Source: Rhodococcus sp. BP22 (GTDB lineage: Bacteria > Actinomycetota > Actinomycetes > Mycobacteriales > Mycobacteriaceae). Taken from it: DNA of 64,000 bases. Positions within the stretch are counted from its first letter, which is position 1; each line of letters starts with the position of its first letter. Position numbers and translations under genes: made by a program. Below are positions 1 to 64,000 of the stretch, one piece after another. The notes below the pieces were generated by a model. It did not search any database. It saw nothing but the letters and a program-made list of their open reading frames with translations, and was not told the DNA's origin. The stretch is taken from the NCBI RefSeq assembly GCF_014281965.1, contig NZ_JACFTB010000002.1:372001-436000 (forward strand), read 5' to 3'.

Positions 1-286
1 GCACGATCTCGCTCGGGACGTATACCTGCACTCCCGACAGGCGCTTCATCGACAGTGTTCCGTCGACGATCGCCAGCCTCGGCCGCTGCAGGGCAGCGAG
101 TCCCGCGATCGTCCACAGGCCGATAGCCGCAATCGAGATGAGAAGTCGGCCCGTGGCGTCGGTACCGGTCAACAATGCCGCTCCGAACAGTGCGAATCCG
201 CCCAAGATCATCGCGATAACGGCCGAAAGAGGCGTCGCCCAGCTCAATCTATCCACAGGCTGTGGAGACTCGGAAAAGTTATCCAC
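1..286 (-). CDS. PH domain-containing membrane protein (partial, C-terminus beyond window)
   Basis: Only about 95 N-terminal residues are present; the gene runs off the left edge. The reading begins at a GTG (286) or a second in-frame GTG (256) and gives two hydrophobic segments (around LSAVIAMILGGFALFGAALL and LLISIAAIGLWTIAGLAAL), then the start of a beta-rich domain (RPRLAIVDGTLSMKRLSG) as in small actinobacterial bPH-domain membrane proteins. Its place next to crgA matches Rv0010c of M. tuberculosis. The cellular role of this family is not known to me. The choice between the two starts is unresolved. The upstream start region contains DnaA-box-like sequences. Confidence 0.7.
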   Translation of the reverse strand, partial: MDNFSESPQPVDRLSWATPLSAVIAMILGGFALFGAALLTGTDATGRLLISIAAIGLWTIAGLAALQRPRLAIVDGTLSMKRLSGVQVYVPSEIV

Positions 287-300
287 AGGCTTTATCCACA
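249..300. promoter_or_regulatory. DnaA-box-like cluster, left of crgA
   Basis: Two perfect matches to the DnaA nonamer TTATCCACA lie at 279-287 and 292-300, and a one-mismatch copy (CTATCCACA) at 249-257. They overlap the 5' end of the PH-domain gene and lie downstream of crgA. Function is inferred from sequence only. Confidence 0.6.
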
Positions 301-346
301 TTGGGGATGAATGACACGCGTGTAACTAACTGTCGACGGGACCCGG

Positions 347-610
347 TCATCGCCATTTCATGGTCATGACGAGACCGACAACCATGAAGCCGAAACCGAT
401 CAGAAAGTTCCACGCACCGAGGTCGTTCATCCACGAGATATTGTCGGCAGCCAAGTAGTACACGATGAGCCATAGCAGCCCTACCAGCATGAACCCGAGC
501 ATCACCGCCACGAAAAGTGGGCTCGACGGCCCGGCCTTCAGCGATCCGGGGGATCTGGTGCCGGGTGCGATGGTGTAGTCCTTCTTCTTCCGAACCTTCG
601 ATTTCGGCAT
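347..610 (-). CDS. crgA: Cell division protein CrgA
   Basis: An 87-residue protein starting [12 protein letters not shown], with a basic N-terminus, two membrane spans (around residues 31-52 and 65-84) and the family-typical end GLVMTMKWR. CrgA is an actinobacterial septation factor that in mycobacteria helps recruit peptidoglycan synthases to the FtsZ-dependent divisome; this is family knowledge. The ATG at 610 is chosen over an upstream TTG at 616 because a GAAGGG motif sits at suitable spacing and the protein then begins like known CrgA proteins. The gene is flanked on both sides by DnaA-box-like nonamers. The neighbourhood matches the conserved crgA locus near oriC. Confidence 0.95.
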
Positions 611-674
611 GTTCAACCCTTCGTAGTGTGCTGACGCTCGTACAGACGACTGACCGGTACACGACCCGTCAACC

Positions 675-777
675 TGTGGATAACGGTTGTGGACAACCGC
701 AACAGGTAGCGTCCTCGCTAGTAGAGTTTCGCACTGTTATTGCCCCAACACTGCTTTGCCTGGCGTTGTTATCCACA
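675..777. promoter_or_regulatory. DnaA-box-like sites upstream of crgA
   Basis: In the divergent region between crgA and the DUF881 gene there is a perfect reverse DnaA box TGTGGATAA (675-683), a TGTGGACAA (688-696; reverse of TTGTCCACA, the actinobacterial variant) and a perfect forward TTATCCACA (769-777). With the sites at 249-300 this makes six boxes in about 530 bp. They could bind DnaA to regulate crgA or titrate DnaA near the origin; both are inference. Confidence 0.6.
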
Positions 778-859
778 GGCCCGGTTTTTTCGGACCGGTC
801 ACCATATGCCCATACACGCTAGCTCAGCGCAATCTCACGAGAGAGCATCGGATGAAACC

Positions 860-1618
860 ATGATCGAGGAATCGACCACCAGAGAGCGCTTCGCGGCGCG
901 TGGCTGGCAGATCCTGGTCCTCGTCGTGTGCCTTGTCGTCGGGGTACTCCTGGCGACCACCAGGGTCGTATCTCAAGGTGACGAAATCCGGCGAAGCGAC
1001 ACCACCAGGTTGTCGGATCTGGTCGGGGCAGCCCAGAGCAGCAGTGACGACGCCGAGTCGATCAGAAACGATCTGGCCCGGCAGGTCGACGACCTGCAGC
1101 GCACAGCGGGTTCCTCCGACGTCGAAGTGGGACGTGCGCTGGCCGCGGCCGATCCGCTCGCCGCCCAGGCGGGGATTGAGCCGGCATCGGGGTCAGGTGT
1201 GGTCGTGACGTTGACCGACGCAGCCCGGGGCCCGGACGGGCGGTACGCATCGGACGCATCGCCGGACGACCTCGTCGTGCATCAACAGGACGTGCAAAGT
1301 GTGCTCAATGCACTGTGGACCGGCGGCGCGTCGGCAATGGCCATGCAGGATCAACGGATCACGAGCCAGGTCGCGCCGCGCTGCATCGGTAACACGCTTC
1401 TGCTGGGTGGGCGCACGTATAGTCCGCCGTACGTGGTGACGGCCTTGGGAGACCCCGAGCGACTCTCTGCGGCCCTCGCCAACAATCCGGGTGTTCGGGT
1501 GTTTCGGCAGTATGCGCTTCGTTACGGGCTGGGTTTCGAAGAAACACGTTCCGACGCCCTGACCGTGCCCGGCTACACCGGACCGATACGGATCGGATTC
1601 GCCCAGCCTGCGCGGTGA
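860..1618 (+). CDS. DUF881 family protein
   Basis: A 252-residue protein with a short cytoplasmic N-terminus, one transmembrane helix (about residues 14-34, WQILVLVVCLVVGVLLATT), a probable coiled-coil stretch and a C-terminal extracytoplasmic DUF881 domain ending in the typical region YVVTALGDPERLSAAL. It corresponds by position and architecture to Rv0012 of M. tuberculosis. Function is unknown; homologues occur beside division and cell-wall genes in Actinobacteria and Firmicutes. The ATG at 860 is preferred because the longer reading from 740 adds a segment with no family resemblance that would run through the DnaA-box-containing promoter region. The ribosome binding site is weak, so the start is not certain. 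Confidence 0.85.
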   Translation: MIEESTTRERFAARGWQILVLVVCLVVGVLLATTRVVSQGDEIRRSDTTRLSDLVGAAQSSSDDAESIRNDLARQVDDLQRTAGSSDVEVGRALAAADPLAAQAGIEPASGSGVVVTLTDAARGPDGRYASDASPDDLVVHQQDVQSVLNALWTGGASAMAMQDQRITSQVAPRCIGNTLLLGGRTYSPPYVVTALGDPERLSAALANNPGVRVFRQYALRYGLGFEETRSDALTVPGYTGPIRIGFAQPAR

Positions 1619-1699
1619 GCGCCTCTGCAGTAGTCCGCCACAGCTTCGCTAAGGACGTCGGGGCGATTCGTGCTCGACGCGCTCACCTATCCTTGCCCC

Positions 1700-2341
1700 A
1701 TGCGCATTCTGGTCGTCGACAACTACGACAGCTTCGTTTTCAACCTCGTCCAGTACCTGGGCCAACTGGGAGTCGACGCGACCGTCTGGCGTAACGACGA
1801 CGACAGATTGACCGACCGGGCCGCCGTCGTTGCGGACTTCGACGGCATTCTGCTCAGCCCAGGGCCGGGGACACCGCACCGAGCGGGAGCCACGATGGAT
1901 CTTGTGACCGCGGCGGCTGCGTCCGGTACTCCACTGCTCGGGGTGTGTCTGGGACACCAGGCAATCGGTGCGGCCTTCGGTGCGACCGTCGACCGCGCGC
2001 CCGAACTACTGCACGGAAAGACCAGCATCATCCACCACACGGGCGTCGGCGTCCTCGAGGGACTACCCGAGCCGTTCACCGCTACTCGATACCACTCACT
2101 GACCGTCGTCGAGGACACCATCCCCGATGAACTCGAGGTGACCGGACGCACCGACTCCGGCCTCGTGATGAGCATGCGCCATCGGACGTTGCCGATACAC
2201 GGCGTCCAGTTCCACCCCGAGTCGATTCTCACTCAGGGTGGCCACCGGATGCTGTCCAACTGGCTCGCCGTGTGCGGACTCGAGCAGGACGAGCGCCTCG
2301 TGGTCGAACTCGAGGCGCAGGTCGCACTCGCGTTCAGCTGA
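1700..2341 (+). CDS. trpG: Aminodeoxychorismate/anthranilate synthase glutamine amidotransferase subunit
   Basis: A 213-residue class I glutamine amidotransferase. It shows the N-terminal strand RILVVDNYDSFVFNLVQYL, the oxyanion LSPGPGTP, the nucleophile elbow GVCLGHQAIG with the catalytic Cys, and the His-Glu part of the triad in GVQFHPESIL. It supplies ammonia from glutamine to a TrpE- or PabB-type partner to make anthranilate or 4-amino-4-deoxychorismate. Neither partner lies beside it, as in the M. tuberculosis locus (Rv0013), where the protein is often regarded as shared between folate and tryptophan synthesis; which applies here cannot be read from the sequence. The ATG at 1700 gives the family-typical N-terminus. 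It converges with pknB, 8 bp apart. Confidence 0.9.
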   Translation: MRILVVDNYDSFVFNLVQYLGQLGVDATVWRNDDDRLTDRAAVVADFDGILLSPGPGTPHRAGATMDLVTAAAASGTPLLGVCLGHQAIGAAFGATVDRAPELLHGKTSIIHHTGVGVLEGLPEPFTATRYHSLTVVEDTIPDELEVTGRTDSGLVMSMRHRTLPIHGVQFHPESILTQGGHRMLSNWLAVCGLEQDERLVVELEAQVALAFS

Positions 2342-2349
2342 CGCTCTAC

Positions 2350-4275
2350 TTACCGGGGCGGAATTCCCAGGGTTCCCACCTTCACGTTGAGCGACTGGGA
2401 CTTGGTGATTTCCGATCCGGCGGGTTCGGCCTGATTGACGATCCGCCCCACCAGGGTCGGGTCGAGCTGACTCTGCGGGGTCGAAGTGATGTTGGCTGAG
2501 GTACCCGTCCATCCGGCTGCCTCGAGTGTCGACAGTGCTTGCGCAGGCGTCATCCCGACAAGATCGGGCATGGGGATCTTGTCGCCGTTCGACACGCGCA
2601 GTGTCACAGTTTCACCTTCAGTGGCGTTCGATCCACCTGCCGGGCTCGTCGAGACGACCTGACCTATGGTCTGGCCCGAGTCGATGTTCTCGATCTGGAC
2701 CTTGAAGCCGGCGGCCTCGATGTTGAGACGCGCAACGTCGACCTGCTGGCTAGTGACATCGGGGACACGGATCTGCGACGGGCCACTGCCCAACGTGATC
2801 TTGACGGCGGAGCCGACGGTGATGCCGACACCGGTCGACGGATTCTGTTCGACCACCTTGTCGAGATTCTCTGGTGTCGAAGCCGCCCGTGCCACGGAAG
2901 AGTCGAGTTCGAGACCGATCGCGGACAATGCCTGAGTTGCCTGTTGAGCAGTCTTGCCGGCCAACGCCGGAACCTGCACCTGCTCCGGACCGGTCGAGAT
3001 ATCGAGGTCGACCGTGCTCGGCAAATCGACCTGCGTTCCAGCGGGTGGCTGCGACGCGATGACTCTCCCCGCGGCGATCGTGGGATCGGGCTTCTCGCGG
3101 GTCTGGACTCGAAGTCCTAGGTCTGCAAGAGCGGAAGTCGCCTCCGCGGTCGTGAGATTTGCGACGGTGGGGATGGCGACTCGTTCCGGTGAGGAATCAC
3201 CGCCGAGAGACAACAGGAACGCGGTGATGATGGCGACCACGACTATCGCTGCCAGCGCGATCACTGCTATTCGCAGTCCTCGACGCTTCGAGGTGTTGTC
3301 TTCGCCGCGTTGCGCCGGAGGCTGCTCGGCCGGCCGGTCGGTGTCACCCGATCGGAACTGTGACTCCCGCGAGTCCATCGAGCCGAGGATCGTGGTGCGG
3401 TCCTCGTCGTTCATGACGGTGGGCGCCGAGGGGCGTTGCCCGCCGAGCACTCGCACCAAATCGGTGCGCATGTCCGCTGCCGACTGGTAGCGGTTGGCGG
3501 GGTTCTTGGCCATGGCCTTGAGAATGATCGAGTCGAGCTCCCGCGGGATCGCAGAATTGACCGAGGATGGTAGTTGCGGATCTTCCCGCACATGCTGATA
3601 CGCGACGGCCACTGGCGAGTCACCCTTGAACGGGGGCTCACCGGTCAGGACCTCGAACAGGACGCAACCGAGCGAATACACGTCCGAGCGGGCGTCCACC
3701 TGCTCGCCTCTGGCCTGTTCGGGGGACAGGTATTGAGCTGTGCCGATCACTGCGGCGGTCTGCGTCATCGGACTCGCGCTGTCCGCAATCGCGCGGGCGA
3801 TACCGAAGTCCATCACCTTGACGGCACCGGCGTTGTTGATCATGATGTTCGCTGGTTTGACGTCGCGATGCACGATTCCGTTGCGATGACTGAAGTCGAG
3901 AGCCGCACAGACGTCGGCGATGACCTCCATCGCGTGGCGCGGTGTCATCGGACCGTCGGCGCGGACGATGTCACGCAAAGTATTGCCGTCGACGTACTCC
4001 ATGACGATGAACGGCAGCGGACCGGCTTCGGTCTCGGCCTCACCGGTGTCGTAGACCGCCACGATCGCCGGATGGTTGAGAGCTGCGGCGTTCTGTGCCT
4101 CGCGTCGGAACCGAAGATAGAACGTGGGATCGCGAGCGAGATCTGCTCGCAGCACCTTGATGGCTACATCACGGTCGAGTCGACTGTCGCGCGCAAGGTG
4201 GACCTCGGACATGCCACCGAAGCCGAGAATCTCACCCAACTCGTAGCGGGAGGAGAGATTGCGGGGAGTCGTCAT
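2350..4275 (-). CDS. pknB: Ser/Thr protein kinase PknB with PASTA domains
   Basis: A 641-residue transmembrane kinase. The kinase domain covers about residues 11-275: glycine loop GFGGMSEV, Lys40 in VAIKVL, catalytic loop [13 protein letters not shown] and an activation loop with phosphorylatable Thr residues before [11 protein letters not shown] membrane helix follows at about 335-357, then four PASTA repeats that in homologues bind peptidoglycan fragments or lipid II. In mycobacteria PknB controls cell-wall synthesis and division and is dephosphorylated by PstP. It is the last gene of the leftward fhaA-to-pknB run; its ATG overlaps the pknA stop by 4 bp (ATGA), implying coupled translation. 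Residue numbering of Lys40 coincides with M. tuberculosis PknB. Confidence 0.97.
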
Positions 4276-5726
4276 GGTTGTCCTTGTCGATCAGGTCCGA
4301 GTTTAGGTGTGGAGGCGCCGCCGGGCGCGGTGTCACCGGTATCTTCTTCGTCACCGGCACCGGGCAGCGACGGGAGGGTCAACTGCGGCAAGGTGAACCC
4401 ACCGCTCGTCGTCGTCGCCGCTGGGGCCGTCGTCGTGGTGGTCGGTGGCGCGGTGGTCGTGGTCGGCGGTTCCGTCGTGGTGGTCGTCGGTGGCGGCGTG
4501 GTTGTGGTGGTGGTTTCCCTGGTGGTGGTCGGTTCCGTGGTGGTCGGTTCCGTGGTGGTGGTGGTCGTCGTGGTCGGGGCAGGCTTCGACGTCGGCGGCG
4601 TGAACGGCGCCTGCGATCCCTGTCCTCCCGTCAGCAACACGTAGCCACCGATGATGACCGCCAGCACCAGGAGACCAGCGCCACCCCAAGCAAGGGCCTT
4701 CTGGGCAGAAGTCATCCCCGTCGGTTCCGGCGTGGCGGGAACCGCAGCGCCCGTGGACGGCCCGGTGTAACGGTTCTGCGACGTCGGCATCATCTGAGTG
4801 CTGTCGGGATTGGCGCCTGCAGCGGCCACGACCCCAGGCATCAGAACACGGCCGGTGCCAGGACCCCGACCGTTGCCGGGAGCTGGTGGTCGTCGACCGG
4901 CACGCACTGCGGCAACAGCGTCCGCGAACTCACCGCCGTTCGCGTACCGGGCCGCGGGATCCTTGGCCATCGTGATTTCGATGAGCTCGCGCACCGATGG
5001 CGGCAGGTCTGCGGGCAACGGCGCAGGCAGTTCGCGGACATGCTTCATCGCGACGGTGAGAGCACCGTCACCGACGAACGGCCGCGTGCCCGAGAGCACC
5101 TCATAGCCCACCACGCCGAGGGAGTAGACGTCGCTCGCCGAGGTAGCTTCGTCGCCGAGAGCCTGCTCAGGAGCAATGTACTGGGCTGTCCCCATGACCA
5201 TGCCGGTCTTGGTGACCGGGGAGGCGTCGACGGCCTTGGCGATGCCGAAGTCGGTGATCTTCACCTGACCTGCGGGGGTGATCAGAATGTTGCCCGGCTT
5301 GACGTCGCGGTGTACGACACCTGCCGTGTGCGCGATCTGTAGCGATCGACCGGTCTGCTCGAGCATATCGAGGGCATGCCCGAGTGGCAGCTTCCCGATC
5401 CGTCCGAGCACAGCGTTGAGCGGTTCACCGTTGACGAGTTCCATGACGAGATAGGCCAGGGACTCGCCTGCTTCGTCGCGCGTCTCGCCGTAGTCGTAGA
5501 CCCCGGCGATACCGGGGTGGTTGAGCTGCGCCGTAGTGCGCGCCTCGAAACGGAAGCGCTCCAAGAACTCCGGATCCTCGGAGAACTCGGCTTTGAGAAC
5601 CTTGACGGCAACCTTGCGGTCGAGACGATTGTCCATCGCCTCCCACACCTGGCCCATACCGCCCGTGGCGATCAGCCGTAGGAGGCGATAGCGCTGTGCG
5701 ATGACGGCACCATTTTTCAGTGGCAT
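4272..5726 (-). CDS. pknA: Ser/Thr protein kinase PknA
   Basis: A 484-residue membrane kinase: kinase domain at about residues 13-275 with glycine loop ATGGMGQV, Lys42 in [20 protein letters not shown] and activation loop before [11 protein letters not shown] membrane helix (around 346-367) is followed by a long low-complexity extracellular tail made almost entirely of Thr, Pro and Glu, then a short end. Unlike PknB it has no PASTA domains, as expected for PknA. In mycobacteria it phosphorylates division and shape proteins with PknB. A strong AGGGAGGTGA ribosome binding site formed by the end of pbpA precedes the ATG. The Thr-rich tail is likely to vary in length between strains because its DNA is repetitive. 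Confidence 0.95.
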
Positions 5727-5735
5727 GTTCTCAGG

Positions 5736-7223
5736 TCACCTCCCTTGCAATCCGGCAGCGATGACCGCGCGCCCGATCGGTGCGGCAACCGAACCACCGG
5801 TGGCTGCAAGTGCACGGTCGCCACCGTCCTCGACGAGTACGGCGATCGCAATCTTCGGTGCCTCGGCCGGTGCGAAAGCGATGTACCACGCGTGCGGTGG
5901 TGTGTTTCGAGGATCGGTCCCGTGTTCGGCAGTGCCGGTCTTCGACGCGATCTGCACACCGGGAATCTTGCCCTGTGATCCGGCGTTGTTCTCGGCACCG
6001 ATCATCAAATCGGTCAGAGTCGAAGCGACCTCCGTGCTGATGGCCTGGCCTTCCGATTGTGGCTTTGTGGTCGACAGGTCCGACAGATCCGGTGCCTGCA
6101 GCTGACTGATCAAGTGCGGTGCCATCCGAACTCCGTTGTTCGCCACTGTTGCTGCGATCACGGCATTCTGTAGCGGCGTCAGCGCAACATCTCGCTGACC
6201 GATACTCGTCTGGCCCAACGCAGCATCATCGGGGATGGATCCGATCGTGCTGTCGGCGACGGGGAGCTGCAAGGACGTCGTCTCCTCCCCGATACCGAAC
6301 GCACTCGCGGTATCTCGAAGCGCATCGGCACCGGTCTTGATGCCGAGCTCGACGAAGGCGGTGTTACAGGATCGAGCGAACGCCTCACGTAGCGACGCCG
6401 TCGCCCCGCCACCGCACGTGCTGCCGTTGTAGTTCTCGAGGGTGGTCTGGGTGCCGGGAAGGGTGATGTTCGACGCCGCCGTCAGCTGATCGTCAGGTGT
6501 GGCACCCCTCTCGAGGGCCGCCGCCGTGTCGAGGACCTTGAAGGTCGATCCCGGCGGGTAGGTCGCCGATATCGCACGATTCAGCAACGGCTTGTCAGGA
6601 TCGGCGTTCAGTGCATCCCACGCCTCGGTGGTCTGTTGTCCGTCGTGGCTCGCCAACGAATTGGGGTCGTAGCTCGGTGTACTCGCCATCGCCAGGACGT
6701 TGCCCGTGGAGGGCTCGATCGCGACGACGGATCCGGTGTAACCCTTGGACGTGAGCTGGTCATATGCCACCTGCTGAACGACGGGGTCGATGGTGGTCAC
6801 CACGTTGCCCCCGCGCGGGTCGCGTCCGGAAATCAGATCGAAGAGGCGACGACCGAACAGACGATCGTCCGAACCGTTGAGCACCTGATCTTCGGTGCGC
6901 TCGAGGCCACTGCTCGAGTAGAGCATCGAGTAGAACCCGGTGACCGGCGCATTCGCCAACGGGCTCGACGTCGCAGCCGGATTCGACGGGTAGGTGCGCA
7001 GGTATTTGTATCGGTCGTCGGTGCCGAGCGATGCGGCAAGGACCTGACCCCCCGCCGAAATCTGTCCGCGCTGGCGGGAGTACTCGTCGAGTAGAACGCG
7101 CGAGTTACGCGGGTCGGTCCGCAGATCGTCCGCCTTGATCACTTGCAGGTAGGTCGCATTGGCGAGAAGGGCCACGATCATGAACATGACGGCGATGGAG
7201 ACTCGTCGAAGTGGAGTGTTCAC
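5736..7223 (-). CDS. pbpA: Class B penicillin-binding protein PbpA
   Basis: A 495-residue transpeptidase with one N-terminal signal anchor (about residues 7-27), a small pedestal domain and a penicillin-binding domain. Active-site motifs are visible: SxxK as S226-T-F-K229 in PPGSTFK, SxN as RSCNTAF, and KTGTAEHG near the C-terminus. It cross-links peptidoglycan in the periplasm, working with the SEDS polymerase RodA encoded immediately upstream. The GTG start overlaps the rodA stop (GTGA), suggesting translational coupling. Length and numbering match mycobacterial PbpA closely. Confidence 0.96.
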   Translation of the reverse strand: MNTPLRRVSIAVMFMIVALLANATYLQVIKADDLRTDPRNSRVLLDEYSRQRGQISAGGQVLAASLGTDDRYKYLRTYPSNPAATSSPLANAPVTGFYSMLYSSSGLERTEDQVLNGSDDRLFGRRLFDLISGRDPRGGNVVTTIDPVVQQVAYDQLTSKGYTGSVVAIEPSTGNVLAMASTPSYDPNSLASHDGQQTTEAWDALNADPDKPLLNRAISATYPPGSTFKVLDTAAALERGATPDDQLTAASNITLPGTQTTLENYNGSTCGGGATASLREAFARSCNTAFVELGIKTGADALRDTASAFGIGEETTSLQLPVADSTIGSIPDDAALGQTSIGQRDVALTPLQNAVIAATVANNGVRMAPHLISQLQAPDLSDLSTTKPQSEGQAISTEVASTLTDLMIGAENNAGSQGKIPGVQIASKTGTAEHGTDPRNTPPHAWYIAFAPAEAPKIAIAVLVEDGGDRALAATGGSVAAPIGRAVIAAGLQGR

Positions 7224-8677
7224 GGTCGTTTCACCATTTCGGTCGGCGCTTCTGCGATCGGCGTCGCCACGACAGGCTTCTTGTTCGGAACGGCGGGTTC
7301 ACGCGCCGCGTCGGAGATCTTGATCAGCAACGCCAGCAGTAGATAGTTGGCGAGTAGCGAGGACCCGCCGTACGACATGTACGGGGTGGTGAGTCCGGTG
7401 AGAGGAATCAGCTTGGTTACCCCACCCACCACGACGAACAACTGAATGGCGATGGTGAACGCGAGGCCGGCAGCGAGAAGTTTGCCGAAGCTGTCACGAA
7501 CGGCGAGCGCGGTGCGCAGGCCCCGGATGATGAAGACCAAGTAGAGGACCAGGACTGCAGTGAGTCCGATGAGTCCGAGCTCCTCGCCAACCGTCGCAAT
7601 GATGAAGTCGGTCTTTGCGAACGGGACCTGCGACGGACGCCCACTGCCCAGACCGGTCCCCGCGAGGCCGCCCGTGGCGAAACTGAACATCGACTGGACG
7701 ATCTGGTAGCCGGTGTCGTTGTAGTCCTCGAACGGATGCAGCCAGGTATCGGTGCGGATCTTGACGTGTCCGAAGACTTGATAGGCGAACAGGAAGCCGA
7801 TCAACAGCAGCGCGAATCCGATGATGAGCCAGCCGACTCGCTCGGTGGCGATGTAGATCATCACCAGCACGGTGCCGAAGATCAGCAGCGAAGTACCGAG
7901 GTCCTTCTCGAATACGAGGACGGCGACCGAGACGATCCACACCAGCAGAATCGGACCGAGGTCGCGCGCACGGGGGAAGTCCATCCCGAGTACATGTTTG
8001 CCGGCAGTGGTGAACAGTTCACGCTTGGCGACCAGGAGCGAGGCGAAGAAGATCAGCAGCAGGATCTTTGCGAACTCGCCGGGCTGAAGGCTGAAGCCGG
8101 GCAGCCGAATCCAGATCTTCGATCCGTTGACCTCGGAAAACGCCGACGGCAGCAGTGCGGGAATGGCGAGCAGCACCAGACCTGCAAGACCGACGGTGTA
8201 GCTGTAGCGCGCCAGCGTGCGGTAATCACGCAACAGGACCAGCACGGCAATGAATCCGGCGATCGCAAGGGTCGTCCAGAGCACCTGCTGATTGGCGTCC
8301 GGCGACGGGATTTCCTGACCCAAGTATGCGGCCGATTGCTGGTCGGCGAGATCGAGGCGATGGATCAGCACGAGGCCCAGACCGTTCAACAGCGCCACGA
8401 TCGGCAGCAGCAGCGGGTCCGCGTGGGGCGCGAACCTGCGGACCGCGAGATGCGCCACCGTGACCAACGCCAGATACGCCAGCGAGTACTTGACGAGATC
8501 GAGGGTGATGGTTTGTTCCTGGCTGGCCTCTACCAACACCAAGGACATCGTGGTGATCACTACCGCTATCCCGAGCAACAACAACTCGACGTTACGTCGG
8601 TTCGACTGAACGGGTGCCGGAGCAAATCCTTCCGGCGGACTCGGAAAGGATGCCCCCGCAGACGAATTAGAGCTCAT
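7220..8677 (-). CDS. rodA: SEDS peptidoglycan glycosyltransferase RodA (FtsW/RodA/SpoVE family)
   Basis: A 485-residue polytopic membrane protein with about 10-12 helices and SEDS motifs, including SEVNGSKIWIRLPGFSLQPGEFAKI, FEKDLGTSLLIFG, VGEELGLIG and the terminal segment TTPYMSYGGSSLLANY. The family polymerises lipid II into glycan strands during elongation and pairs with a class B PBP, here PbpA. I take the ATG at 8677, which overlaps the pstP TGA by one base; a TTG immediately in front (8680) is the alternative. It sits in the leftward fhaA-fhaB-pstP-rodA-pbpA-pknA-pknB order conserved across Mycobacteriales. Confidence 0.95.
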   Translation of the reverse strand: MSSNSSAGASFPSPPEGFAPAPVQSNRRNVELLLLGIAVVITTMSLVLVEASQEQTITLDLVKYSLAYLALVTVAHLAVRRFAPHADPLLLPIVALLNGLGLVLIHRLDLADQQSAAYLGQEIPSPDANQQVLWTTLAIAGFIAVLVLLRDYRTLARYSYTVGLAGLVLLAIPALLPSAFSEVNGSKIWIRLPGFSLQPGEFAKILLLIFFASLLVAKRELFTTAGKHVLGMDFPRARDLGPILLVWIVSVAVLVFEKDLGTSLLIFGTVLVMIYIATERVGWLIIGFALLLIGFLFAYQVFGHVKIRTDTWLHPFEDYNDTGYQIVQSMFSFATGGLAGTGLGSGRPSQVPFAKTDFIIATVGEELGLIGLTAVLVLYLVFIIRGLRTALAVRDSFGKLLAAGLAFTIAIQLFVVVGGVTKLIPLTGLTTPYMSYGGSSLLANYLLLALLIKISDAAREPAVPNKKPVVATPIAEAPTEMVKRP

Positions 8678-10122
8678 CAAATACCGGCCCTACAGTTCTG
8701 GCCTGCTACTTGCGGTGCTGACGGTGCTGGGGTGGGCGTTGGTTCGGGCAGGACCGGTGGCGGGGCATCGGGCGCCGGAGGCAAGGCTGGGGCACCGGGT
8801 GGCGGTGGCACCGGTGGCACCGGTGCCACCGGCGTCGTGACAGCCGGGGTCGCAGGCTCGGGTGTGCACAGCGGCAACAGATCACCGGAGGCGAGCTGCT
8901 TCATCTGTCCGTTCGCATCGTCGAGCTTGCCCGACGGGAGTCCGGCTCGCACCTGTTCCCGAGCGGCGGGCACCAGATCGTCGACTTCGAAGACGTCACA
9001 CGAGCTCGAGGCTGAATCCGGGCCGCGCAGGGTGAGCGTGCCGTCTGCGTCGAGGCAGCCGATGGCGTGGACCGTCTGAAGCGAGTAACCCAGTATCGAA
9101 CCCGGCACTCCGCGCATTACGGCGACGCTGTTGTTCTCCTCGCCGACGTAGTAGTTGTTGCGGATCGCCGCGTTGGCAACGAAGGCGCCGCCGACCAGCA
9201 ATGCGATGAGCGTCAGCGCGACCAGCGACCAGCGGAGCTTGTGCGACTTCTTCTCGGGTTCCGGTGCGGGAGTAGCGATTCGCTTCGGTGTCGACCTCGG
9301 CGGCCGCATAGCCGCAGCACGACCGGCGGCGGTGTTGAGCGGCGGTGAGTACTCTTCTTCCTCGGTACTGGCCGCACCCCCGACGATCGGGTGACTCTGG
9401 CCGTAGTCGAGGTCGATGACGTCCGCGACGACGACGGTGACGTTGTCCGGTCCACCGCTTCGCAGAGCAAGTTCGATGAGGCGGTCGGCGCTCTCGGCGC
9501 AGTCGCCCTCATTCATGGTGTTCTCGATGGTTTCGTCGCTCACCACGTCGGACAGACCGTCCGAGCAGAGCAGGTAACGATCACCCGCACGAACCTCGCG
9601 GACGGTCAGCGTCGGTTCGATCTCGTTACCGGTCAATGCCCGCATGATGAGTGAGCGCTGTGGGTGTGTGTGCGCCTGCTCGGGTGTGATCCGGCCTTCG
9701 TCTACGAGCGACTGAACGAAGGTGTCGTCGCGAGTGATCTGCGAGAGCTTGGTGTCGCGAAGCATGTATGCCCGCGAATCGCCGATGTGAACGAGGCCGA
9801 TCTTCTTGCCTGCGAAGAGAATTGCGGTGAGTGTCGTGCCCATCCCGTCGAGTTCGGGCTCGTCTTCGACCTGATCGGCGATGGAGGCATTGCCCTCGCG
9901 GGTCGCGGCTTCCAGCTTGCCGAGAAGGTCGTCACCGGGCTCGTCGTCGTCGAGGTGCGCCAGGGCGGCGATCATCAACTGCGAAGCGACCTCGCCCGCG
10001 GCATGTCCGCCCATCCCGTCGGCAAGCGCGAGGAGTCGAGCTCCTGCGTAGACGGAGTCTTCGTTGTTGGATCGCACGAGTCCGCGGTCACTGCGGGCCG
10101 CATAACGCAGTACAAGAGTCAC
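8677..10122 (-). CDS. pstP: PP2C-family Ser/Thr phosphatase PstP
   Basis: A 481-residue membrane phosphatase. The PP2C domain (about residues 1-235) has the metal-binding motifs RSNNEDS, ADGMGGHAAGE, GDSRAYML, SDGLSDVV and GGPDNVTVVVADV. A basic juxtamembrane linker, one transmembrane helix (about 303-325) and an extracellular domain ending in a long Pro/Ala/Val-rich tail follow. It reverses phosphorylation by PknA and PknB and is the sole phosphatase of this type in mycobacteria (family knowledge). The GTG start overlaps the fhaB stop (GTGA). The Pro-rich tail is encoded by short GGTGGCACC-like repeats around 8800-8835 and is the least conserved part. Confidence 0.95.
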   Translation of the reverse strand: MTLVLRYAARSDRGLVRSNNEDSVYAGARLLALADGMGGHAAGEVASQLMIAALAHLDDDEPGDDLLGKLEAATREGNASIADQVEDEPELDGMGTTLTAILFAGKKIGLVHIGDSRAYMLRDTKLSQITRDDTFVQSLVDEGRITPEQAHTHPQRSLIMRALTGNEIEPTLTVREVRAGDRYLLCSDGLSDVVSDETIENTMNEGDCAESADRLIELALRSGGPDNVTVVVADVIDLDYGQSHPIVGGAASTEEEEYSPPLNTAAGRAAAMRPPRSTPKRIATPAPEPEKKSHKLRWSLVALTLIALLVGGAFVANAAIRNNYYVGEENNSVAVMRGVPGSILGYSLQTVHAIGCLDADGTLTLRGPDSASSSCDVFEVDDLVPAAREQVRAGLPSGKLDDANGQMKQLASGDLLPLCTPEPATPAVTTPVAPVPPVPPPPGAPALPPAPDAPPPVLPEPTPTPAPSAPQVAGQNCRAGI

Positions 10123-10583
10123 GGGCGCAACTCGATCACGGTTTTGCCCACACGCACCGGAGTGCCGAGTGGCACGCGGACGGCAGTGGTCACCTTGGCC
10201 CGGTCGAGGTAGGTGCCATTGGTCGACCCGAGATCTTCGACGTACCAGTCACCCCCGCGTGGCGAAATCCGTGCATGCCTGGTCGACGCGTAGTCGTCGG
10301 TCAGCACGAGTGTCGAGTCGTCGGCGCGGCCGATGAGAACCGGTTGCGTGCCGAGCGAGATGCGAGTTCCGGCGAGACCGCCCTGTGTTACCACTAGATT
10401 CTTGGCAACCTTCTGTTTGTTGAACGAGGGAAGAACCTTTGAGCCTCGGGAATAGCGTGCCGGCATTCGCATGCCGGACGCGGCATATATGTCGCTACGT
10501 AGGGTTCGCAGGACGGCCCAGACGAAGAACCAGAGCAAGAGTAGAAAACCCGCTCGGGTCAGCTGCAGAATCAATCCCTGCAC
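10119..10583 (-). CDS. fhaB: FHA domain protein FhaB (FipA)
   Basis: A 154-residue protein with an N-terminal membrane helix (LILQLTRAGFLLLLWFFVWAV) and a C-terminal FHA domain (GRADDSTLVL, YASTRHARI, DLGSTNGTYL) that binds phosphothreonine peptides. In mycobacteria it links PknA/PknB phosphorylation to FtsZ and FtsQ at division. The GTG at 10583 is chosen because a near-perfect AAAGGAGGTGG ribosome binding site lies just upstream and the length then equals the M. tuberculosis protein; a longer in-frame reading to 10661 would bury that site. Followed without a gap by pstP. Confidence 0.95.
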   Translation of the reverse strand: MQGLILQLTRAGFLLLLWFFVWAVLRTLRSDIYAASGMRMPARYSRGSKVLPSFNKQKVAKNLVVTQGGLAGTRISLGTQPVLIGRADDSTLVLTDDYASTRHARISPRGGDWYVEDLGSTNGTYLDRAKVTTAVRVPLGTPVRVGKTVIELRP

Positions 10584-10732
10584 AGCCGTCCACCTCCTTT
10601 GCCACATCTGTGTCGACCAGCGTGGAGAACACGCCGGTTCCTTCCCCCATGCACGCACCACGTGCAGACGTTTTCACACACAGCATCCTAGAGAGAAGCT
10701 GTGTGTGTCGATCACCATACTGGCGGGGTGCG

Positions 10733-12142
10733 TTAAACGATGCGGACCAATATTTCGGAGTGTCCTGCGCGGATGACGTCGCCGTCTGCCAATTGCCAAT
10801 CCTGAACGGATGCGCCGTTGACGGTGGTGCCGTTGGTCGAACCTAGATCAGACAACATCGCGACGCGTCCATCCCACCGAATTTCGACGTGTCGCCTCGA
10901 GACTCCGGTGTCCGGGAGCCGGAACTGGGCATCTTGGCCACGGCCGATGATGTTCTGGCCTTCACGAAGCTGGAAATAGCGGCCGCTGCCGTCCTCGAGC
11001 TGCAATGTCGCGGCCAGACTCTGAGCGTCGTTGTACGCGGGCTCGGCGTAGCCGTAGTCGGGCTGTTGATACCCGCCTTGCTGGTAGCCGCCCTGCTGGG
11101 ACTGATAGTCGTAGGCTGGCTGCTGGTACGACGCTGGCTGCTGGTAGGACGCAGGCTGTTGGGCGGGCTCGGCGTAGCGCTGGTCCCCGTAAGCCTGCTG
11201 GGGCTCCCCGTAGGCCTGCTGTTCGCCGTAAGCCGGCTCGGCGTACGCCTGCTGGCCATACGCCTGCTGGTCCGAGTAGCCCTGCTGATCCTGATAGCCC
11301 TGCTGGCCCGAGTAGGCCTGTTCGGGTGGCGGCTGAGCCGAGTATCCCTGGGCGTAACCACCCTGCTCGTAACCCTGATCCGAATACGCTTGCTGGTCGT
11401 ACCCTTGATCGCCGTAGGCCTGCTGTTCGTAGCCCTGGTTGTACTGATCGCCTCGGGGCTGACCCTGCTGCGGGGGAGCCTCGGAATCGGCACCGTAAGC
11501 GCCGTTCGCATACGGAGCGCCGTTACTGTGCGCGTCATATCCGTTTTGGTCGCGGGCCTGCGCATAACGCGGATCTTGGCCGGGAGCCGGATACCCGTTG
11601 CGGGCGCGCGGATCGGGGCGAGAGCCGTCGGCGGGTTCGCGTTGCGGGTCGTAGCCTGGGTTCTGCGTCATGGGGCCGGCTCCTGATGTCGACTTAGGTG
11701 GGGCTGACGGTCGCGGGGGGCGTTGGCCGGCCGCCGAGGCGTTTCCGGTTGCAGTCGACGATCGTCCCACATCGGGATCGACCGAACCACTGGCCCGGAA
11801 CTGGCCGGTGTGCAAGGTGGGCGACGGTTCGAATCGAACCACGACATCCCCGTACGTCTGCCAGCCCTGATCACGAATGTAGTCACTGAGGTGGCGTGAA
11901 AAAGCCTTCACGGTCAGATCGTGATCTGCGGCGAGTCCGTCATGGTCGGAACTGTTGATGGTGATCACATAGCTGTTCGGTGCGAGGTAGTGGCCGCCGT
12001 CGAGCGGACGGACCAAATCCGACGCTTCCTGCTGAAGCGCTGCCTCGACTTCCTGCGGAACCACTCCGCCACCGAATACTCGGGCGAATACGTCACCGAC
12101 CGCGCCTTGCAGCTTTCGCTCGAAACGCTGGACAATTCCCAT
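10733..12142 (-). CDS. fhaA: FHA domain protein FhaA with DUF3662 domain
   Basis: A 469-residue cytoplasmic protein. Residues 1-125 form a DUF3662 domain (MGIVQRFERKLQG, NSYVITINSSDHD). A long linker of about 220 residues rich in Tyr, Gln, Gly and Ala follows, made of repeats such as QQAYGDQGY. The last 95 residues are an FHA domain (IIGRGQDAQFRLPD, SRRHVEI, DLGSTNGTTVNG). In mycobacteria FhaA binds the phosphorylated MviN/MurJ pseudokinase and restrains peptidoglycan synthesis. The ATG at 12142 follows an AGGAGAGG ribosome binding site. It is first in the leftward run, 149 bp ahead of fhaB. The Tyr/Gln linker is unusually long and looks disordered. Confidence 0.95.
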   Translation of the reverse strand: MGIVQRFERKLQGAVGDVFARVFGGGVVPQEVEAALQQEASDLVRPLDGGHYLAPNSYVITINSSDHDGLAADHDLTVKAFSRHLSDYIRDQGWQTYGDVVVRFEPSPTLHTGQFRASGSVDPDVGRSSTATGNASAAGQRPPRPSAPPKSTSGAGPMTQNPGYDPQREPADGSRPDPRARNGYPAPGQDPRYAQARDQNGYDAHSNGAPYANGAYGADSEAPPQQGQPRGDQYNQGYEQQAYGDQGYDQQAYSDQGYEQGGYAQGYSAQPPPEQAYSGQQGYQDQQGYSDQQAYGQQAYAEPAYGEQQAYGEPQQAYGDQRYAEPAQQPASYQQPASYQQPAYDYQSQQGGYQQGGYQQPDYGYAEPAYNDAQSLAATLQLEDGSGRYFQLREGQNIIGRGQDAQFRLPDTGVSRRHVEIRWDGRVAMLSDLGSTNGTTVNGASVQDWQLADGDVIRAGHSEILVRIV

Positions 12143-12180
12143 GGTGACCTCTCCTCCCATCTAGTGCTCGGGTCTGCATT

Positions 12181-12214
12181 GTTCCTGCTCGAGGAACGAA
12201 CTTCGAGTAGGAAC
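12181..12214. promoter_or_regulatory. Dyad element upstream of fhaA
   Basis: Two 12-bp arms, GTTCCTGCTCGA (12181-12192) and TCGAGTAGGAAC (12203-12214), pair at 11 of 12 positions across a 10-bp spacer, 39 bp in front of the fhaA start. A direct repeat GAACGCGTG follows at 12216-12239. It could be a leader-RNA hairpin or a protein-binding site for the kinase operon. Confidence 0.4.
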
Positions 12215-12361
12215 CGAACGCGTGACCGCGAACGCGTGTCGGCTCGAGGTCTTCGTCCATGCATGATATACGTTGCGGGTCGGTAAATACCCGTGCGCTG
12301 AACGGTCGACATCTCGATTTCTTCGTCACCGGATATGCATGTTAACGTTCACCGGTCACCC

Positions 12362-12444
12362 GGGCGGGTGGCGGAATGGCAGACGCGCTGGCTTCAGGTG
12401 CCAGTGTCCTTCGGGACGTGGGGGTTCAAGTCCCCCTCCGCCCA
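12362..12444 (+). tRNA. tRNA-Leu (anticodon CAG)
   Basis: The 83-nt sequence folds as a class II tRNA: acceptor GGGCGGG (12362-12368) pairs with TCCGCCC (12437-12443), discriminator A at 12444. The anticodon stem CTGGC/GCCAG encloses loop TTCAGGT with anticodon CAG at 12395-12397. A variable arm and a TTCAAGT T-loop flanked by GGGGG/CCCCC follow. CCA is not encoded. A tRNA-Leu stands at the same place next to fhaA in M. tuberculosis. Confidence 0.97.
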
Positions 12445-12517
12445 CAACACTGGTCGCAGCTGATTCGTTCGCTGCGGCCAGTGGTTTATTTACGACCGAA
12501 ATGTCGCGATGAACACA

Positions 12518-12555
12518 GAGAAGGCCCGGCCGAATTCGTTCGGACGGGCCTTCTC
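12518..12555. terminator. Bidirectional hairpin terminator between tRNA-Leu and betA
   Basis: Perfect 11-bp arms GAGAAGGCCCG (12518-12528) and CGGGCCTTCTC (12545-12555) with a 16-nt loop, between the rightward tRNA gene and the leftward betA stop codon. Suited to stop transcription from both sides. Confidence 0.75.
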
Positions 12556-12567
12556 TTGTCGGCCTGG

Positions 12568-14121
12568 TCAGACCCCCTTCTTGATCATCTCCGCGCACTT
12601 TTCACCGATCATCATCGTGGTGATGTTGGGGTTGACGGCCACGATTTTCGGCATGATCGACGCGTCGGCCACACGTAGGTTGCGGACCCCTTTGACCCGC
12701 AACTGCGGATCCAGGGGTGTCTCGGGATTGTCGGCAGCGCCCATCGATACCGAGCCTGTGGGGTGGTAGACGGTGTTGTGGGTGCGGGTGATGTAGTCGG
12801 CGATCTCGTCGTCGGTGCGTACTTGGTCACCCGGGAACAACTCCATTCCCGCCCATTCGGCCATAGCAGGCTTCCCGACGATCTCACGGGCAAGCTTGAT
12901 CCCGTAGGTCATGATCTGCATGTCGTACGGGTCCGAGAAGTACTTCGGATCGACGCGTGGCTTGTCGCGGAAGTCTCGGCTGCGCAGACGGACTGTGCCG
13001 CGCGAACGTGCGTCCGTGACATTCGGGGTCAGACAGAACGCGTTCTCCGAAGTGGGGTACCCCTGGCGCAAGGTGTGCATGTCGAACGGGGTGTTGCCGA
13101 AGTGGAACATCAGGTCCGGTCGGTCGCGTTCCCTGTCGATGCGGGTGAAGATTCCGATTTCCCACCACTGCAATGACTCGGTGACCATCGGCTTCTTCGC
13201 GTCCCACGAGATGACGCCCTCTGGGTGATCCTGCATGTGCGAGCCGACTCCAGGTGAGTCCACCACTACCTCGACGCCGATTTCGCGCAGGTGGTCGGCG
13301 GGCCCGATACCGGAGAGCATGAGCAACTTGGGGGAGTCGATCGCGCCGGCCGAGACGATGACCTCTCGATCGGCGTGGATGGTGTCGGTGTGTACCAGGT
13401 CCGGGTTCAAAACCTGTACGCCCGTGCATCGTTTGTCCGCGTCGATAATGAGCTTCTTGACCCAGAGTCCAGTGAGGACCTCGAGGTTGGTGCGCGTGTT
13501 CATGATCGGGTGTAGATAAGACACCGATGACGAGGACCGTACGCCGTCCTCCAGGGCGTTCACCTGGAAGAACCCGGCGCCCTCGACAACCGTGCCGTTG
13601 TTGAACTGCACGGTTGGAATGCCGGCTTGCTCACACGCTTCGAGAATTGCTACACCAGCCGGGTCCACGGCTTCGATGTTCCGGATGCGTACCGGGCCGT
13701 CGTGACCGTGATGAGTGCCCGGTTGGTCGTTGTTCTCGAGCTTCCGAAGTAGCGGCAGCATCTGTTCGGAGTCCCAGCCGGCGGCACCGTACTTGCCGGC
13801 CCACTCGTCGAGATCCTCGGCAGGCGGCCAGAAAGCGATGCACGAGTTGTGTGAGGAACAACCACCCAGCACCTTCGCCCGCGACTGGCGCATGAACGAG
13901 TTTCCGTGCTCCTGCGGTTCGATCTGATAGTCCCAGTCGAAACCTGATCCGAGCAGTGCAGGCCAGCGGGTGAGCTGGAGGACGTCGTCGACGCCGACGT
14001 CGCTGGGGCCGGCCTCGATCAACGCAACGGTGACGGACGAGTCCTCACTGAGACGTGCCGCCACAGCCGCGCCGGCGCTGCCGCCGCCGACGACCACGTA
14101 ATCGAATCGCTTTTCGGACAT
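12568..14121 (-). CDS. betA: Choline dehydrogenase (GMC oxidoreductase)
   Basis: A 517-residue FAD enzyme of the glucose-methanol-choline family. The dinucleotide fold DYVVVGGGSAGAAVAARLSE is at the N-terminus; GMC signatures follow (RAKVLGGCSSHNSCIAFWP and GAIDSPKLLMLSGIGPADHL), and the C-terminal active site HNTVYHPTGSVSMG carries the catalytic His. It oxidises choline to betaine aldehyde. The ATG at 14121 (MSEKRFDYVVVGG) is chosen for its GAGGAGAGG ribosome binding site and the normal family N-terminus. It is the last gene of betT-betB-betA, 57 bp after betB, so uptake and both oxidation steps to glycine betaine are together. Confidence 0.9.
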   Translation of the reverse strand: MSEKRFDYVVVGGGSAGAAVAARLSEDSSVTVALIEAGPSDVGVDDVLQLTRWPALLGSGFDWDYQIEPQEHGNSFMRQSRAKVLGGCSSHNSCIAFWPPAEDLDEWAGKYGAAGWDSEQMLPLLRKLENNDQPGTHHGHDGPVRIRNIEAVDPAGVAILEACEQAGIPTVQFNNGTVVEGAGFFQVNALEDGVRSSSSVSYLHPIMNTRTNLEVLTGLWVKKLIIDADKRCTGVQVLNPDLVHTDTIHADREVIVSAGAIDSPKLLMLSGIGPADHLREIGVEVVVDSPGVGSHMQDHPEGVISWDAKKPMVTESLQWWEIGIFTRIDRERDRPDLMFHFGNTPFDMHTLRQGYPTSENAFCLTPNVTDARSRGTVRLRSRDFRDKPRVDPKYFSDPYDMQIMTYGIKLAREIVGKPAMAEWAGMELFPGDQVRTDDEIADYITRTHNTVYHPTGSVSMGAADNPETPLDPQLRVKGVRNLRVADASIMPKIVAVNPNITTMMIGEKCAEMIKKGV

Positions 14122-14178
14122 GTTTCTTGCGCCTCTCCTCGAACCGAACCGAATCGAACCGGACAATCGGTGGTGTGC

Positions 14179-15651
14179 TCAGTGCTGCGGGAACCAGCCG
14201 GTGACTGCGGGCCGGAGGTTCTGGTAGATGTGCTTGATCTCCTGGTATTCGGCCAGACCGGTCGGACCCAGCTCACGGCCGTTGCCCGACATACCGAATC
14301 CGCCCCACTCGGCCTGCGGCAGGTAGGGGTGGAAGTCGTTGATCCACACGGTGCCGTGGCGTAACCGTGCAGCCACGCGCTCGGTCTTTCCGGCGTCCTG
14401 ACTCCAGACGCCCGCGGCGAGCCCGTACCGGGTGTCGTTGCCGATGGCGATGGCCTCCTCTTCCGTGCGGAAGGTCTCCACGGTGACGACGGGGCCGAAG
14501 CCTTCTTCCTGAACCACTGACATTGCGGTGTTGCAGCCGTCGAGGACCGTTGGCAGATAGTAGAAGCCCGACTCGAGGTCTCCGGTGCCCCATTCGGCGC
14601 CGCAGCCGACGACGGCGCCCTCGGCGATGCCTGCGTCGACGTAGGCGGTGACCTTGTCACGATGGTCCGCAGAGATGAGCGGACCTGTCTCGGCTGCTTC
14701 GTCGAACGGCCCGCCCAAACGAATCTGCTTGGCGCGACGGATCAACTCCTCGACGAAGCGGTCATGGATGGACTCCTCGACGATGAGACGCGCTCCTGCC
14801 GAGCACACCTGGCCGCTGTGGACGAACGCTGCGTTGAGGGCATTGTCGACAGCTGCATCGAAGTCGGCGTCGGCGAAGACGACATTGGGGTTCTTCCCGC
14901 CGAGTTCGAGGGCCACCTTCTTGACCGTCTGAACTGCCGCTGCAGCGACCACGCGGCCCGTCGCGAGCCCGCCGGTGAACGAGACCATGTCGACATCGGG
15001 ATGTTCCGACAGCGGCGCGCCTGCGGTGGCACCGGCGCCGAGCACGAGGTTTGCCACGCCCGCCGGTAGTCCGAGCCCGTCGAGCACATCCATCAGGAGC
15101 ATCGCAGTGTGCGGTGTGAGTTCGCTGGGCTTGAGCACGAATGTGTTGCCCGCTGCGAGAGCAGGTGCCACCTTCCACGCCACCTGCAGTAGCGGATAGT
15201 TCCAGGGGGTGATCATTCCGCAGACACCGATGGGCTCGTACACGACCTTGCTCACGACGTCGGGCATGCCCGGGTCCACCACCCGGCCTGCCTGCTGCCC
15301 GGCGAGCACCCCGAAATAGCGGAAGCTGGCACTGATGTCGTCCATGTCGATTTCGCTCTCCACGAGGCGCTTGCCCGTGTCGAGTGACTCCGCGCGGGCG
15401 AACTCGTCCTTACGTTGTTGGATCGCCTCAGCGACCCGTAACAACAACGCGCCGCGTTCGGTCGCAGAGGTGGAACTCCATACTCCGGCGTCGAATGCCC
15501 TTCGGGCCGCGGCGATGGCGGCGGCCGTATCGGCACCGTCTGCCTCGTCGACGGTGCCGACAAGCTCGCCGTTAGCCGGGCAGTGGATGTCCCGAGTTCC
15601 ACCGTTGACCGCAGAGGTCCACTCACCATCGATAAACAACGTCTTGGGCAT
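14179..15651 (-). CDS. betB: Betaine aldehyde dehydrogenase
   Basis: A 490-residue NAD(P)-dependent aldehyde dehydrogenase. Motifs visible are the Rossmann part TPWNYPLLQVAWKVAPALAAGNTFVLKPSE, the general base region ALELGGKNPNVVF with Glu, and the nucleophile in HSGQVCSAGARLIVEESI. It oxidises betaine aldehyde to the compatible solute glycine betaine. The family assignment as BADH rests largely on the neighbouring betA and betT, because aldehyde dehydrogenase subfamilies look alike. An AAGGAG site precedes the ATG by 10 bp; betT ends 60 bp upstream. Confidence 0.88.
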   Translation of the reverse strand: MPKTLFIDGEWTSAVNGGTRDIHCPANGELVGTVDEADGADTAAAIAAARRAFDAGVWSSTSATERGALLLRVAEAIQQRKDEFARAESLDTGKRLVESEIDMDDISASFRYFGVLAGQQAGRVVDPGMPDVVSKVVYEPIGVCGMITPWNYPLLQVAWKVAPALAAGNTFVLKPSELTPHTAMLLMDVLDGLGLPAGVANLVLGAGATAGAPLSEHPDVDMVSFTGGLATGRVVAAAAVQTVKKVALELGGKNPNVVFADADFDAAVDNALNAAFVHSGQVCSAGARLIVEESIHDRFVEELIRRAKQIRLGGPFDEAAETGPLISADHRDKVTAYVDAGIAEGAVVGCGAEWGTGDLESGFYYLPTVLDGCNTAMSVVQEEGFGPVVTVETFRTEEEAIAIGNDTRYGLAAGVWSQDAGKTERVAARLRHGTVWINDFHPYLPQAEWGGFGMSGNGRELGPTGLAEYQEIKHIYQNLRPAVTGWFPQH

Positions 15652-15711
15652 GAGGCTGGTCTCCTTGCTGCATGGGTTGTGCTGATAGGGCTGTCCGTGC
15701 GGGTGGAATGG

Positions 15712-17757
15712 TCAGGAACCGCCGCTGTTCTCCTCGAGCTGGAGGAAAGTCAGATGTCCTTCGTAATGGTCGAGGATATCTTCGATGACCTGGTCTTTCG
15801 TATATCCCATGATGTCGTATCCCTGACCGGAACCACCGTCCAGATAGACCTCCATCCGGTAGTACTCGTCTTCGGTACGAGGCAGAGTCAGCCCGAAGGA
15901 CGGGACGGCGACCTTGCGTCGCCACACCTGATAGCGGAACGGATGAGCGTGGTCTGCGCCGACCACGAGTTCGTACATGTCCTCGGCGGCGTCGACGGGA
16001 CCGCATCGGGCATCGATTCCCTGTGCCTGCATTTCTTCGACGACCTCGTTGAAACTAGGCAACACCACCTCGCGTCCGAACTCCCGCACTCGATCCTCGC
16101 CGGGGAATCTGAGAACCCGACTGAGTCTGTGGCGCCAGGACCAGTCGACTCCGCGGTTTCCTCCGGTGCGGACCGAGAGTGAACCCGGCAAACTCTGTTC
16201 GACGCTTTCGATTCGGAATGTCTCCACTCTCAGCGATCGGTAGAGCCCGATCATGACGAGGATGATGACGAAGGCGAAGGGCAAGCCCATGATGACCGCA
16301 GCATTCTGCAAAGCGCCTACACCGCCGACGAGGAGCATGGCCACGGTCAGACCGCCGGTCGCCAGTGCCCAGAAGATGCGAAGCGCCGCATTGCCGTCGT
16401 GCTGCGGGCTCGGCAGGTGCGAGGAGAGGTTGGCCATCACCAATGCGGCCGAGTCCGCGGACGTGACGTAGAAGAGAAGAGCGGTGAAGGTGGCGAGGGC
16501 GGCGATGAAGATGAATGCCGGATAGTCCCTCAGGAGTTCGTAGAACGCGCCCTCCGGGTTGAGGATCGCTTGTTCGCCGAATTCGTTGTCACCGCCGCGC
16601 ACCCGCTGGAGGGCAGAGTTTCCGTAGACCGAGGCCCACATGAGGATGTACAGAAAAGGGATCGTCAAGGTCCCGACTACGAACTGGCGGATGGTGCGGC
16701 CTCGGGATATCCGCGCAAGGAACAGGCCGACGAACGAGGCCCACGCGATCCACCAGGCCCAGAAGAACAGTGTCCAGTCGGTCATCCACGTGCCGGTGTC
16801 CTCGAATGCGAAGGTCTGACCAACCATGTTGGGGAACAGTCGGACGAAGTCGCTGACGTTCAGAACGAGGGCGTCGAGCAGGAACTGGGTTTGGCCCATC
16901 ACGAGCACCCAGATCGACAGTGCGAACGCCAGAAACACGTTGAGAAGCGAGAGAATCTTGATTCCCTTGTCCACGCCCGAGGTGGCCGAAAGTGTGGCAA
17001 TGGCAACACCGACGGCGACGATGCCGATTTCGACACCGGTGCTGACCTCGAGTCCGAAAACTATGTTCAGTCCCACGTTGATCATCACGACGCCGATTCC
17101 CAGCGAGGTCGCCACGCCGAAAATCGTTCCGAGTAGTGCAGCGAAGTCGACTGTGTCGCCCAGCACACCCTTGACGCGTTTGCCGAAGATGGGTGCGAGT
17201 GCCGAGCGGATCGCCAACGGCTGGTTCTTCCGATATGCGAAGTACGCCAACGCGATCCCCATCAGGGCGTAGAGGCCCCATCCACTGATTCCGTAGTGGA
17301 AGAGCGTCCATACGGTCGCCTCGCGGGCAGCATCTACCGAAGCGGCTTCGGTGCTCGGCGGTTGGAGGTATTGCGTCACCGGCTCGGAGACGGCGAAGTA
17401 CATCAGGTCGGTGCTGATGCCGGCGGCGAAGAGCATGGACGCCCATGACAGCAACCCGAACTCGGGTTGCGAGTGAGCGGGCCCGAGCTTGATATTGCCG
17501 AATCCAGAGAGAGCCAGGTAAACAACGAAAACGAGCACGATCGCGACCAGCGCTACGTAGAACCACCCGAACCAGTCCGACGTCCACGTCACTGCGCTGC
17601 CGAGCACACTCTCCGCGTTCTCCGGTGCGATCAGCGCCCAGATCGTAATCGCAAGAGTGAACAGCGCAGCGGGTACGAAGACCCGCCAGTTCACCCGCGA
17701 TCGAGCCTCCGGTTCTTCGGCCACAGCTGGCTTGGATTCCTCGACCGAAGAACTCAC
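15712..17757 (-). CDS. betT: BCCT-family choline/betaine transporter
   Basis: A 681-residue secondary transporter with 12 predicted membrane helices (residues about 25-520) and a cytoplasmic C-terminal domain of about 150 residues, as in osmosensing BetT proteins. BCCT signatures include the segment FHYGISGWGLYALMGIALAY and WTLFFWAWWIAWASFVGLFLARISRGR. It imports choline (or betaine) by ion symport. It is the first gene of the leftward bet operon and starts at a GTG preceded by GAAGGGAAC. No BetI-type repressor is encoded nearby, so regulation is unclear; the long upstream region must hold the promoter. Confidence 0.9.
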   Translation of the reverse strand: MSSSVEESKPAVAEEPEARSRVNWRVFVPAALFTLAITIWALIAPENAESVLGSAVTWTSDWFGWFYVALVAIVLVFVVYLALSGFGNIKLGPAHSQPEFGLLSWASMLFAAGISTDLMYFAVSEPVTQYLQPPSTEAASVDAAREATVWTLFHYGISGWGLYALMGIALAYFAYRKNQPLAIRSALAPIFGKRVKGVLGDTVDFAALLGTIFGVATSLGIGVVMINVGLNIVFGLEVSTGVEIGIVAVGVAIATLSATSGVDKGIKILSLLNVFLAFALSIWVLVMGQTQFLLDALVLNVSDFVRLFPNMVGQTFAFEDTGTWMTDWTLFFWAWWIAWASFVGLFLARISRGRTIRQFVVGTLTIPFLYILMWASVYGNSALQRVRGGDNEFGEQAILNPEGAFYELLRDYPAFIFIAALATFTALLFYVTSADSAALVMANLSSHLPSPQHDGNAALRIFWALATGGLTVAMLLVGGVGALQNAAVIMGLPFAFVIILVMIGLYRSLRVETFRIESVEQSLPGSLSVRTGGNRGVDWSWRHRLSRVLRFPGEDRVREFGREVVLPSFNEVVEEMQAQGIDARCGPVDAAEDMYELVVGADHAHPFRYQVWRRKVAVPSFGLTLPRTEDEYYRMEVYLDGGSGQGYDIMGYTKDQVIEDILDHYEGHLTFLQLEENSGGS

Positions 17758-18508
17758 AAATCTGTTCCCTTCTGTTGCCTGCGCACCCGGATGGCGGTGT
17801 CGGCACTGTGCTCGTAAACACAGTGAAACACTGGAGGTGACGCTTCCGTTGGCCTCACCCTAGTCCTGGGGAGGCGGGCTCTCGGCCCTTTGAGCTGCGA
17901 AAATTCGACGCACCACAGCAAGTCGGTCCAGTTCGAGGCGCACCGTTTCGGTCGCCTGCGGCATCGCTGGGGACCCACCGCGAAGAGCCGATCCGGACTC
18001 CAGGTGTCGGACTGGTGATGCCCAATGCACTGTTCGCCGAGTGCAATCCGGCTTTCGAGCGGTGTGTGGTCAATCGTCCGGGACTCGGCGGGCGCACCTC
18101 CCGACAAACCAAGGTATCGAATTACACGGACGTTGTTTCCCGATGTCCTTCGGTGACACCCGGATTGTGAGCCCGGCGTGTGTACGAAAGCAGAGGGGAG
18201 GGACCGAAATGGCCTCGAAAAAACTCTTGTGAATCCCCTGCTCGAGGTGCTTAATAGGATAACCTTATTTGCAGTGTTACCTGGGTATTGATTTATCGTT
18301 TGTCATTGGACCGGCGTACAAACGGCCGATCCGCCCGAACGAGGCTTGCGTGTGCCCCCGAGCTGATCTGCTCGACGGTAGGCAAGGACCGACGCTCGGG
18401 GGTGCTGCTTCAACGGCGAACGGCACCCAACAGCCGTCCGCGACGGCCGGCGATCTGTGCCGAGCCGCTCTGGCGTACTTGAAAGCTGGACTTATCCGAA
18501 GGCTAGGT
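17758..18508. other. Gene-poor divergent region between betT and gltB
   Basis: About 750 bp without a convincing protein gene. It should hold the promoters of the leftward bet operon and the rightward gltBD operon. Reading frames here are short or have no family-like pattern. Two details stand out: a 7-codon frame (18209-18232, MASKKLL) with a very strong GGGAGGGA ribosome binding site, and an imperfect palindrome around 18251-18269 (TAGGATAACCTTA) with a half-site like the DtxR/IdeR iron box. No tRNA, riboswitch fold or mobile-element end was recognised. Confidence 0.6.
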
Positions 18509-21500
18509 ATGAAGCACACTCCGGGCCCGCAAGGCCTCTACGATCCCCGTAACGAGCATGACTCCTGTGGAGTGGCGTTCGTAGTGGACATTCACGGTCG
18601 CCGTAGCCGTGACATCGTCGAAAAGGCCATCACTGCGCTGGTCAATCTCGAGCATCGGGGTGCCGCCGGCTCCGAACCCAACACCGGTGACGGCGCTGGA
18701 ATCCTCATCCAGGTACCGGACGCATTCTTCCGAGCCGTCGTCGATTTCGAACTGCCCGCCGCGGGCGCGTATGCCACCGGAATCGCTTTTCTGCCGCAAG
18801 GCAAAGTCGATGCCGCTCGTGCGTGCGAGGACGTCGAGAAGATCGTCGAGAACGAGGGCCTGACCGTCCTGGGCTGGCGTGATGTTCCCACCGACGACTC
18901 CTCTCTCGGGGCGCTCGCGCGAGATGCGATGCCCACGTTCCGTCAGTTGTTCTTCGGCTCTTCCGATTCCTCCGTTACGGATATGGATCTCGAGCGCCGC
19001 GCATTCGTCATCCGCAAGCGCGTCGAGCACGAGCTCGGCGAACAGGGACCCGGCAAAGGCGGCCCCGGCCGCGAGACCGTGTACTTCCCGTCCCTGTCCT
19101 CGCAGACGTTCGTCTACAAGGGCATGCTGACGACCCCTCAGCTCAAGGGCTTCTACATCGATCTGCAGGATGATCGTGTCGAAAGCGCACTCGGTCTCGT
19201 GCACTCACGTTTCTCGACCAACACGTTCCCGTCGTGGCCGCTGGCGCACCCGTTCCGTCGCGTCGCGCACAACGGCGAGATCAACACCGCGACCGGCAAC
19301 GAGAACTGGATGCGTGCCCGCGAGGCTCTCATCACCTCCGACGTCTTCGGTGGTCCCGACGCGCTGAAGAAGATCTTCCCCGTCGTTACCCACGGTGCAA
19401 GTGACACAGCTCGTTTCGACGAAGTACTCGAACTGTTGCACCTCGGTGGCCGCAGTCTTCCGCATGCCGTGCTCATGATGATCCCCGAGGCCTGGGAGCG
19501 TCACGAGAGCATGGACCCCGCCCGTCGTGCGTTCTACCAGTACCACTCTTCGCTGATGGAGCCCTGGGACGGACCGGCCTCGGTGTGCTTCACCGACGGC
19601 ACCGTCATCGGAGCAGTGCTGGACCGCAACGGTCTGCGCCCGAGCCGGCTGTGGGTCACCGACGACGGCCTCGTCATCATGGCGTCCGAGGTCGGCGTGC
19701 TCGACATCGATCCGGCGAAGGTCGTCAGCAAGGTTCGTCTTCAGCCCGGACGGATGTTCCTCGTGGACACCGCTCAGGGTCGCATCGTCTCCGACGACGA
19801 GATCAAGAACGAGCTCGCTGCTGAGCACCCGTATCAGCAATGGCTCGACGACGGTCTCACCGAGATCGACGATCTGCCCGACCGCCCGCATGTGCACATG
19901 CCGCACGATCGCGTTCTCATCCGTCAGCAGATCTTCGGGTACACCACCGAGGAGCTGAGTGTTCTTCTCTCGCCGATGGCGAAGACCGGGGCCGAGGCCA
20001 TCGGTTCGATGGGCACCGACACTCCGATTGCGGTTCTCTCGGCCCGCCCGCGGATGTTGTTCGACTACTTCTCACAGCTGTTCGCACAGGTCACCAACCC
20101 GCCGCTCGACGCGATCCGTGAAGAGATCGTCACGAGCCTCGGCGGCACCATCGGACCCGAGGGCGACCTGCTCGCCCCTGACGCCGACGCGTGCAAGCAG
20201 ATCGTGCTCCCGACGCCGATCCTGCACAACGACGACCTGTCCAAGCTGATCCACATCAATGACGACGGCACGCAGGAAGGCCTGCGTTCGGTGGTCGTAC
20301 GCGGTCTGTATCCGGTGGCCGAGGGCGGCGAGGGGCTTCGACAGTCGCTCGAGGCAATTCGGGCACAGGTATCTGCCGCGATTTCCGGTGGAGCGCGCAT
20401 CGTCGTGCTCTCCGATCGTGAATCCAGCGAGAAGCTCGCGCCGATCCCGTCGCTGCTGTTGACCTCAGCGGTTCATCAGCACTTGGTCCGCGAGAAGACC
20501 CGCACCAAGGTCGGCCTGATCATCGAATCCGGTGATGCCCGCGAGGTGCACCACATGGCGCTTCTCATCGGTTTCGGTGCGGCAGCGGTCAATCCGTACA
20601 TGGCGTTCGAGTCCATCGAGGACATGATCGAGCGCGGTGCCCTCGCCGATATCGAGCTCGACAAGGCCGTCGCCAACTACATCAAGGCGGCAGGCAAAGG
20701 TGTCCTGAAGGTGATGTCCAAGATGGGCATCTCGACGTTGGCGTCGTACACCGGTGCGCAACTGTTCCAGGTGATCGGCCTCGCGCAGACCCTGGTGGAC
20801 GAGTACTTCACCGGACTCAACAGTCAGCTCGGCGGTATCGATCTCGACCAGATCGCCGCTGATGTGCAGACGCGTCACGGCATCGCCTATCTCACCAACC
20901 GGCACGAGCGCGCGCACCGTGAGCTCGAGACGGGTGGGGAGTACCAGTGGCGTCGTGAAGGGGAGTACCACCTCTTCAACCCGGACACCGTGTTCAAGCT
21001 CCAGCACTCCACTCGCACCGGCCAGTACGACGTCTTCAAGGAATACACGAAGATGGTCGACGATCAGTCGGAGCGACTGGCTTCGCTGCGTGGACTCTTC
21101 CGCTTCAAAACCGAAGATCGGCAGTCCATTTCGATCGACGAGGTCGAACCGGCGTCGGAGATCGTCAAGCGCTTCTCGACGGGCGCGATGAGCTACGGCT
21201 CCATCTCCGCCGAGGCACACGAAACTTTGGCGATCGCAATGAACCGCCTCGGCGCCCGCTCCAATTCGGGTGAAGGCGGAGAAGATGCCTCGCGTTTCGA
21301 GCCCGACGAGAACGGTGACTGGCGACGCAGTGCGATCAAGCAGGTCGCGTCGGGGCGCTTCGGTGTCACCTCGCATTACTTGACCAACTGCACCGATATT
21401 CAGATCAAGATGGCGCAGGGTGCGAAACCCGGTGAAGGTGGCCAGCTTCCGGCGCACAAGGTGTACCCGTGGGTTGCCGAGGTTCGCCACTCGACGCCAG

Positions 21501-23098
21501 GTGTCGGCTTGATTTCGCCTCCGCCGCACCACGATATCTATTCGATCGAGGATCTGGCGCAGCTGATCCATGATCTGAAGAATGCCAACCCGCAGGCGCG
21601 CATTCACGTCAAGCTCGTCTCGGAACTCGGCGTCGGCACCGTCGCCGCAGGTGTCTCCAAGGCGCACGCCGATGTGGTGCTCATCTCCGGTCACGACGGC
21701 GGTACCGGCGCAACACCGCTGACGTCGGTCAAGCACGCGGGCGGGCCGTGGGAACTCGGTTTGGCCGAGACGCAGCAGACCTTGTTGCTCAACGGTCTTC
21801 GTGATCGCATCGTCGTCCAGGTCGACGGACAGCTCAAGACCGGACGCGACGTGATGGTTGCAGCTCTGCTCGGTGGTGAGGAATTCGGTTTCGCAACCGC
21901 GCCTCTCGTCGTGACGGGATGCATCATGATGCGCGTGTGCCACCTCGATACGTGCCCGGTCGGTGTTGCCACGCAGAACCCGCTGTTGCGCAAGCGTTTT
22001 GCCGGTCAGCCGGAGTTCGTGGAGAACTTCTTCATGTTCATCGCCGAGGAAGTTCGCGAGCTGATGGCAGAGCTCGGATTCCGCACCCTCAACGAGGCTG
22101 TCGGCCAGGTGGCGCTACTGGACACCACCGCAGCGAAGGACGCGTGGAAGGCATCCAAGCTCGATTTGTCGCCGATTCTCGACGAGGTCGAGTCGGCGTT
22201 CATGAACCAGGACCTCTACAACACCGGTACCCAGGATCATGGCCTCGACAAGGCACTCGACCAGCAGCTCATCGTGCAGAGTCGTAATGCTCTGGACAAG
22301 GGCGAGAAAGTGTCGTTCTCCTCGAAGATCACCAACGTCAACCGCACGGTCGGCACCATGCTGGGCCATGAGGTGACCAAGGCGTACGGCGGCGTCGGCC
22401 TGCCCGAGGACACCATCGACATCACCTTCACCGGCTCGGCGGGTAACAGCTTCGGCGCCTTCGTGCCGGCCGGAATGACACTTCGCCTCCACGGCGATGC
22501 CAACGACTTCGTCGGCAAGGGTCTTTCCGGTGGACGCATCGTCATGCGGCCCTCACTCGATGCCCCCAAGGGCTTCGTCGCCGAGGACAACATCATCGGC
22601 GGCAACGTCTTCCTGTTCGGTGCCACCAATGGTGAAGCCCTCATCCGAGGCGTCGTCGGTGAGCGCTTCGCAGTACGTAACTCCGGTGCGGTGGCAGTCG
22701 TCGAGGGTGTCGGCGACCACGGTTGCGAGTACATGACCGGTGGCAAGGTCGTCGTCCTCGGTGAAACGGGCCGGAACTTCGGTGCCGGCATGTCCGGCGG
22801 CGTCGCATTCGTCTTCGACCCGGCGAAGACGTTCGAAGCGAACCTGAACACCGAGCTGGTCGATATCGAGGACATCGAAGGCGACGAGTTCATCTGGTTG
22901 AAGGACATAGTCACCCGTCATCACGAGGAAACGGGATCCGAAGTTGCAGAGCGAATCCTCAACGATTGGTCACAGCAGGTGAACCATTTCGTGAAGGTCA
23001 TGCCGCGCGACTACAAGAAGGTACTGCTGGCCATCTCCGAAGCCGAGAAGAACGGCGCGGACGTGGACGAAGCGATCATGGAGGCAGCTCGTGGGTGA
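18509..23098 (+). CDS. gltB: Glutamate synthase large subunit
   Basis: A 1529-residue NADPH-GOGAT alpha subunit that converts 2-oxoglutarate and glutamine to two glutamate. The class II amidotransferase domain begins after a short propeptide at Cys20 in [11 protein letters not shown], the expected mature N-terminal nucleophile. The central domain, the FMN-binding synthase domain ([20 protein letters not shown]) with its 3Fe-4S cluster motif ([21 protein letters not shown]) and the C-terminal GXGXG beta-helix domain follow in order. The ATG at 18509 gives the family-typical N-terminus; a longer frame from 18269 has no supporting similarity. It overlaps gltD by 8 bp. Confidence 0.97.
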
Positions 23099-24542
23099 CC
23101 CACAAGGATTTTTGAAGCACACGGTTCGTGAACTGCCGAAGCGTCGACCCGTCGACCTACGGCTGATGGACTGGAAAGAGGTCTACGAGGACTTCCCCAA
23201 GGAAGCCTTGCAGACACAGGCGAGCCGCTGCATGGACTGTGGTGTTCCGTTCTGCCACAACGGCTGCCCGCTGGGGAACCTGATTCCCGAGTGGAACGAT
23301 CTGGTGTTCAAGGATCGTTGGCGCGAGAGCATCGACCGCTTGCACGCCACGAACAACTTCCCGGAGTTCACCGGGCGACTGTGCCCTGCCCCGTGCGAGG
23401 CGTCGTGCGTACTGGGTATCAACCAGGATCCCGTGACGATCAAGCAGGTCGAGGTCGAGATCATCGACAAGGCCTTCGAAGAGGGCTGGGTCACCCCCGT
23501 CTACCCGACGTTCCTGACGGGCAAGAGCATCGCCGTCGTCGGTTCGGGGCCTGCGGGATTGGCTGCCGCCCAACAGCTCACGCGTGCCGGACATACCGTC
23601 ACCGTGTTCGAGCGGGCCGACCGCATCGGCGGACTGCTGCGCTACGGCATTCCCGAGTTCAAGATGGAGAAGCGCCACATCGACCGTCGTCTGGCACAGA
23701 TGGAGGCCGAGGGCACGGTGTTCCGCACAGGTGTCGATGTCGGAGTGGACATCTCGGCCGAAGAACTGCGCGCAGAGTTCGATGCCGTCGTTCTGTCCGG
23801 TGGTGCTACCGCGTGGCGCGATCTGCCGATCGAGGGACGCGAACTCGAGGGCATCTACCAGGCGATGGAGTTCCTTCCCGGGGCAAATCACGTGCAGCAG
23901 GGCGATTACGACGCTCCGCCCGTCACAGCGAAGGGCAAGAAGGTCGTGATCATCGGTGGCGGTGACACCGGGGCAGACTGCCTCGGTACCTCGCACCGTC
24001 AGGGCGCCGAGAGCGTTCACCAGTTCGAGATCATGGCGCGCCCGCCGGAGGAGCGTGCGACGTCCACACCGTGGCCGTTGTATCCGTTGATGTTCCGCGT
24101 CGCTTCGGCTCACGAAGAGGGTGGCGAGCGAGTGTTCTCGGTCAACACCGAGCGTTTCGTCGGTGCCGACGGCAAGGTCACCGGTCTCGAAGCGCACGAG
24201 GTCGAGTTCAAGGCTGGCAAGTTCGAGAAGGTCGAGGGCAGTGAGTTCACCCTCGAGGCCGATCTGGTGCTTCTCGCCATGGGCTTCGTAGGTCCCGAGA
24301 AGCCGGGGCTGCTGACCGATCTCGGTGTGGACCTGAACGAGCGCGGCAACGTCAAGCGCTCGAACGAGTGGGTCACCAACGTGCCCGGTGTGTTCGTTGC
24401 CGGTGACATGGGTCGTGGGCAGTCGCTCATCGTGTGGGCCATCGCCGAAGGCCGTTCGTGTGCGGCTGCCGTCGATACGTTCCTCGAGGGTGTGACGGCC
24501 CTCCCGTCGCCTATCGTCCCCACTCAGGCGCCGCAACGCTGA
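23091..24542 (+). CDS. gltD: Glutamate synthase small subunit
   Basis: A 483-residue NADPH-binding beta subunit. The N-terminal domain has the cysteine motifs for two 4Fe-4S clusters ([16 protein letters not shown] and [12 protein letters not shown]). The FAD fold [18 protein letters not shown] and the NADPH fold [16 protein letters not shown] follow, and the flavin motif [23 protein letters not shown] lies near the end. It passes electrons from NADPH to GltB. Its GTG start lies inside the end of gltB (8-bp overlap), so the subunits are probably made in step. A strong terminator lies 13 bp after the stop codon. Confidence 0.97.
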
Positions 24543-24555
24543 TCGGTTGCACCAG

Positions 24556-24603
24556 AACGAGGTTATGGACGGAAAGCAGGTTTTTCCGCTCCATAACCTC
24601 GTT
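24556..24603 (+). terminator. Rho-independent terminator of gltBD
   Basis: Perfect 13-bp arms AACGAGGTTATGG (24556-24568) and CCATAACCTCGTT (24591-24603) with an inner GGAAA/TTTCC extension, followed by TTCGTT. It directly follows gltD. Confidence 0.85.
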
Positions 24604-24733
24604 TTCGTTACCGATAGTGAGATGTCCTGGTTTTAGGTAACCTCCGTTTACCGATTGGGCATCAATTCGACATCAGGGACTGGCATCCTCACCCTCGAAG
24701 TCGAAAGTCCGCTACTGCAGTGAGGCCGCAACC

Positions 24734-25645
24734 ATGCGCGTGAAGAAACTCGTCGCCACCGTCGGAGCCGTCATGGCTGTCGCCGCTGGGACGTCGGTCC
24801 TGTCGACGGCGCCCGCGACGGCCGATCCAGGTGGTTGCCCGGATCTGTACGTGGTCGCGATCCCGGGGACGTGGGAGACGAGTTCGGGCGCGGCGCCCAA
24901 GCCGGGCATGCTCACTGCCGTCACCGACCGCATCGCGAGTTCTTCCGTTCGCACCGATTACGTGTCTTACCCGGCCACCGCGTTTCCTTGGGAGGGTGGT
25001 GTCTACGGGGAGTCTCGCGCGATCGCCACGTCGAACGCGGGCGGAATGCTCGAAGCGATGGCCGCGCAGTGCGGTGCAACGAAGTTCGGCATCATCGGTT
25101 ACAGCCAGGGTGCCGACGCTGCAGGCGATCTCGCTGCATCGATCGGAACGGGCCTCGGCGTCGTGCCCGCGAATCGGGTCGTCGCGGTCGGCCTCATCTC
25201 CGACCCGAAGCGTTCCGACGCTGATGCACTGGTCGGCCCCGAGGTCGTCGGTACCGGTGTCGGTGGCCCGCGCGTCGGCGGGTTCGGTTTCGTCAGTCCA
25301 GTGGTGAAAACGTTCTGCGCAATCGGTGATCTGTACTGCTCGACGCCCAAGGACGACTACATTTCCCGGCTGGCAGGCTTCCTCGCGGTCTCTTCTGATC
25401 CGAACCCCGATGTGGTCGCGAAGGCGCAACAGGAAGCGCAGATTCTCATCGGCGATCTGTCGGCAGCGGGCGGGCTTCCAGTACTGCAAGGTCAGCTGAC
25501 CGATCAGGCGAACGAGCAGCGTCGACGCGAAATCGATGCGTTCTATCGCTCCGGGATCCACCAGGAATACGGCAGCTACGCGGTCGATAGCAGTGGAACG
25601 AGTGCTACGTCGTGGTTGGCGAACTACCTGCTCGATCAGGCCTGA
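24734..25645 (+). CDS. Secreted cutinase-family serine hydrolase
   Basis: A 303-residue protein with a clear Sec signal peptide (VKKLVATVGAVMAVAAGTSV, cleavage likely after ATA at about residue 31). The cutinase fold follows: CPDLYVVAIPGTWE at the start of the mature chain, nucleophile elbow GYSQGA (Ser), and a later Cys-rich region FCAIGDLYCSTPKDD with the probable catalytic Asp. In mycolic-acid bacteria such proteins act as esterases, lipases or phospholipases at the cell envelope. The mature protein is longer than fungal cutinase, with an extra C-terminal region of about 80 residues. It overlaps the 3' end of the convergent exporter gene by 10 bp. Confidence 0.88.
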   Translation: MRVKKLVATVGAVMAVAAGTSVLSTAPATADPGGCPDLYVVAIPGTWETSSGAAPKPGMLTAVTDRIASSSVRTDYVSYPATAFPWEGGVYGESRAIATSNAGGMLEAMAAQCGATKFGIIGYSQGADAAGDLAASIGTGLGVVPANRVVAVGLISDPKRSDADALVGPEVVGTGVGGPRVGGFGFVSPVVKTFCAIGDLYCSTPKDDYISRLAGFLAVSSDPNPDVVAKAQQEAQILIGDLSAAGGLPVLQGQLTDQANEQRRREIDAFYRSGIHQEYGSYAVDSSGTSATSWLANYLLDQA

Positions 25646-27174
25646 GAAGGTCCGGCTTCGATGCCGGTCGGCTGCGTCCGCAGCAGGAGATAGACCACGA
25701 TCGCCGCTGCACCCATCCCTAGTGCACTCCATGTAGCGGCGAGCGTGAGCCCGTCGACGAACCCTGCTGCCGCGATGTCTCGCAGTGCCGAATCCAGTGG
25801 TGGCGGAAGGTAGTCGGCAACGGTCATGCCTCCGCCGACGGTCTCGGACGCCGGCCCGGCTACGTCCGGCGGGGTATTCGGTGGCAGGGCGTCCTCGAGT
25901 CGGTGGCGGTAGACGGTCGATCCGATCGTTCCGAGGATGGCGATACCGACGGCGCCGCCGAGTTCGGCGCCGGTCTCCGACAGTGCCGAGGCGGCGCCTG
26001 CTTTCTCCGGTGCCGCAGCTGTGAGGACGATGTCGGAGTTGAGCGTCGAAGATGCACCGACTCCGAGCGCCAGCAGGGACATGCCCACCACCAGTAGCGG
26101 CAGTCCGGAGTCGGGTTGGATGAACGCCATCGCTGCGGCGCCGACGGCGATCAAGGCGAGTCCGCCGGCGATGATCGCTCCGGTCGAGACGATCTTGCTC
26201 AGGCTCGGCGCGAGTACCGCCCCGGTTCCGGCTGCGATCGCGGGGATCAGCAGCCACAGTCCCGCCTCCAGTGGACCGAGGCCCACGATCAGCTGCAGAT
26301 ACTGCGAGGCGAACAGACTGAATCCGGTGAGCGCGAAGATCACCAGGAATTGAACGAGTACTGCTGCGCTGAAGGCACGTTCGGCGAACAGGGTGATATC
26401 GATGAGTGGGTCGCGCCCTCGCCGTTGCCTTCGCAGGAACAACAAGCCCAGAACAATTCCGGCGGTAGCCGTGGTGATCGTCGTAGCGTCGACCCCGTCC
26501 TGTGCGCCGTGCTTGATTGCGTAGACGATCCCGAGCATCGACGCGATCGACAGTACGACGCTGAGCGGGTCGAAGCGGCCCGGATCGGGATCCTTGAACT
26601 CCGACACCAATAGCGGCGCCGAGATGAGCAGGACGACCATGATCGGAATGTTGATCAGAAACACCGAGCCCCACCAGAAGTGCTCGAGCAACGCCCCGCC
26701 GATGACGGGACCGAGGGCGCCGCCTCCGGCGAACCCGGCGGTCCACAGTCCGATCGCTTCCTTACGTTGGCCTGGGTCGTGAAACATGTTGCGTATCAAG
26801 GACAATGTGCTCGGTGCAATGGTGGCTCCGCCGATGCCCAGAAGTGCTCGCGCGAGAAGGAGCATCTCGGAGGACGTCGAGAAGGCTGCGAGCAACGATG
26901 CGGCGCCGAACACGACTGCGCCGATCATCAGAAGTCTGCGACGGCCGATCCGGTCACCGACAGAACCCATCGTGATGAGCAGTCCAGCCAGAAGAAAGCC
27001 GTACAGGTCGAGAATCCACAGTGTTTGATTGCTGCTCGGTTCCAGATCCGCGGTCATGAAAGGAAGCGCCAGGTAGAGCACCGACATGTCCATCGAGACC
27101 AGCAGGATCGGGATCACGAGAACACTCAGTCCGAGCCAATCCTTGCGGGTTGCCTTCGGGGGGTCGCCGGTCAT
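25636..27174 (-). CDS. MFS transporter, DHA2 (14-helix) family
   Basis: A 512-residue membrane protein with 14 predicted helices. The motif A loop GSVGDRIGRRRLLMIGAVVFG after helix 2 and motif C-type glycines in FAGGGALGPVIGGALLEHFWWGSVFLIN are typical of proton-driven drug exporters such as LfrA and EmrB-like proteins. Likely substrates are toxic or cationic compounds, but none can be read from the sequence. The start ATG at 27174 gives a hydrophilic N-terminus before helix 1 (LSVLVIPILLVSMDMSVLYLAL). It is divergent from the small monooxygenase gene, 122 bp apart, with no regulator adjacent. Confidence 0.88.
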   Translation of the reverse strand: MTGDPPKATRKDWLGLSVLVIPILLVSMDMSVLYLALPFMTADLEPSSNQTLWILDLYGFLLAGLLITMGSVGDRIGRRRLLMIGAVVFGAASLLAAFSTSSEMLLLARALLGIGGATIAPSTLSLIRNMFHDPGQRKEAIGLWTAGFAGGGALGPVIGGALLEHFWWGSVFLINIPIMVVLLISAPLLVSEFKDPDPGRFDPLSVVLSIASMLGIVYAIKHGAQDGVDATTITTATAGIVLGLLFLRRQRRGRDPLIDITLFAERAFSAAVLVQFLVIFALTGFSLFASQYLQLIVGLGPLEAGLWLLIPAIAAGTGAVLAPSLSKIVSTGAIIAGGLALIAVGAAAMAFIQPDSGLPLLVVGMSLLALGVGASSTLNSDIVLTAAAPEKAGAASALSETGAELGGAVGIAILGTIGSTVYRHRLEDALPPNTPPDVAGPASETVGGGMTVADYLPPPLDSALRDIAAAGFVDGLTLAATWSALGMGAAAIVVYLLLRTQPTGIEAGPSQA

Positions 27175-27296
27175 GGATCTCTACTTCCGCCGCAATCACT
27201 TCTTTTGTTCGCCAACGCCGATGCGGATGACCCACATGACGGTACCGTCGAATTCGGTGGTTGCCTCTCAGGTGGCCACATACGAGAGGACGCAGT

Positions 27297-27593
27297 ATGC
27301 CCAGTGAGCTCAAGGTTGTCGCCACCATCACCGCCAAGCCGGAGTCGGTCGATACCATCCGAACAGGTCTGGCGACGTTGGCCGAGGAGTCGTCCAAGGA
27401 GAGCGGAAACGTCTCCTACGAACTGTTCGAGTCAGCTTCCGAGCCGGGCACTTTCGTCACCATCGAGGTGTGGGGATCGCAAGAGGACCTCGACGCGCAC
27501 ATGCAGACACCCCACCTGCAGAAGGCGCTGGGCGAGTTCGGTGCGCACCTCGCCAGTGCACCGTCCATCCACCCGCTACGCGTAGTCGGCTAG
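27297..27593 (+). CDS. Antibiotic biosynthesis monooxygenase (ABM/YgiN-like) family protein
   Basis: A 98-residue protein of the dimeric alpha-beta barrel ABM fold: strand ELKVVATITAKPE, helix, NVSYELFESASEPGTFVTIEVWGSQEDLDAHMQTPHLQKAL. Family members act as quinol or small-aromatic monooxygenases, or as heme-degrading enzymes; the substrate here is unknown. The ATG at 27297 has a GAGAGGA site at good spacing and is preferred over a frame opening at 27261. Its end overlaps the convergent YhgE-like gene by 18 bp. Confidence 0.85.
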   Translation: MPSELKVVATITAKPESVDTIRTGLATLAEESSKESGNVSYELFESASEPGTFVTIEVWGSQEDLDAHMQTPHLQKALGEFGAHLASAPSIHPLRVVG

Positions 27594-29057
27594 GTCTCTG
27601 CTCGCTTCGCTGTCGCCGGGTTCGGTATCGAGAGTTCTGTAGACGATCCCGGAGACAGCGAGGAGAACGACGGTCAGCCCGATTGCCAGCCAGCCTGTCG
27701 AGGTCATCTGTCCGTATCCGATCTCGCGCGCGCCCGCGGCGGTATAACTCATCGGCATGAACGCCGACAGGTGGCCCCAGATCGAGGCACTGCTCGCATA
27801 GGCAGCTCCGCACACCACGACCTGGACCAGCAACAAACCGACGTTGACAGCTTGGCCGACAGCGGCGCCGAGCAGACGCTGGAGTGCCCCACCTGCAGCC
27901 AGATAAGCAGCGGCAGAGACGACGAGAAAGACACCGGCCCCGACAAGTGCACCGATGTCGGCCCCTGGGGCGGTGAAGGCGAAAGCACAGGCCGCGCATA
28001 CGCCGACGGCAAGGGTGGCGATGGCGGCGACGCTCCAACCGAGTCGAGAATCGCCTCTCAGGACCCGTACCAGGCTCACCGCGCCGATAGCACCGACCGC
28101 CACCAATGCCGCAACCAGATACGGCGCTACAGCCGTGCTCGACGCGGCTGCCTGCGTCACCTCGGCCTCCGAAGCGGGTGCAGGTGAGCCGGCGTTCAGC
28201 TCCTTGGCCGTCGGGAGTCCGGTGGTTGCTTCTTGGACGTTGGTCGCGATACCGCTGACGATTCCGGAGACCGGGCCGACGGCCGTCACCAACTGATCGG
28301 TTCCGGCTCGGAGTTGTCCGCCACCGGCGTCGAGCTGGCCCAGCCCGTCTCGAAGTTGGACGGTAGCGTCACCGAGCTGGCCGGTGGCAGTCAGGAATTG
28401 GCCGGATGGATCGTTCAGCTCACCGGACAGCTGGCGTGCACCGCCTTTGAGGGTCTGCAGCTGATCGAGCGTCGATGGGCCGAATCCCTGGGTGTTCAGA
28501 GTGTCGATCACCGAGCGAATCTGGCCGGAGATGGCGTCGGATCCGGGGTGCGGGAAGCTGTCGATTTGTTGTGCGGTGGCTTCGAGCTTCGCCGTGAACT
28601 CACCCTGCTGAGCGCCGAAGCCGGCGAGCTGGTCGACGAGTTGATCGACTCCGCCGCTGATCTGGGATGCACCGTCGCCTAGTTGCCCGATGCCGTCACG
28701 GTATTGGCCGAATCCGTCGGCGAGCTGAATCGTGCCGTCGTGAGCCTGGGTTATTCCGTCGGCGAGGACGATAACGCCGTCGTTGAGTTGCTTGCCGCCG
28801 TCGGTCAGCTGGGAGACGCCCCCGGACAGGAAGCTGATGGGTAACCCCGCTTGCTGCAGGCTCTTCCTCGAGGTGGCCAGTGGATCGCCGGTAGAGGCGC
28901 TGGGTGTGCCCGCTGCCGTGTTCGTGGTGGCCGGCGCCGGGTCTTCGGGGCTCAGGTCGTAGCCCGCACCGAGTGCGAACGCTCCGGCCGCTACCAGCGG
29001 AAAGGCAAGAGCAACGAGAGCGGCGGTCGGTTGCCGGAGGATTCGAAAATTACCCAT
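27576..29057 (-). CDS. YhgE/Pip-like membrane protein
   Basis: A 493-residue protein with one N-terminal helix (about 12-31), a large extracytoplasmic region and about five C-terminal helices. The outer region contains many repeats of the pattern LxDGxxQLxDG (for example QLTDGGKQLNDG and QLADGFGQYRDG), as in YhgE/Pip proteins, which include a phage-infection protein and type VII secretion accessory factors. The membrane part resembles the permease half of ABC-2-type transporters. Transported substrate is unknown. It stands alone between an ABM gene and a phosphatase gene. Confidence 0.8.
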   Translation of the reverse strand: MGNFRILRQPTAALVALAFPLVAAGAFALGAGYDLSPEDPAPATTNTAAGTPSASTGDPLATSRKSLQQAGLPISFLSGGVSQLTDGGKQLNDGVIVLADGITQAHDGTIQLADGFGQYRDGIGQLGDGASQISGGVDQLVDQLAGFGAQQGEFTAKLEATAQQIDSFPHPGSDAISGQIRSVIDTLNTQGFGPSTLDQLQTLKGGARQLSGELNDPSGQFLTATGQLGDATVQLRDGLGQLDAGGGQLRAGTDQLVTAVGPVSGIVSGIATNVQEATTGLPTAKELNAGSPAPASEAEVTQAAASSTAVAPYLVAALVAVGAIGAVSLVRVLRGDSRLGWSVAAIATLAVGVCAACAFAFTAPGADIGALVGAGVFLVVSAAAYLAAGGALQRLLGAAVGQAVNVGLLLVQVVVCGAAYASSASIWGHLSAFMPMSYTAAGAREIGYGQMTSTGWLAIGLTVVLLAVSGIVYRTLDTEPGDSEASRDLADYA

Positions 29058-29144
29058 AGTGGTTTCGAGGCTAACCGGCCCCCGGGGGCACTATGACCAC
29101 AAAAGGCCGTGATGGGGACTGAAACACCGCCCTGAGCAGGCACT

Positions 29145-29771
29145 TTAAGAACTCTCTGTGGAGTTGGTGGATCGGTCTCTGTTGCGAGGCAGCAGATCCC
29201 ACACGTGCTGCGTCTCGTTCACCGCCGCGACCGATCGAGTACCGTTGCGGGAGTAAAGAATTCGAGTTATCGAGCAGTAGTCGATCGGGAATCCGAGAAC
29301 CGTAGGGGTGTGCAGGATGTCTTGCAGCAGGATGTTGATGACACCGCCGTGGGCGAACACCACAACCGTATCGCTGTGTTCGACTCCCGAGACCGCTGCG
29401 TCGATGCCGGCGAGTACGCGCGCACGAAACGCGCCCTCGTCGACCTCCTCGGGAAGGTGTCCGGCCTTGATCCGGTCGAATGCGTCGCGGAACTCGGTGC
29501 GCGCAAGTTCGATCGGAACGTAACCGCCGAAATCTCGGTCGTATTCGGTGAGGCGCTCGTCGGACTCCAGTGTCGCCCCCAGCTCGGCAGCCAACACCGA
29601 GCCGGTCTGCTGAGCGCGGAGTTGAGTGCTCGCAACGGTCCTGGCGATCGCAAACCGGGCCAGCGCGGCAGGTACCCGGGCGGCTTGCTCGTGGCCGAGT
29701 TCGGCAAGCGGGGGATCGGCGGTGTCTTCGGAGCGCTGCGGGAGCGCATGGCGAACCAGTATGAGCTGCAC
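29145..29771 (-). CDS. Histidine phosphatase family protein
   Basis: A 208-residue phosphoglycerate-mutase-like protein. The catalytic motif is LVRHALP (the family usually shows RHG) with the phosphoacceptor His, and the second His is in VVFAHGGVINILLQDIL. Arg and Glu of the phosphate pocket are present in TQLRAQQT and the YDRDFGGY region. The substrate (sugar phosphate, nucleotide or other) cannot be told. Start is a GTG. It lies 21 bp downstream of a lysR gene in the same direction and may be co-transcribed. Confidence 0.82.
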   Translation of the reverse strand: MQLILVRHALPQRSEDTADPPLAELGHEQAARVPAALARFAIARTVASTQLRAQQTGSVLAAELGATLESDERLTEYDRDFGGYVPIELARTEFRDAFDRIKAGHLPEEVDEGAFRARVLAGIDAAVSGVEHSDTVVVFAHGGVINILLQDILHTPTVLGFPIDYCSITRILYSRNGTRSVAAVNETQHVWDLLPRNRDRSTNSTESS

Positions 29772-29792
29772 GTGCCTACTTAACCACCGTGC

Positions 29793-30695
29793 CTACCTGA
29801 CCACGAGACTGCGGCCGTTTCGAATCGTCAGTGCGCGGAAGGCCTGCACGTGGCTCGCCGGTACGCGCTCGGACCAGACCATGCCGATGCGTCGCCGGGC
29901 GGTCGGATCGGCCAAGGGTACTTCCACGGTCTCGTATTGTGGCCCGCGAATTTTGGGAAGAATACTGACGCCCAGACCGGCTCCGACCAGTCCGCGGATC
30001 GTGTGGATGTCCTGCCCTTCGAACGCAATGTGTGGAGACATGCCTGCCTCGGCCCACAGGCCTTCGCAGATCGAACGCATTCCGAATCCGTGACCCATGG
30101 CGATATAGCGCTCCTCGGCAGTGTCGATGACGTGCACGCTGCGGCGACCGGCCAAGCGGTGTCCGGTGGGCACGACCAGGACCAGTCGCTCGTCGTAGAG
30201 CTGGAAGGAATTGGCGTCGGTGTGCTCGGTACTGAGCGAGACGAAGGCGAGGTCGGCTGAGCCGTCGTCGAGGCGGTCGAGGCAGCGCGAGCGGGCACCC
30301 TGATCGAGATCGAACGTCACGGCCGGATGGCCGGTTCCGAACGCCTTGATCAGTGCCGGCACGATGTCCTCGCCGAGCGTGTTCTGGAATGCGATGGAAA
30401 TTCGGCCGCGGGCCTTCGCGTCGTGCTCGCTCATCGCATCGAGGCCGGCCTCCAAATCGACCAGGGCCCGTTGCAAATAGGGAATCAGGATTCGGCCAGC
30501 GGCAGTCATCTCGATACCGCGTCCACGACGTTCGACGACAGCGACCCCGAGGATTGCTGTTGCCCGGGCGATCTGTCGGCTCACGGTCGGTTGTGGGATC
30601 CCGAGCAGGTGGGCGGCTTCGGTGATGTGCTCGGTTTCCGCGACGGCGACGAGCGTCGGGATGAGGGGGAGTAGTTCTTTCGATTCCGCGCGCAC
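29793..30695 (-). CDS. LysR-family transcriptional regulator
   Basis: A 300-residue regulator: winged helix at about residues 8-67 (HITEAAHLLGIPQPTVSRQIARATAILGVAVVERRGRG), linker helix and a periplasmic-binding-like effector domain (SIAFQNTLGEDIVPAL through LVGAGLGVSILPKI). It starts at GTG and is transcribed away from an MFS gene that begins 84 bp away. LysR regulators commonly control the divergent neighbour, and the LysR-MFS arrangement resembles the E. coli ynfL-ynfM pair. The likely effector is the substrate of that transporter, unknown here. Confidence 0.9.
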   Translation of the reverse strand: MRAESKELLPLIPTLVAVAETEHITEAAHLLGIPQPTVSRQIARATAILGVAVVERRGRGIEMTAAGRILIPYLQRALVDLEAGLDAMSEHDAKARGRISIAFQNTLGEDIVPALIKAFGTGHPAVTFDLDQGARSRCLDRLDDGSADLAFVSLSTEHTDANSFQLYDERLVLVVPTGHRLAGRRSVHVIDTAEERYIAMGHGFGMRSICEGLWAEAGMSPHIAFEGQDIHTIRGLVGAGLGVSILPKIRGPQYETVEVPLADPTARRRIGMVWSERVPASHVQAFRALTIRNGRSLVVR

Positions 30696-30730
30696 CTACG
30701 CAATGATATCGCTGGAGTATGGATTGCCGG

Positions 30731-30757
30731 GTGCATATGCATTGGACGCATGTACAC
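30731..30757. promoter_or_regulatory. Candidate LysR operator between lysR-type gene and MFS gene
   Basis: An imperfect inverted repeat GTGCATATGC (30731-30740) and GCATGTACAC (30748-30757) with 8 of 10 paired positions lies in the divergent promoter region. It includes the palindrome TGCATATGCA. A role in LysR binding is inferred. Confidence 0.4.
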
Positions 30758-30778
30758 AGCAAAGATAGCGTCGAGAAA

Positions 30779-32041
30779 ATGAGTTCATCGACGACCGATA
30801 CGGACGCCGAACTCGTTTGGGAGGGTCATCCTCGGGGATCGCGCGAATACAAGCGTCTGGTTGCGGCCTTGTTGTTCGCGGGTATCGCGACTTTCGCGCA
30901 GCTCTACTCGGTGCAGGGCATTCTTCCGCTCATCGCGGCCGGCCTCGACATCACGCCGTCGCAGTCCTCCCTTGCGGTCGGATCAGCCACGGTCGGTGTC
31001 GCCGCTGCGGTCCTGCCCTGGTCGGTGGTCGCCGATCGCATCGGACGAGTCCGCGCGATGGCCATCTCGGTGATTGCCGCAACGATTCTCGGACTGATGG
31101 TTCCGCTGTCTTCTTCGCTACCGATGCTGTTGTCGATTCGATTCTTCGAAGGAGCAGCGCTCGGCGGACTCCCCGCGATCGCCATCGCATACCTGAGCGA
31201 GGAAGTTCACGGCAAGCACACTGCGCTCGCTGCAGCGACCTACGTCTCCGGTACCTCCATGGGTGGCTTGCTGGGTCGGATCGTCGCCGGACCTGTTGCG
31301 GAGTACACGAACTGGCGCGTCGGAACCTTGACAGTGTCGGTACTCGCCGCGGTAGCGGCCGCCCTTTTCGTATGGCTGGCACCGACGCCGCGCAGATCTC
31401 CCACCGTCTCCCGCGACGGCCCCTCACTGCCGAGACGTCTATGGGCCAACCTCCGCGAGCCCGGCATGCTGACCCTGTACGGCCAAGGCTTCCTGCTCAT
31501 GGGCGGATTCGTCGCAATCTACAACTACCTCGGCTTCCGCCTCGAAGCCGGCCCGTTCGGTCTACCGCAATCCCTCATCAGCCTCATCTTCGTGGCGTAT
31601 CTCAGCGGAACCGTGTCCTCGCGCATCGCCGGACAACTGGCTGTCCGGCACGGCAGAAGCATCGTCCTCGCCGGTTCGACGGCGACCATGGCCGTCGGAG
31701 TCGCACTGACCATCAGCACGAACCTGATCGTCATCCTGACCGGACTGGTCGTACTGACTATCGGATTCTTCGCCGCCCACGCCATCGCGTCGGGATGGAC
31801 GGGTCAGCGTGCGGTGGTCGGACGCACCCAAGCGACGTCGCTGTACAACCTCTTCTACTACGGCGGATCCAGCGTTCTCGGCTGGCTAGGCGGAGTGGTA
31901 TTTCAGATGTACGGCTGGACCGCGATGGCGCTGTTCGTCATAGGTCTGACCGTGACCGCCGGTGGATGGGCACTGCTGCAGGGCACACGACTGAAGACCA
32001 CGCTTCCAGCCCCGACGCCCCAGGTCACACCGCAGCGCTGA
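30779..32041 (+). CDS. MFS transporter (YnfM-like, 12-helix)
   Basis: A 420-residue protein with 12 predicted helices. Helix 1 begins LVAALLFAGIATFAQLYSVQGILPLIAAGLDI, and the loop 2-3 motif reads SVVADRIGRVRAMAISV. The N-terminus and the pairing with a divergent LysR gene resemble YnfM-type transporters, for which arabinose, sugar or drug transport has been suggested; the substrate is unknown. I choose the ATG at 30779 (MSSSTTDTD); an upstream in-frame ATG at 30719 would put the putative operator inside the coding region. Its 3' end overlaps a convergent small gene by 17 bp. Confidence 0.85.
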   Translation: MSSSTTDTDAELVWEGHPRGSREYKRLVAALLFAGIATFAQLYSVQGILPLIAAGLDITPSQSSLAVGSATVGVAAAVLPWSVVADRIGRVRAMAISVIAATILGLMVPLSSSLPMLLSIRFFEGAALGGLPAIAIAYLSEEVHGKHTALAAATYVSGTSMGGLLGRIVAGPVAEYTNWRVGTLTVSVLAAVAAALFVWLAPTPRRSPTVSRDGPSLPRRLWANLREPGMLTLYGQGFLLMGGFVAIYNYLGFRLEAGPFGLPQSLISLIFVAYLSGTVSSRIAGQLAVRHGRSIVLAGSTATMAVGVALTISTNLIVILTGLVVLTIGFFAAHAIASGWTGQRAVVGRTQATSLYNLFYYGGSSVLGWLGGVVFQMYGWTAMALFVIGLTVTAGGWALLQGTRLKTTLPAPTPQVTPQR

Positions 32042-32207
32042 GGGCGACCGTGAGCGGGACGACACTCAGACAGCAAATCGCCAGTATCAACATCGCGATG
32101 ACGCCTCGGCGATCCCACTTCTGCTGAGCTCCAGCGGCCGCCGAAACGAACAGGACGAATCCGATGCAGACCGAACCGATGGTGATGGCGACGGGAGTGG
32201 ACAGCAC
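32025..32207 (-). CDS. Small two-helix membrane protein, unknown
   Basis: A 60-residue frame starting at GTG: helix ITIGSVCIGFVLFVSAAAGA, short charged loop QQKWDRRGV, helix AMLILAICCLSVVPLTVAL. The two-helix pattern with a basic loop is protein-like, and the frame follows the F420/FMN-type oxidoreductase gene by only 2 bp on the same strand, so co-translation is plausible. I do not recognise a family. It overlaps the end of the convergent MFS gene, and no good ribosome binding site is seen, which keeps confidence moderate. Confidence 0.5.
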   Translation of the reverse strand: MLSTPVAITIGSVCIGFVLFVSAAAGAQQKWDRRGVIAMLILAICCLSVVPLTVALSAAV

Positions 32208-32209
32208 GA

Positions 32210-32614
32210 CTAGTTGGTTTTCATGCTGCCCCAGCCGACATACGCGTCGACTGAGAGGTAACCGGTGACCCGGGGCTGATCGCGCACCGGGTACTTGTCG
32301 CCGGTGTAGTGGGTCGAGATGCGGTCGATGTCGACCAAGTCCGGATCGTCCGCCAGCGTGATGGTGCCGTGAATGGTGATGTGGGTGTACCAGCTGGCCT
32401 CGTCGAGCACCGAGATCGACACCCTGGGGTTGCCGCGGATGTGCTCGAGGCGCTTACGTCCGGCCTCGAAGTTCAAGACGATCTTGCCGTCCTCCCACAG
32501 GTACCAGGTGGGGGCGGTGATGGGTGTGCCATCTGCTCGTACCACCGCCATGACTGCGGGGTTCGGCTTCTTCAGTAGCTCGACGGCTTCCGGCGGCAAC
32601 GGTGGTTTCGGCAT
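32210..32614 (-). CDS. PPOX-class F420-dependent oxidoreductase
   Basis: A 134-residue split beta-barrel protein. The pattern NPAVMAVVRADGTPITAPTWYLWEDGKIVLNF, then RKRLEHIRGNPRVSISVLD and HITIHGTITLADD, is typical of the actinobacterial pyridoxamine-phosphate-oxidase-like family that uses coenzyme F420 (or FMN) as hydride carrier. Substrates range from quinones to heme degradation products; none is evident here. A second, distinct member lies at 38145-38558. Confidence 0.85.
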   Translation of the reverse strand: MPKPPLPPEAVELLKKPNPAVMAVVRADGTPITAPTWYLWEDGKIVLNFEAGRKRLEHIRGNPRVSISVLDEASWYTHITIHGTITLADDPDLVDIDRISTHYTGDKYPVRDQPRVTGYLSVDAYVGWGSMKTN

Positions 32615-32626
32615 GACGCCACTCTA

Positions 32627-32666
32627 CTTCCGGCCGAGAACGAACGAGGTCGGTCTCGGCCGGAAG
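32627..32666. terminator. Hairpin between fabH-type gene and PPOX gene
   Basis: Perfect 13-bp arms CTTCCGGCCGAGA (32627-32639) and TCTCGGCCGGAAG (32654-32666). It lies between the stop codon of the leftward ketoacyl synthase gene and the next gene, so probably ends that transcript, although no U-run follows. Confidence 0.55.
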
Positions 32667-32690
32667 AGAAGAACTACAGGAAGAGAAAAA

Positions 32691-33698
32691 CTACAGGGTG
32701 GGGAGCTTGACGACCTGCCCGGCGTAGGACAAGCCGGCTCCGAACGCGAGGAGCAGGGCGGTGTCGCCCGCCTTGGCCTTGCCGGTGCGGAGCAATTCCT
32801 CCATCGCCAACGGAATCGACGCGGCCGAAGTGTTGCCGGTCTCCTCGATATCGTTGGCGACGACGGTGTCGTCGCCGAGGTGCAGGCTCTTGGCGAGCAG
32901 TTCGGTGATGCGGCTGTTGGCCTGATGCGGGATGAACGCATGCAGTTCCTCGGTCTTGATGCCCGCGGCGTCGATCACCTTCTGGGCCGCCTTGCCCATC
33001 TCGAACGCGGCCCAGCGGAACACCGAGATGCCGTTCATTCTGATCCAGGGACGCTCGGCGCCCTCTGTGGTGATGTAGTCGTACCAGTCGATCGTCTGGT
33101 AGATCGCATCCGCCTGTGAACCGTCGGAGCCCCAGACGGCAGGCCCGATCTCGGTCTCGTCGCTCTGGCCGACCACTACCGCGCCGGCGCCGTCGGCGAA
33201 GATGAATCGCGTCGTGCGGTCGTACGGGTCGGTGGTCTCGCTCAGCTGCTCTGCGCCGATGACGAGGACATACTTGGAGGTTCCCCCCTTGACCAGATCG
33301 GAAGCGACCGCGAGGGCGTAGCAGAATCCTGCGCAGCCGGCGCCGATGTCGAATGCGGCAGGGCCCTTGGTGCCGAGTGCGTGCGCAACCTTGGCGGCAG
33401 CCTGGGGGGTCTGCTCGAGGTGCGTCGACGTCGCGACGATGACGGTATCGATGTCCTCGGCCGAGACGCCGCTTGCCGCGAGAGCCTTCTTGCCGGCCTC
33501 GATGGCCATGAATACGACGTTTTCCTCGGGCTTGGTGAAGCGACGATTCTTGATGCCCGTCCGCGTCTGAATCCACTCGTCGCTCGAGTCGATGGTTTCG
33601 CAGATTTCGTCGTTGGTCACCACCCGCTCGGGGCGGTGGACACCCAAGCCGAGAAGCTTGGACTGTCGGCCGGAAGTTGTGCTTATCGATGCACCCAT
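32691..33698 (-). CDS. fabH: Beta-ketoacyl-ACP synthase III
   Basis: A 335-residue thiolase-fold enzyme with the full catalytic triad at the numbering of M. tuberculosis FabH: Cys122 ([11 protein letters not shown]), His258 (FIPHQAN) and Asn289 ([11 protein letters not shown]). In mycobacteria FabH joins acyl-CoA from FAS-I to malonyl-AcpM to feed FAS-II and mycolic acid synthesis. The gene stands alone here, not in a fatty-acid operon, so a specialised KAS III role remains possible. An AGAGGA ribosome binding site precedes the ATG by 6 bp. Confidence 0.92.
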
Positions 33699-33796
33699 CT
33701 GTGTTCCTCTCGTGCTACCGCGCCATCGCCGAACTGTGGATCGGGTCTTGGGCTACGGGCTCGAGAGGACACGTTACGTGCGCGGAGTTCGGTACG

Positions 33797-34657
33797 TCAC
33801 ACCAGTTCGGCGATCAGGCCCGCCACCTCGGCGGGTTGGTCGATCATCGCGTGATGATGGGCGTTCGTGACGACGAAGAACTTCGCGTCCAGATACTGCG
33901 CAAGGCGCCGTTGCTTGGCGATCCAGCGGCGACCCCACGGTGACGGTCGACCGGTGTGGGCGGCGACGACGGTAGCCGGCACATCCGGCATCGGATGGCT
34001 GCGCCTGATCCGGTTGAGTTCGAGTGCCATATCCGGGTAGACGAAGTCCTCCACCAGCGCCGCCTCGAGGTACGACGGCGTCCGATAGATCTGTGCAATC
34101 CAGTCGTAGGTTTCGATCGGAATGCCGTCGGGAGGGATGGACTGATTGAGAATGCGTCGCACGGTCGTTCCGAGTAGTCGCTGCAGTCCGAGTGCTGCCA
34201 GTGTCCTCGAGAGGGCATATGCCACCGAAATACGACAGCTCCTCGGAATCAGATGCCACGGATCGCGCTCCGCGCTCGAGTCGAGCAGCAGCATTCCCGC
34301 CGTGCGCGACGGGTACAGGCGAGCGAACGCCTCCGCATAGAACCCTGCGATCGAGTGCCCGACGACCACGGCCGGGTCTGGCAGCTCGAGGGCGTCGAGA
34401 ACGCCGATGATGCGAGCTGCCTCGGCCTCGACGGTCGGGGTGTGGCCGTGCGGAAACGATTCGCTGAGCCCGAACCCGGGTCGGTCGAACACGACGACGG
34501 TATGAAATGCCGACAGAATCGCGGCCACGTCGTCCCAGTCGAACCAATTGCCTCCGAGTCCGCCGCACAAGACAATCGGCGGACCACCACCGGTCACTAC
34601 GACGTGAGTGCGCAGTCCATCGACTACGACGAACCTGCCGGGAGGTGATTGTTTCAT
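33797..34657 (-). CDS. Alpha/beta hydrolase
   Basis: A 286-residue hydrolase with oxyanion region IVLCGGLGGNWFDWDDV, strand DRPGFGLSES, nucleophile elbow VVGHSIAGFYAE (Ser) and a C-terminal His in FFVVTNAHHHAMIDQP. The substrate is unknown; the pattern fits esterases and epoxide-hydrolase-like proteins. Two candidate ATG starts exist, 34657 (MKQSPPGRF) and 34666; both overlap the parS-like sequence. It lies 22 bp downstream of lysX on the same strand and may be co-transcribed with it. Confidence 0.8.
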   Translation of the reverse strand: MKQSPPGRFVVVDGLRTHVVVTGGGPPIVLCGGLGGNWFDWDDVAAILSAFHTVVVFDRPGFGLSESFPHGHTPTVEAEAARIIGVLDALELPDPAVVVGHSIAGFYAEAFARLYPSRTAGMLLLDSSAERDPWHLIPRSCRISVAYALSRTLAALGLQRLLGTTVRRILNQSIPPDGIPIETYDWIAQIYRTPSYLEAALVEDFVYPDMALELNRIRRSHPMPDVPATVVAAHTGRPSPWGRRWIAKQRRLAQYLDAKFFVVTNAHHHAMIDQPAEVAGLIAELV

Positions 34658-34665
34658 GTGAAACA
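34650..34665. promoter_or_regulatory. parS-like ParB-binding site
   Basis: TGTTTCATGTGAAACA matches the bacterial parS consensus TGTTTCACGTGAAACA at 15 of 16 positions; only the central base (eighth) differs. It straddles the start codons of the hydrolase gene. ParB loads on such sites near oriC to organise and segregate the chromosome, and this window is origin-proximal by gene content. ParB binding is not shown. Confidence 0.6.
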
Positions 34666-34679
34666 TTCCAAATTTTTCG

Positions 34680-37600
34680 TTACTGTCGCGGCTTCGCGAG
34701 GGGGAAGGCCAAGGTCTCGCGGATGCTGCCACCGGTGATCAACATGACGACGCGATCGACGCCCATGCCGAGACCACCTGTCGGCGGCATGCCGTACTCG
34801 AGTGCCTGCAGGAAGTCCTCGTCGAGCGACATCGCTTCCTCGTCACCACCCGCCGCGAGAAGGGATTGTTCGGTCAGTCGGCGACGCTGATCGACGGGGT
34901 CGGTGAGCTCGCTGTACGCAGTGCCCAGTTCGACACCCCATGCGACGAGATCCCACTTCTCGGCAACACCCGGAATCGACCGATGCGGACGGGTCAACGG
35001 CGACATCGACGTCGGGAAGTCTGTGTAGAAGGTGGGGAACTCGGTGTAGTCCTCGACCAGATGCTCGTACATCCCCTGTGCGACGGCGCCTGCATCCCAA
35101 TTCTTTTCGTATGGAACGTCGTTCTCCTCGCAGAGTCTGCGAAGTTCGGCGAGTGAGGTGTCGGGGGCGACCGGGACGCCGAGCTTCTCTGCGACGGCCC
35201 CGTGCAGTGTTTTGACGGGCCATTCGCCGGAGATGTCGATTTCGATCATCTCGCCGTTCGGGCCGTCGGGTCGGAGGACGATTTCGCGACCGTGTGCGGC
35301 GATAGCGGCTTGCTGAATGAGCTCGCGGCACAACACCATCGCCTGCTCGTAGTCACTGTGTGCTTCGTACGCCTCGAGGATGGTGAACTCCGGGTTGTGC
35401 TTGAAGTCGGCGCCTTCGTTACGGAACACTCGGCCGATCTCGAAGACCTTGTCCATCCCGCCGACGCACAGCCGCTTCAAGTACAGCTCGGGTGCGATCC
35501 GCAGATACAGATCGAGGTTGTAGGCGTTGATGTGGGTGATGAACGGGGCCGCGTTCGCTCCGCCGTGAACCTGCTGCAGGATCGGCGTCTCCACCTCCAT
35601 GTATCCGCGGCCGGACAGTGAGTCCCGCATCGATTTGACGACGTTGCTGCGAGCAATCATCAAATCCCTTGTGCTGCGGTTGATCGCAAGATCGACGTAG
35701 CGTTGACGCACCCGAGATTCGGGGTCTTTGAGGCCCTTCCACTTGTCCGGCAGCGGGTGCAGGCATTTGGCATTCATCCGCCAGTCGCCGGCGAGCAGCG
35801 AGAACTCGCCCTTGTTGCTTCGTCCGATCACTCCGCTGACCTCGATCAGATCGCCCAGATCGAAGTCTGCATCGAATTCGTCCAGCTTGTCTCCGACGCG
35901 CGCCCGGTCGAACAACACCTGGATGTCGTCGGTCCAGTCCCGCACGATCGCGAAGGCGACCCCGCCATAGTCTCGAATTCGCAGTAGACGACCGGCAATC
36001 CGAACCGTCGTTCCCTGGGGGGCCGCCAATGCCTCGGCGACGGAGTGCGTCGGCGGATGTGCGACGGGGTAGCCCTCGGTTCCCTCGCTCTCGAGGCGCT
36101 CGAGCTTGGAGATCCGGACGCGAACCTGGTCGGGTCGCCGCGGTCCCTGCGGCTGCTCGTCCTCCTCCGCTACATTTTCCGGTCCGCTTCCGTCACTGTG
36201 GATATCGGTGTTGTCGGCGAGAGCTGCCGGCACGGCTACGCGGCTACCGGTGTGCTTGCGTGCGCGCCGGAAACTCGGCAGCGTCAGGAAGCCCTCGGCG
36301 ATCGCAGATGCGATGCCGACCTTCGGTAGTACGCGACTGTCGGCGAAGCACAGATAGCGCGGTTCCCAGTCGGGTTGATACTTCAGATTCGAGCGGTACA
36401 GTGCCTCGAGTTGCCACCACCGCGAGAAGAACACGAGCATCGAACGCCAGATCCGCAGCACCGGCCCAGCTCCGATTCGACTGCCCTCCTCGAACACGGC
36501 CCGGAACACCGCAAAGTTCAACGAAATCTTGCTGACGCCGAATTGATCTGCACCGGTCGCCAGTTCGGTGACCAAAAGTTCGATCACCCCGTTGGGGGAC
36601 TGAGGATCGCGTCGCATCAGGTCCAGCGACACGCCAGTGCGACCCCACGGTGCCAACGACAGAATGCCGACGGTCTTCTCGCCCGCTCTGGCTTGAACCA
36701 GCATGCATTCGCCGTCGAGCGGGTCGCCGAGGCGACCGAGAGCCATCGAGAATCCGCGTTCGGTCTCGGTGTCGCGCCACGCGTCGGCGCAGTCGATGAT
36801 CTCGGCCATCTCGGCTGCTGGAATGTTGCGGTGACGACGTATTTCCACCGTCACGCCCGCCTTGCGTGCACGTGTGACGGCTTGGCGGACCGGACGCATC
36901 TCGCGGCCGTTGAGGTTGAACGTCTTGGTGTACAGGATGGCCTCGTCGCCGAGTTCGAGGACGTTCAGGCCGGCCCGCTTGTACGCCGTCGCACCGATTT
37001 CGCTGGCCCCCATCACCGCGGGCGACCAGCCGTACTTTGCAGCCAACTCGAGCCACGCGTCGATGGCGTGCGGCCACGCCTCGGGATTGCCGATGGGATC
37101 ACCGCTGGCAAGGCATACTCCGACCTCGACGCGATAGGTGACCGCAGCCTTACCGCTCGGGGCGAACACGACACCCTTGTCACGTCGGGTGGCGAAATAA
37201 CCGAGGGAGTCGTCCGCTCCCCATTTGTCGAGGAGGCCGCGCAGTGCCGACTCGTCGCTGCCCGTCAGCGCATTGGTCGAGCGCTGCGACCTGAACAAAG
37301 TGACGACGGCAGCGAGCAATGCGAGCGCGCCGAACAGGCCGAGCAAAGTATTGACGAAACCGTGTGTGCGACCACTGAATTGCTCGTTGTCCACCGTCGC
37401 CAATGCTGTTACGCGGTTGAAGGCCCACAGGAACGTCTCGTTCTCCGGGAGCGTCCCGGGGAACAGTGCGACCAATGCCCAGCCGAGCAGGGTTCCGATG
37501 ATCGCGCCCAGGACGAGAACTCCGAGGGCTTTCCATATCGCGCCGCGTCGTACGCGGGTGTAGAACTCCTTGCGCGCCGCCACCAGAATGCCGATGATGA

Positions 37601-38006
37601 CGACGTGGACGCCAAGGGCGACCCAGGCGCCGGCGTTCTTCTCTTGGATACCCTCGGCGAGATTGGTAAGCGCGAAGAGCGCGAGATAGAGCGTCAGGAA
37701 CCACCACGCGATGCGCTTACGGCTTGCCAATGCTGCCGCGGTGAGACCGAGGACGAGCGCCCACGCCAGAGAGGTGTCCGGGGCATCGATGTAGAAATTG
37801 TTGACGTACTCTCGCGGCACCCGTATGGCTTCTCTCAGCGCCGGGGAGATGCTCCACAAAAACACCAGCACTGCGAAAGTGCCGAGAATCAGCCCAGCGA
37901 TGTGTGGAACCTGCGCCAGCCGACCGTGTTCGGGTGGCGCGAAGGCCCGCGCGGGCTTCCCCTCCACGCGAGCGGACTTCTCCGGTGACACCGATGTGCT
38001 CGTCAA
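34680..38006 (-). CDS. lysX: Bifunctional lysylphosphatidylglycerol synthetase/lysyl-tRNA synthetase LysX
   Basis: A 1108-residue fusion. The N-terminal part has about seven membrane helices and a DUF2156 (MprF-like) aminoacyltransferase domain. An OB-fold ([20 protein letters not shown]) and a class II lysyl-tRNA synthetase core follow, with motif 2 ([22 protein letters not shown]) and motif 3 ([13 protein letters not shown]). The enzyme charges tRNA-Lys and moves lysine to phosphatidylglycerol, lowering surface charge and raising tolerance to cationic peptides and acid (known for M. tuberculosis LysX). The TTG start at 38006 is supported by an AGGAG site 10 bp upstream. Three 17-bp tandem repeats lie directly in front of the gene. 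Confidence 0.95.
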
Positions 38007-38023
38007 ATGCCCACTCCTGCCGT

Positions 38024-38074
38024 CAGCGTTGCCAACTACTCAGCGTTGCCAACTACTCAGCGTTACCAACTACT
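38024..38074. repeat. Three tandem 17-bp repeats upstream of lysX
   Basis: CAGCGTTGCCAACTACT occurs at 38024-38040, 38041-38057 and, with one change (GTTACC for GTTGCC), at 38058-38074. Each copy contains a palindromic GTTGNCAAC-like core. The last copy can also pair with GGTAACGC at 38084-38091. The array ends 18 bp before the lysX start and overlaps its likely promoter or leader. Confidence 0.9.
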
Positions 38075-38144
38075 CAGGGCAACGGTAACGCCGACGACAG
38101 GTTCAAGGGGGATCATTCGACAGTCGAGGGTCTGCGGGCGCTGG

Positions 38145-38558
38145 CTAGGAGGCTTTCCAGGATCGCCAGGTCAACTTTTCGACGACGATTGCCGGACCCT
38201 CCGGCCGGGCAGAAGCGTATTGCTCGTACTTCTCCACGAGAGCGTCGATTGCAGCTCTGCCCTCGTCGGAGTGAGCGTCGACGACACGGGCCGATCCACT
38301 GGCGCGAACCCACCAGAGGTTGTCCCACTCGTCTTCGTAATTGTCGACGATGAGGCCGACAGCCGGGTCGGCGCGGATGTTGTCCAGTCGCTGGAGTTTA
38401 CGGGTGGACTTCGGTTTCCAGTCGATGGCGGTGACGATGCGATCGTCGACGACGGCGAAGACGACAGGCACGAGATGCGGTGTGCCGTCGGGATTGATCG
38501 TCGACAGGATTGCTCGGCGCGCGGCGGAAAAGCGAAGGGTGTCGTCGGCGATCTTCAC
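38145..38558 (-). CDS. PPOX-class F420-dependent oxidoreductase (TIGR03668-like)
   Basis: A 137-residue split-barrel protein beginning MKIADDTLRFSAARRAILSTINPDGTPHLVPVVFAV. The segment WKPKSTRKLQRLDNIRADPAVGLIVDNYEDEWDNLWWVRASGSARVV is typical of a subfamily of actinobacterial F420-binding oxidoreductases. The Lys-rich segment KPKSTRKLQR probably contacts the cofactor phosphates or polyglutamate tail. No substrate can be assigned. It stands between lysX and the c-di-GMP gene, all leftward. Confidence 0.82.
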   Translation of the reverse strand: MKIADDTLRFSAARRAILSTINPDGTPHLVPVVFAVVDDRIVTAIDWKPKSTRKLQRLDNIRADPAVGLIVDNYEDEWDNLWWVRASGSARVVDAHSDEGRAAIDALVEKYEQYASARPEGPAIVVEKLTWRSWKAS

Positions 38559-38604
38559 AGTTGTTTCCTTGTCGATCCGGGGTGCGTGAAAAGCTCGCGC
38601 GCGG

Positions 38605-40686
38605 TCATGCAGATGCGCTGTGTGCGCCGTCCTGACATAGGACGCTCTCGAGCTGTACGGCTGTCATCGGACGACCGAGAAGGTGGCCTTGTCCGAAGGT
38701 AACTCCCATGTCAGCGCAGGAAGCCATTTGCTCGGGCGTTTCGATTCCTTCGACAACAGTGTCCTTGCCCAGGTCGTGCGAGACGTCGACGACAGCTTTG
38801 CACAGCGCGGAGATGGCGCGTCTGCGCTGAAGGTTCTTGCTGTCGAGGTGCTGGGTGAGTGACTTGTCGATCTTGAGGATGTCGACGGGCAGGGTTGCGA
38901 GGCGTTCGAGCGAGGAGAAGCCGGAGCCGAAGTCGTCGATCGCGACGAGAACCCCGTGTCGGCGCACGTCGAGTAACTGGTACTGCACGGCATCGACGTT
39001 GTGCAGCGATTTCGATTCTGCCAGTTCGAGTACGACACGTCCGGGCTCGATGCCGAGTGAGTCGATGACGTCGATGACGTCGGTGGCGAGTGTGCCTGCG
39101 GCGAAGTGCAGTGGGCTGACGTTGATGCCGACCTGCGCCGCGATACCTCGATGTTGCCAGCTGGCGATGGTCCGGCCGACCTCGTTGAGAATCCAATTGC
39201 TCAGCGGGATGATGAGGCCGGCGTCTTCGGCGAGGGGGATGAAGGTGTCGGGCATCAGTAGACCCAGGTCGGGATGATTCCAGCGAATGAGTGCTTCGGC
39301 GCCGATGACGATGCCGGAGGACACTTCGACGATGGGCTGGTAGAGCATCTCCAGTTCGTGTTCGGCCATGGCCACCCCGCGCAAGCGTTCGAGAATTTCC
39401 AGCCGAGTGCGGTTGCTGTCGCGTAGGTCGGTCGAAAACACCTGATGGCTGCTGCGTCCGAGCGATTTGGCTGCGTGCATCGCCGTGGTTGCGTCGTGAA
39501 TGAGTTGAACCGGGTCGGTGTTCTCCGCGTCGGAGGTGGCTACGCCCACACTGGCAGTGATGGTCAGCTTGCGAGTGCCGAGCTCGAACGACGGCTCGAG
39601 GACGCTCACGAACCCGGCGGCAAGTGCGCGTGCCGCGATGGATTGACATCCGCGGGCGATGACCACGAACCCGTCGCCGGTGAGTCGGCCGAGGGTGTCA
39701 GTGGGTCGCGTCGACGCATCGATTCGGTCTGCGACGAGGCGAAGCAGTTGGTCACCCTGTGTGGGTCCGAGGGCATCGTTGAACTCTCTGAATCCGTCGA
39801 TGTCGACGAGCAGGACGCTGACCTCGTTATCGACGGTGCGCCGCTGCAGTTCGCCGCGCAACAGCGTTTCGATCTCGTCCCGGCTGGCCAGGCCTGTCAA
39901 CGGGTCCTGCCGCGAAGGCTCACCCAGTTCCGCCGCCAGCGCGGTGATGTCGGTGTGGGTGATGTAGAGGCCGTCGCCGTCGCTGAGCAGCGCCGCTCGC
40001 ATGCGGTACCAGTAGTCGTTTTCCTGCGCGGACCATCGGAAGTCGAAGGTATGCATCGCCGAGTCACCGCCCACGAGTCCCTGGAGTCCGGTCAGAACGA
40101 TCGCGGCGTCCTGATTTCCGGACTGGGCCGCAGCGCGCCACATATCGAAGTAGTTTTCGCCCGGAACGTAGCGCGAACCACCCGGCCAACTGCCCCAGAA
40201 CTCATCCCACTGTTGATTGACCAGCACAATGGTGCCGTTGGTGTCGAGTACAACGGTTCCAGCAGGGACTGCGTCGAGCATGGTTTGAGCGAGCTCATCG
40301 GTCCATCCGCTTCGACTGTTGCCGAGCCGCTCGGTCGTGACATCCAGGGCCCAGATTGCGTAGCCACCCGAGCCTGGGTTGACCTTGTACGACAGCCACT
40401 TCTGCAGTGCGTACGAGAAATCTTCGACTACGCCGGACCAGCCGGGGACGCTGCACTTGGCAAGGAACTCTGCCCGAGCGGATTCGTTGAACCACGCTTC
40501 GAGTTCGCGTCCGAGGAGGCGATCGAGCGTCGTGCCCAGCAGTTGCGCAGCGGCAGGGTTGGCGTAGGTGATGGCAAGGGAAGCGTCGATGAGCAGAAGG
40601 GCTTCGGGGATCGCATCCAGCGCGTCACGTGGCGCCGAATGTGGATCTTCGATTCGTGGTCGGGGCATGGAGGAATCTCGGTTCAT
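38605..40686 (-). CDS. PAS-GGDEF-EAL cyclic-di-GMP signalling protein
   Basis: A 693-residue cytoplasmic protein with two PAS-type sensor segments (about residues 20-125 and 140-250), then a GGDEF and an EAL domain. The GGDEF signature reads TGDGF (39667-39681), so diguanylate cyclase activity is doubtful. The EAL domain keeps EALIRWNHPDLG, NVSPLHF, ELAESKS, DDFGSGFSS and KIDKSL, so phosphodiesterase activity is likely. It may sense a small ligand or redox state through PAS and break down c-di-GMP. The ATG at 40686 follows GGGGGGAG; a downstream ATG at 40665 is an alternative. Confidence 0.88.
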   Translation of the reverse strand: MNRDSSMPRPRIEDPHSAPRDALDAIPEALLLIDASLAITYANPAAAQLLGTTLDRLLGRELEAWFNESARAEFLAKCSVPGWSGVVEDFSYALQKWLSYKVNPGSGGYAIWALDVTTERLGNSRSGWTDELAQTMLDAVPAGTVVLDTNGTIVLVNQQWDEFWGSWPGGSRYVPGENYFDMWRAAAQSGNQDAAIVLTGLQGLVGGDSAMHTFDFRWSAQENDYWYRMRAALLSDGDGLYITHTDITALAAELGEPSRQDPLTGLASRDEIETLLRGELQRRTVDNEVSVLLVDIDGFREFNDALGPTQGDQLLRLVADRIDASTRPTDTLGRLTGDGFVVIARGCQSIAARALAAGFVSVLEPSFELGTRKLTITASVGVATSDAENTDPVQLIHDATTAMHAAKSLGRSSHQVFSTDLRDSNRTRLEILERLRGVAMAEHELEMLYQPIVEVSSGIVIGAEALIRWNHPDLGLLMPDTFIPLAEDAGLIIPLSNWILNEVGRTIASWQHRGIAAQVGINVSPLHFAAGTLATDVIDVIDSLGIEPGRVVLELAESKSLHNVDAVQYQLLDVRRHGVLVAIDDFGSGFSSLERLATLPVDILKIDKSLTQHLDSKNLQRRRAISALCKAVVDVSHDLGKDTVVEGIETPEQMASCADMGVTFGQGHLLGRPMTAVQLESVLCQDGAHSASA

Positions 40687-40817
40687 ACTCCCCCCCTGTG
40701 ACCGGTCGGCCAAACGCAAGAATAGCCCGAAAGTCTGGTTTCGCGCTAGAAACAGGATGATTACCTTGTTTTGGTAGACGCATGAACGACTTCTGCTGAC
40801 CTATGTCCGAAAGGCGC

Positions 40818-42668
40818 TCACGCCGAACCGACACTTGCCGGCTCCAACAACCGCTGAACCATGCAGTGGAGAACATCGATCCCGTCGGTCGACAGCACGG
40901 ACTCCGGATGAAACTGAACCGACGCGAATCCGGCGCCCCGCAGCGCGTTGACGCCGTGAGAATCCACCGACACGTCCACCCCTGAAATCTCTCCCGGCAG
41001 CGCGGCGAATGCGTTGTAGAAACCGAGTGTCCGACGCTCTCCGAAGAGCTCGACCTCCCGTTGAACTCCCTGCTGCGGACGAGAAAGCGCGACGACGTCC
41101 AACCCGAGAATCCGCGCGAGAACCTGGTGGCTCAGGCAGATCGCGAGTAGCGGTGCGCCGGCGTCGAGTCGAGCGCGGACGGCCCGCTCGACCGCACGAA
41201 TTCGGTGGTCGAGAACAAGGTTCGGATCCCCGGGCCCGGGTCCGCACACCAGCAGGTCGGCGTCCGTACCGGAGTATTCTTCCCATCGAAGAACCGACAC
41301 GTCCATGCCGAGGTGGCGGAGCTGATGGGCGATCATCGCCGTCCACTGATCCTCGAAATCGACGACGACCGCAGTACGGCCCAGCAGCTCGGGCAGTACG
41401 ACGAGCGGCTGCTGGTCGATCCAGAACGACGCCAGCTTGTCGTTACGCGCCGCCAACGCGTCGGCGACGCCCGGGTGGGTGTCGAGACGAACCGCGTCCG
41501 TTCCGCGTGGACGTTCCGGTTCGATACCGAGGGCGGCGAGTACGCCACCGAGCTTCGAACGTGTCTCGGCCACTTCGTGTTCGGGTACCGAGTTGCGCAC
41601 GAGGGTGGCGCCTGCCGAGATCTTCAGCTCGCCGGTAGGCGAGATCTCGCACGTGCGGATAAGGATCGGCGCATCCAGTGTGCTCACCCCGTCGGCACCC
41701 TCGAACAGTGCCAGCACGCCGGAATAGTAACCGCGACCGGTGTTCTCGTAACGCTCGATGACACGCGCGGCGTTCTCGATCGGAGAACCGGTGACGGTGG
41801 GTGCGAACATCGTCTCCCGCAGGATCTCGCGTGGATCCAGCTCACTGTCTCCCACCAGGATGTACTCGGTGTGCGTCAGATGGCCCATCTGTTTGAGGCG
41901 CGGACCGACGACGCGGCCACCCTTTTCGCAGATGCGGCTCATCATCTTCAGTTCCTCGTCGACGACCATGAACAGCTCGTCGTTCTCTTTCGCATCACCG
42001 AGAAAGTCGAGAACACCTGCGCCCGAGGGGCCTTCGACGGGATGCCGGTAGGTACCGCTGATCGGATTCATGATCGCCGTCGTACCATCGAATCCGACGT
42101 GCCGTTCCGGGGTCGCCCCCACGAGCGTGATCTGCGGTGTGTGAACGAAAAATGTCCAGTACGAACCCGATTCACCGGCCAGCAGTCTCCGGAAGATCTC
42201 GAGTCCACTGGCGATCGGATCGTCCAACTGGGCCCGAAAGTCACGGCGAATGACGAAGTTCGCGCCCGCACCCCGGCCGATCTCGTCGGTGAGCACCCGC
42301 TCCACGACCACAGCGTACGCGTCGTCATCGGGCTCGAAACGGCCGTCGAGAAGGTTCAGATCGGAGCTCGGAAGTGCGTCGAGTACCTCCTCGATACTCA
42401 GCAGAGCGTGCTCGCGGACCTGCAGGCACTGCAGGGGCGATTCGTCGTCGTGGCATACGAAACCGCGTTCGGTGACCTGCCGAAATGGGACCAGCGCCAA
42501 CACATCGGGGCCGTCGGCATACGGATTCAACGCAATGTCGGCGAGGGACGGCGCATCGGTGACATCACCGATCAGAACGTCGACACCGTGTTCGCGGCTC
42601 AGAATCGCGAACGGCGCGGAACCGGTGAGAGCCTTCTTCAAAACTTTGGAGGTCGGAGCTTCGTGCAC
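40818..42668 (-). CDS. Anthranilate synthase fusion protein (TrpE-TrpG, PhzE-like)
   Basis: A 616-residue fusion of a chorismate-binding synthase (residues about 1-420) and a glutamine amidotransferase (about 430-610). The first part has PERHVGF, MNPISGTYRHP, DEELKMMSRIC, PTVTGSPIENA and GRGYYSGVLALFE; the second has CGPGPGDP, the Cys elbow LLAICLSHQVLA and QFHPES. Such fusions make anthranilate (TrpEG) or, as PhzE, 2-amino-2-deoxyisochorismate. An upstream attenuator with three Trp codons points to tryptophan supply. The GTG at 42668 (VHEAPTSKVLKK) with GAAAGG upstream is chosen; longer frames run through the attenuator. Confidence 0.87.
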   Translation of the reverse strand: MHEAPTSKVLKKALTGSAPFAILSREHGVDVLIGDVTDAPSLADIALNPYADGPDVLALVPFRQVTERGFVCHDDESPLQCLQVREHALLSIEEVLDALPSSDLNLLDGRFEPDDDAYAVVVERVLTDEIGRGAGANFVIRRDFRAQLDDPIASGLEIFRRLLAGESGSYWTFFVHTPQITLVGATPERHVGFDGTTAIMNPISGTYRHPVEGPSGAGVLDFLGDAKENDELFMVVDEELKMMSRICEKGGRVVGPRLKQMGHLTHTEYILVGDSELDPREILRETMFAPTVTGSPIENAARVIERYENTGRGYYSGVLALFEGADGVSTLDAPILIRTCEISPTGELKISAGATLVRNSVPEHEVAETRSKLGGVLAALGIEPERPRGTDAVRLDTHPGVADALAARNDKLASFWIDQQPLVVLPELLGRTAVVVDFEDQWTAMIAHQLRHLGMDVSVLRWEEYSGTDADLLVCGPGPGDPNLVLDHRIRAVERAVRARLDAGAPLLAICLSHQVLARILGLDVVALSRPQQGVQREVELFGERRTLGFYNAFAALPGEISGVDVSVDSHGVNALRGAGFASVQFHPESVLSTDGIDVLHCMVQRLLEPASVGSA

Positions 42669-42722
42669 GTCGATCAGCCTTTCGGAATCGCAAAAGGCTG
42701 CCCACCGAGGGACCGAGACAAC

Positions 42723-42750
42723 AAAAAATGGCCACCTCGAAAGGCGGCCA
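42723..42750 (-). terminator. Attenuator terminator hairpin
   Basis: On the minus strand TGGCCGCCT (42750-42742) pairs with AGGTGGCCA (42737-42729) around a TTCG loop and is followed by six U residues (42728-42723). It lies 54 bp before the synthase start codon. Confidence 0.88.
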
Positions 42751-42779
42751 CGGTTGGAAGTACGCAAAGGTGTGGGCGC

Positions 42780-42827
42780 CTAAGAGCGCCACCACCATGA
42801 ACCTGCAACGAGTAGAGGTGCGTACAT
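42780..42827 (-). CDS. trpL: Trp leader peptide
   Basis: A 15-residue frame, MYAPLLVAGSWWWRS, ending in TAG inside segment 2 of the attenuator. Three adjacent Trp codons in so short a peptide are a hallmark of transcription attenuation by tRNA-Trp charging. There is no clear ribosome binding site; a TACAGT -10-like hexamer at 42836-42841 would place the transcript start almost at the ATG, so the leader may be translated as a leaderless mRNA (inference). It begins 33 bp after the lat stop codon. Confidence 0.82.
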   Translation of the reverse strand: MYAPLLVAGSWWWRS

Positions 42828-42859
42828 GTCGAGTGACTGTACACACTCTCGAGCCCGAG

Positions 42860-44203
42860 CTAGCTCCCCATCCGAATCAGTACTCGCTCGATCGCGTCGA
42901 CGGCACGGTCCAAGTCTGCTTCGCTGATCGTCAAAGCAGGCCGGAAACGGATCGCACTACTACCGCATCCGAGCGCGAGAACGTGCTCCTCGGTGCGGAG
43001 GTCCTCGATCAAGCGGTCCCGGCTCTCGGCGTCGGGCATCGTGAAAGCGCACATCAACCCCCGCCCGCGGACCTCGGTGACCATCTCGTGCCGCGTCGCC
43101 ATGTCGTCGAGGCGACACCTCAGGTGGCGCCCCAGTGCGGCGGCGCGCTCGATGAGCCCTTCGGATTCGACGATCTCGAGTATCCGCCGAGAACGCACCA
43201 TGTCGGTGAGGTTTCCGCCCCACGTGGAGTTGATGCGTGAGGAGACAGCGAAGACGTGATCGTCGAGATCGTCGACCCGTCCTCCCGCCATGACGCCGCA
43301 GACCTGAACCTTCTTGCCGAACGCGAGCACGTCGGGGACAACATCGAGCTGCTGGAAAGCCCATGCGGTGCCGGTCATTCCGGCGCCCGTCTGTACCTCG
43401 TCGACAACGAACAACGCGTCGTACTCGTGGCACAGATCCCGAAGCTGCACCAGGAACTGCGGGCGGAAATGGTTGTCACCGCCTTCACCCTGAATGGGTT
43501 CGATTATCGCGCAGGCGATGTCGTGGGGATTCGCCTCGAAGGCGATCCGGGCCGCGGCAAGTGCGTTCGCTTCCAGCGCGTCCATGTCCACCCCACTGCG
43601 GATGTACGGCGACGGGATGCGGGGCCAATCGAATTTCGGAAACCGCGCGACCTTGTTGGGGTCGGTGTTGGTCAGCGACATCGTGTATCCCGTGCGGCCA
43701 TGGAACGCATGCTCGAAATGCAGTACCTGCGTACCCAGTGCTGGGTCGATGCCGTGCTTACCGTTCCACCGACTCTTCCAGTCGAACGCGACCTTGAGTG
43801 CGTTCTCGACGGCGAGCGCACCACCTTCGACGAAGAACAGGTGCGGCAGACGCGGGTCTCCCAGCACTCGGGCGAAGGTATCGACGAACCGCGCCATGGC
43901 CACGGTGTAGACATCGGAGTTGCTCGGCTTGTTCATCGCCGCCTGCAGCAAGTCGGCGCGGAACGCCGCGTCCGACACCAGACCGGGATGGTTCATCCCG
44001 AGCGCCGAAGAGGCGAAGAACGTGAACAGATCCAGGTACGACGTGCCGTCCCTGGCATCGACGAGCGTCGATCCCTGGCTCTTGTCGAGGTCGAGGACCA
44101 TCTCGAATCCGTCGGCGAGCATGTGGCGACCGATGATGGCATGGACGTCGTGGGCGTCGACAGTCGATGTGGCCGCTGCCGCGCGCTGCAATACCTGCGT
44201 CAT
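42860..44203 (-). CDS. lat: L-lysine 6-transaminase
   Basis: A 447-residue class III PLP aminotransferase. The family-typical start (VHAIIGRHMLADGFEMVLDLDKSQGSTLVDARDG), FHGRTGYTMSLTNTDP, the PLP-contacting VVDEVQTGAGMTG and the Schiff-base Lys in LAFGKKVQVCG fit lysine epsilon-aminotransferase (Rv3290c-like) well. It moves the epsilon-amino group of lysine to 2-oxoglutarate, giving 2-aminoadipate semialdehyde, which cyclises to piperideine-6-carboxylate. The divergent aldehyde dehydrogenase completes the path. In mycobacteria Lat rises in persistence. Start is uncertain between 44203 and 44215; 44203 fits homologue length better. Confidence 0.92.
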   Translation of the reverse strand: MTQVLQRAAAATSTVDAHDVHAIIGRHMLADGFEMVLDLDKSQGSTLVDARDGTSYLDLFTFFASSALGMNHPGLVSDAAFRADLLQAAMNKPSNSDVYTVAMARFVDTFARVLGDPRLPHLFFVEGGALAVENALKVAFDWKSRWNGKHGIDPALGTQVLHFEHAFHGRTGYTMSLTNTDPNKVARFPKFDWPRIPSPYIRSGVDMDALEANALAAARIAFEANPHDIACAIIEPIQGEGGDNHFRPQFLVQLRDLCHEYDALFVVDEVQTGAGMTGTAWAFQQLDVVPDVLAFGKKVQVCGVMAGGRVDDLDDHVFAVSSRINSTWGGNLTDMVRSRRILEIVESEGLIERAAALGRHLRCRLDDMATRHEMVTEVRGRGLMCAFTMPDAESRDRLIEDLRTEEHVLALGCGSSAIRFRPALTISEADLDRAVDAIERVLIRMGS

Positions 44204-44238
44204 AGTGCTCAACATACGCGTTAATATTCCGTTAGCAA

Positions 44239-44272
44239 GCCCGTAGAACAGTATATTTTCCTGTCTGCGGGC
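44239..44272. promoter_or_regulatory. Dyad in the lat/aldehyde dehydrogenase divergent promoter
   Basis: GCCCGTAGAACAG (44239-44251) and CTGTCTGCGGGC (44261-44272) form an imperfect inverted repeat around an AT-rich centre (TATATTTTC). The AT-rich, pseudo-palindromic form resembles sites of Lrp/AsnC regulators, which control lat in mycobacteria. No lrp gene is in the window. Confidence 0.45.
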
Positions 44273-44320
44273 ATTCGGCTAGATTGAAATGACACTCTCC
44301 GGCTTCGAAAGGTGCGCACC

Positions 44321-45868
44321 ATGCCCTCACCCGTCACCCACGATGCGTTGAGTGTCGAGACCCGCGCGATTCTTGGGCGACTCGGCGTTCGCGTCGATCT
44401 CGATGCCTCGACCGCAGCGACCACCTCGACCATGCCGATCGTGGCGCGCTCACCGATCACCGGTGGCAATCTGGCGTCCCTCGGTTCGGCCACGGTCTCC
44501 GACGTCGACGCGGTCATCGCCGACGCCAGGACGGCCTATGCCCAGTGGTCGAGTGTGCCGGCGCCCGTCCGCGGCGGCCTCATCCGTGAACTCGGTCAAC
44601 TCCTACGTGAATACAAAGACGATCTCGGTGCGCTCGTGTCGATCGAGGCGGGCAAGATCGTCTCCGAGGGCCTCGGCGAGGTGCAGGAAATGATCGACAT
44701 CTGCGACTTCGGCGTCGGATTGTCGCGTCAGCTCTACGGAAAAACGATTGCTACCGAACGACCCGGCCACCGCATGATGGAACAGTGGCACCCCCTCGGC
44801 GTCGTCGCCGTCATCACTGCGTTCAACTTCCCGGTGGCAGTGTGGTCGTGGAATGCCGTGCTGGCGTTGGTTTCCGGTGACACAGTGGTGTGGAAGCCCT
44901 CGGAGAAGACTCCGCTGACCGCACTCGGCGTGCAGGCACTGTTCGAGCGCGCCGCCGAAAAAGCAGGCGTGGACCCGAAGGTTGCACAGCTCATCGTCGG
45001 CGATCGGGTCGCCGGCGAAGCCCTCGTCGACGACCCGCGAGTGGCGCTCGTGTCGGCGACGGGCTCGACGCGGATGGGACGCGCCGTCGCACCTCGAGTG
45101 GCCGAGCGGTTCGGGCGGGCACTGCTCGAGCTCGGCGGCAACAACGCGGCGATCGTGACACCGTCCGCAGATCTCGACCTGACCACCCGCGGCATCGTGT
45201 TCTCCGCGGCAGGCACTGCAGGACAGCGGTGTACGTCGTTGCGACGCGTTATCGCGCACTCGTCCGTCGCCGAGGATCTCGTGGAGCGGATCGCGCGGGC
45301 GTACGCCACATTGTCGATCGGGTCGCCCCTGGACCCAGGCACCCTGGTCGGGCCCCTGATCGACGCACCCGCCTTCGCCGGTTTCCAGAAGGCGCTCGAC
45401 GCGGCAGTGACCGACGGCGGCATCGTGCGTGCCGGCGGCAATCGCGTCGAGATATTCGGTGAGTACGCCTACTACGTCGAGCCGACCGTCATCACGATGC
45501 CCACACAGACGGACATCGTCAAGCACGAGACGTTCGCGCCGATCCTCTACGTGCTCACCTACGACACGCTCGACGAAGCTATAGCCCTGCACAACGATGT
45601 GCCACAAGGGCTTTCGTCATCGATCTTCACCACCGACCTACGTGAGGCGGAGATGTTCCTGTCCGCAGCAGGCTCGGACTGCGGTATCGCCAACGTCAAC
45701 ATCGGACCTTCCGGCGCCGAAATCGGCGGAGCATTCGGAGGCGAGAAGGAAACCGGTGGCGGCCGCGAATCCGGATCGGATGCCTGGAAGGCGTACATGC
45801 GCCGGGCAACCAACACCGTGAACTACTCCAACGATCTGCCCTTGGCTCAGGGAGTGAAATTCACCTGA
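44321..45868 (+). CDS. Piperideine-6-carboxylate / 2-aminoadipate semialdehyde dehydrogenase
   Basis: A 515-residue aldehyde dehydrogenase of the ALDH7 type. It has the cofactor-binding segment VAVITAFNFPVAVWSWNAVLALVSGDTVVWKPSEKTP, the base region ALLELGGNNAAIV and the nucleophile in GTAGQRCTSLRRVIAH. The C-terminal NIGPSGAEIGGAFGGEKETGGGRESGSDAWKAYMRR is typical of antiquitin-like enzymes (AmaB/Pcd). It oxidises the product of Lat to 2-aminoadipate, so the divergent pair forms the lysine epsilon-transamination route. The ATG at 44321 has a GAAAGGTG ribosome binding site. Confidence 0.9.
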   Translation: MPSPVTHDALSVETRAILGRLGVRVDLDASTAATTSTMPIVARSPITGGNLASLGSATVSDVDAVIADARTAYAQWSSVPAPVRGGLIRELGQLLREYKDDLGALVSIEAGKIVSEGLGEVQEMIDICDFGVGLSRQLYGKTIATERPGHRMMEQWHPLGVVAVITAFNFPVAVWSWNAVLALVSGDTVVWKPSEKTPLTALGVQALFERAAEKAGVDPKVAQLIVGDRVAGEALVDDPRVALVSATGSTRMGRAVAPRVAERFGRALLELGGNNAAIVTPSADLDLTTRGIVFSAAGTAGQRCTSLRRVIAHSSVAEDLVERIARAYATLSIGSPLDPGTLVGPLIDAPAFAGFQKALDAAVTDGGIVRAGGNRVEIFGEYAYYVEPTVITMPTQTDIVKHETFAPILYVLTYDTLDEAIALHNDVPQGLSSSIFTTDLREAEMFLSAAGSDCGIANVNIGPSGAEIGGAFGGEKETGGGRESGSDAWKAYMRRATNTVNYSNDLPLAQGVKFT

Positions 45869-45907
45869 GCAGGCCGTCGACGATCGGGATCGTTTTCCTC
45901 GAACCGC

Positions 45908-45977
45908 GCACCCTTTTTGGTAACCGTGCACACGCGCTCGGACGAGGAAACCGGTGCGAGGTTTGCAAAAAGGGTGC
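45908..45977. repeat. Long-spaced inverted repeat downstream of the dehydrogenase gene
   Basis: Perfect 12-bp arms GCACCCTTTTTG (45908-45919) and CAAAAAGGGTGC (45966-45977) are separated by 46 bp. A second dyad overlaps it: CTCG-containing TTTCCTCG just left of the first arm and CGAGGAAA inside the loop. It lies in the convergent gap between the dehydrogenase and a cutinase gene and may be a terminator or a small dispersed repeat. Confidence 0.55.
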
Positions 45978-46057
45978 ACGCTCCCCGTCCATGTGCAAGG
46001 TCAGACGACTCAGCGCCCACCCGAACGATCTCGGATAGGCGCTGAGAGGAGCAGAAC

Positions 46058-47755
46058 TTACGGAGCCGGCGTCGTGGTGGGAGCGACTGTCGTCGGGACG
46101 GCAGTAGTAGTGACCGTCCCCTCGACAGGCTGAGTTCCTTCCACTGCCTGCGTGCCGTCGGCGGGCAGAGCCGGAGCGACGGGTAGTGCTGGCTCGACGG
46201 GCAGAGCCGGAGCGACCGGTAGTGCTGGCTCGACAGGCGGAGCCACGACAGCAGGTGCGATCGGAGCGAGCTCAGCCGGTACCGCGGGAGGTGCCGTGAC
46301 GGCCGAGGTCGTAGTCGGAGCGGCCGAGGTGGTCGTGGCTGTAGCTGTGGTCGGATCTGCCAGAACTGCGAGGCGAGCGTTTTCCTGCACAGCGGCGGTC
46401 TTGATCGGTTTGCCTGCCTCGGCGTCCTTGGCCAGCTGAGTCAGCCACGCTGCGGCGTACTGAGCCGAGGTGAGCGGCTTGCCCTTGGCTGGGTCCGCGT
46501 CGCGCCAGTAGTCGAAGTGGTGTCCCGATCCCGGTCCGAGCGTCTGCCCGTAAGGATCGTTCATCACTACCTGGACGGTGTTCGTGTTCGACCCGATGAA
46601 GCCGATGATTTCCTTGGCGATCTTCGACGGCAGGTAGGCGAGATTGACGGCCTCCGAGGCGGGAAGCGGTTCGCCGGCTTCGTCGACCTTTGCGACCGGC
46701 TTGGTCACGACGCCCGGCTTGTAGCCCGGCTCGGACACCTTGAGCAGCACGTCGAGGAACGTTTCGTCGCCGGCCAGCCAGTTGTCCTGGCCCGCGATGT
46801 CATTGAACGCTGCGACGGCGATGCGGCCGAGGACCATGGCCATGTCTGCACCGGTGGCGGGGGTAAGCGCGCCGTCACGCTGGAGAGCGTCGACGTCGAG
46901 CTGACGTCCCACGTTGGCGGCGAGGTGCAGCAGCGAGGTGTTTTCCGGCATTGCGCAGGTCAGGTCGCCTTCGGAGCAGAATGACGCTACCTTGCCCTCG
47001 AGCGCACCGAAGCTGCCGGCGGTGCCTGGCAGTGCGCCGGCGCCCGCAGGACCGGAACCGTTCTGGTAGACCGTGTCGAATCCGTCAGGCCCGGTTCCGG
47101 ATGTCGATCCGGGGAATGCACCTTCGCCCGCCTTGCGTCCGGCGTCGGCGAGGATGACGACGCCGACGACCTTGGACGGGTCGACGATTCCGTAGTTGCC
47201 ATTGCCGTCGGGAGTCTGATTGCCGATTTCCATGGCTGCGCGACGCGTGACATCGGCGCCTTCGCTGTAGCCGACGATGGCGAAGCGGGTATCCGGGCAG
47301 GATGCGGCGATGGCGCGCATGACCTTCTGTGAGTTCTCTACTCCGGTGTTGACGGCTTCGTCGTAGGACGCCATGTTGGCGGGGTACTCGACGTAGACGG
47401 CTGCGTACGAGCCTTCCGCGACCTTGTCGTTGGGTGCACCGACCATCTGGTCGATCCAGTCGCTTTCGAAGTCGCCTGCCAGGGCGGCGGGGAGTGGTGT
47501 TCCGTCTGGTGTCGTCAGCATCTTGGTGACGCCGTTCTTCGGGCTGTCACCACGTCCGCCGACGGCGATGCTGACCATGTCGTAGCAGGTTGCCGTCGAG
47601 GCGAGTTCGACTTCGGCGTCAGAGGAGGTGAATCCACCGAAATCGGTCAGTGCGACGCCACCGACGGCCAATGCGCCCAGTGAGAGGAACGCGACTGCGC
47701 TCGTGGCGAGACGTCGGCGAGGTGCGGGCCCGCGGGCGGAAAGGCGTAAAGGCAT
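46058..47755 (-). CDS. Large cutinase-family secreted protein with Pro/Ala/Val-rich tail
   Basis: A 565-residue protein. An N-terminal signal or anchor (RLATSAVAFLSLGALAVGGVAL) is followed by a cutinase-type hydrolase domain: CYDMVSIAVGGRGDS, nucleophile elbow VGYSEGADVTRRAAMEIG and FCSEGDLTCAMPENTSLLHLA with the probable acid. A long extra domain and a low-complexity tail of about 90 residues (TTTSAAP, then PALPVAPALPVEP repeats) complete it. The tail probably spans the envelope. The family includes mycobacterial envelope esterases; the substrate is unknown. The first cutinase at 24734 lacks such a tail. Confidence 0.82.
   Translation of the reverse strand: MPLRLSARGPAPRRRLATSAVAFLSLGALAVGGVALTDFGGFTSSDAEVELASTATCYDMVSIAVGGRGDSPKNGVTKMLTTPDGTPLPAALAGDFESDWIDQMVGAPNDKVAEGSYAAVYVEYPANMASYDEAVNTGVENSQKVMRAIAASCPDTRFAIVGYSEGADVTRRAAMEIGNQTPDGNGNYGIVDPSKVVGVVILADAGRKAGEGAFPGSTSGTGPDGFDTVYQNGSGPAGAGALPGTAGSFGALEGKVASFCSEGDLTCAMPENTSLLHLAANVGRQLDVDALQRDGALTPATGADMAMVLGRIAVAAFNDIAGQDNWLAGDETFLDVLLKVSEPGYKPGVVTKPVAKVDEAGEPLPASEAVNLAYLPSKIAKEIIGFIGSNTNTVQVVMNDPYGQTLGPGSGHHFDYWRDADPAKGKPLTSAQYAAAWLTQLAKDAEAGKPIKTAAVQENARLAVLADPTTATATTTSAAPTTTSAVTAPPAVPAELAPIAPAVVAPPVEPALPVAPALPVEPALPVAPALPADGTQAVEGTQPVEGTVTTTAVPTTVAPTTTPAP
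46165..46236. repeat. 36-bp tandem duplication in cutinase tail
   Basis: Two adjacent 36-bp copies (46165-46200 and 46201-46236), nearly identical (differing at two positions), encode the 12-residue unit PVAPALPVEPAL. Likely a slippage-prone site that changes tail length. Confidence 0.85.
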
Positions 47756-47923
47756 CAGATATCCCCATCAGTTGGTCAACTCGACCCCGAACCGATGTGA
47801 ACCTGCAGTTGCTCGCGCAGGTTCACCATGAACTTCGACCCGCGCCGGTCTGCGTGGCGGGCTACCTGGATTTCGCACGGGGTACCCGTCGCGTTACATC
47901 GGGATTCCAGCCTCGCCGCATTT

Positions 47924-47940
47924 ATACCCCCAGGGGGTAT
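47924..47940. promoter_or_regulatory. CsoR-type copper operator, copA promoter
   Basis: Perfect palindrome ATACCCCCAGGGGGTAT, 30 bp before the small membrane protein that precedes copA. GC-rich dyads of this form flanked by AT are bound by CsoR repressors, which leave DNA on binding Cu(I). The same element recurs at 55237 and 58643. Confidence 0.82.
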
Positions 47941-47969
47941 GGTAGAACTGAGAGATGAAGGAGATGGAC

Positions 47970-48107
47970 ATGCTGGCAAAACTCTCGATGTTCGTGCTCG
48001 GAATTACAGTGGTGTTCTTCGCCGCCTACTTCGTCGGATCGTTGGTGGGCCCAGTCGGAGAACAAGTTCCCCCCAGCCATGAGCATGTACAGGTGAACGA
48101 GTCGTGA
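47970..48107 (+). CDS. Small membrane protein upstream of copA
   Basis: A 45-residue frame: one membrane helix ([21 protein letters not shown]) and a short outer tail [18 protein letters not shown] with two His. A perfect AAGGAG ribosome binding site lies 6 bp before the ATG at 47970 (in-frame ATGs at 47955 and 47964 are possible). Its TGA overlaps the copA GTG start by 4 bp, which implies coupled translation. I recall N-terminal segments of this kind in longer actinobacterial metal-associated proteins next to copA, so it may be a minimal member; that is memory, not a search. A role in copper handling is inferred from position and the CsoR-type operator. Confidence 0.7.
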
Positions 48108-50338
48108 CTACCCACACCGAACTGATTCTCGGCGGCATGACGTGCGCGTCGTGCGCCAACCGCATCGAGCGCAAACTCAACAAAATCGACGGCGTGACGG
48201 CCACGGTCAACTACGCCACCGAGAAGGCGAAAGTCGTCAGTGACGGCGTCCTCCCTGCCGATCTGATCAAGGCCGTCGAACAGGCGGGCTACACCGCGAC
48301 CCTGCCCCGCACCGACAACCCGACCGACGGCGACGCTACTGCCGAAGCCGACGCGACAGATCCGCTGAAGCAGCGACTGCTGATCTCGCTCGTATTGTCC
48401 GTGCCCGTCATCGCCATGGCCATGGTGCCCGCGTTGCAGTTCGACAACTGGCAGTGGCTGTCACTGACTCTCGCGGCACCCGTCGTCGTCTGGGGCGCGT
48501 GGCCTTTCCATGTCGCGGCGGCGAAGAACTTGCGTCACGGCACGTCCACGATGGACACGCTCGTGTCGATGGGCACGCTCGCGGCGCTGGGATGGTCGTT
48601 GTACGCGCTGTTCTTCGGGACCGCCGGGGTGACGGGAATGAAGCATCCGTTCGAGCTGACCATCGCCCGCATGGACGGCATGTCCAACATCTACCTCGAG
48701 GCCGCCGCCGGAGTGACCACGTTCATTCTTGCCGGCCGCTACTTCGAGGCGCGCGCCAAGCGGCGAGCTGGGTCCGCGCTCCGGGCATTGCTGGACCTCG
48801 GTGCCAAGGACGTCACCGTCCTGAAGGACGGTGTCGAAAAACAGGTGCCGGTCGCAGAGCTGGCCGTCGGAGATCGGTTCGTCGTCAAGCCGGGGGAGAA
48901 GATCGCGACGGACGGCATCATCGAATCCGGCGCCTCCGCCGTCGACAAGTCGATGCTGACCGGTGAATCGGTGCCCGTCGAAGTCTCCACCGGCGACGAT
49001 GTGGTCGGCGCGACTGTCAACGTCGGTGGCAGGCTCGTGGTGAAAGCCACGCGAGTCGGCGCGGATACGCAGCTCGCGCAGATGGCCACCCTCGTAGAGG
49101 AAGCTCAGACGGGTAAGGCTCAGGTGCAACGCCTGGCCGACCGTATTTCCGGGATCTTCGTTCCCATCGTCATTGCCATCGCCGTTGCGACCCTGGGCTT
49201 CTGGCTCGGGACGGGCGGTTCCGTCGCCGCGGCATTCACCGCGTCCGTTGCAGTTCTGATCATCGCCTGCCCGTGTGCGCTCGGACTTGCGACTCCGACG
49301 GCATTGATGGTCGGCACCGGTCGAGCTGCCCAGCTCGGCATCCTGATCAAGGGCCCGGAGATGCTCGAATCGACGCGTCGGATCGACACCGTCGTCCTCG
49401 ACAAGACCGGCACCGTCACCACCGGTGAGATGACGCTGCTCGCGGTCCATGGCGCCGACGGCGAGGACAGCGACGAGATCTTGACGGTGGCGGGTGCCAT
49501 CGAGTCCGGCTCCGAACACCCCATCGCAGCTGCCATCACTGCGGCTGCCAGGCAAGAGGCCTCACTGCCCGCGGTGGAAGATTTCGCGAACATTGCAGGC
49601 CTGGGGGTCAGCGGAACTGTCGACGGCCGGACGGTGGTGTTGGGACGCGCCGCCCTGCTGGCCGAGAAGTCGCTCCCGCTGCCCCCAGAACTCGAGCGTG
49701 CGCTGAACGACGCGGAGGCCGACGGCCGAACCGCCGTCGCGCTCGGTTGGGACGGGCGTGCACGGGGAATTCTCGTCGTCGCCGATGCCCTCAAGCCGAC
49801 GTCGAAGCAGGCCATCACCGAATTGCGTCAACTCGGTCTGACCCCGGTCATGCTGACCGGTGACAACGAGGCCGCAGCGCGGAAGATCGCCGCCGAAGTC
49901 GGCATCACCGAGGTCTTCGCCGGCGTCCTCCCGCAGGGCAAGGTCGATGTCATCGCGCGGCTGCAGTCCGAGGGGCGGGTCGTCGCGATGGTCGGCGACG
50001 GCGTCAACGACGCGGCAGCATTGGCCACGGCGGATCTCGGATTGTCGATGGGGACCGGCACTGATGTCGCGATCGAGGCCAGCGACTTGACTCTCGTTCG
50101 CGGGGATCTTCGCGCCGTCGGCGACGCGATTCGGCTCTCCCGTAAGACGCTCGCGACCATCAAGGGCAACTTGTTCTGGGCGTTCGCGTACAACGTCGCG
50201 GCTATCCCACTTGCGGCGGCGGGCCTGCTCAACCCGATGCTCGCGGGAGCGGCGATGGCGTTCTCCTCGGTATTCGTGGTGACCAACAGCCTGCGTTTGC
50301 GGCGCTTCCAGGCGGCGGGAGCGGAGCCTGCGGAGTGA
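48104..50338 (+). CDS. copA: Copper-exporting P1B-type ATPase
   Basis: A 744-residue pump with one N-terminal metal-binding HMA domain (GMTCASC at residues 11-17), eight predicted helices, the actuator motif LTGESVPVE, the transmembrane metal site CPC (Cys389-Pro-Cys391), phosphorylation site DKTGT (Asp433), the nucleotide-domain SEHPI motif and the hinge [12 protein letters not shown]. These features define Cu(I) export ATPases that use ATP to pump copper out of the cytoplasm. The GTG start overlaps the stop of a small membrane protein gene, and a CsoR-type operator precedes the pair. Its last 27 bp form the first copy of a repeat array that continues past the stop codon. Confidence 0.94.
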
Positions 50339-50440
50339 CCTTGGTAGGGCGGGAGCGGAGCCTGCGGAGTGACCATTTGAGGCGGGAGCGGAGCCTGCGG
50401 AGTGACCATTTGAGGCGGGAGCGGAGCCTGCGGAGTGACC
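50314..50440. repeat. Four tandem copies of a 27-bp unit spanning the copA stop codon
   Basis: A 27-bp unit starting GGCGGGAGCGGAGCCTGCGG and ending AGTGACC occurs at 50314-50340, 50348-50374, 50381-50407 and 50414-50440, separated by 6-7 bp (ATTTGA twice). The first copy encodes the last residues and the stop codon of copA; the others are non-coding. The array ends 29 bp before the next start codon. Confidence 0.95.
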
Positions 50441-50469
50441 ATCTGCTCGGTGTAGTCCAAGATGGAGTC

Positions 50470-50703
50470 ATGGCTGACTCCCAAGATGTTCCGATCCGCG
50501 ACGAGTCCATCAGGCTCGGGCAGTTTCTCAAGTTGGCGAACCTCATCGAGTCGGGGGCGGAGGCGAAGACTTTCATCGCCGATGGGCAGGTCAGCGTCAA
50601 TGGTGAGGTGGATCTGCGACGCGGTCGCCAACTTCATCCGGGCGATGTCGTCTCGATCGACGGTGGCCCGTCGGCTCGCGTCGCGAGTGAGTCGGCGCTG
50701 TGA
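50470..50703 (+). CDS. S4-domain RNA-binding protein
   Basis: A 77-residue protein: IRLGQFLKLANLIESGAEAKTFIADGQVSVNGEVDLRRGRQLHPGDVVSI is a typical small S4 domain of the YaaA/RlbA type. Stand-alone proteins of this kind bind structured RNA, for example in ribosome biogenesis or rescue. The ATG at 50470 has a GGAG site. Its stop overlaps the GTG of the next gene (GTGA), so it is probably translated together with crtT and crtU, an odd partnership. A longer in-frame reading upstream passes through the repeat array and is rejected. Confidence 0.82.
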   Translation: MADSQDVPIRDESIRLGQFLKLANLIESGAEAKTFIADGQVSVNGEVDLRRGRQLHPGDVVSIDGGPSARVASESAL

Positions 50704-51464
50704 AGGTTGGCGGGCGCGAATTGGGTGGCAAGCGGGTAACGGGTATGGGCTTGCCGCGCGACGAGGTGCCTGGGGCTTTCGACGTCGGGGCACGGGCGTA
50801 CGACCGGTTGGTCGGTGCGAACCCCGGCTATCACGATCATTTGGCGAAATCGGCGGAGCGGCTGCGCCTTCCTGGGCTCGGTGATGGGCTTCGTCTGCTC
50901 GATATCGGTTGCGGCACGGGTGCGTCGACGGCGGCATTGTTGAAGGCGGCTCCGCACGCGCAGATCGTTGCTGCCGATGCGTCGGCGGAGATGCTGGAGG
51001 TGGCGCGCTCGAAGTCGTGGCCGTCGAATGTGACGTTCGTGCACAGCCGCGTCGAGGATCTCAATGTCAACGGGGTCGATGGCCCGTTCGACGGCATTCT
51101 CGCTGCGTACCTGATCAGGAACGTCGACGATCCTGATACGGAGTTGAAGTCTCTGATGTCGTTGCTCGAGCCCGGTGGGAGCATCGCTTTTCACGAGTAT
51201 TCGGTCAAGGATTCCATTCGTGCACAGGTGCTGTGGACGTTCGTGTGTTGGGCGGTCATCATTCCGCTCGGTTACTTGGCCACTCGTAACACGACTTTGT
51301 ATCAGCATCTCTGGCGCAGTGTGGTGACGTTCGACGGTGCTGGAGAGTTCGCCAGGCGTATGCAGCGTGCAGGTTTCACTTCCTTGGCTACCGAGACTAT
51401 GACGGGCTGGCAGAACGGTGTCGTGCACACCTTTCTCGGGGCCCGCCCGATGGAGACACTGTGA
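50700..51464 (+). CDS. crtT: Class I SAM methyltransferase, CrtT-like
   Basis: A 254-residue methyltransferase with motif I LLDIGCGTGASTAALL, the acidic post-I residue in VAADASAEML, and a UbiE-like core, then a hydrophobic segment (LWTFVCWAVIIPLGYLATR) suggesting membrane contact. It is translationally coupled to a CrtU-like gene. In Streptomyces isorenieratene clusters a methyltransferase (CrtT) lies beside CrtU, which is why I use the name. The exact step is unknown; it could act on a carotenoid or quinone. GTG start. Confidence 0.65.
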   Translation: MKVGGRELGGKRVTGMGLPRDEVPGAFDVGARAYDRLVGANPGYHDHLAKSAERLRLPGLGDGLRLLDIGCGTGASTAALLKAAPHAQIVAADASAEMLEVARSKSWPSNVTFVHSRVEDLNVNGVDGPFDGILAAYLIRNVDDPDTELKSLMSLLEPGGSIAFHEYSVKDSIRAQVLWTFVCWAVIIPLGYLATRNTTLYQHLWRSVVTFDGAGEFARRMQRAGFTSLATETMTGWQNGVVHTFLGARPMETL

Positions 51465-52972
51465 CCGATAGTCGACGCGTCGAACATCCCGCTCCTGCTG
51501 GGTTCCCGGATGCCGGTTCGCTGACCCGTGTGCCGCGGGTCGTCGTTGTCGGTGGCGGGATCGCCGGCCTCAGTGCGGCAACGGCTTTGGCGGAGCGCGG
51601 TGTCGAGGTGACTGTGCTCGAACGTGAGAATTACCTGGGCGGTCGCGTCGGGGGGTGGGATACCACGCTCGACGACGGCACTCCGGTGACGATGAGTCGC
51701 GGTTTCCATGCGTTCTTCCGGCAGTACTACAACCTTCGGAACCTGATGGAGCGCAGTGATCCGGGTCTGCGACGGCTACGGCCTGTCGAGGACTATCCGC
51801 TGATCGACGGTGATGGCCGAATCGACGGCTTCAAGGGGCTGCCGCAGACGCCGCCGTTGAATGCGTTCGCGTTCGTCGCTCGGAGTCCTACTTTCCGAAT
51901 GCGAGAGTTGTTTTCGCTCAAGGGTGTGGCTGCTCTGCCGCTGATGAATGTCAGCGTTCCGGAGACGTTCGAGGAACTCGACACGACCCCGGCGGCGGAG
52001 TTTCTGCGCAACATCAACTTCCCCGAGGCCGCACGACACTTGGCGTTCGGCGTTTTCTCGCGGAGTTTTTTCGCCGATCCCGAGGAAATGTCCGCTGCCG
52101 AACTGGCCATGATGTTCCACATTTACTTCCTCGGTTCGTCGGAGGGGTTGATCTTCGACGTGCCTCGCGGCCCTTACCCACAGGCGCTGTGGAATCCGTT
52201 GGGAGAGTACTTACTAGGCTTGGGTGTCGATATCAGGGTGGGTACCGCGTGTGAGGGTATTGCCCGGGGCCGCGAACGCGCATACGACGTCGTCGGAGTG
52301 GGTGAGGTCGACGCCGTGGTGCTTGCCGCCGATATAGCGGGTTTGCAGAACGTGGTGGAGAGCTCGCCGGAGCTCGGAACGTCGGAGTGGCGTAAACGCA
52401 TTGCGGCACTGGAGAATACGCCGCCGTTCCTGGTGCATCGGGTGTGGCTCGACAAGCCGGTGAATGCCGATCGTCCGGCTTTCATCGGGACCGGCGGTAT
52501 GCCGCCGATCGACAACATCAGCGTGCTCGAGCGGTTCGAGGACGAGGCAGCGGAGTGGGCGGCTCGCACCGGCGGATCGGTGGTCGAACTGCACGCGTAT
52601 GCCGCGGTCGACTCCGAAGAGGAGACGCGCGCGCAGTTGATGGCGCGGATGCACGAGATTTATCCTGAAACCGCTTCGGCCACAGTGGTATCCGAGCGCA
52701 CCGAATGGCGCAATGATTGCCCGTTGTTCGGCCTCGGTCAGTTCGCAAATCGGCCCACGGTGCGCACCCCGGAACCGGGCGTCGTGCTCGCGGGGGACGG
52801 CATCAGGATCGATCTGCCGGTCGCACTGATGGAGCGCGCCGCGACAACCGGGTTGCATGCGGCGAACACCCTACTCTCGGGCTGGGGCATCGCCGGGCAT
52901 CCGATCTATACGGTCCCGACGCGCGGACGCTTTCGAGTGTTCGACAAGCTGGCTCGGCTCACCAAGCGCTGA
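51461..52972 (+). CDS. crtU: FAD-dependent carotenoid desaturase, CrtU-like
   Basis: A 503-residue flavoprotein of the phytoene-desaturase superfamily: dinucleotide fold VVVVGGGIAGLSAATALAERGVEVTVLE, GGRVGGW, then SRGFHAFFRQYYNLRNLM and the C-terminal flavin motif GVVLAGDGIRIDLPVALMERAATTGLHAAN. The HAFFRQYYNLR segment is characteristic of CrtU/CruE-type enzymes that desaturate beta- or gamma-carotene and move a ring methyl to give aromatic carotenoids such as isorenieratene. The GTG overlaps the methyltransferase stop by 4 bp. No crtB, crtI or lycopene cyclase is in the window, so earlier steps must be encoded elsewhere. Confidence 0.72.
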   Translation: MTDSRRVEHPAPAGFPDAGSLTRVPRVVVVGGGIAGLSAATALAERGVEVTVLERENYLGGRVGGWDTTLDDGTPVTMSRGFHAFFRQYYNLRNLMERSDPGLRRLRPVEDYPLIDGDGRIDGFKGLPQTPPLNAFAFVARSPTFRMRELFSLKGVAALPLMNVSVPETFEELDTTPAAEFLRNINFPEAARHLAFGVFSRSFFADPEEMSAAELAMMFHIYFLGSSEGLIFDVPRGPYPQALWNPLGEYLLGLGVDIRVGTACEGIARGRERAYDVVGVGEVDAVVLAADIAGLQNVVESSPELGTSEWRKRIAALENTPPFLVHRVWLDKPVNADRPAFIGTGGMPPIDNISVLERFEDEAAEWAARTGGSVVELHAYAAVDSEEETRAQLMARMHEIYPETASATVVSERTEWRNDCPLFGLGQFANRPTVRTPEPGVVLAGDGIRIDLPVALMERAATTGLHAANTLLSGWGIAGHPIYTVPTRGRFRVFDKLARLTKR

Positions 52973-52978
52973 CCGCGT

Positions 52979-53005
52979 CGATCCCCCCGCGCATCGGGGG
53001 GATCG
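52979..53005. terminator. Hairpin terminator between crtU and the Rieske gene
   Basis: Perfect 10-bp arms CGATCCCCCC (52979-52988) and GGGGGGATCG (52996-53005) with a 7-nt loop, followed by an AATTTTT tract at 53013-53019. It serves the convergent ends of crtU and the Rieske-domain gene. Confidence 0.8.
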
Positions 53006-53018
53006 GCAGGTTAATTTT

Positions 53019-54035
53019 TCACATGCCGCGTGAGCGCAATTCGTACCTTCGCTCGGCGTAGTCGAGGTCGTCTTTCCAGAGTCGTTCAGCAGTCCAACCC
53101 ATGGCGGGACGAAGCAGCGGTGCGACCTTGCGGGCCATCTTGAATCCCGGACGCTCGGAGCTGGCGACGGTGACCTCGATGACGGCTGTGCGTGGCTTGC
53201 CGTCCGGCCCGGGGCCCAGTGGCGTCGCATGCGTCTCGACGACGCTTCCAATGCCTTCGCCTTCGAGAATGCGCATCACGATGGTGCGCGGACCTGGGCA
53301 AACGAATTCGACTCGGACCGGTACGCCGATTCCGCGGCTGACGCGGAATGTCACGTCTACCAGGAACCGATCGTCCTTTTCGGGGACATCGACGTCGGTG
53401 GGTGCGTCGACCACCTTCAGTCGTGCGAACGAGTACGGATGGAACCAGGCCCCGTGCCACGGATCGAGGCGATTGGCGACGATATCGTCCGGTTCACAGA
53501 TACCGGTCACCGTCACCACAGCATCGACGGAGTTCGCGGCCGGCGGTCGGATCGGGACGATCGGTACTTCGGTCGGCTCTTCACCACCGAGTTCGTCCAT
53601 CCGGACCCAGACGAGGATGCCGTCGTCGAATGCGGGTAACGGCTTCCACCCGGGACGTCCCTTGGGGCCGAGCGGCATGCCGTGCCACAGGCAGATGAGG
53701 GTGTCGCATTCGATCTTGGCCTTGTCCAGCGGCGCGCCCAGGTGTGGGCACACCCCGGGGGCGATGTGGATTCCTTGCTTCTCATCGCGCCAGGCGACCA
53801 GTTCGGTGCCACCGATGTGCCGTCCGAACGGCTTGTCCTTGGGAACGTCACGGCTCGCGGCGAAGACGAACCAGTTTCCCGACGGCCGCATCTTCGCGCG
53901 TTTGAGCGCGGACTCGATGACCTGGGGATTCGCACCCTTCCACGTCGGCTCCTGTTTGGCCCACGCTTCCGCAGGCAATGGCTGCAGGGGCAAGCTTTTC
54001 GGCCACCGGCCGCGTAGTGCATCGAGGGCTGCCAT
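53019..54035 (-). CDS. Rieske [2Fe-2S] protein with DUF5914 domain
   Basis: A 338-residue protein. A Rieske domain at about residues 95-165 has the full cluster motif: CPH, 16 residues, then CLWH. The C-terminal half (VVTVTGICEPDDIVANRLDPWHGAWFHPYSFARLKVVD onward) matches my memory of DUF5914, found beside carotenoid genes in Rhodococcus and Streptomyces. It resembles a single-component oxygenase that lacks an obvious mononuclear-iron motif, though DPWHGAWFHPY has two His. It may supply electrons or hydroxylate a carotenoid; both are inference. The ATG at 54035 has a GGAAAG site; longer frames reach into the next promoter. Confidence 0.78.
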   Translation of the reverse strand: MAALDALRGRWPKSLPLQPLPAEAWAKQEPTWKGANPQVIESALKRAKMRPSGNWFVFAASRDVPKDKPFGRHIGGTELVAWRDEKQGIHIAPGVCPHLGAPLDKAKIECDTLICLWHGMPLGPKGRPGWKPLPAFDDGILVWVRMDELGGEEPTEVPIVPIRPPAANSVDAVVTVTGICEPDDIVANRLDPWHGAWFHPYSFARLKVVDAPTDVDVPEKDDRFLVDVTFRVSRGIGVPVRVEFVCPGPRTIVMRILEGEGIGSVVETHATPLGPGPDGKPRTAVIEVTVASSERPGFKMARKVAPLLRPAMGWTAERLWKDDLDYAERRYELRSRGM

Positions 54036-54119
54036 GGGTACCCGCTTTCCGTGCTGGTTTCGTGTCTCGACTCTATTGTGCCCAATTTCCGCGACATCAC
54101 ACTTGGCGTGGGGATAATA

Positions 54120-54135
54120 TGACAGCACCCTGTCA
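54120..54135. promoter_or_regulatory. Candidate MarR operator before the DJ-1/MarR operon
   Basis: TGACAGCACCCTGTCA (54120-54135) is a perfect 6-bp dyad with a 4-bp spacer, extended by AT-rich flanks. It lies 16 bp before the DJ-1 gene start, which is co-transcribed with a MarR gene. Autoregulation is inferred. Confidence 0.5.
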
Positions 54136-54150
54136 ATTATGGAGGCTTCG

Positions 54151-54756
54151 ATGAAGACCATTGCTCTCTACGCACTCGACACCATGGCCGACTGGGAATA
54201 CGGATACTTCGTGGCTGGAGTGGCCATGGCCCGGCAATCCGATCCCGACCGCTACCAGCTGGCTGTTGTCTCCGACGGCAGCGGCGAGGTCACCACCGCC
54301 GGTGGCATTCGTGTTCTTCCCGACGGCGACGTAGCCGATCTCGACGTCGGATCGCTCGCGGCACTAGTCCTCCCCGGCGGCGACACGTGGGGTGAGGGTC
54401 ATGCCGCGGTCCTCGCGCTTGCTCGGACGGCGATCGAACGAGCAATACCCGTCGGCGCCATCTGTGGGGCCACGCTCGGGCTCGCGCGCACCGGACTGCT
54501 GAATGCTCGCCCGCACACCAGTAATGCGCTTGAATTCATCTCCGGTGCAACCGAATACACAGGTGGTGAACACTATCGTGATGCGCGGGTGGTGTCCGAT
54601 CACTCCTTGGTGACCGCGCCGGGGACAGCTGCATTGCAGTTCACGAAAGCGATGTTCGAGCTACTCGAACTCTTCCCGGAGCCGATCATCGAGGCCTGGT
54701 ACGGGCTGTACTCCACCGGAGAGCGCAAGTTCTACGACCAGTTGGTCGCCGGATGA
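54151..54756 (+). CDS. DJ-1/PfpI family protein
   Basis: A 201-residue protein of the class I amidotransferase-like fold. The nucleophile elbow is AICGATLGLAR with Cys, preceded by LVLPGGDTWGEG; an acidic residue equivalent to Glu18 may be in MADWEYG. Homologues include glyoxalase-III-like and stress-response proteins and some annotated as putative glutamine amidotransferases. Substrate unknown. ATG at 54151 follows a GGAGG site at 7 bp. It overlaps the following marR gene by 4 bp (ATGA). Confidence 0.82.
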   Translation: MKTIALYALDTMADWEYGYFVAGVAMARQSDPDRYQLAVVSDGSGEVTTAGGIRVLPDGDVADLDVGSLAALVLPGGDTWGEGHAAVLALARTAIERAIPVGAICGATLGLARTGLLNARPHTSNALEFISGATEYTGGEHYRDARVVSDHSLVTAPGTAALQFTKAMFELLELFPEPIIEAWYGLYSTGERKFYDQLVAG

Positions 54757-55214
54757 CCCGTTCACCTGCCGGTGATGCGCTGACCTCCGCCGTACTGCCG
54801 GCTTTCGAACTGAACGGTGAATTTCTCGCGGCGGCGCGGCAGATAACTGAACCGGCCGGCCTGACGCCCGCATGGTGGCAAGTCCTCGGCGCCACATTGG
54901 ACGAGCCGTTGGCAGTCGCCGAGATCGCTCGACGCGTCGGCCTCGGTCTTGCGCGGCAGAGCGTCCAGCGCACGGCGGACATCCTGGTGGGAAAGGGGTG
55001 GGCGGAGTACCTCGAGAACCCCAAGCATCGAAGAGCCAAATTGCTTCGGCCCACACCCGCAGGTCGGACCACTCTGGCGGCGCTACGCGACGATCAACAC
55101 GCGTGGGCCGACGCCGTCGGGCAGGCAGTGGGCGAAGAGGAGCTACTTCGTATCCGGGACGGAATGACGAAGATCATCGCGGCTTCGCGTCGCTATCGTG
55201 GCGAGATCGAGTAG
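54753..55214 (+). CDS. MarR-family transcriptional regulator
   Basis: A 153-residue winged-helix regulator: LTPAWWQVLGATLDEPLAVAEIARRVGLGLARQSVQRTADILVGKGWAEYLENPKHRRAKLLRPTPAG carries the HTH and wing. It is coupled to the DJ-1 gene by an ATGA overlap, so most likely represses its own operon through the dyad at 54120-54135. Ligand unknown; such pairs often respond to electrophiles or oxidants. Confidence 0.87.
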   Translation: MTRSPAGDALTSAVLPAFELNGEFLAAARQITEPAGLTPAWWQVLGATLDEPLAVAEIARRVGLGLARQSVQRTADILVGKGWAEYLENPKHRRAKLLRPTPAGRTTLAALRDDQHAWADAVGQAVGEEELLRIRDGMTKIIAASRRYRGEIE

Positions 55215-55236
55215 TCCGTCCGGCTACACGACATCT

Positions 55237-55253
55237 TTACCCCCCGGGGGTAT
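55237..55253. promoter_or_regulatory. CsoR-type copper operator, DUF6153 promoter
   Basis: TTACCCCCCGGGGGTAT, the same 17-bp dyad as at 47924 with one outer mismatch, 20 bp before the DUF6153 gene start. Confidence 0.78.
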
Positions 55254-55272
55254 GGCTGGTACCGTCGGTTGC

Positions 55273-55686
55273 ATGCATTCAGTGATCCGCGGAAGTCGAC
55301 GAGGTACAGCCTCGGCTACCGGGTTGTTGATTGCATTCACCATCTTCGGGGTGCTGCTCATGCACTCGGTGACACCGATGTCCTCGATGTCGTCCATGTC
55401 ACCGATGGGCGGCGGCCATTCTGCGACGGCGTCGGAGTCTCGACTCGATGCTTCGGGACCGGTTGCGTTCGGGGAGCACGACTGCCCGTCTGCACATCAG
55501 ATGATGCATCAGTGCGCGGGCACGACGACGTCGTGGCCTGCTCTGGTAGTGCCGACCACCAGCATCGACTTCGATCTTTCACCACGAGCGGTGAACATCG
55601 TCGGCGGCCGTACCGCTTCCGCGCTGGAACGTGCACCGCCGTGGGTTCTCTCTGAATTGGACAAATCAGTGACCTTGCGAGTGTGA
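55273..55686 (+). CDS. DUF6153-like small membrane protein, Met/His/Cys-rich
   Basis: A 137-residue protein with one membrane helix (GTASATGLLIAFTIFGVLLMHS), then a Met/Ser/His-rich stretch (TPMSSMSSMSPMGGGHS) and a motif DCPSAHQMMHQC with paired Cys, His and Met, residues suited to copper binding. I recall this pattern as DUF6153, common near copper genes in Actinobacteria. The CsoR-type operator just upstream supports a copper role. The ATG at 55273 is preferred because one at 55252 overlaps the operator. Confidence 0.72.
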   Translation: MHSVIRGSRRGTASATGLLIAFTIFGVLLMHSVTPMSSMSSMSPMGGGHSATASESRLDASGPVAFGEHDCPSAHQMMHQCAGTTTSWPALVVPTTSIDFDLSPRAVNIVGGRTASALERAPPWVLSELDKSVTLRV

Positions 55687-55772
55687 CGAGGAGCCCGGAA
55701 TGCATCTGCATCTCGGCGGATCGCTTTTTCGTATCCGAACTCCGTAAAAGATCACTCTCGTAAGGAATTCAC

Positions 55773-56405
55773 ATGCGTACTCCAGTACTTGCTGCACTCG
55801 CAGCTGCCTCGGCAGGCGTTATTTTCCTCGCAGGCTGCAGCGAAGATTCTTCCAACACTCCGATGAACGGGCAGATGATGGACGGGCACTCGATGAACTC
55901 GTCGCAGGCCGCATCGGATGCGTCCGCGCAGTTCAACAACGCCGACGTGATGTTCGCGCAGATGATGTACCCGCACCACGCCCAAGCCGTCGAGATGTCC
56001 GAGATGGCAACCGGTCGGACCGAGAACCCGGATGTCCTGGCATTGGCGTCGGCGATCGAAGCCGCGCAGCAGCCCGAGATGGACCAGATGACCGCGTGGC
56101 TCGCCGCGTGGGGCCAGCCCGCCCCTTCCGCTGATTTGGGGGAGATGGGCGGTATGGGCGGTATGAATCACGGCTCCGGCAGCGGCATGATGACCGACCA
56201 GGAGATGGACTCGTTGATGGCGTCCTCGGGGCCCGAGTTCGACCGGCAGTGGTTGACGATGATGATCGACCACCACACGGGTGCCATCGACATGGCGAAT
56301 ATCGAGATCGAGCAGGGTTCCAATCCTGAGGCTCAGGCGATGTCGCGCATGATCGTCACCTCGCAGCAAGAGGAGATCGACATGATGCGTCAGCTCCTCG
56401 GCTGA
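55773..56405 (+). CDS. DUF305 family lipoprotein
   Basis: A 210-residue protein with a lipoprotein signal peptide (lipobox LAGC, Cys22). Two ferritin-like helical segments carry the DUF305 signatures FAQMMYPHHAQAVEMSEMA and WLTMMIDHHTGAIDMANIEI, separated by a Met/Gly/His-rich loop. DUF305 proteins are secreted metal-binding proteins often found with copper resistance genes; a copper-storage or scavenging role outside the membrane is likely but inferred. A GTAAGGA site precedes the ATG. It follows the DUF6153 gene by 86 bp and may share its CsoR-controlled transcript. Confidence 0.88.
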   Translation: MRTPVLAALAAASAGVIFLAGCSEDSSNTPMNGQMMDGHSMNSSQAASDASAQFNNADVMFAQMMYPHHAQAVEMSEMATGRTENPDVLALASAIEAAQQPEMDQMTAWLAAWGQPAPSADLGEMGGMGGMNHGSGSGMMTDQEMDSLMASSGPEFDRQWLTMMIDHHTGAIDMANIEIEQGSNPEAQAMSRMIVTSQQEEIDMMRQLLG

Positions 56406-56416
56406 CCTGTTCCACA

Positions 56417-56452
56417 CCGAAGGCCGCACCCCGCGTCGGGTGCGGCCTTCGG
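56417..56452. terminator. Strong hairpin terminator between DUF305 and CopB-type genes
   Basis: Perfect 15-bp arms CCGAAGGCCGCACCC (56417-56431) and GGGTGCGGCCTTCGG (56438-56452) with a 6-nt loop, followed by TCGTTTC. It lies between two convergent genes and can serve both. Confidence 0.85.
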
Positions 56453-56475
56453 TCGTTTCACTGTCTGGCTCGAGC

Positions 56476-58608
56476 TCAGCTCTTCAGCACCGGTCGATGC
56501 TCTTCGGCTACATCATTCGGATGCTCGTCACCGGCGATGTGGTCAGGGGTGAGATCGAGTCGGCGCAACAACTGCGCGTTGGCGGCAACGATGACCGTCG
56601 ACAACGACATCAAGATCGCCCCGACCGACATCGGAAGCACGAACCCGATCGGTGCCAGTACTCCTGCCGCGAGCGGCACGGAAATAAGGTTGTACCCCGC
56701 TGCCCACCAGAGGTTTTGCTTCATCTTCCGATACGAGGCACGCGAAAGCTCGATCACCGAGAGTACCGATCGGGGGTCGTCGCTGGCCAGGATCACTCCC
56801 GCCGACGCGATGGCGACGTCGGTGCCCGCGCCGATCGCGATCCCGACGTCGGCCTGCGCAAGCGCCGGAGCGTCGTTGACGCCGTCACCGACCATCGCCA
56901 CTCTGCGTCCTTCGCGTTGCAAGTCGGCGACGTGATGGGACTTGTCCTCAGGTTTGACTCCGGCAAAATAGCGGTCGATGCCGAGTTCGGTGGCGACGGA
57001 CTTTGCGACGGCATCGGCGTCACCGGTGATCATGACGACCTCGATGTTGCGGACGTGAAGCTCCTCGATCGCCGAGCGTGATTCCGGTCGGATCTCGTCG
57101 GCGAGCTTCAATGCTCCGATGACCTCGCTTTCGGCGAGGACGTGCAGGATGATCGCACCGTCGTCACCCCAGCGGTCGGCGACTGCGAGTTCGCGGGCGT
57201 GCTCCTGTTCGAGCAGGCCCGGGCCACCGACGTGGATGCGGGTTCCGTCGATGTCGGCGGACACCCCGATCGCCGGGGACGACCGAAAGTCGGTAGCCGT
57301 CGGTACCGTCAGTCCGCGGTGAAGTGCGGCTTCGACGATGGCACGGGCGAGAGGATGCTCGGAATCGGTTTCGGCGGCCGCGGCCGATGCCAGGACTTCG
57401 TCGGCGGTGTGGCCCCCGGTCACCTCGATCGCGATGACGGTGGGCTCGCCTTTGGTCAGCGTTCCTGTTTTGTCGAAAACCACGGTATTCACTGTCCGCA
57501 TGGTTTCCAGCGATAGCCGATCCTTGATCAGGACACCGCTGCGGGCGGCTCGTTCGGTTGCGATGGACACCACCAGGGGGATCGCCAACCCAAGGGCGTG
57601 TGGACAGGCGATGACCAGGACGGTGATCGTGCGGATGACGGCGTCGTCGGGCAGTCCGAACAATGTCCACACTCCCGCGGTGATGGCCGCGGCTCCCAGC
57701 GCGAACCAGAACAACCAGCCCGACGCGGTATCGGCAATGCGTTGGGCTCGCGACGACGAATTTTGCGCGTCGGCAACCAGGCGTCCGATGCCGGCGAGGG
57801 CGGTGTCCTCGCCGATGGCGGTGACCTGGATGCGGACGCCGGAATCGGTGGCGACGGTCCCGGCGACTACGTGGTCACCGTCGCTGCGGCGGACAGTGCG
57901 CGATTCCCCGGTGACCATCGATTCGTCCATGCTGGCGGTCCCGGAGACGATGGTGCCATCGGCAGGCACCCGCCCACCTGGGCGGACGACGACGACGTCG
58001 CCGACCCGTAAGTCGTCCGGCGTCACCGACACGACCTCGCCATCCTCGACGCGTTCGGCGGTGTCGGGGAGAAGTGCTGCCAGTGAGTCCAATGCCGAGG
58101 TGGTCTGCGCAAGTGACCGCATCTCGATCCAATGCCCGAGCAGCATGATCACGATCAGCAGCGCCAGTTCCCACCAGAAGTCGAGCTGATGGTCGAGTAT
58201 GCCGATGCTCGAACCCATCGATGCCACGAATGCGACTGTGATCGCCAGCGCGATGAGAAGCATCATTCCTGGTGTCCGCGAACGTATTTCGCTGACCGCA
58301 CCGGTCAGAAACGGTGAACCACCCCAGAAGTACATGACCGTGCCCAGTGCCGGTGAGATCCAGGCGATCCATGCTGCGTCGGGTAGCGAATAGCCGACGA
58401 TCGTCGCGAACATGTTCGAGGCGAACACGACCGGAACGGCGAAGAACACCATGATGACGAACAGGCGACGGAACTGGCCGGCGTGATCGCCGTGTCCGGC
58501 ATGCCCCGCGTGTCCGGACGTGTCGTGCCCTGTCATGTCATCTTGGCCGGAATGCGCCGAATCCTGCCGAGGTGGATGTGCAGTATCAGGGTTCATGTGG
58601 TTGCTCAT
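56476..58608 (-). CDS. copB: CopB-type copper P1B-ATPase
   Basis: A 710-residue pump. The N-terminus is His-rich (HPPRQDSAHSGQDDMTGHD, then repeated GHAGHAGHGDH) and has no HMA domain. The membrane metal motif is CPH in VIACPHALGL, the mark of the P1B-3 (CopB) group, reported to move Cu(II) or Cu(I). TGES, DKTGT, SEHPLARA and [12 protein letters not shown] are intact. The ATG at 58608 is preferred with a GGAAGGA site; an earlier frame start is 58629. A CsoR-type operator lies 34 bp upstream, so it probably belongs to the same regulon as copA. Confidence 0.92.
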   Translation of the reverse strand: MSNHMNPDTAHPPRQDSAHSGQDDMTGHDTSGHAGHAGHGDHAGQFRRLFVIMVFFAVPVVFASNMFATIVGYSLPDAAWIAWISPALGTVMYFWGGSPFLTGAVSEIRSRTPGMMLLIALAITVAFVASMGSSIGILDHQLDFWWELALLIVIMLLGHWIEMRSLAQTTSALDSLAALLPDTAERVEDGEVVSVTPDDLRVGDVVVVRPGGRVPADGTIVSGTASMDESMVTGESRTVRRSDGDHVVAGTVATDSGVRIQVTAIGEDTALAGIGRLVADAQNSSSRAQRIADTASGWLFWFALGAAAITAGVWTLFGLPDDAVIRTITVLVIACPHALGLAIPLVVSIATERAARSGVLIKDRLSLETMRTVNTVVFDKTGTLTKGEPTVIAIEVTGGHTADEVLASAAAAETDSEHPLARAIVEAALHRGLTVPTATDFRSSPAIGVSADIDGTRIHVGGPGLLEQEHARELAVADRWGDDGAIILHVLAESEVIGALKLADEIRPESRSAIEELHVRNIEVVMITGDADAVAKSVATELGIDRYFAGVKPEDKSHHVADLQREGRRVAMVGDGVNDAPALAQADVGIAIGAGTDVAIASAGVILASDDPRSVLSVIELSRASYRKMKQNLWWAAGYNLISVPLAAGVLAPIGFVLPMSVGAILMSLSTVIVAANAQLLRRLDLTPDHIAGDEHPNDVAEEHRPVLKS

Positions 58609-58642
58609 CGTGCATGTCCTTCCCCCCAACGAGTTCGCGGTT

Positions 58643-58659
58643 ATACCCCTAGGGGGTAT
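58643..58659. promoter_or_regulatory. CsoR-type copper operator, copB promoter
   Basis: ATACCCCTAGGGGGTAT, the third copy of the dyad (compare 47924 and 55237), placed just upstream of the leftward CopB-type gene. Confidence 0.8.
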
Positions 58660-58717
58660 CTAGCCAGTACGAACTGTACGCCTTGTCGCCGGTCTCGGGA
58701 AGGGTCCTTCGATTGGG

Positions 58718-59029
58718 TCAAGCAACGCCGAAAAACCGCAGGGCGGCAGTCGTCGCCGATGCCGCCAGGACGATGACAACGAACGGTGCTTTGCGCCAGG
58801 CCAGCACGGCGGCAACGACAACTCCTGCGGGAAGAGCGAACCCTGCAAATGCGGTGTCGACGATCAGTGCCTGGGTTGCGACGAGCGCGACGAAGAGAAC
58901 GGCTACGGCCGTCGAACTCAGCATCTCGATCCGCGGGGACAGTGTGACGCGACTGCGGAGCAGTGGACCGACGATGCGGAGCAGCATCGTGCCGACGGTG
59001 AGCGCGAGCATCGGAACGACAAGATTCAC
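58718..59029 (-). CDS. azlD: Branched-chain amino acid exporter small subunit AzlD
   Basis: A 103-residue protein with about four membrane helices (for example VPMLALTVGTMLLRIVGPLL and AVAVLFVALVATQALIV), typical of AzlD/BrnE. It partners AzlC/BrnF to export branched-chain amino acids or methionine. Its ATG overlaps the azlC stop (ATGA). Confidence 0.87.
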   Translation of the reverse strand: MNLVVPMLALTVGTMLLRIVGPLLRSRVTLSPRIEMLSSTAVAVLFVALVATQALIVDTAFAGFALPAGVVVAAVLAWRKAPFVVIVLAASATTAALRFFGVA

Positions 59030-59700
59030 GTGTTGACCTTCGATAACAGTGGGGCGATCGCAACTCCGGCGAGTGCGAGGAGGACCGGGATTCCCGGGGG
59101 AAGCACGGTGGCGGCGGCGACGGCGATGACCGCACCGATCACTGCAGCGTTCCGCGTCCTCGCCTCGCGCAGGGCAGGCATGACCAGAGCGATGAGCACC
59201 GCCGGAAAAGCAGCATCGAGGCCGAGGGCGGCGGTGTCGGTGATCGCGCTACCGAGCGCCGCGCCACCGAGTACGCCTATGTTCCAACTCACGAACAGCC
59301 CGATTCCGCAGAGCCAGAACGATGTTCGACGCGCGGCCGGTTCCTTTTCTGCGACGGCGAAGGCAACGGATTCATCGGTGATCAGGTGCATCCCGAGGAG
59401 CTTTCTGGGCCAGCTCGAGCCGGCCAATGCGTCGCCGACCGAGAAGCCGAGTGGGACGAGTCTGGTGTTGACGAGCATCGCGCTGGCGACCGCAGCAACC
59501 GGATTACCCCCTGCAGCAAGCACTCCCACGAGAATGAACTGGGACGCACCGGCAAAGACGAACAACGACATCGCGACCGGAACCCAGAGCGGGAGCCCGG
59601 TCGCGACGGCGATTGCGCCGAAGGAGGCCCCGACGAGGCCGTCGGCAAGGCAGACGAGGGCGATGTCTCGCATCGCGGGTGTTCGCCATATCGAACGCAT
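59026..59700 (-). CDS. azlC: Branched-chain amino acid exporter large subunit AzlC
   Basis: A 224-residue membrane protein with six to seven helices; DIALVCLADGLVGASFGAIAVATGLPLWVPVAMSLFVFAGASQFILVGVLAAGG and RKLLGMHLITDESVAFAVAEKEP are typical of AzlC/BrnF. With AzlD it exports branched-chain amino acids. The ATG at 59700 is chosen because the longer frame to 59787 would run across the promoter of the divergent regulator and adds no family-like sequence. The substrate is likely controlled by the XRE-cupin regulator. Confidence 0.88.
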   Translation of the reverse strand: MRSIWRTPAMRDIALVCLADGLVGASFGAIAVATGLPLWVPVAMSLFVFAGASQFILVGVLAAGGNPVAAVASAMLVNTRLVPLGFSVGDALAGSSWPRKLLGMHLITDESVAFAVAEKEPAARRTSFWLCGIGLFVSWNIGVLGGAALGSAITDTAALGLDAAFPAVLIALVMPALREARTRNAAVIGAVIAVAAATVLPPGIPVLLALAGVAIAPLLSKVNT

Positions 59701-59727
59701 GTCCGTAATGGTGGACGATGTTAAGGT

Positions 59728-59743
59728 GTTCGTCAAACCGAAC
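59728..59743. promoter_or_regulatory. Candidate operator between azlC and the XRE-cupin gene
   Basis: GTTCGTCAAACCGAAC is an inverted repeat with 5-bp arms and a 6-bp centre in the 68-bp divergent gap. Binding by the adjacent regulator is inferred. Confidence 0.4.
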
Positions 59744-59768
59744 GATACAACCGATGGAGTGAACGAAC

Positions 59769-60326
59769 ATGGCCGAGTCGGGAGCACCCATCGCGGCGAT
59801 CGCCGCAGCGCTGCAACGTGAACGCAAGCGGGTCGGCCTGTCCTCCGCCGAAGTCGCGCGCCGAGCCGGGATCGCCAAATCTACTCTCTCGCAACTCGAA
59901 TCTGGCACCGGTAATCCGAGCGTGGAGACCCTATGGGCGCTCAGTGTCACCCTCGACGTACCCTTCGCGCAGCTGGTCGAGCCTGCCCGACCGCGAGTAC
60001 ACCTGATCAGGGCCGGCGAAGGACCGAGCATCGGATCCGAACACGCCGACTACGTAGCGACGCTGCTCGCCTCGTGCCCACCGCACGCGCGTCGGGACCT
60101 CTACATCATCAACGCCCAGGTCGGCGACGCGCGGCAGGCAGATCCCCACTCGCCGGGCGTCGTCGAACACGTCGTCATGTCGGTGGGTCGCGCACTCGTC
60201 GGACCCACCGAAGACCCTGTAGAGCTACATCCCGGTGACTACATTTCCTACCCGGGGGATCAGCCGCACACGTTCGAAGCATTGGAGCCGAACACCGTGG
60301 CGGTACTGGTGTCCGAACATCTCTAG
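59769..60326 (+). CDS. XRE-family regulator with cupin domain
   Basis: A 185-residue protein: HTH at about residues 10-65 (LSSAEVARRAGIAKSTLSQLESGTGNPSVETLWALSVTLDVPFAQL) and a cupin sensor domain at 105-182 (HVVMSVGRALVG, LHPGDYISYPGDQPHTFEAL). This architecture is common beside AzlCD exporters and probably senses an amino acid. GGAG lies 9 bp before the ATG. It ends overlapping the convergent TetR gene by 4 bp. Confidence 0.88.
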   Translation: MAESGAPIAAIAAALQRERKRVGLSSAEVARRAGIAKSTLSQLESGTGNPSVETLWALSVTLDVPFAQLVEPARPRVHLIRAGEGPSIGSEHADYVATLLASCPPHARRDLYIINAQVGDARQADPHSPGVVEHVVMSVGRALVGPTEDPVELHPGDYISYPGDQPHTFEALEPNTVAVLVSEHL

Positions 60327-60904
60327 TGCAGTTCTCGAGGTAGGAGGGCGTCGAGGACGAGTTCGACTGTCGCGTTCAGCTGGGAGGCAGAGAGCCAGCG
60401 TTCCGTGCTGACGGTGTGCAGGGCCAACCCGTCGGCCAGGGCGATCGCAGCGTGCGCGGCAAGTCGGGAACGTTCGGGGTCTTGGTCCGCACTCGTGTCG
60501 AAGGCGTTGCAGAGCGCCTGATGCAGTTCGGCGAGCACTGTGCGTTGGGTTTCGGCCAGGTCGGGGTTGTGGATCGCGTGGACGGCGAACTCCAGTTGGA
60601 TGCGGGCTTCTTGCTTTCGTTGTCGATCCAGCGGGAGTATCTCGCTGAGTACCGACGAGACGGTGCGATGCGCATCGTTGGTGAAGTCGGTTGCTTCCAG
60701 TCGTGCGCGAACCCGGTGGACGACCTCGGTGAAGGCCGAGGCCAGCATGACTTCCTTGGTCGGGAAGTGGTGCTGCACAGTGCCTATCGACACACCGGCA
60801 GCTGTAGCAACCTCACGGACGGTGGCGTGAGGAAGGCCCTGCTCGCCGACGATTTTCAGAATTGCCTCGACGATGGCTGCATATGTCTGCACACCACTTG
60901 ACAT
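60323..60904 (-). CDS. TetR-family transcriptional regulator
   Basis: A 193-residue regulator. The HTH region reads AILKIVGEQGLPHATVREVATAAGVSIGTVQHHFPTKEVMLASAF; the rest is a helical ligand domain (TetR_C-like). The ATG at 60904 (MSSGVQTYAAIVEA) gives a normal N-terminus; a longer reading crosses the promoter. It is divergent from a nitroreductase-family pseudogene that it may once have controlled. Confidence 0.87.
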   Translation of the reverse strand: MSSGVQTYAAIVEAILKIVGEQGLPHATVREVATAAGVSIGTVQHHFPTKEVMLASAFTEVVHRVRARLEATDFTNDAHRTVSSVLSEILPLDRQRKQEARIQLEFAVHAIHNPDLAETQRTVLAELHQALCNAFDTSADQDPERSRLAAHAAIALADGLALHTVSTERWLSASQLNATVELVLDALLPRELH

Positions 60905-60923
60905 CTTTGCCACACCGAGGATT

Positions 60924-60935
60924 ATACATGTGTAT
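60924..60935. promoter_or_regulatory. Candidate TetR operator
   Basis: ATACATGTGTAT is a dyad of two 5-bp arms (ATACA/TGTAT) 20 bp from the TetR start and overlapping the start of the facing gene, where a TetR repressor would block both promoters. Confidence 0.5.
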
Positions 60936-61454
60936 GAGTGGCCCGCGCGGGATTGTGGCCGGGACTCTGGCCGCGACCGCAATCGCCTGGGCACCGTATG
61001 TGCTTTTTCCTGGCACAGGCATTGCCGTTCCGATGGTGCAGAGCGTCCTGTACGCCGCGCTGCTCGTCTTGACGATCCGAAGCCGTCGCCTCAAAGTGCT
61101 CTTGGTCCGCGGCCTCCAACGCTGGACCATCAATCCGCTGATGCGCGGCTTCTTGGCCATCGCAACATCGGAAACGACCCACGAGTACGAGTGCGGGTTC
61201 GCTGCGGCCTGCGTTATCGCTGGGTTCAGGGCCACGCCACGGTCCTCGACGGCGACGACGCTCTGGCCCGACAGCGTTCCATCATCCGGTGGCATCCCCT
61301 GCGAGCCTTCAACGCCATCAACGTCCGCGTTTTGGGCACAGACCTGATCACCGTCCACGTCGAGCTCGAACCCTTACCCACGAGCCCCGCCGTCGGCGAC
61401 TTCAGCCCGCGCAGTGTTCAAGACGCACAGGGGGTTCCGAGGAGCCCACGGTGA
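60934..61454 (+). pseudogene. Nitroreductase/quinone reductase family pseudogene (internal deletion with frame change)
   Basis: The first part (to about 61160) reads MSGPRGIVAGTLAATAIAW through LQRWTINPLMRGFLAI: two membrane segments and the start of a deazaflavin-dependent nitroreductase-like protein. From about 61155 the homologous sequence continues in another frame as RNIGNDPRVRVRV, then ATVLDGDDALARQRSIIRWHPLRAFNAINVRVLGTDLITVHVELEP to a stop at 61454. The region expected between GFLAI and RNI in this family, roughly 50 residues with the cofactor-binding part, is absent. An out-of-frame internal deletion of about 150 bp fits best. A sequencing error alone would not remove the missing middle. 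Confidence 0.7.
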
Positions 61455-61478
61455 TTACCTCGGGATACGGTTGCTCAC

Positions 61479-62858
61479 GTGGAGCTGACACGACGCGAGC
61501 GCTCGAAGCTCGGCGCACTCGGGGTTGCGGTTGTAGTGGGGATCGTCTTCATCGTGGTGCGGGTAGCTCTCGACGAGCCCGCATCTGCGAGTGGACCCCA
61601 TGAGCGGTCGACCGTCGACACCTCCCTTGCCGAGCGACCCGGGCAAGCGATACACCTGGATCCGCACGTGTTGTCCGACAACGGTAGTGATGTGCTGCTC
61701 GCCATGCCCTACAACCTCGACATGTACTACGGCTACGGCGGGGTTCTGGGCGGGGACGACGTGGTGGTCGCCGCTACCGGATATCCGCTGCCGACAGGGG
61801 ATCTCGGCTCCGGCACAGGCGTCGGGCCGGTGACTCTCGTCGGCGTGGATACGGGGGACGGGTCGCCACTGTGGAAGACGATCGTGGGCAGAGTGTCCGC
61901 CTGTAGCGACACGGTCGAGTCGGTGGTCATCGCGTGTTGGTCCGACCGTCGAATCGTGTTCGTCGATACCTCGGACGGAACGCTGTTGTCCGACATCGGA
62001 ACCGAATTCGACGTGATGAATGTTCGCTTCGTGGACGACAACGTCTACGTGGTGGGAGATTCCGACCGGAGTCCGATACTGACACGTGGAACGGCCATGG
62101 ACATCTCGGCCGACTATCTGCGTACTTTTCCAAGGTCCGACGACCTTGCCTACGTAGCCCCACTTCCGGAGTTCGACATCGCAATGACCACGTATCGAGG
62201 AAGTGGAGGCGCGCAGTACACCTCGACCGTGTACGACCTCGAAACCGGCGCACAACGCTTCGTGTACGAGGGTGACTCACTTCAAGCGCTGAGCAAAGAC
62301 CTGTTCGTCGCCACCGTTGGCATCCAATCCGGTTCGGCAGGGACACAGAATCTCCTCGATGGAGAAGGCGAGTTGATCCGCGCGATCCCGATCCCCTCGG
62401 CGGTGGTCGGCGGATACCCGAGCCTGCCGTCCACACCAGTTCCAGCGTTCGCTGGTGACGGTGCGTACGACGCGGTGACCGGCGCGGAACTGTGGCGAAA
62501 CCCCCTGATGGTCGAGGGGACGTTCGCAAAGGAGTCCGCCGTCGTCGCGGTGGTGGGACGCACAGTGGTCGTCGCCGACCCCGAAGGTCGCACCATCGTC
62601 GGCCTCGACGTCGACACGGGCGAACAGCGTTGGCTCACGCCCTGGCAGGACGCCTACTGGGTGCGAGGGGGTCTCACCGATGGCGAGTACTTCGTGTTCG
62701 GGGACTACACCGGAACCCATGCGCTGCGAGTCCGGGACGGCGTGATCATGTGGTCGCTCCCGCTCCCGGAAGGAGCCGACCCTCGGGTGGTGCAGGTGGG
62801 ACCCGGGGGTGGCCACGTCCTCGTATCCTCGGCCACACAATTCACAGTTTGGACGTGA
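61479..62858 (+). CDS. PQQ-like beta-propeller membrane-anchored protein
   Basis: A 459-residue protein with a short basic N-terminus, one membrane helix (LGALGVAVVVGIVFIVVRVAL) and an outer domain of repeated blades with patterns such as VTLVGVDTGDGSPLWKTIVG, STVYDLETGAQRFVYEG and IVGLDVDTGEQRWLTPW. These match PQQ-enzyme-like repeats, but no cofactor or catalytic residues are recognisable, so a binding or scaffold role is more likely than enzyme activity. GTG start with a weak ribosome binding site. It follows the pseudogene by 24 bp. Confidence 0.75.
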   Translation: MELTRRERSKLGALGVAVVVGIVFIVVRVALDEPASASGPHERSTVDTSLAERPGQAIHLDPHVLSDNGSDVLLAMPYNLDMYYGYGGVLGGDDVVVAATGYPLPTGDLGSGTGVGPVTLVGVDTGDGSPLWKTIVGRVSACSDTVESVVIACWSDRRIVFVDTSDGTLLSDIGTEFDVMNVRFVDDNVYVVGDSDRSPILTRGTAMDISADYLRTFPRSDDLAYVAPLPEFDIAMTTYRGSGGAQYTSTVYDLETGAQRFVYEGDSLQALSKDLFVATVGIQSGSAGTQNLLDGEGELIRAIPIPSAVVGGYPSLPSTPVPAFAGDGAYDAVTGAELWRNPLMVEGTFAKESAVVAVVGRTVVVADPEGRTIVGLDVDTGEQRWLTPWQDAYWVRGGLTDGEYFVFGDYTGTHALRVRDGVIMWSLPLPEGADPRVVQVGPGGGHVLVSSATQFTVWT

Positions 62859-62878
62859 CCCGTGCGCCGACCTCGACG

Positions 62879-64000
62879 CTATTCGCGACTGGACAGTGTC
62901 TCGGTCAGTTTGGCGATCGCGAAACCCCACGCTTGGCCTGCGGTAGGGCGGGCCGGCACCGAGATTTCGTCGGGGTTGGTGAGGATATCGAGCAGGGCAG
63001 GGCCCGGGTGCGCGAGCGCAGCGTCGATCGCACCGGCAACATCGCCGGGTTTTGTCACCCGTTGCGAGTGCAAACCCAATGCTCGGGCCACCTCGGCGAG
63101 ATCGGGATTGTCGAGTTCGGTACCGAACTCGGCCATACCGGACTGCTCCTGTTCGAGCTTCACCATGCCCAGTCGTCGGTTGTCGAATACCACGAAGGTG
63201 GCAGGCAGGTTGTAGGTGACGGCTGTACGGAGATCGCCGAGGAGCATCATCAGCCCTCCGTCGCCGCAGAGCGCGATCACTTGCCGGGACCGATCCATGG
63301 CCTGTGCACCGAGCGCCTGGGGCATCGCGTTGGCCATGGATCCGAGATTGAACGAGCCGAGTAGTCGTCGCTCGTTGCGGATCCTGATGAATCGGGAGAG
63401 CCACACGGTGGACATTCCGGTGTCGCTGGTGAAGATCGCGTCATCCGCGGCGGCTTCGTCTATCGCGGCAGCAACCACTTCCGGTCGGATGAGCTGGTCA
63501 GGATTATCGAGGTGTTTGCGCACCTTTCCGACAAGTGTGCTGTCGTGCTTGGGATCACTCAGCCGCCGCTGCGCAGCCTCCCACAGTTCGAACTCGGTTC
63601 GGTGGTGGTCGAGGAACTTGGTGCTGGTCTTGGCCGAGAGCTTCGGGAGAAGTTGCGTCAAAGCATTCTTCGCATCGGCTACAACACCGATGTCGGCAGA
63701 TACCCGCCGTCCGATGTGTTCGGCACGAACGTCGATCTGGACAACCTTCTTATCGTGCGGCAGCCAGTCGCGGTAAGGGAAGTCGGTTCCGACGAGGAGC
63801 AATGTGTCGGCCTGATGGAGGGCCAGGTGGGCCGCCGGATTGCCGATCAGCCCGGACTGGCCGACCTGAAACCGATTGTCGCCTTCCAAACCGTCCTTGC
63901 CCTTCAGCGTGAGGACCATCGGGGCAGCGAGCCGCTCCGCAACGGCCAGAACTTCCTCGCGTGCCTCGCGCGCTCCTTTCCCGACAAGCATCGTTACCTT
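62879..64000 (-). CDS. poxB: Pyruvate dehydrogenase (quinone)/pyruvate oxidase-type TPP enzyme (partial, N-terminus beyond window)
   Basis: The last 373 or so residues are present; the gene runs off the right edge. The middle domain (MLVGKGAREAREEVLAVAERLAAP, VQIDVRAEHIGRR) and the TPP-binding domain (ALCGDGGLMMLLGDLRTAVTYNLPATFVVFDN) follow the PoxB/acetolactate-synthase superfamily. SMANAMPQALGAQA and the membrane-type C-terminus AWGFAIAKLTETL fit pyruvate:quinone oxidoreductase, which turns pyruvate into acetate and CO2 while reducing menaquinone. Other members (acetolactate synthase, oxalyl-CoA decarboxylase) are less likely. Its stop lies 20 bp from the convergent beta-propeller gene. 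Confidence 0.82.
   Translation of the reverse strand, partial: KVTMLVGKGAREAREEVLAVAERLAAPMVLTLKGKDGLEGDNRFQVGQSGLIGNPAAHLALHQADTLLLVGTDFPYRDWLPHDKKVVQIDVRAEHIGRRVSADIGVVADAKNALTQLLPKLSAKTSTKFLDHHRTEFELWEAAQRRLSDPKHDSTLVGKVRKHLDNPDQLIRPEVVAAAIDEAAADDAIFTSDTGMSTVWLSRFIRIRNERRLLGSFNLGSMANAMPQALGAQAMDRSRQVIALCGDGGLMMLLGDLRTAVTYNLPATFVVFDNRRLGMVKLEQEQSGMAEFGTELDNPDLAEVARALGLHSQRVTKPGDVAGAIDAALAHPGPALLDILTNPDEISVPARPTAGQAWGFAIAKLTETLSSRE

Follow-up and report, generated by a model that had tools for sequence, protein, structure and literature searches.

A probable ribosome-mediated tryptophan attenuator with a putatively leaderless leader peptide precedes a fused PhzE/TrpEG-type gene in Rhodococcus

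A gene for a fused chorismate enzyme lies on the minus strand of the 64,000-nt stretch of Rhodococcus sp. BP22 DNA analysed here (hereafter, the window), raising the question of whether the short sequence in front of it responds to tryptophan. A sequence-only reading had proposed a complete trp attenuator, with a Trp-Trp-Trp leader peptide, ahead of a TrpE-TrpG fusion gene. Every part of that arrangement is present on the minus strand, as listed below, and we consider the locus to be a ribosome-mediated tryptophan transcription attenuator with a probability of roughly 0.9.

42860..44215, minus strand: upstream gene, ending 32 nt before the leader (list of open reading frames)
42836..42841, minus strand: putative −10 promoter hexamer TACAGT, separated from the leader start codon by 8 nt (sequence; conservation of TAnnnT)
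42780..42827, minus strand: probably leaderless leader peptide reading frame of 15 codons, MYAPLLVAGSWWWRS, with its ATG at 42827 and its stop codon at 42782-42780 (sequence; conserved end in the genus)
42819..42825, minus strand: 5′ arm of the outer helix H0, GUACGCA, running from the last base of the AUG to the end of codon 3 (fold, RNAalifold, pair counts)
42789..42797, minus strand: three adjacent Trp codons, the putative sensor (sequence; invariant in the 14-row genus alignment)
42786..42796, minus strand: segment 1, beginning within the Trp codons (9 of 11 pairs with segment 2; predicted in folds and by RNAalifold)
42769..42780, minus strand: segment 2, beginning at the final base of the leader stop codon (pairs with segment 1, 9 of 11, or segment 3, 8 of 9)
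42760..42766, minus strand: 3′ arm of H0, UGCGUAC, between segments 2 and 3 (fold, RNAalifold, pair counts)
42742..42751, minus strand: segment 3, serving as antiterminator 3′ arm and terminator 5′ arm (folds, pair counts)
42723..42737, minus strand: segment 4 and six-U tract, predicted intrinsic terminator (10-bp stem, −17.5 kcal/mol)
40818..42668, minus strand: PhzE/TrpEG-type fused enzyme of 616 aa with a GTG start (Pfam Chorismate_bind and GATase; structure match)

The short leader frame carries its adjacent Trp codons close to its stop codon, and the RNA around them can adopt three mutually exclusive pairings. By reading the sequence, we recovered each of the proposed helices: a 1:2 hairpin (9 of 11 pairs, 42796-42786 with 42779-42769), a 2:3 antiterminator (8 of 9 pairs, 42780-42772 with 42751-42743) and a 3:4 terminator with a 10-bp stem (42751-42742 with 42737-42728) and six U residues at 42728-42723. 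This predicted intrinsic terminator with its U tract precedes the gene, whose GTG start codon at 42668 lies 54 nt away, the spacing given earlier. Folded as RNA, as the sequence-only reading had suggested, 42827-42719 reached −46.3 kcal/mol, whereas 200 shuffles averaged −30.8 (sd 3.3; z −4.69, none as good). Rfam returned no match at the attenuator at gathering score, and its Trp_leader covariance model (RF00513) was absent from the seven matches found up to E=5, among which nothing was relevant. Taken alone, the Trp nonamer TGGTGGTGG is unremarkable (132 places in the genome versus 143 for a reversed control); the case therefore rests on the whole arrangement and its conservation, which exceed chance.

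In the mechanism that we propose, RNA polymerase would start at, or within ~2 nt of, the leader AUG, and a ribosome would start on the leaderless RNA and trail the polymerase. With charged tRNA-Trp scarce, this ribosome would stall at the first Trp codons and cover segment 1, so that 2:3 would pair, the 3:4 terminator would be blocked and the fused gene would be transcribed. With tryptophan plentiful, a ribosome at the stop codon would cover segment 2, the 3:4 terminator would form and transcription would stop; it would stop too on RNA carrying no ribosome, on which H0, 1:2 and 3:4 would form. The attenuator would thereby very probably switch off a spare tryptophan-making enzyme whenever tryptophan is plentiful.

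Modelled folds in which the ribosome footprint was masked match this standard trp attenuation logic. With the ribosome at the first Trp codon, 2:3 (−12.8) forms before segment 4 is made; with the ribosome at the stop codon, the 3:4 terminator alone remains; and the fold without a ribosome contains H0, 1:2 and 3:4. When the mask reached to 15 nt past the codon start, 2:3 was weaker for a ribosome at the second Trp codon (−8.4) and almost absent at the third (−2.8), so that the three codons may differ in their effect. Energetically, 3:4 (−17.5) is favoured over 2:3 (−12.4) at equilibrium, and masking segment 1 does not remove 3:4 from the full-length fold. The choice between the two must therefore be kinetic, made during transcription.

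To what extent is this arrangement conserved? Among 37 genomes of the genus, 14 encode the fusion gene (E ≤ 1e-100). The Trp codons, whose conservation in related genomes the sequence-only reading had made part of its refuting condition, were kept throughout: the leader ends in GSWWWR[S/F] and a stop codon at all 14 fusion loci, each of which also has a TAnnnT hexamer and a terminator followed by 4-7 U. The 2:3 pairing retains 8-10 pairs at 13 of these loci and is weakened at L039, with only four pairs in a row. A covariance model (R1), built from 28 leaders and scoring ~100 first-look candidates per genome, gave a single strong match per fusion genome (E ≤ 1.7e-14 in all 14) and a best match of only E 0.011 in the other 23; since the 14 genus leaders were among those that trained it, only the absence from the 23 genomes is independent. 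Comparative evidence of this kind—Trp-Trp-Trp in 14 of 14 leaders, the helices and the terminator—best supports the earlier suggestion of control by tRNA-Trp charging, which would act through stalling at the Trp codons.

Beyond the genus, 109 of 296 genomes in a class-wide sample contained matches to the fusion at E ≤ 1e-60. We scanned 103 upstream regions, made up of the 14 genus loci, 21 loci of named relatives and 68 further places from the class sample, where lower-ranking ones were mostly left out. Scanning revealed a Trp-Trp leader frame at 74 of these homologous loci, spread over several families, and none at the remaining 29. The leader of family f21 is most like that of the window. 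Homologues in family f20 carry the leader MFAHSTQNWWWTAHPAAH, nearly the same as Streptomyces lividans trpL1, from which we infer f20 to be Streptomyces.

At 73 of the 74 Trp-Trp loci, a TAnnnT hexamer is located 6-8 nt before the start codon (6 nt at 10 loci, 7 at 48 and 8 at 15); a hexamer within 4-10 nt served as a guide in placing the leader start, and spacers of 4, 5, 9 and 10 were used by no locus. In shuffled upstream regions, with spacers of 4-10 allowed, the hexamer occurred on average in 1.9, and at most in 6, of 73. The exception, L031, has a Trp-Trp frame with no TAnnnT hexamer at 4-10 nt. Shine-Dalgarno-like matches of more than 3 nt were absent before the starts of the 14 genus leaders; across the 73 starts, such matches did not exceed 4 nt in 71 cases and reached 5 nt in the other two. 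In the window, the hexamer would accordingly place the transcription start site at the AUG, without a Shine-Dalgarno sequence. Fixed promoter-to-start spacing thus accompanies the attenuator across several actinobacterial families.

A leaderless leader peptide had been thought unusual, an assessment that we had to revise. Given the signature at 73 of 74 loci, leaderless translation appears to be the rule for these leaders, not an oddity, and it has been reported in several Actinobacteria (excerpts of PMC8079986 and PMC5784534). The S. lividans trpL1 leader, which precedes a monocistronic trpE, has been reported, on RNA-seq evidence, to be transcribed leaderless (excerpt of PMC8079986). In Corynebacterium diphtheriae, the ilvB leader is leaderless and the start site of the trp leader was not found, according to the excerpt of PMC5784534. 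Leaderless cysteine attenuators in mycobacteria are mentioned as cited work in an excerpt of PMC9031893, and a reference title in PMC4046766 refers to a C. glutamicum ilvBNC leader without a ribosome binding site.

Single-locus variants add to this picture. In L042, whose leader is otherwise the same as that of L007, GTG replaces ATG at the same place, 7 nt past the hexamer, which fits leaderless initiation. In L045, whose leader matches that of L008, the hexamer reads TAGAGT in place of TACAGT. This breaks a TGTACA palindrome and keeps TAnnnT, arguing for a −10 element over an operator.

The sequence-only reading had pointed to homologous loci as a source of compensatory base changes in its three helices. 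Across families, we observed some such changes in 3:4 and 1:2, as well as in the outer helix H0, but none in 2:3; within the genus, a single pair changed on both sides. Measured by its own refuting condition, that reading is thus borne out only in part. H0 joins the first three to four codons to RNA lying between segments 2 and 3 and comprises 6 bp in the minimum-energy fold, with a seventh possible. With ribosum scoring, RNAalifold recovered H0, 1:2 and 3:4 from Rhodococcus combined with f21 (29 leaders), from f20 (17), from the Promicromonospora group (12) and from 51 pooled leaders; on all 73 leaders H0 was shortened, and on the 10 leaders of f38 alone it was not predicted. Alignment A2 comprised 50 of the 73 leaders, leaving out f38, the Promicromonospora group and L074; RNAalifold with default scoring yielded a poor fold on it and was rejected. 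In the A2 structure, 86.8% of cells were paired and both-side changes affected 112 cells versus 51.1 in shuffled alignments (0 of 500 as high), a kind of count that related rows inflate. Pairs with both-side changes (9 vs 8.8) and pair types (27 vs 30.2) were no more numerous in A2 than in the shuffles.

For H0 alone, 84.5% of cells were paired (78.9 in shuffles), 26 cells changed on both sides (11.7) and covariation was 0.177 (0.105), each unequalled in 500 shuffles. Four pairs showed both-side changes versus 2.5 (43 of 500 as high), and there were 9 pair types versus 9.5. Versions of H0 slid along the alignment paired at most 71.6% of cells. Swapping H0 arms between families had given swaps no weaker than the original in a median fraction of 0.34 in Rhodococcus and 0.014-0.19 in the other groups; because a CGCGUA core is common to the families, this test is weak, and pair counts with shuffles and slides were used instead. 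As for 2:3, 79.4% of cells were paired in alignment A3 (28 leaders) with no covariation, as would be expected if segment 3 must serve two partners, which provides no evidence for 2:3. Its computed energy was better than that of shuffled segment 2 bases for each family, with a median of 1-9 shuffles in 100 equalling it.

Since a leaderless start codon sits at the extreme 5′ end, a helix between the first codons and RNA synthesized ~60 nt further on would get in the way of a second ribosome. The partly covarying H0 might in this way close off the 5′ start codon behind the first ribosome. In E. coli, the trp leader has a self-limiting structure. More tentatively, as an idea that we hold possible but would not yet call probable, H0 would close behind the polymerase as a start lock and bar a second ribosome, leaving a single pioneer ribosome and one reading of tRNA-Trp charging per transcript, in a design widespread among leaderless trp leaders of Actinomycetia. 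If true, such a lock would account for the frequent conservation of codons 2-3 (Tyr-Ala or Phe-Ala), which the middle of the peptide does not share. A helix so close to the start suggests a simple, testable way for a leaderless leader to hold its own translation in check.

The Promicromonospora-group loci L013-L023 and L027 have a Trp leader of another form (MTS...DWWPAD, DWWPAE or DWWLAD). Here the predicted pairs include the AUG start codon itself, matched to a downstream CAU.

What enzyme would the switch control? The earlier designation as a TrpE-TrpG fusion was correct as to the fusion, since Chorismate_bind and GATase domains occupy one chain; the protein is, however, of the PhzE/TrpEG type and additional to a TrpE with the usual N-terminal domain. 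Its closest solved structure is the ADIC synthase PhzE (3r74; E 4.6e-158), PhzE-like over nearly the full length (residues 3-601 of 616). No Anth_synt_I_N (PF04715) match was reported in it, and all TrpE models among the best 25 of 42 NCBIfam matches scored far below their own cut-offs. Ten named relatives share 74-96% identity, all from Rhodococcus or Rhodococcoides. Elsewhere, the genome contains a 527-aa frame with an Anth_synt_I_N match, which we take as the usual trpE, and two trpG-type matches over the family cut-off, one of them inside a 688-aa frame that also matches Anth_synt_I_N. The window gene thus represents an extra fused chorismate enzyme, probably an additional anthranilate synthase for tryptophan. 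No frame of 6-30 residues with two Trp codons was detected in the 1560 nt scanned at the other trpE. In R. equi, a TrpEG-like gene (REQ23850), which could be of the window type or resemble the 688-aa frame, is described beside a separate trpECBA operon and trpG (excerpt of PMC2947987).

Not all fused enzymes have the leader. Those at L024-L026, L029, L030, L032, L064, L065, L068, L070 and L076 lack a Trp-Trp frame, and the ten of these 11 that are in our 50-row tree form one clade (support 100/98), which unites Nocardiaceae with second copies from f19/f20 genomes and has a Trp leader in 0 of 10 rows. The Rhodococcus rows fall outside this clade, which is possibly a secondary-metabolism branch; the scan was also negative at 9 of 9 f18 loci, at three f28 loci and at L086, an f21 locus. 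Absence of the leader is therefore on its own no sign of secondary metabolism. In each of the four genomes with both copies scanned (L085/L065, L112/L072, L087/L070, L078/L077), only one of the two carries the leader; L072 forms a very long branch and is probably a wrong-frame translation. As the tree does not settle the position of the Rhodococcus clade, we claim no gene transfer.

Could the same observations have other causes? The hairpin might merely terminate the upstream gene—which we take to encode L-lysine 6-aminotransferase—with the Trp codons accidental. That gene does end on the same strand just 32 nt before the leader, and the nonamer is frequent in the genome; a similar gene was found upstream at L003, L004, L006, L008, L011 and L012. 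Yet at L005, L007, L009 and L010 no such gene was found within 3 kb and leader and terminator persist, and Trp-Trp leader frames recur at 74 of 103 loci in several families, making this explanation highly improbable. We give just as little credence to a riboswitch or protein-binding RNA in place of a peptide-dependent switch. H0 would provide such an RNA with a compact fold, and the actinobacterial LEU element, in which the leader codons are immaterial (excerpt of PMC1262725), sets a precedent; against this, the adjacent Trp codons are kept in frame where leader length and other residues vary, and Rfam gave no match at gathering score. Attenuation could also be real and the leader translated from a transcript that starts further upstream with a normal 5′ UTR, for which read-through from the upstream gene, the hexamer-free frame at L031 and the 5-nt Shine-Dalgarno-like match in two of 73 leaders could be invoked. 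We regard this as improbable, since 73 of 74 loci have the hexamer at 6-8 nt and the 14 genus leaders lack Shine-Dalgarno-like matches above 3 nt.

A further alternative leaves the attenuator intact and concerns the product: the fused enzyme may make ADIC for a secondary metabolite rather than anthranilate, consistent with PhzE as its closest structure and with another TrpE encoded elsewhere in the genome. Control by tryptophan, on the other hand, would point to tryptophan synthesis, and the leader-free clade (10 rows, 100/98) excludes the Rhodococcus rows. The four two-copy genomes likewise have the leader on one copy and not on the other. Moreover, the PhzE-like fused enzyme of S. venezuelae is an anthranilate, not an ADIC, synthase, according to a statement and a reference title in PMC3111181. 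ADIC synthesis hence seems unlikely to us, if less remote than the explanations above, and anthranilate remains our preferred product. Although insufficient by itself, given that it is missing from all 9 f18 loci and from L086 of f21, the attenuator may be of use in separating anthranilate-making fused enzymes from ADIC-making relatives.

Attenuation before a fused enzyme has a parallel outside the Actinobacteria: the trpE(G) attenuator of Sinorhizobium meliloti has a Trp-rich leader before a fused TrpE(G). That system is alphaproteobacterial, and the model of its TrpE clade, TIGR01815, scores the window protein at 128 bits versus a cut-off of 739. Nearer by, excerpts of PMC1262725 cover trp attenuators in Corynebacterium and Streptomyces, including S. 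venezuelae, where one precedes an anthranilate synthase gene, as is probable for the window, in another genus (Lin 1998, cited therein); the enzyme there is, like ours, fused and PhzE-like (excerpt of PMC3111181). In S. lividans TK24, trpL1-trpE similarly has a Trp-Trp-Trp leader (MFAHSTRNWWWTAHPAAH) reported as leaderless and an apparently Rho-independent termination, before a trpE that is monocistronic (excerpt of PMC8079986). It differs in host, in leader and RNA sequences and in having seven residues after the Trp codons instead of two. Because the f20 leader is nearly the same as that of trpL1, this is probably the orthologous locus, as judged by leader, not protein. Like the window locus, the Corynebacterium attenuator combines a terminator with a leader that has three Trp codons, and its transcript has been seen by RNA-seq in C. 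glutamicum; unlike that of the window, it governs the trp operon and not a single fused gene, and in C. diphtheriae the leader start was not found (excerpts of PMC1262725, PMC4046766 and PMC5784534). Among the matches listed, we noticed no published report of a trp attenuator in Rhodococcus. The window attenuator is thus largely ordinary and would work in a way known from Streptomyces and Corynebacterium; what is added is the Rhodococcus member, which extends leaderless trp attenuation to this genus, and the partly covarying outer helix, itself possibly new.

The 688-aa frame (G000:C34:12450-13514; L002, L148) encodes another chorismate enzyme and has its GATase domain first, followed by Anth_synt_I_N, possibly a PabA-PabB order. 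Within the window itself, positions 1706-2266 (G000:C12:373706-374266) encode a stand-alone amidotransferase of the trpG/pabA type that scores over the TIGR00566 cut-off.
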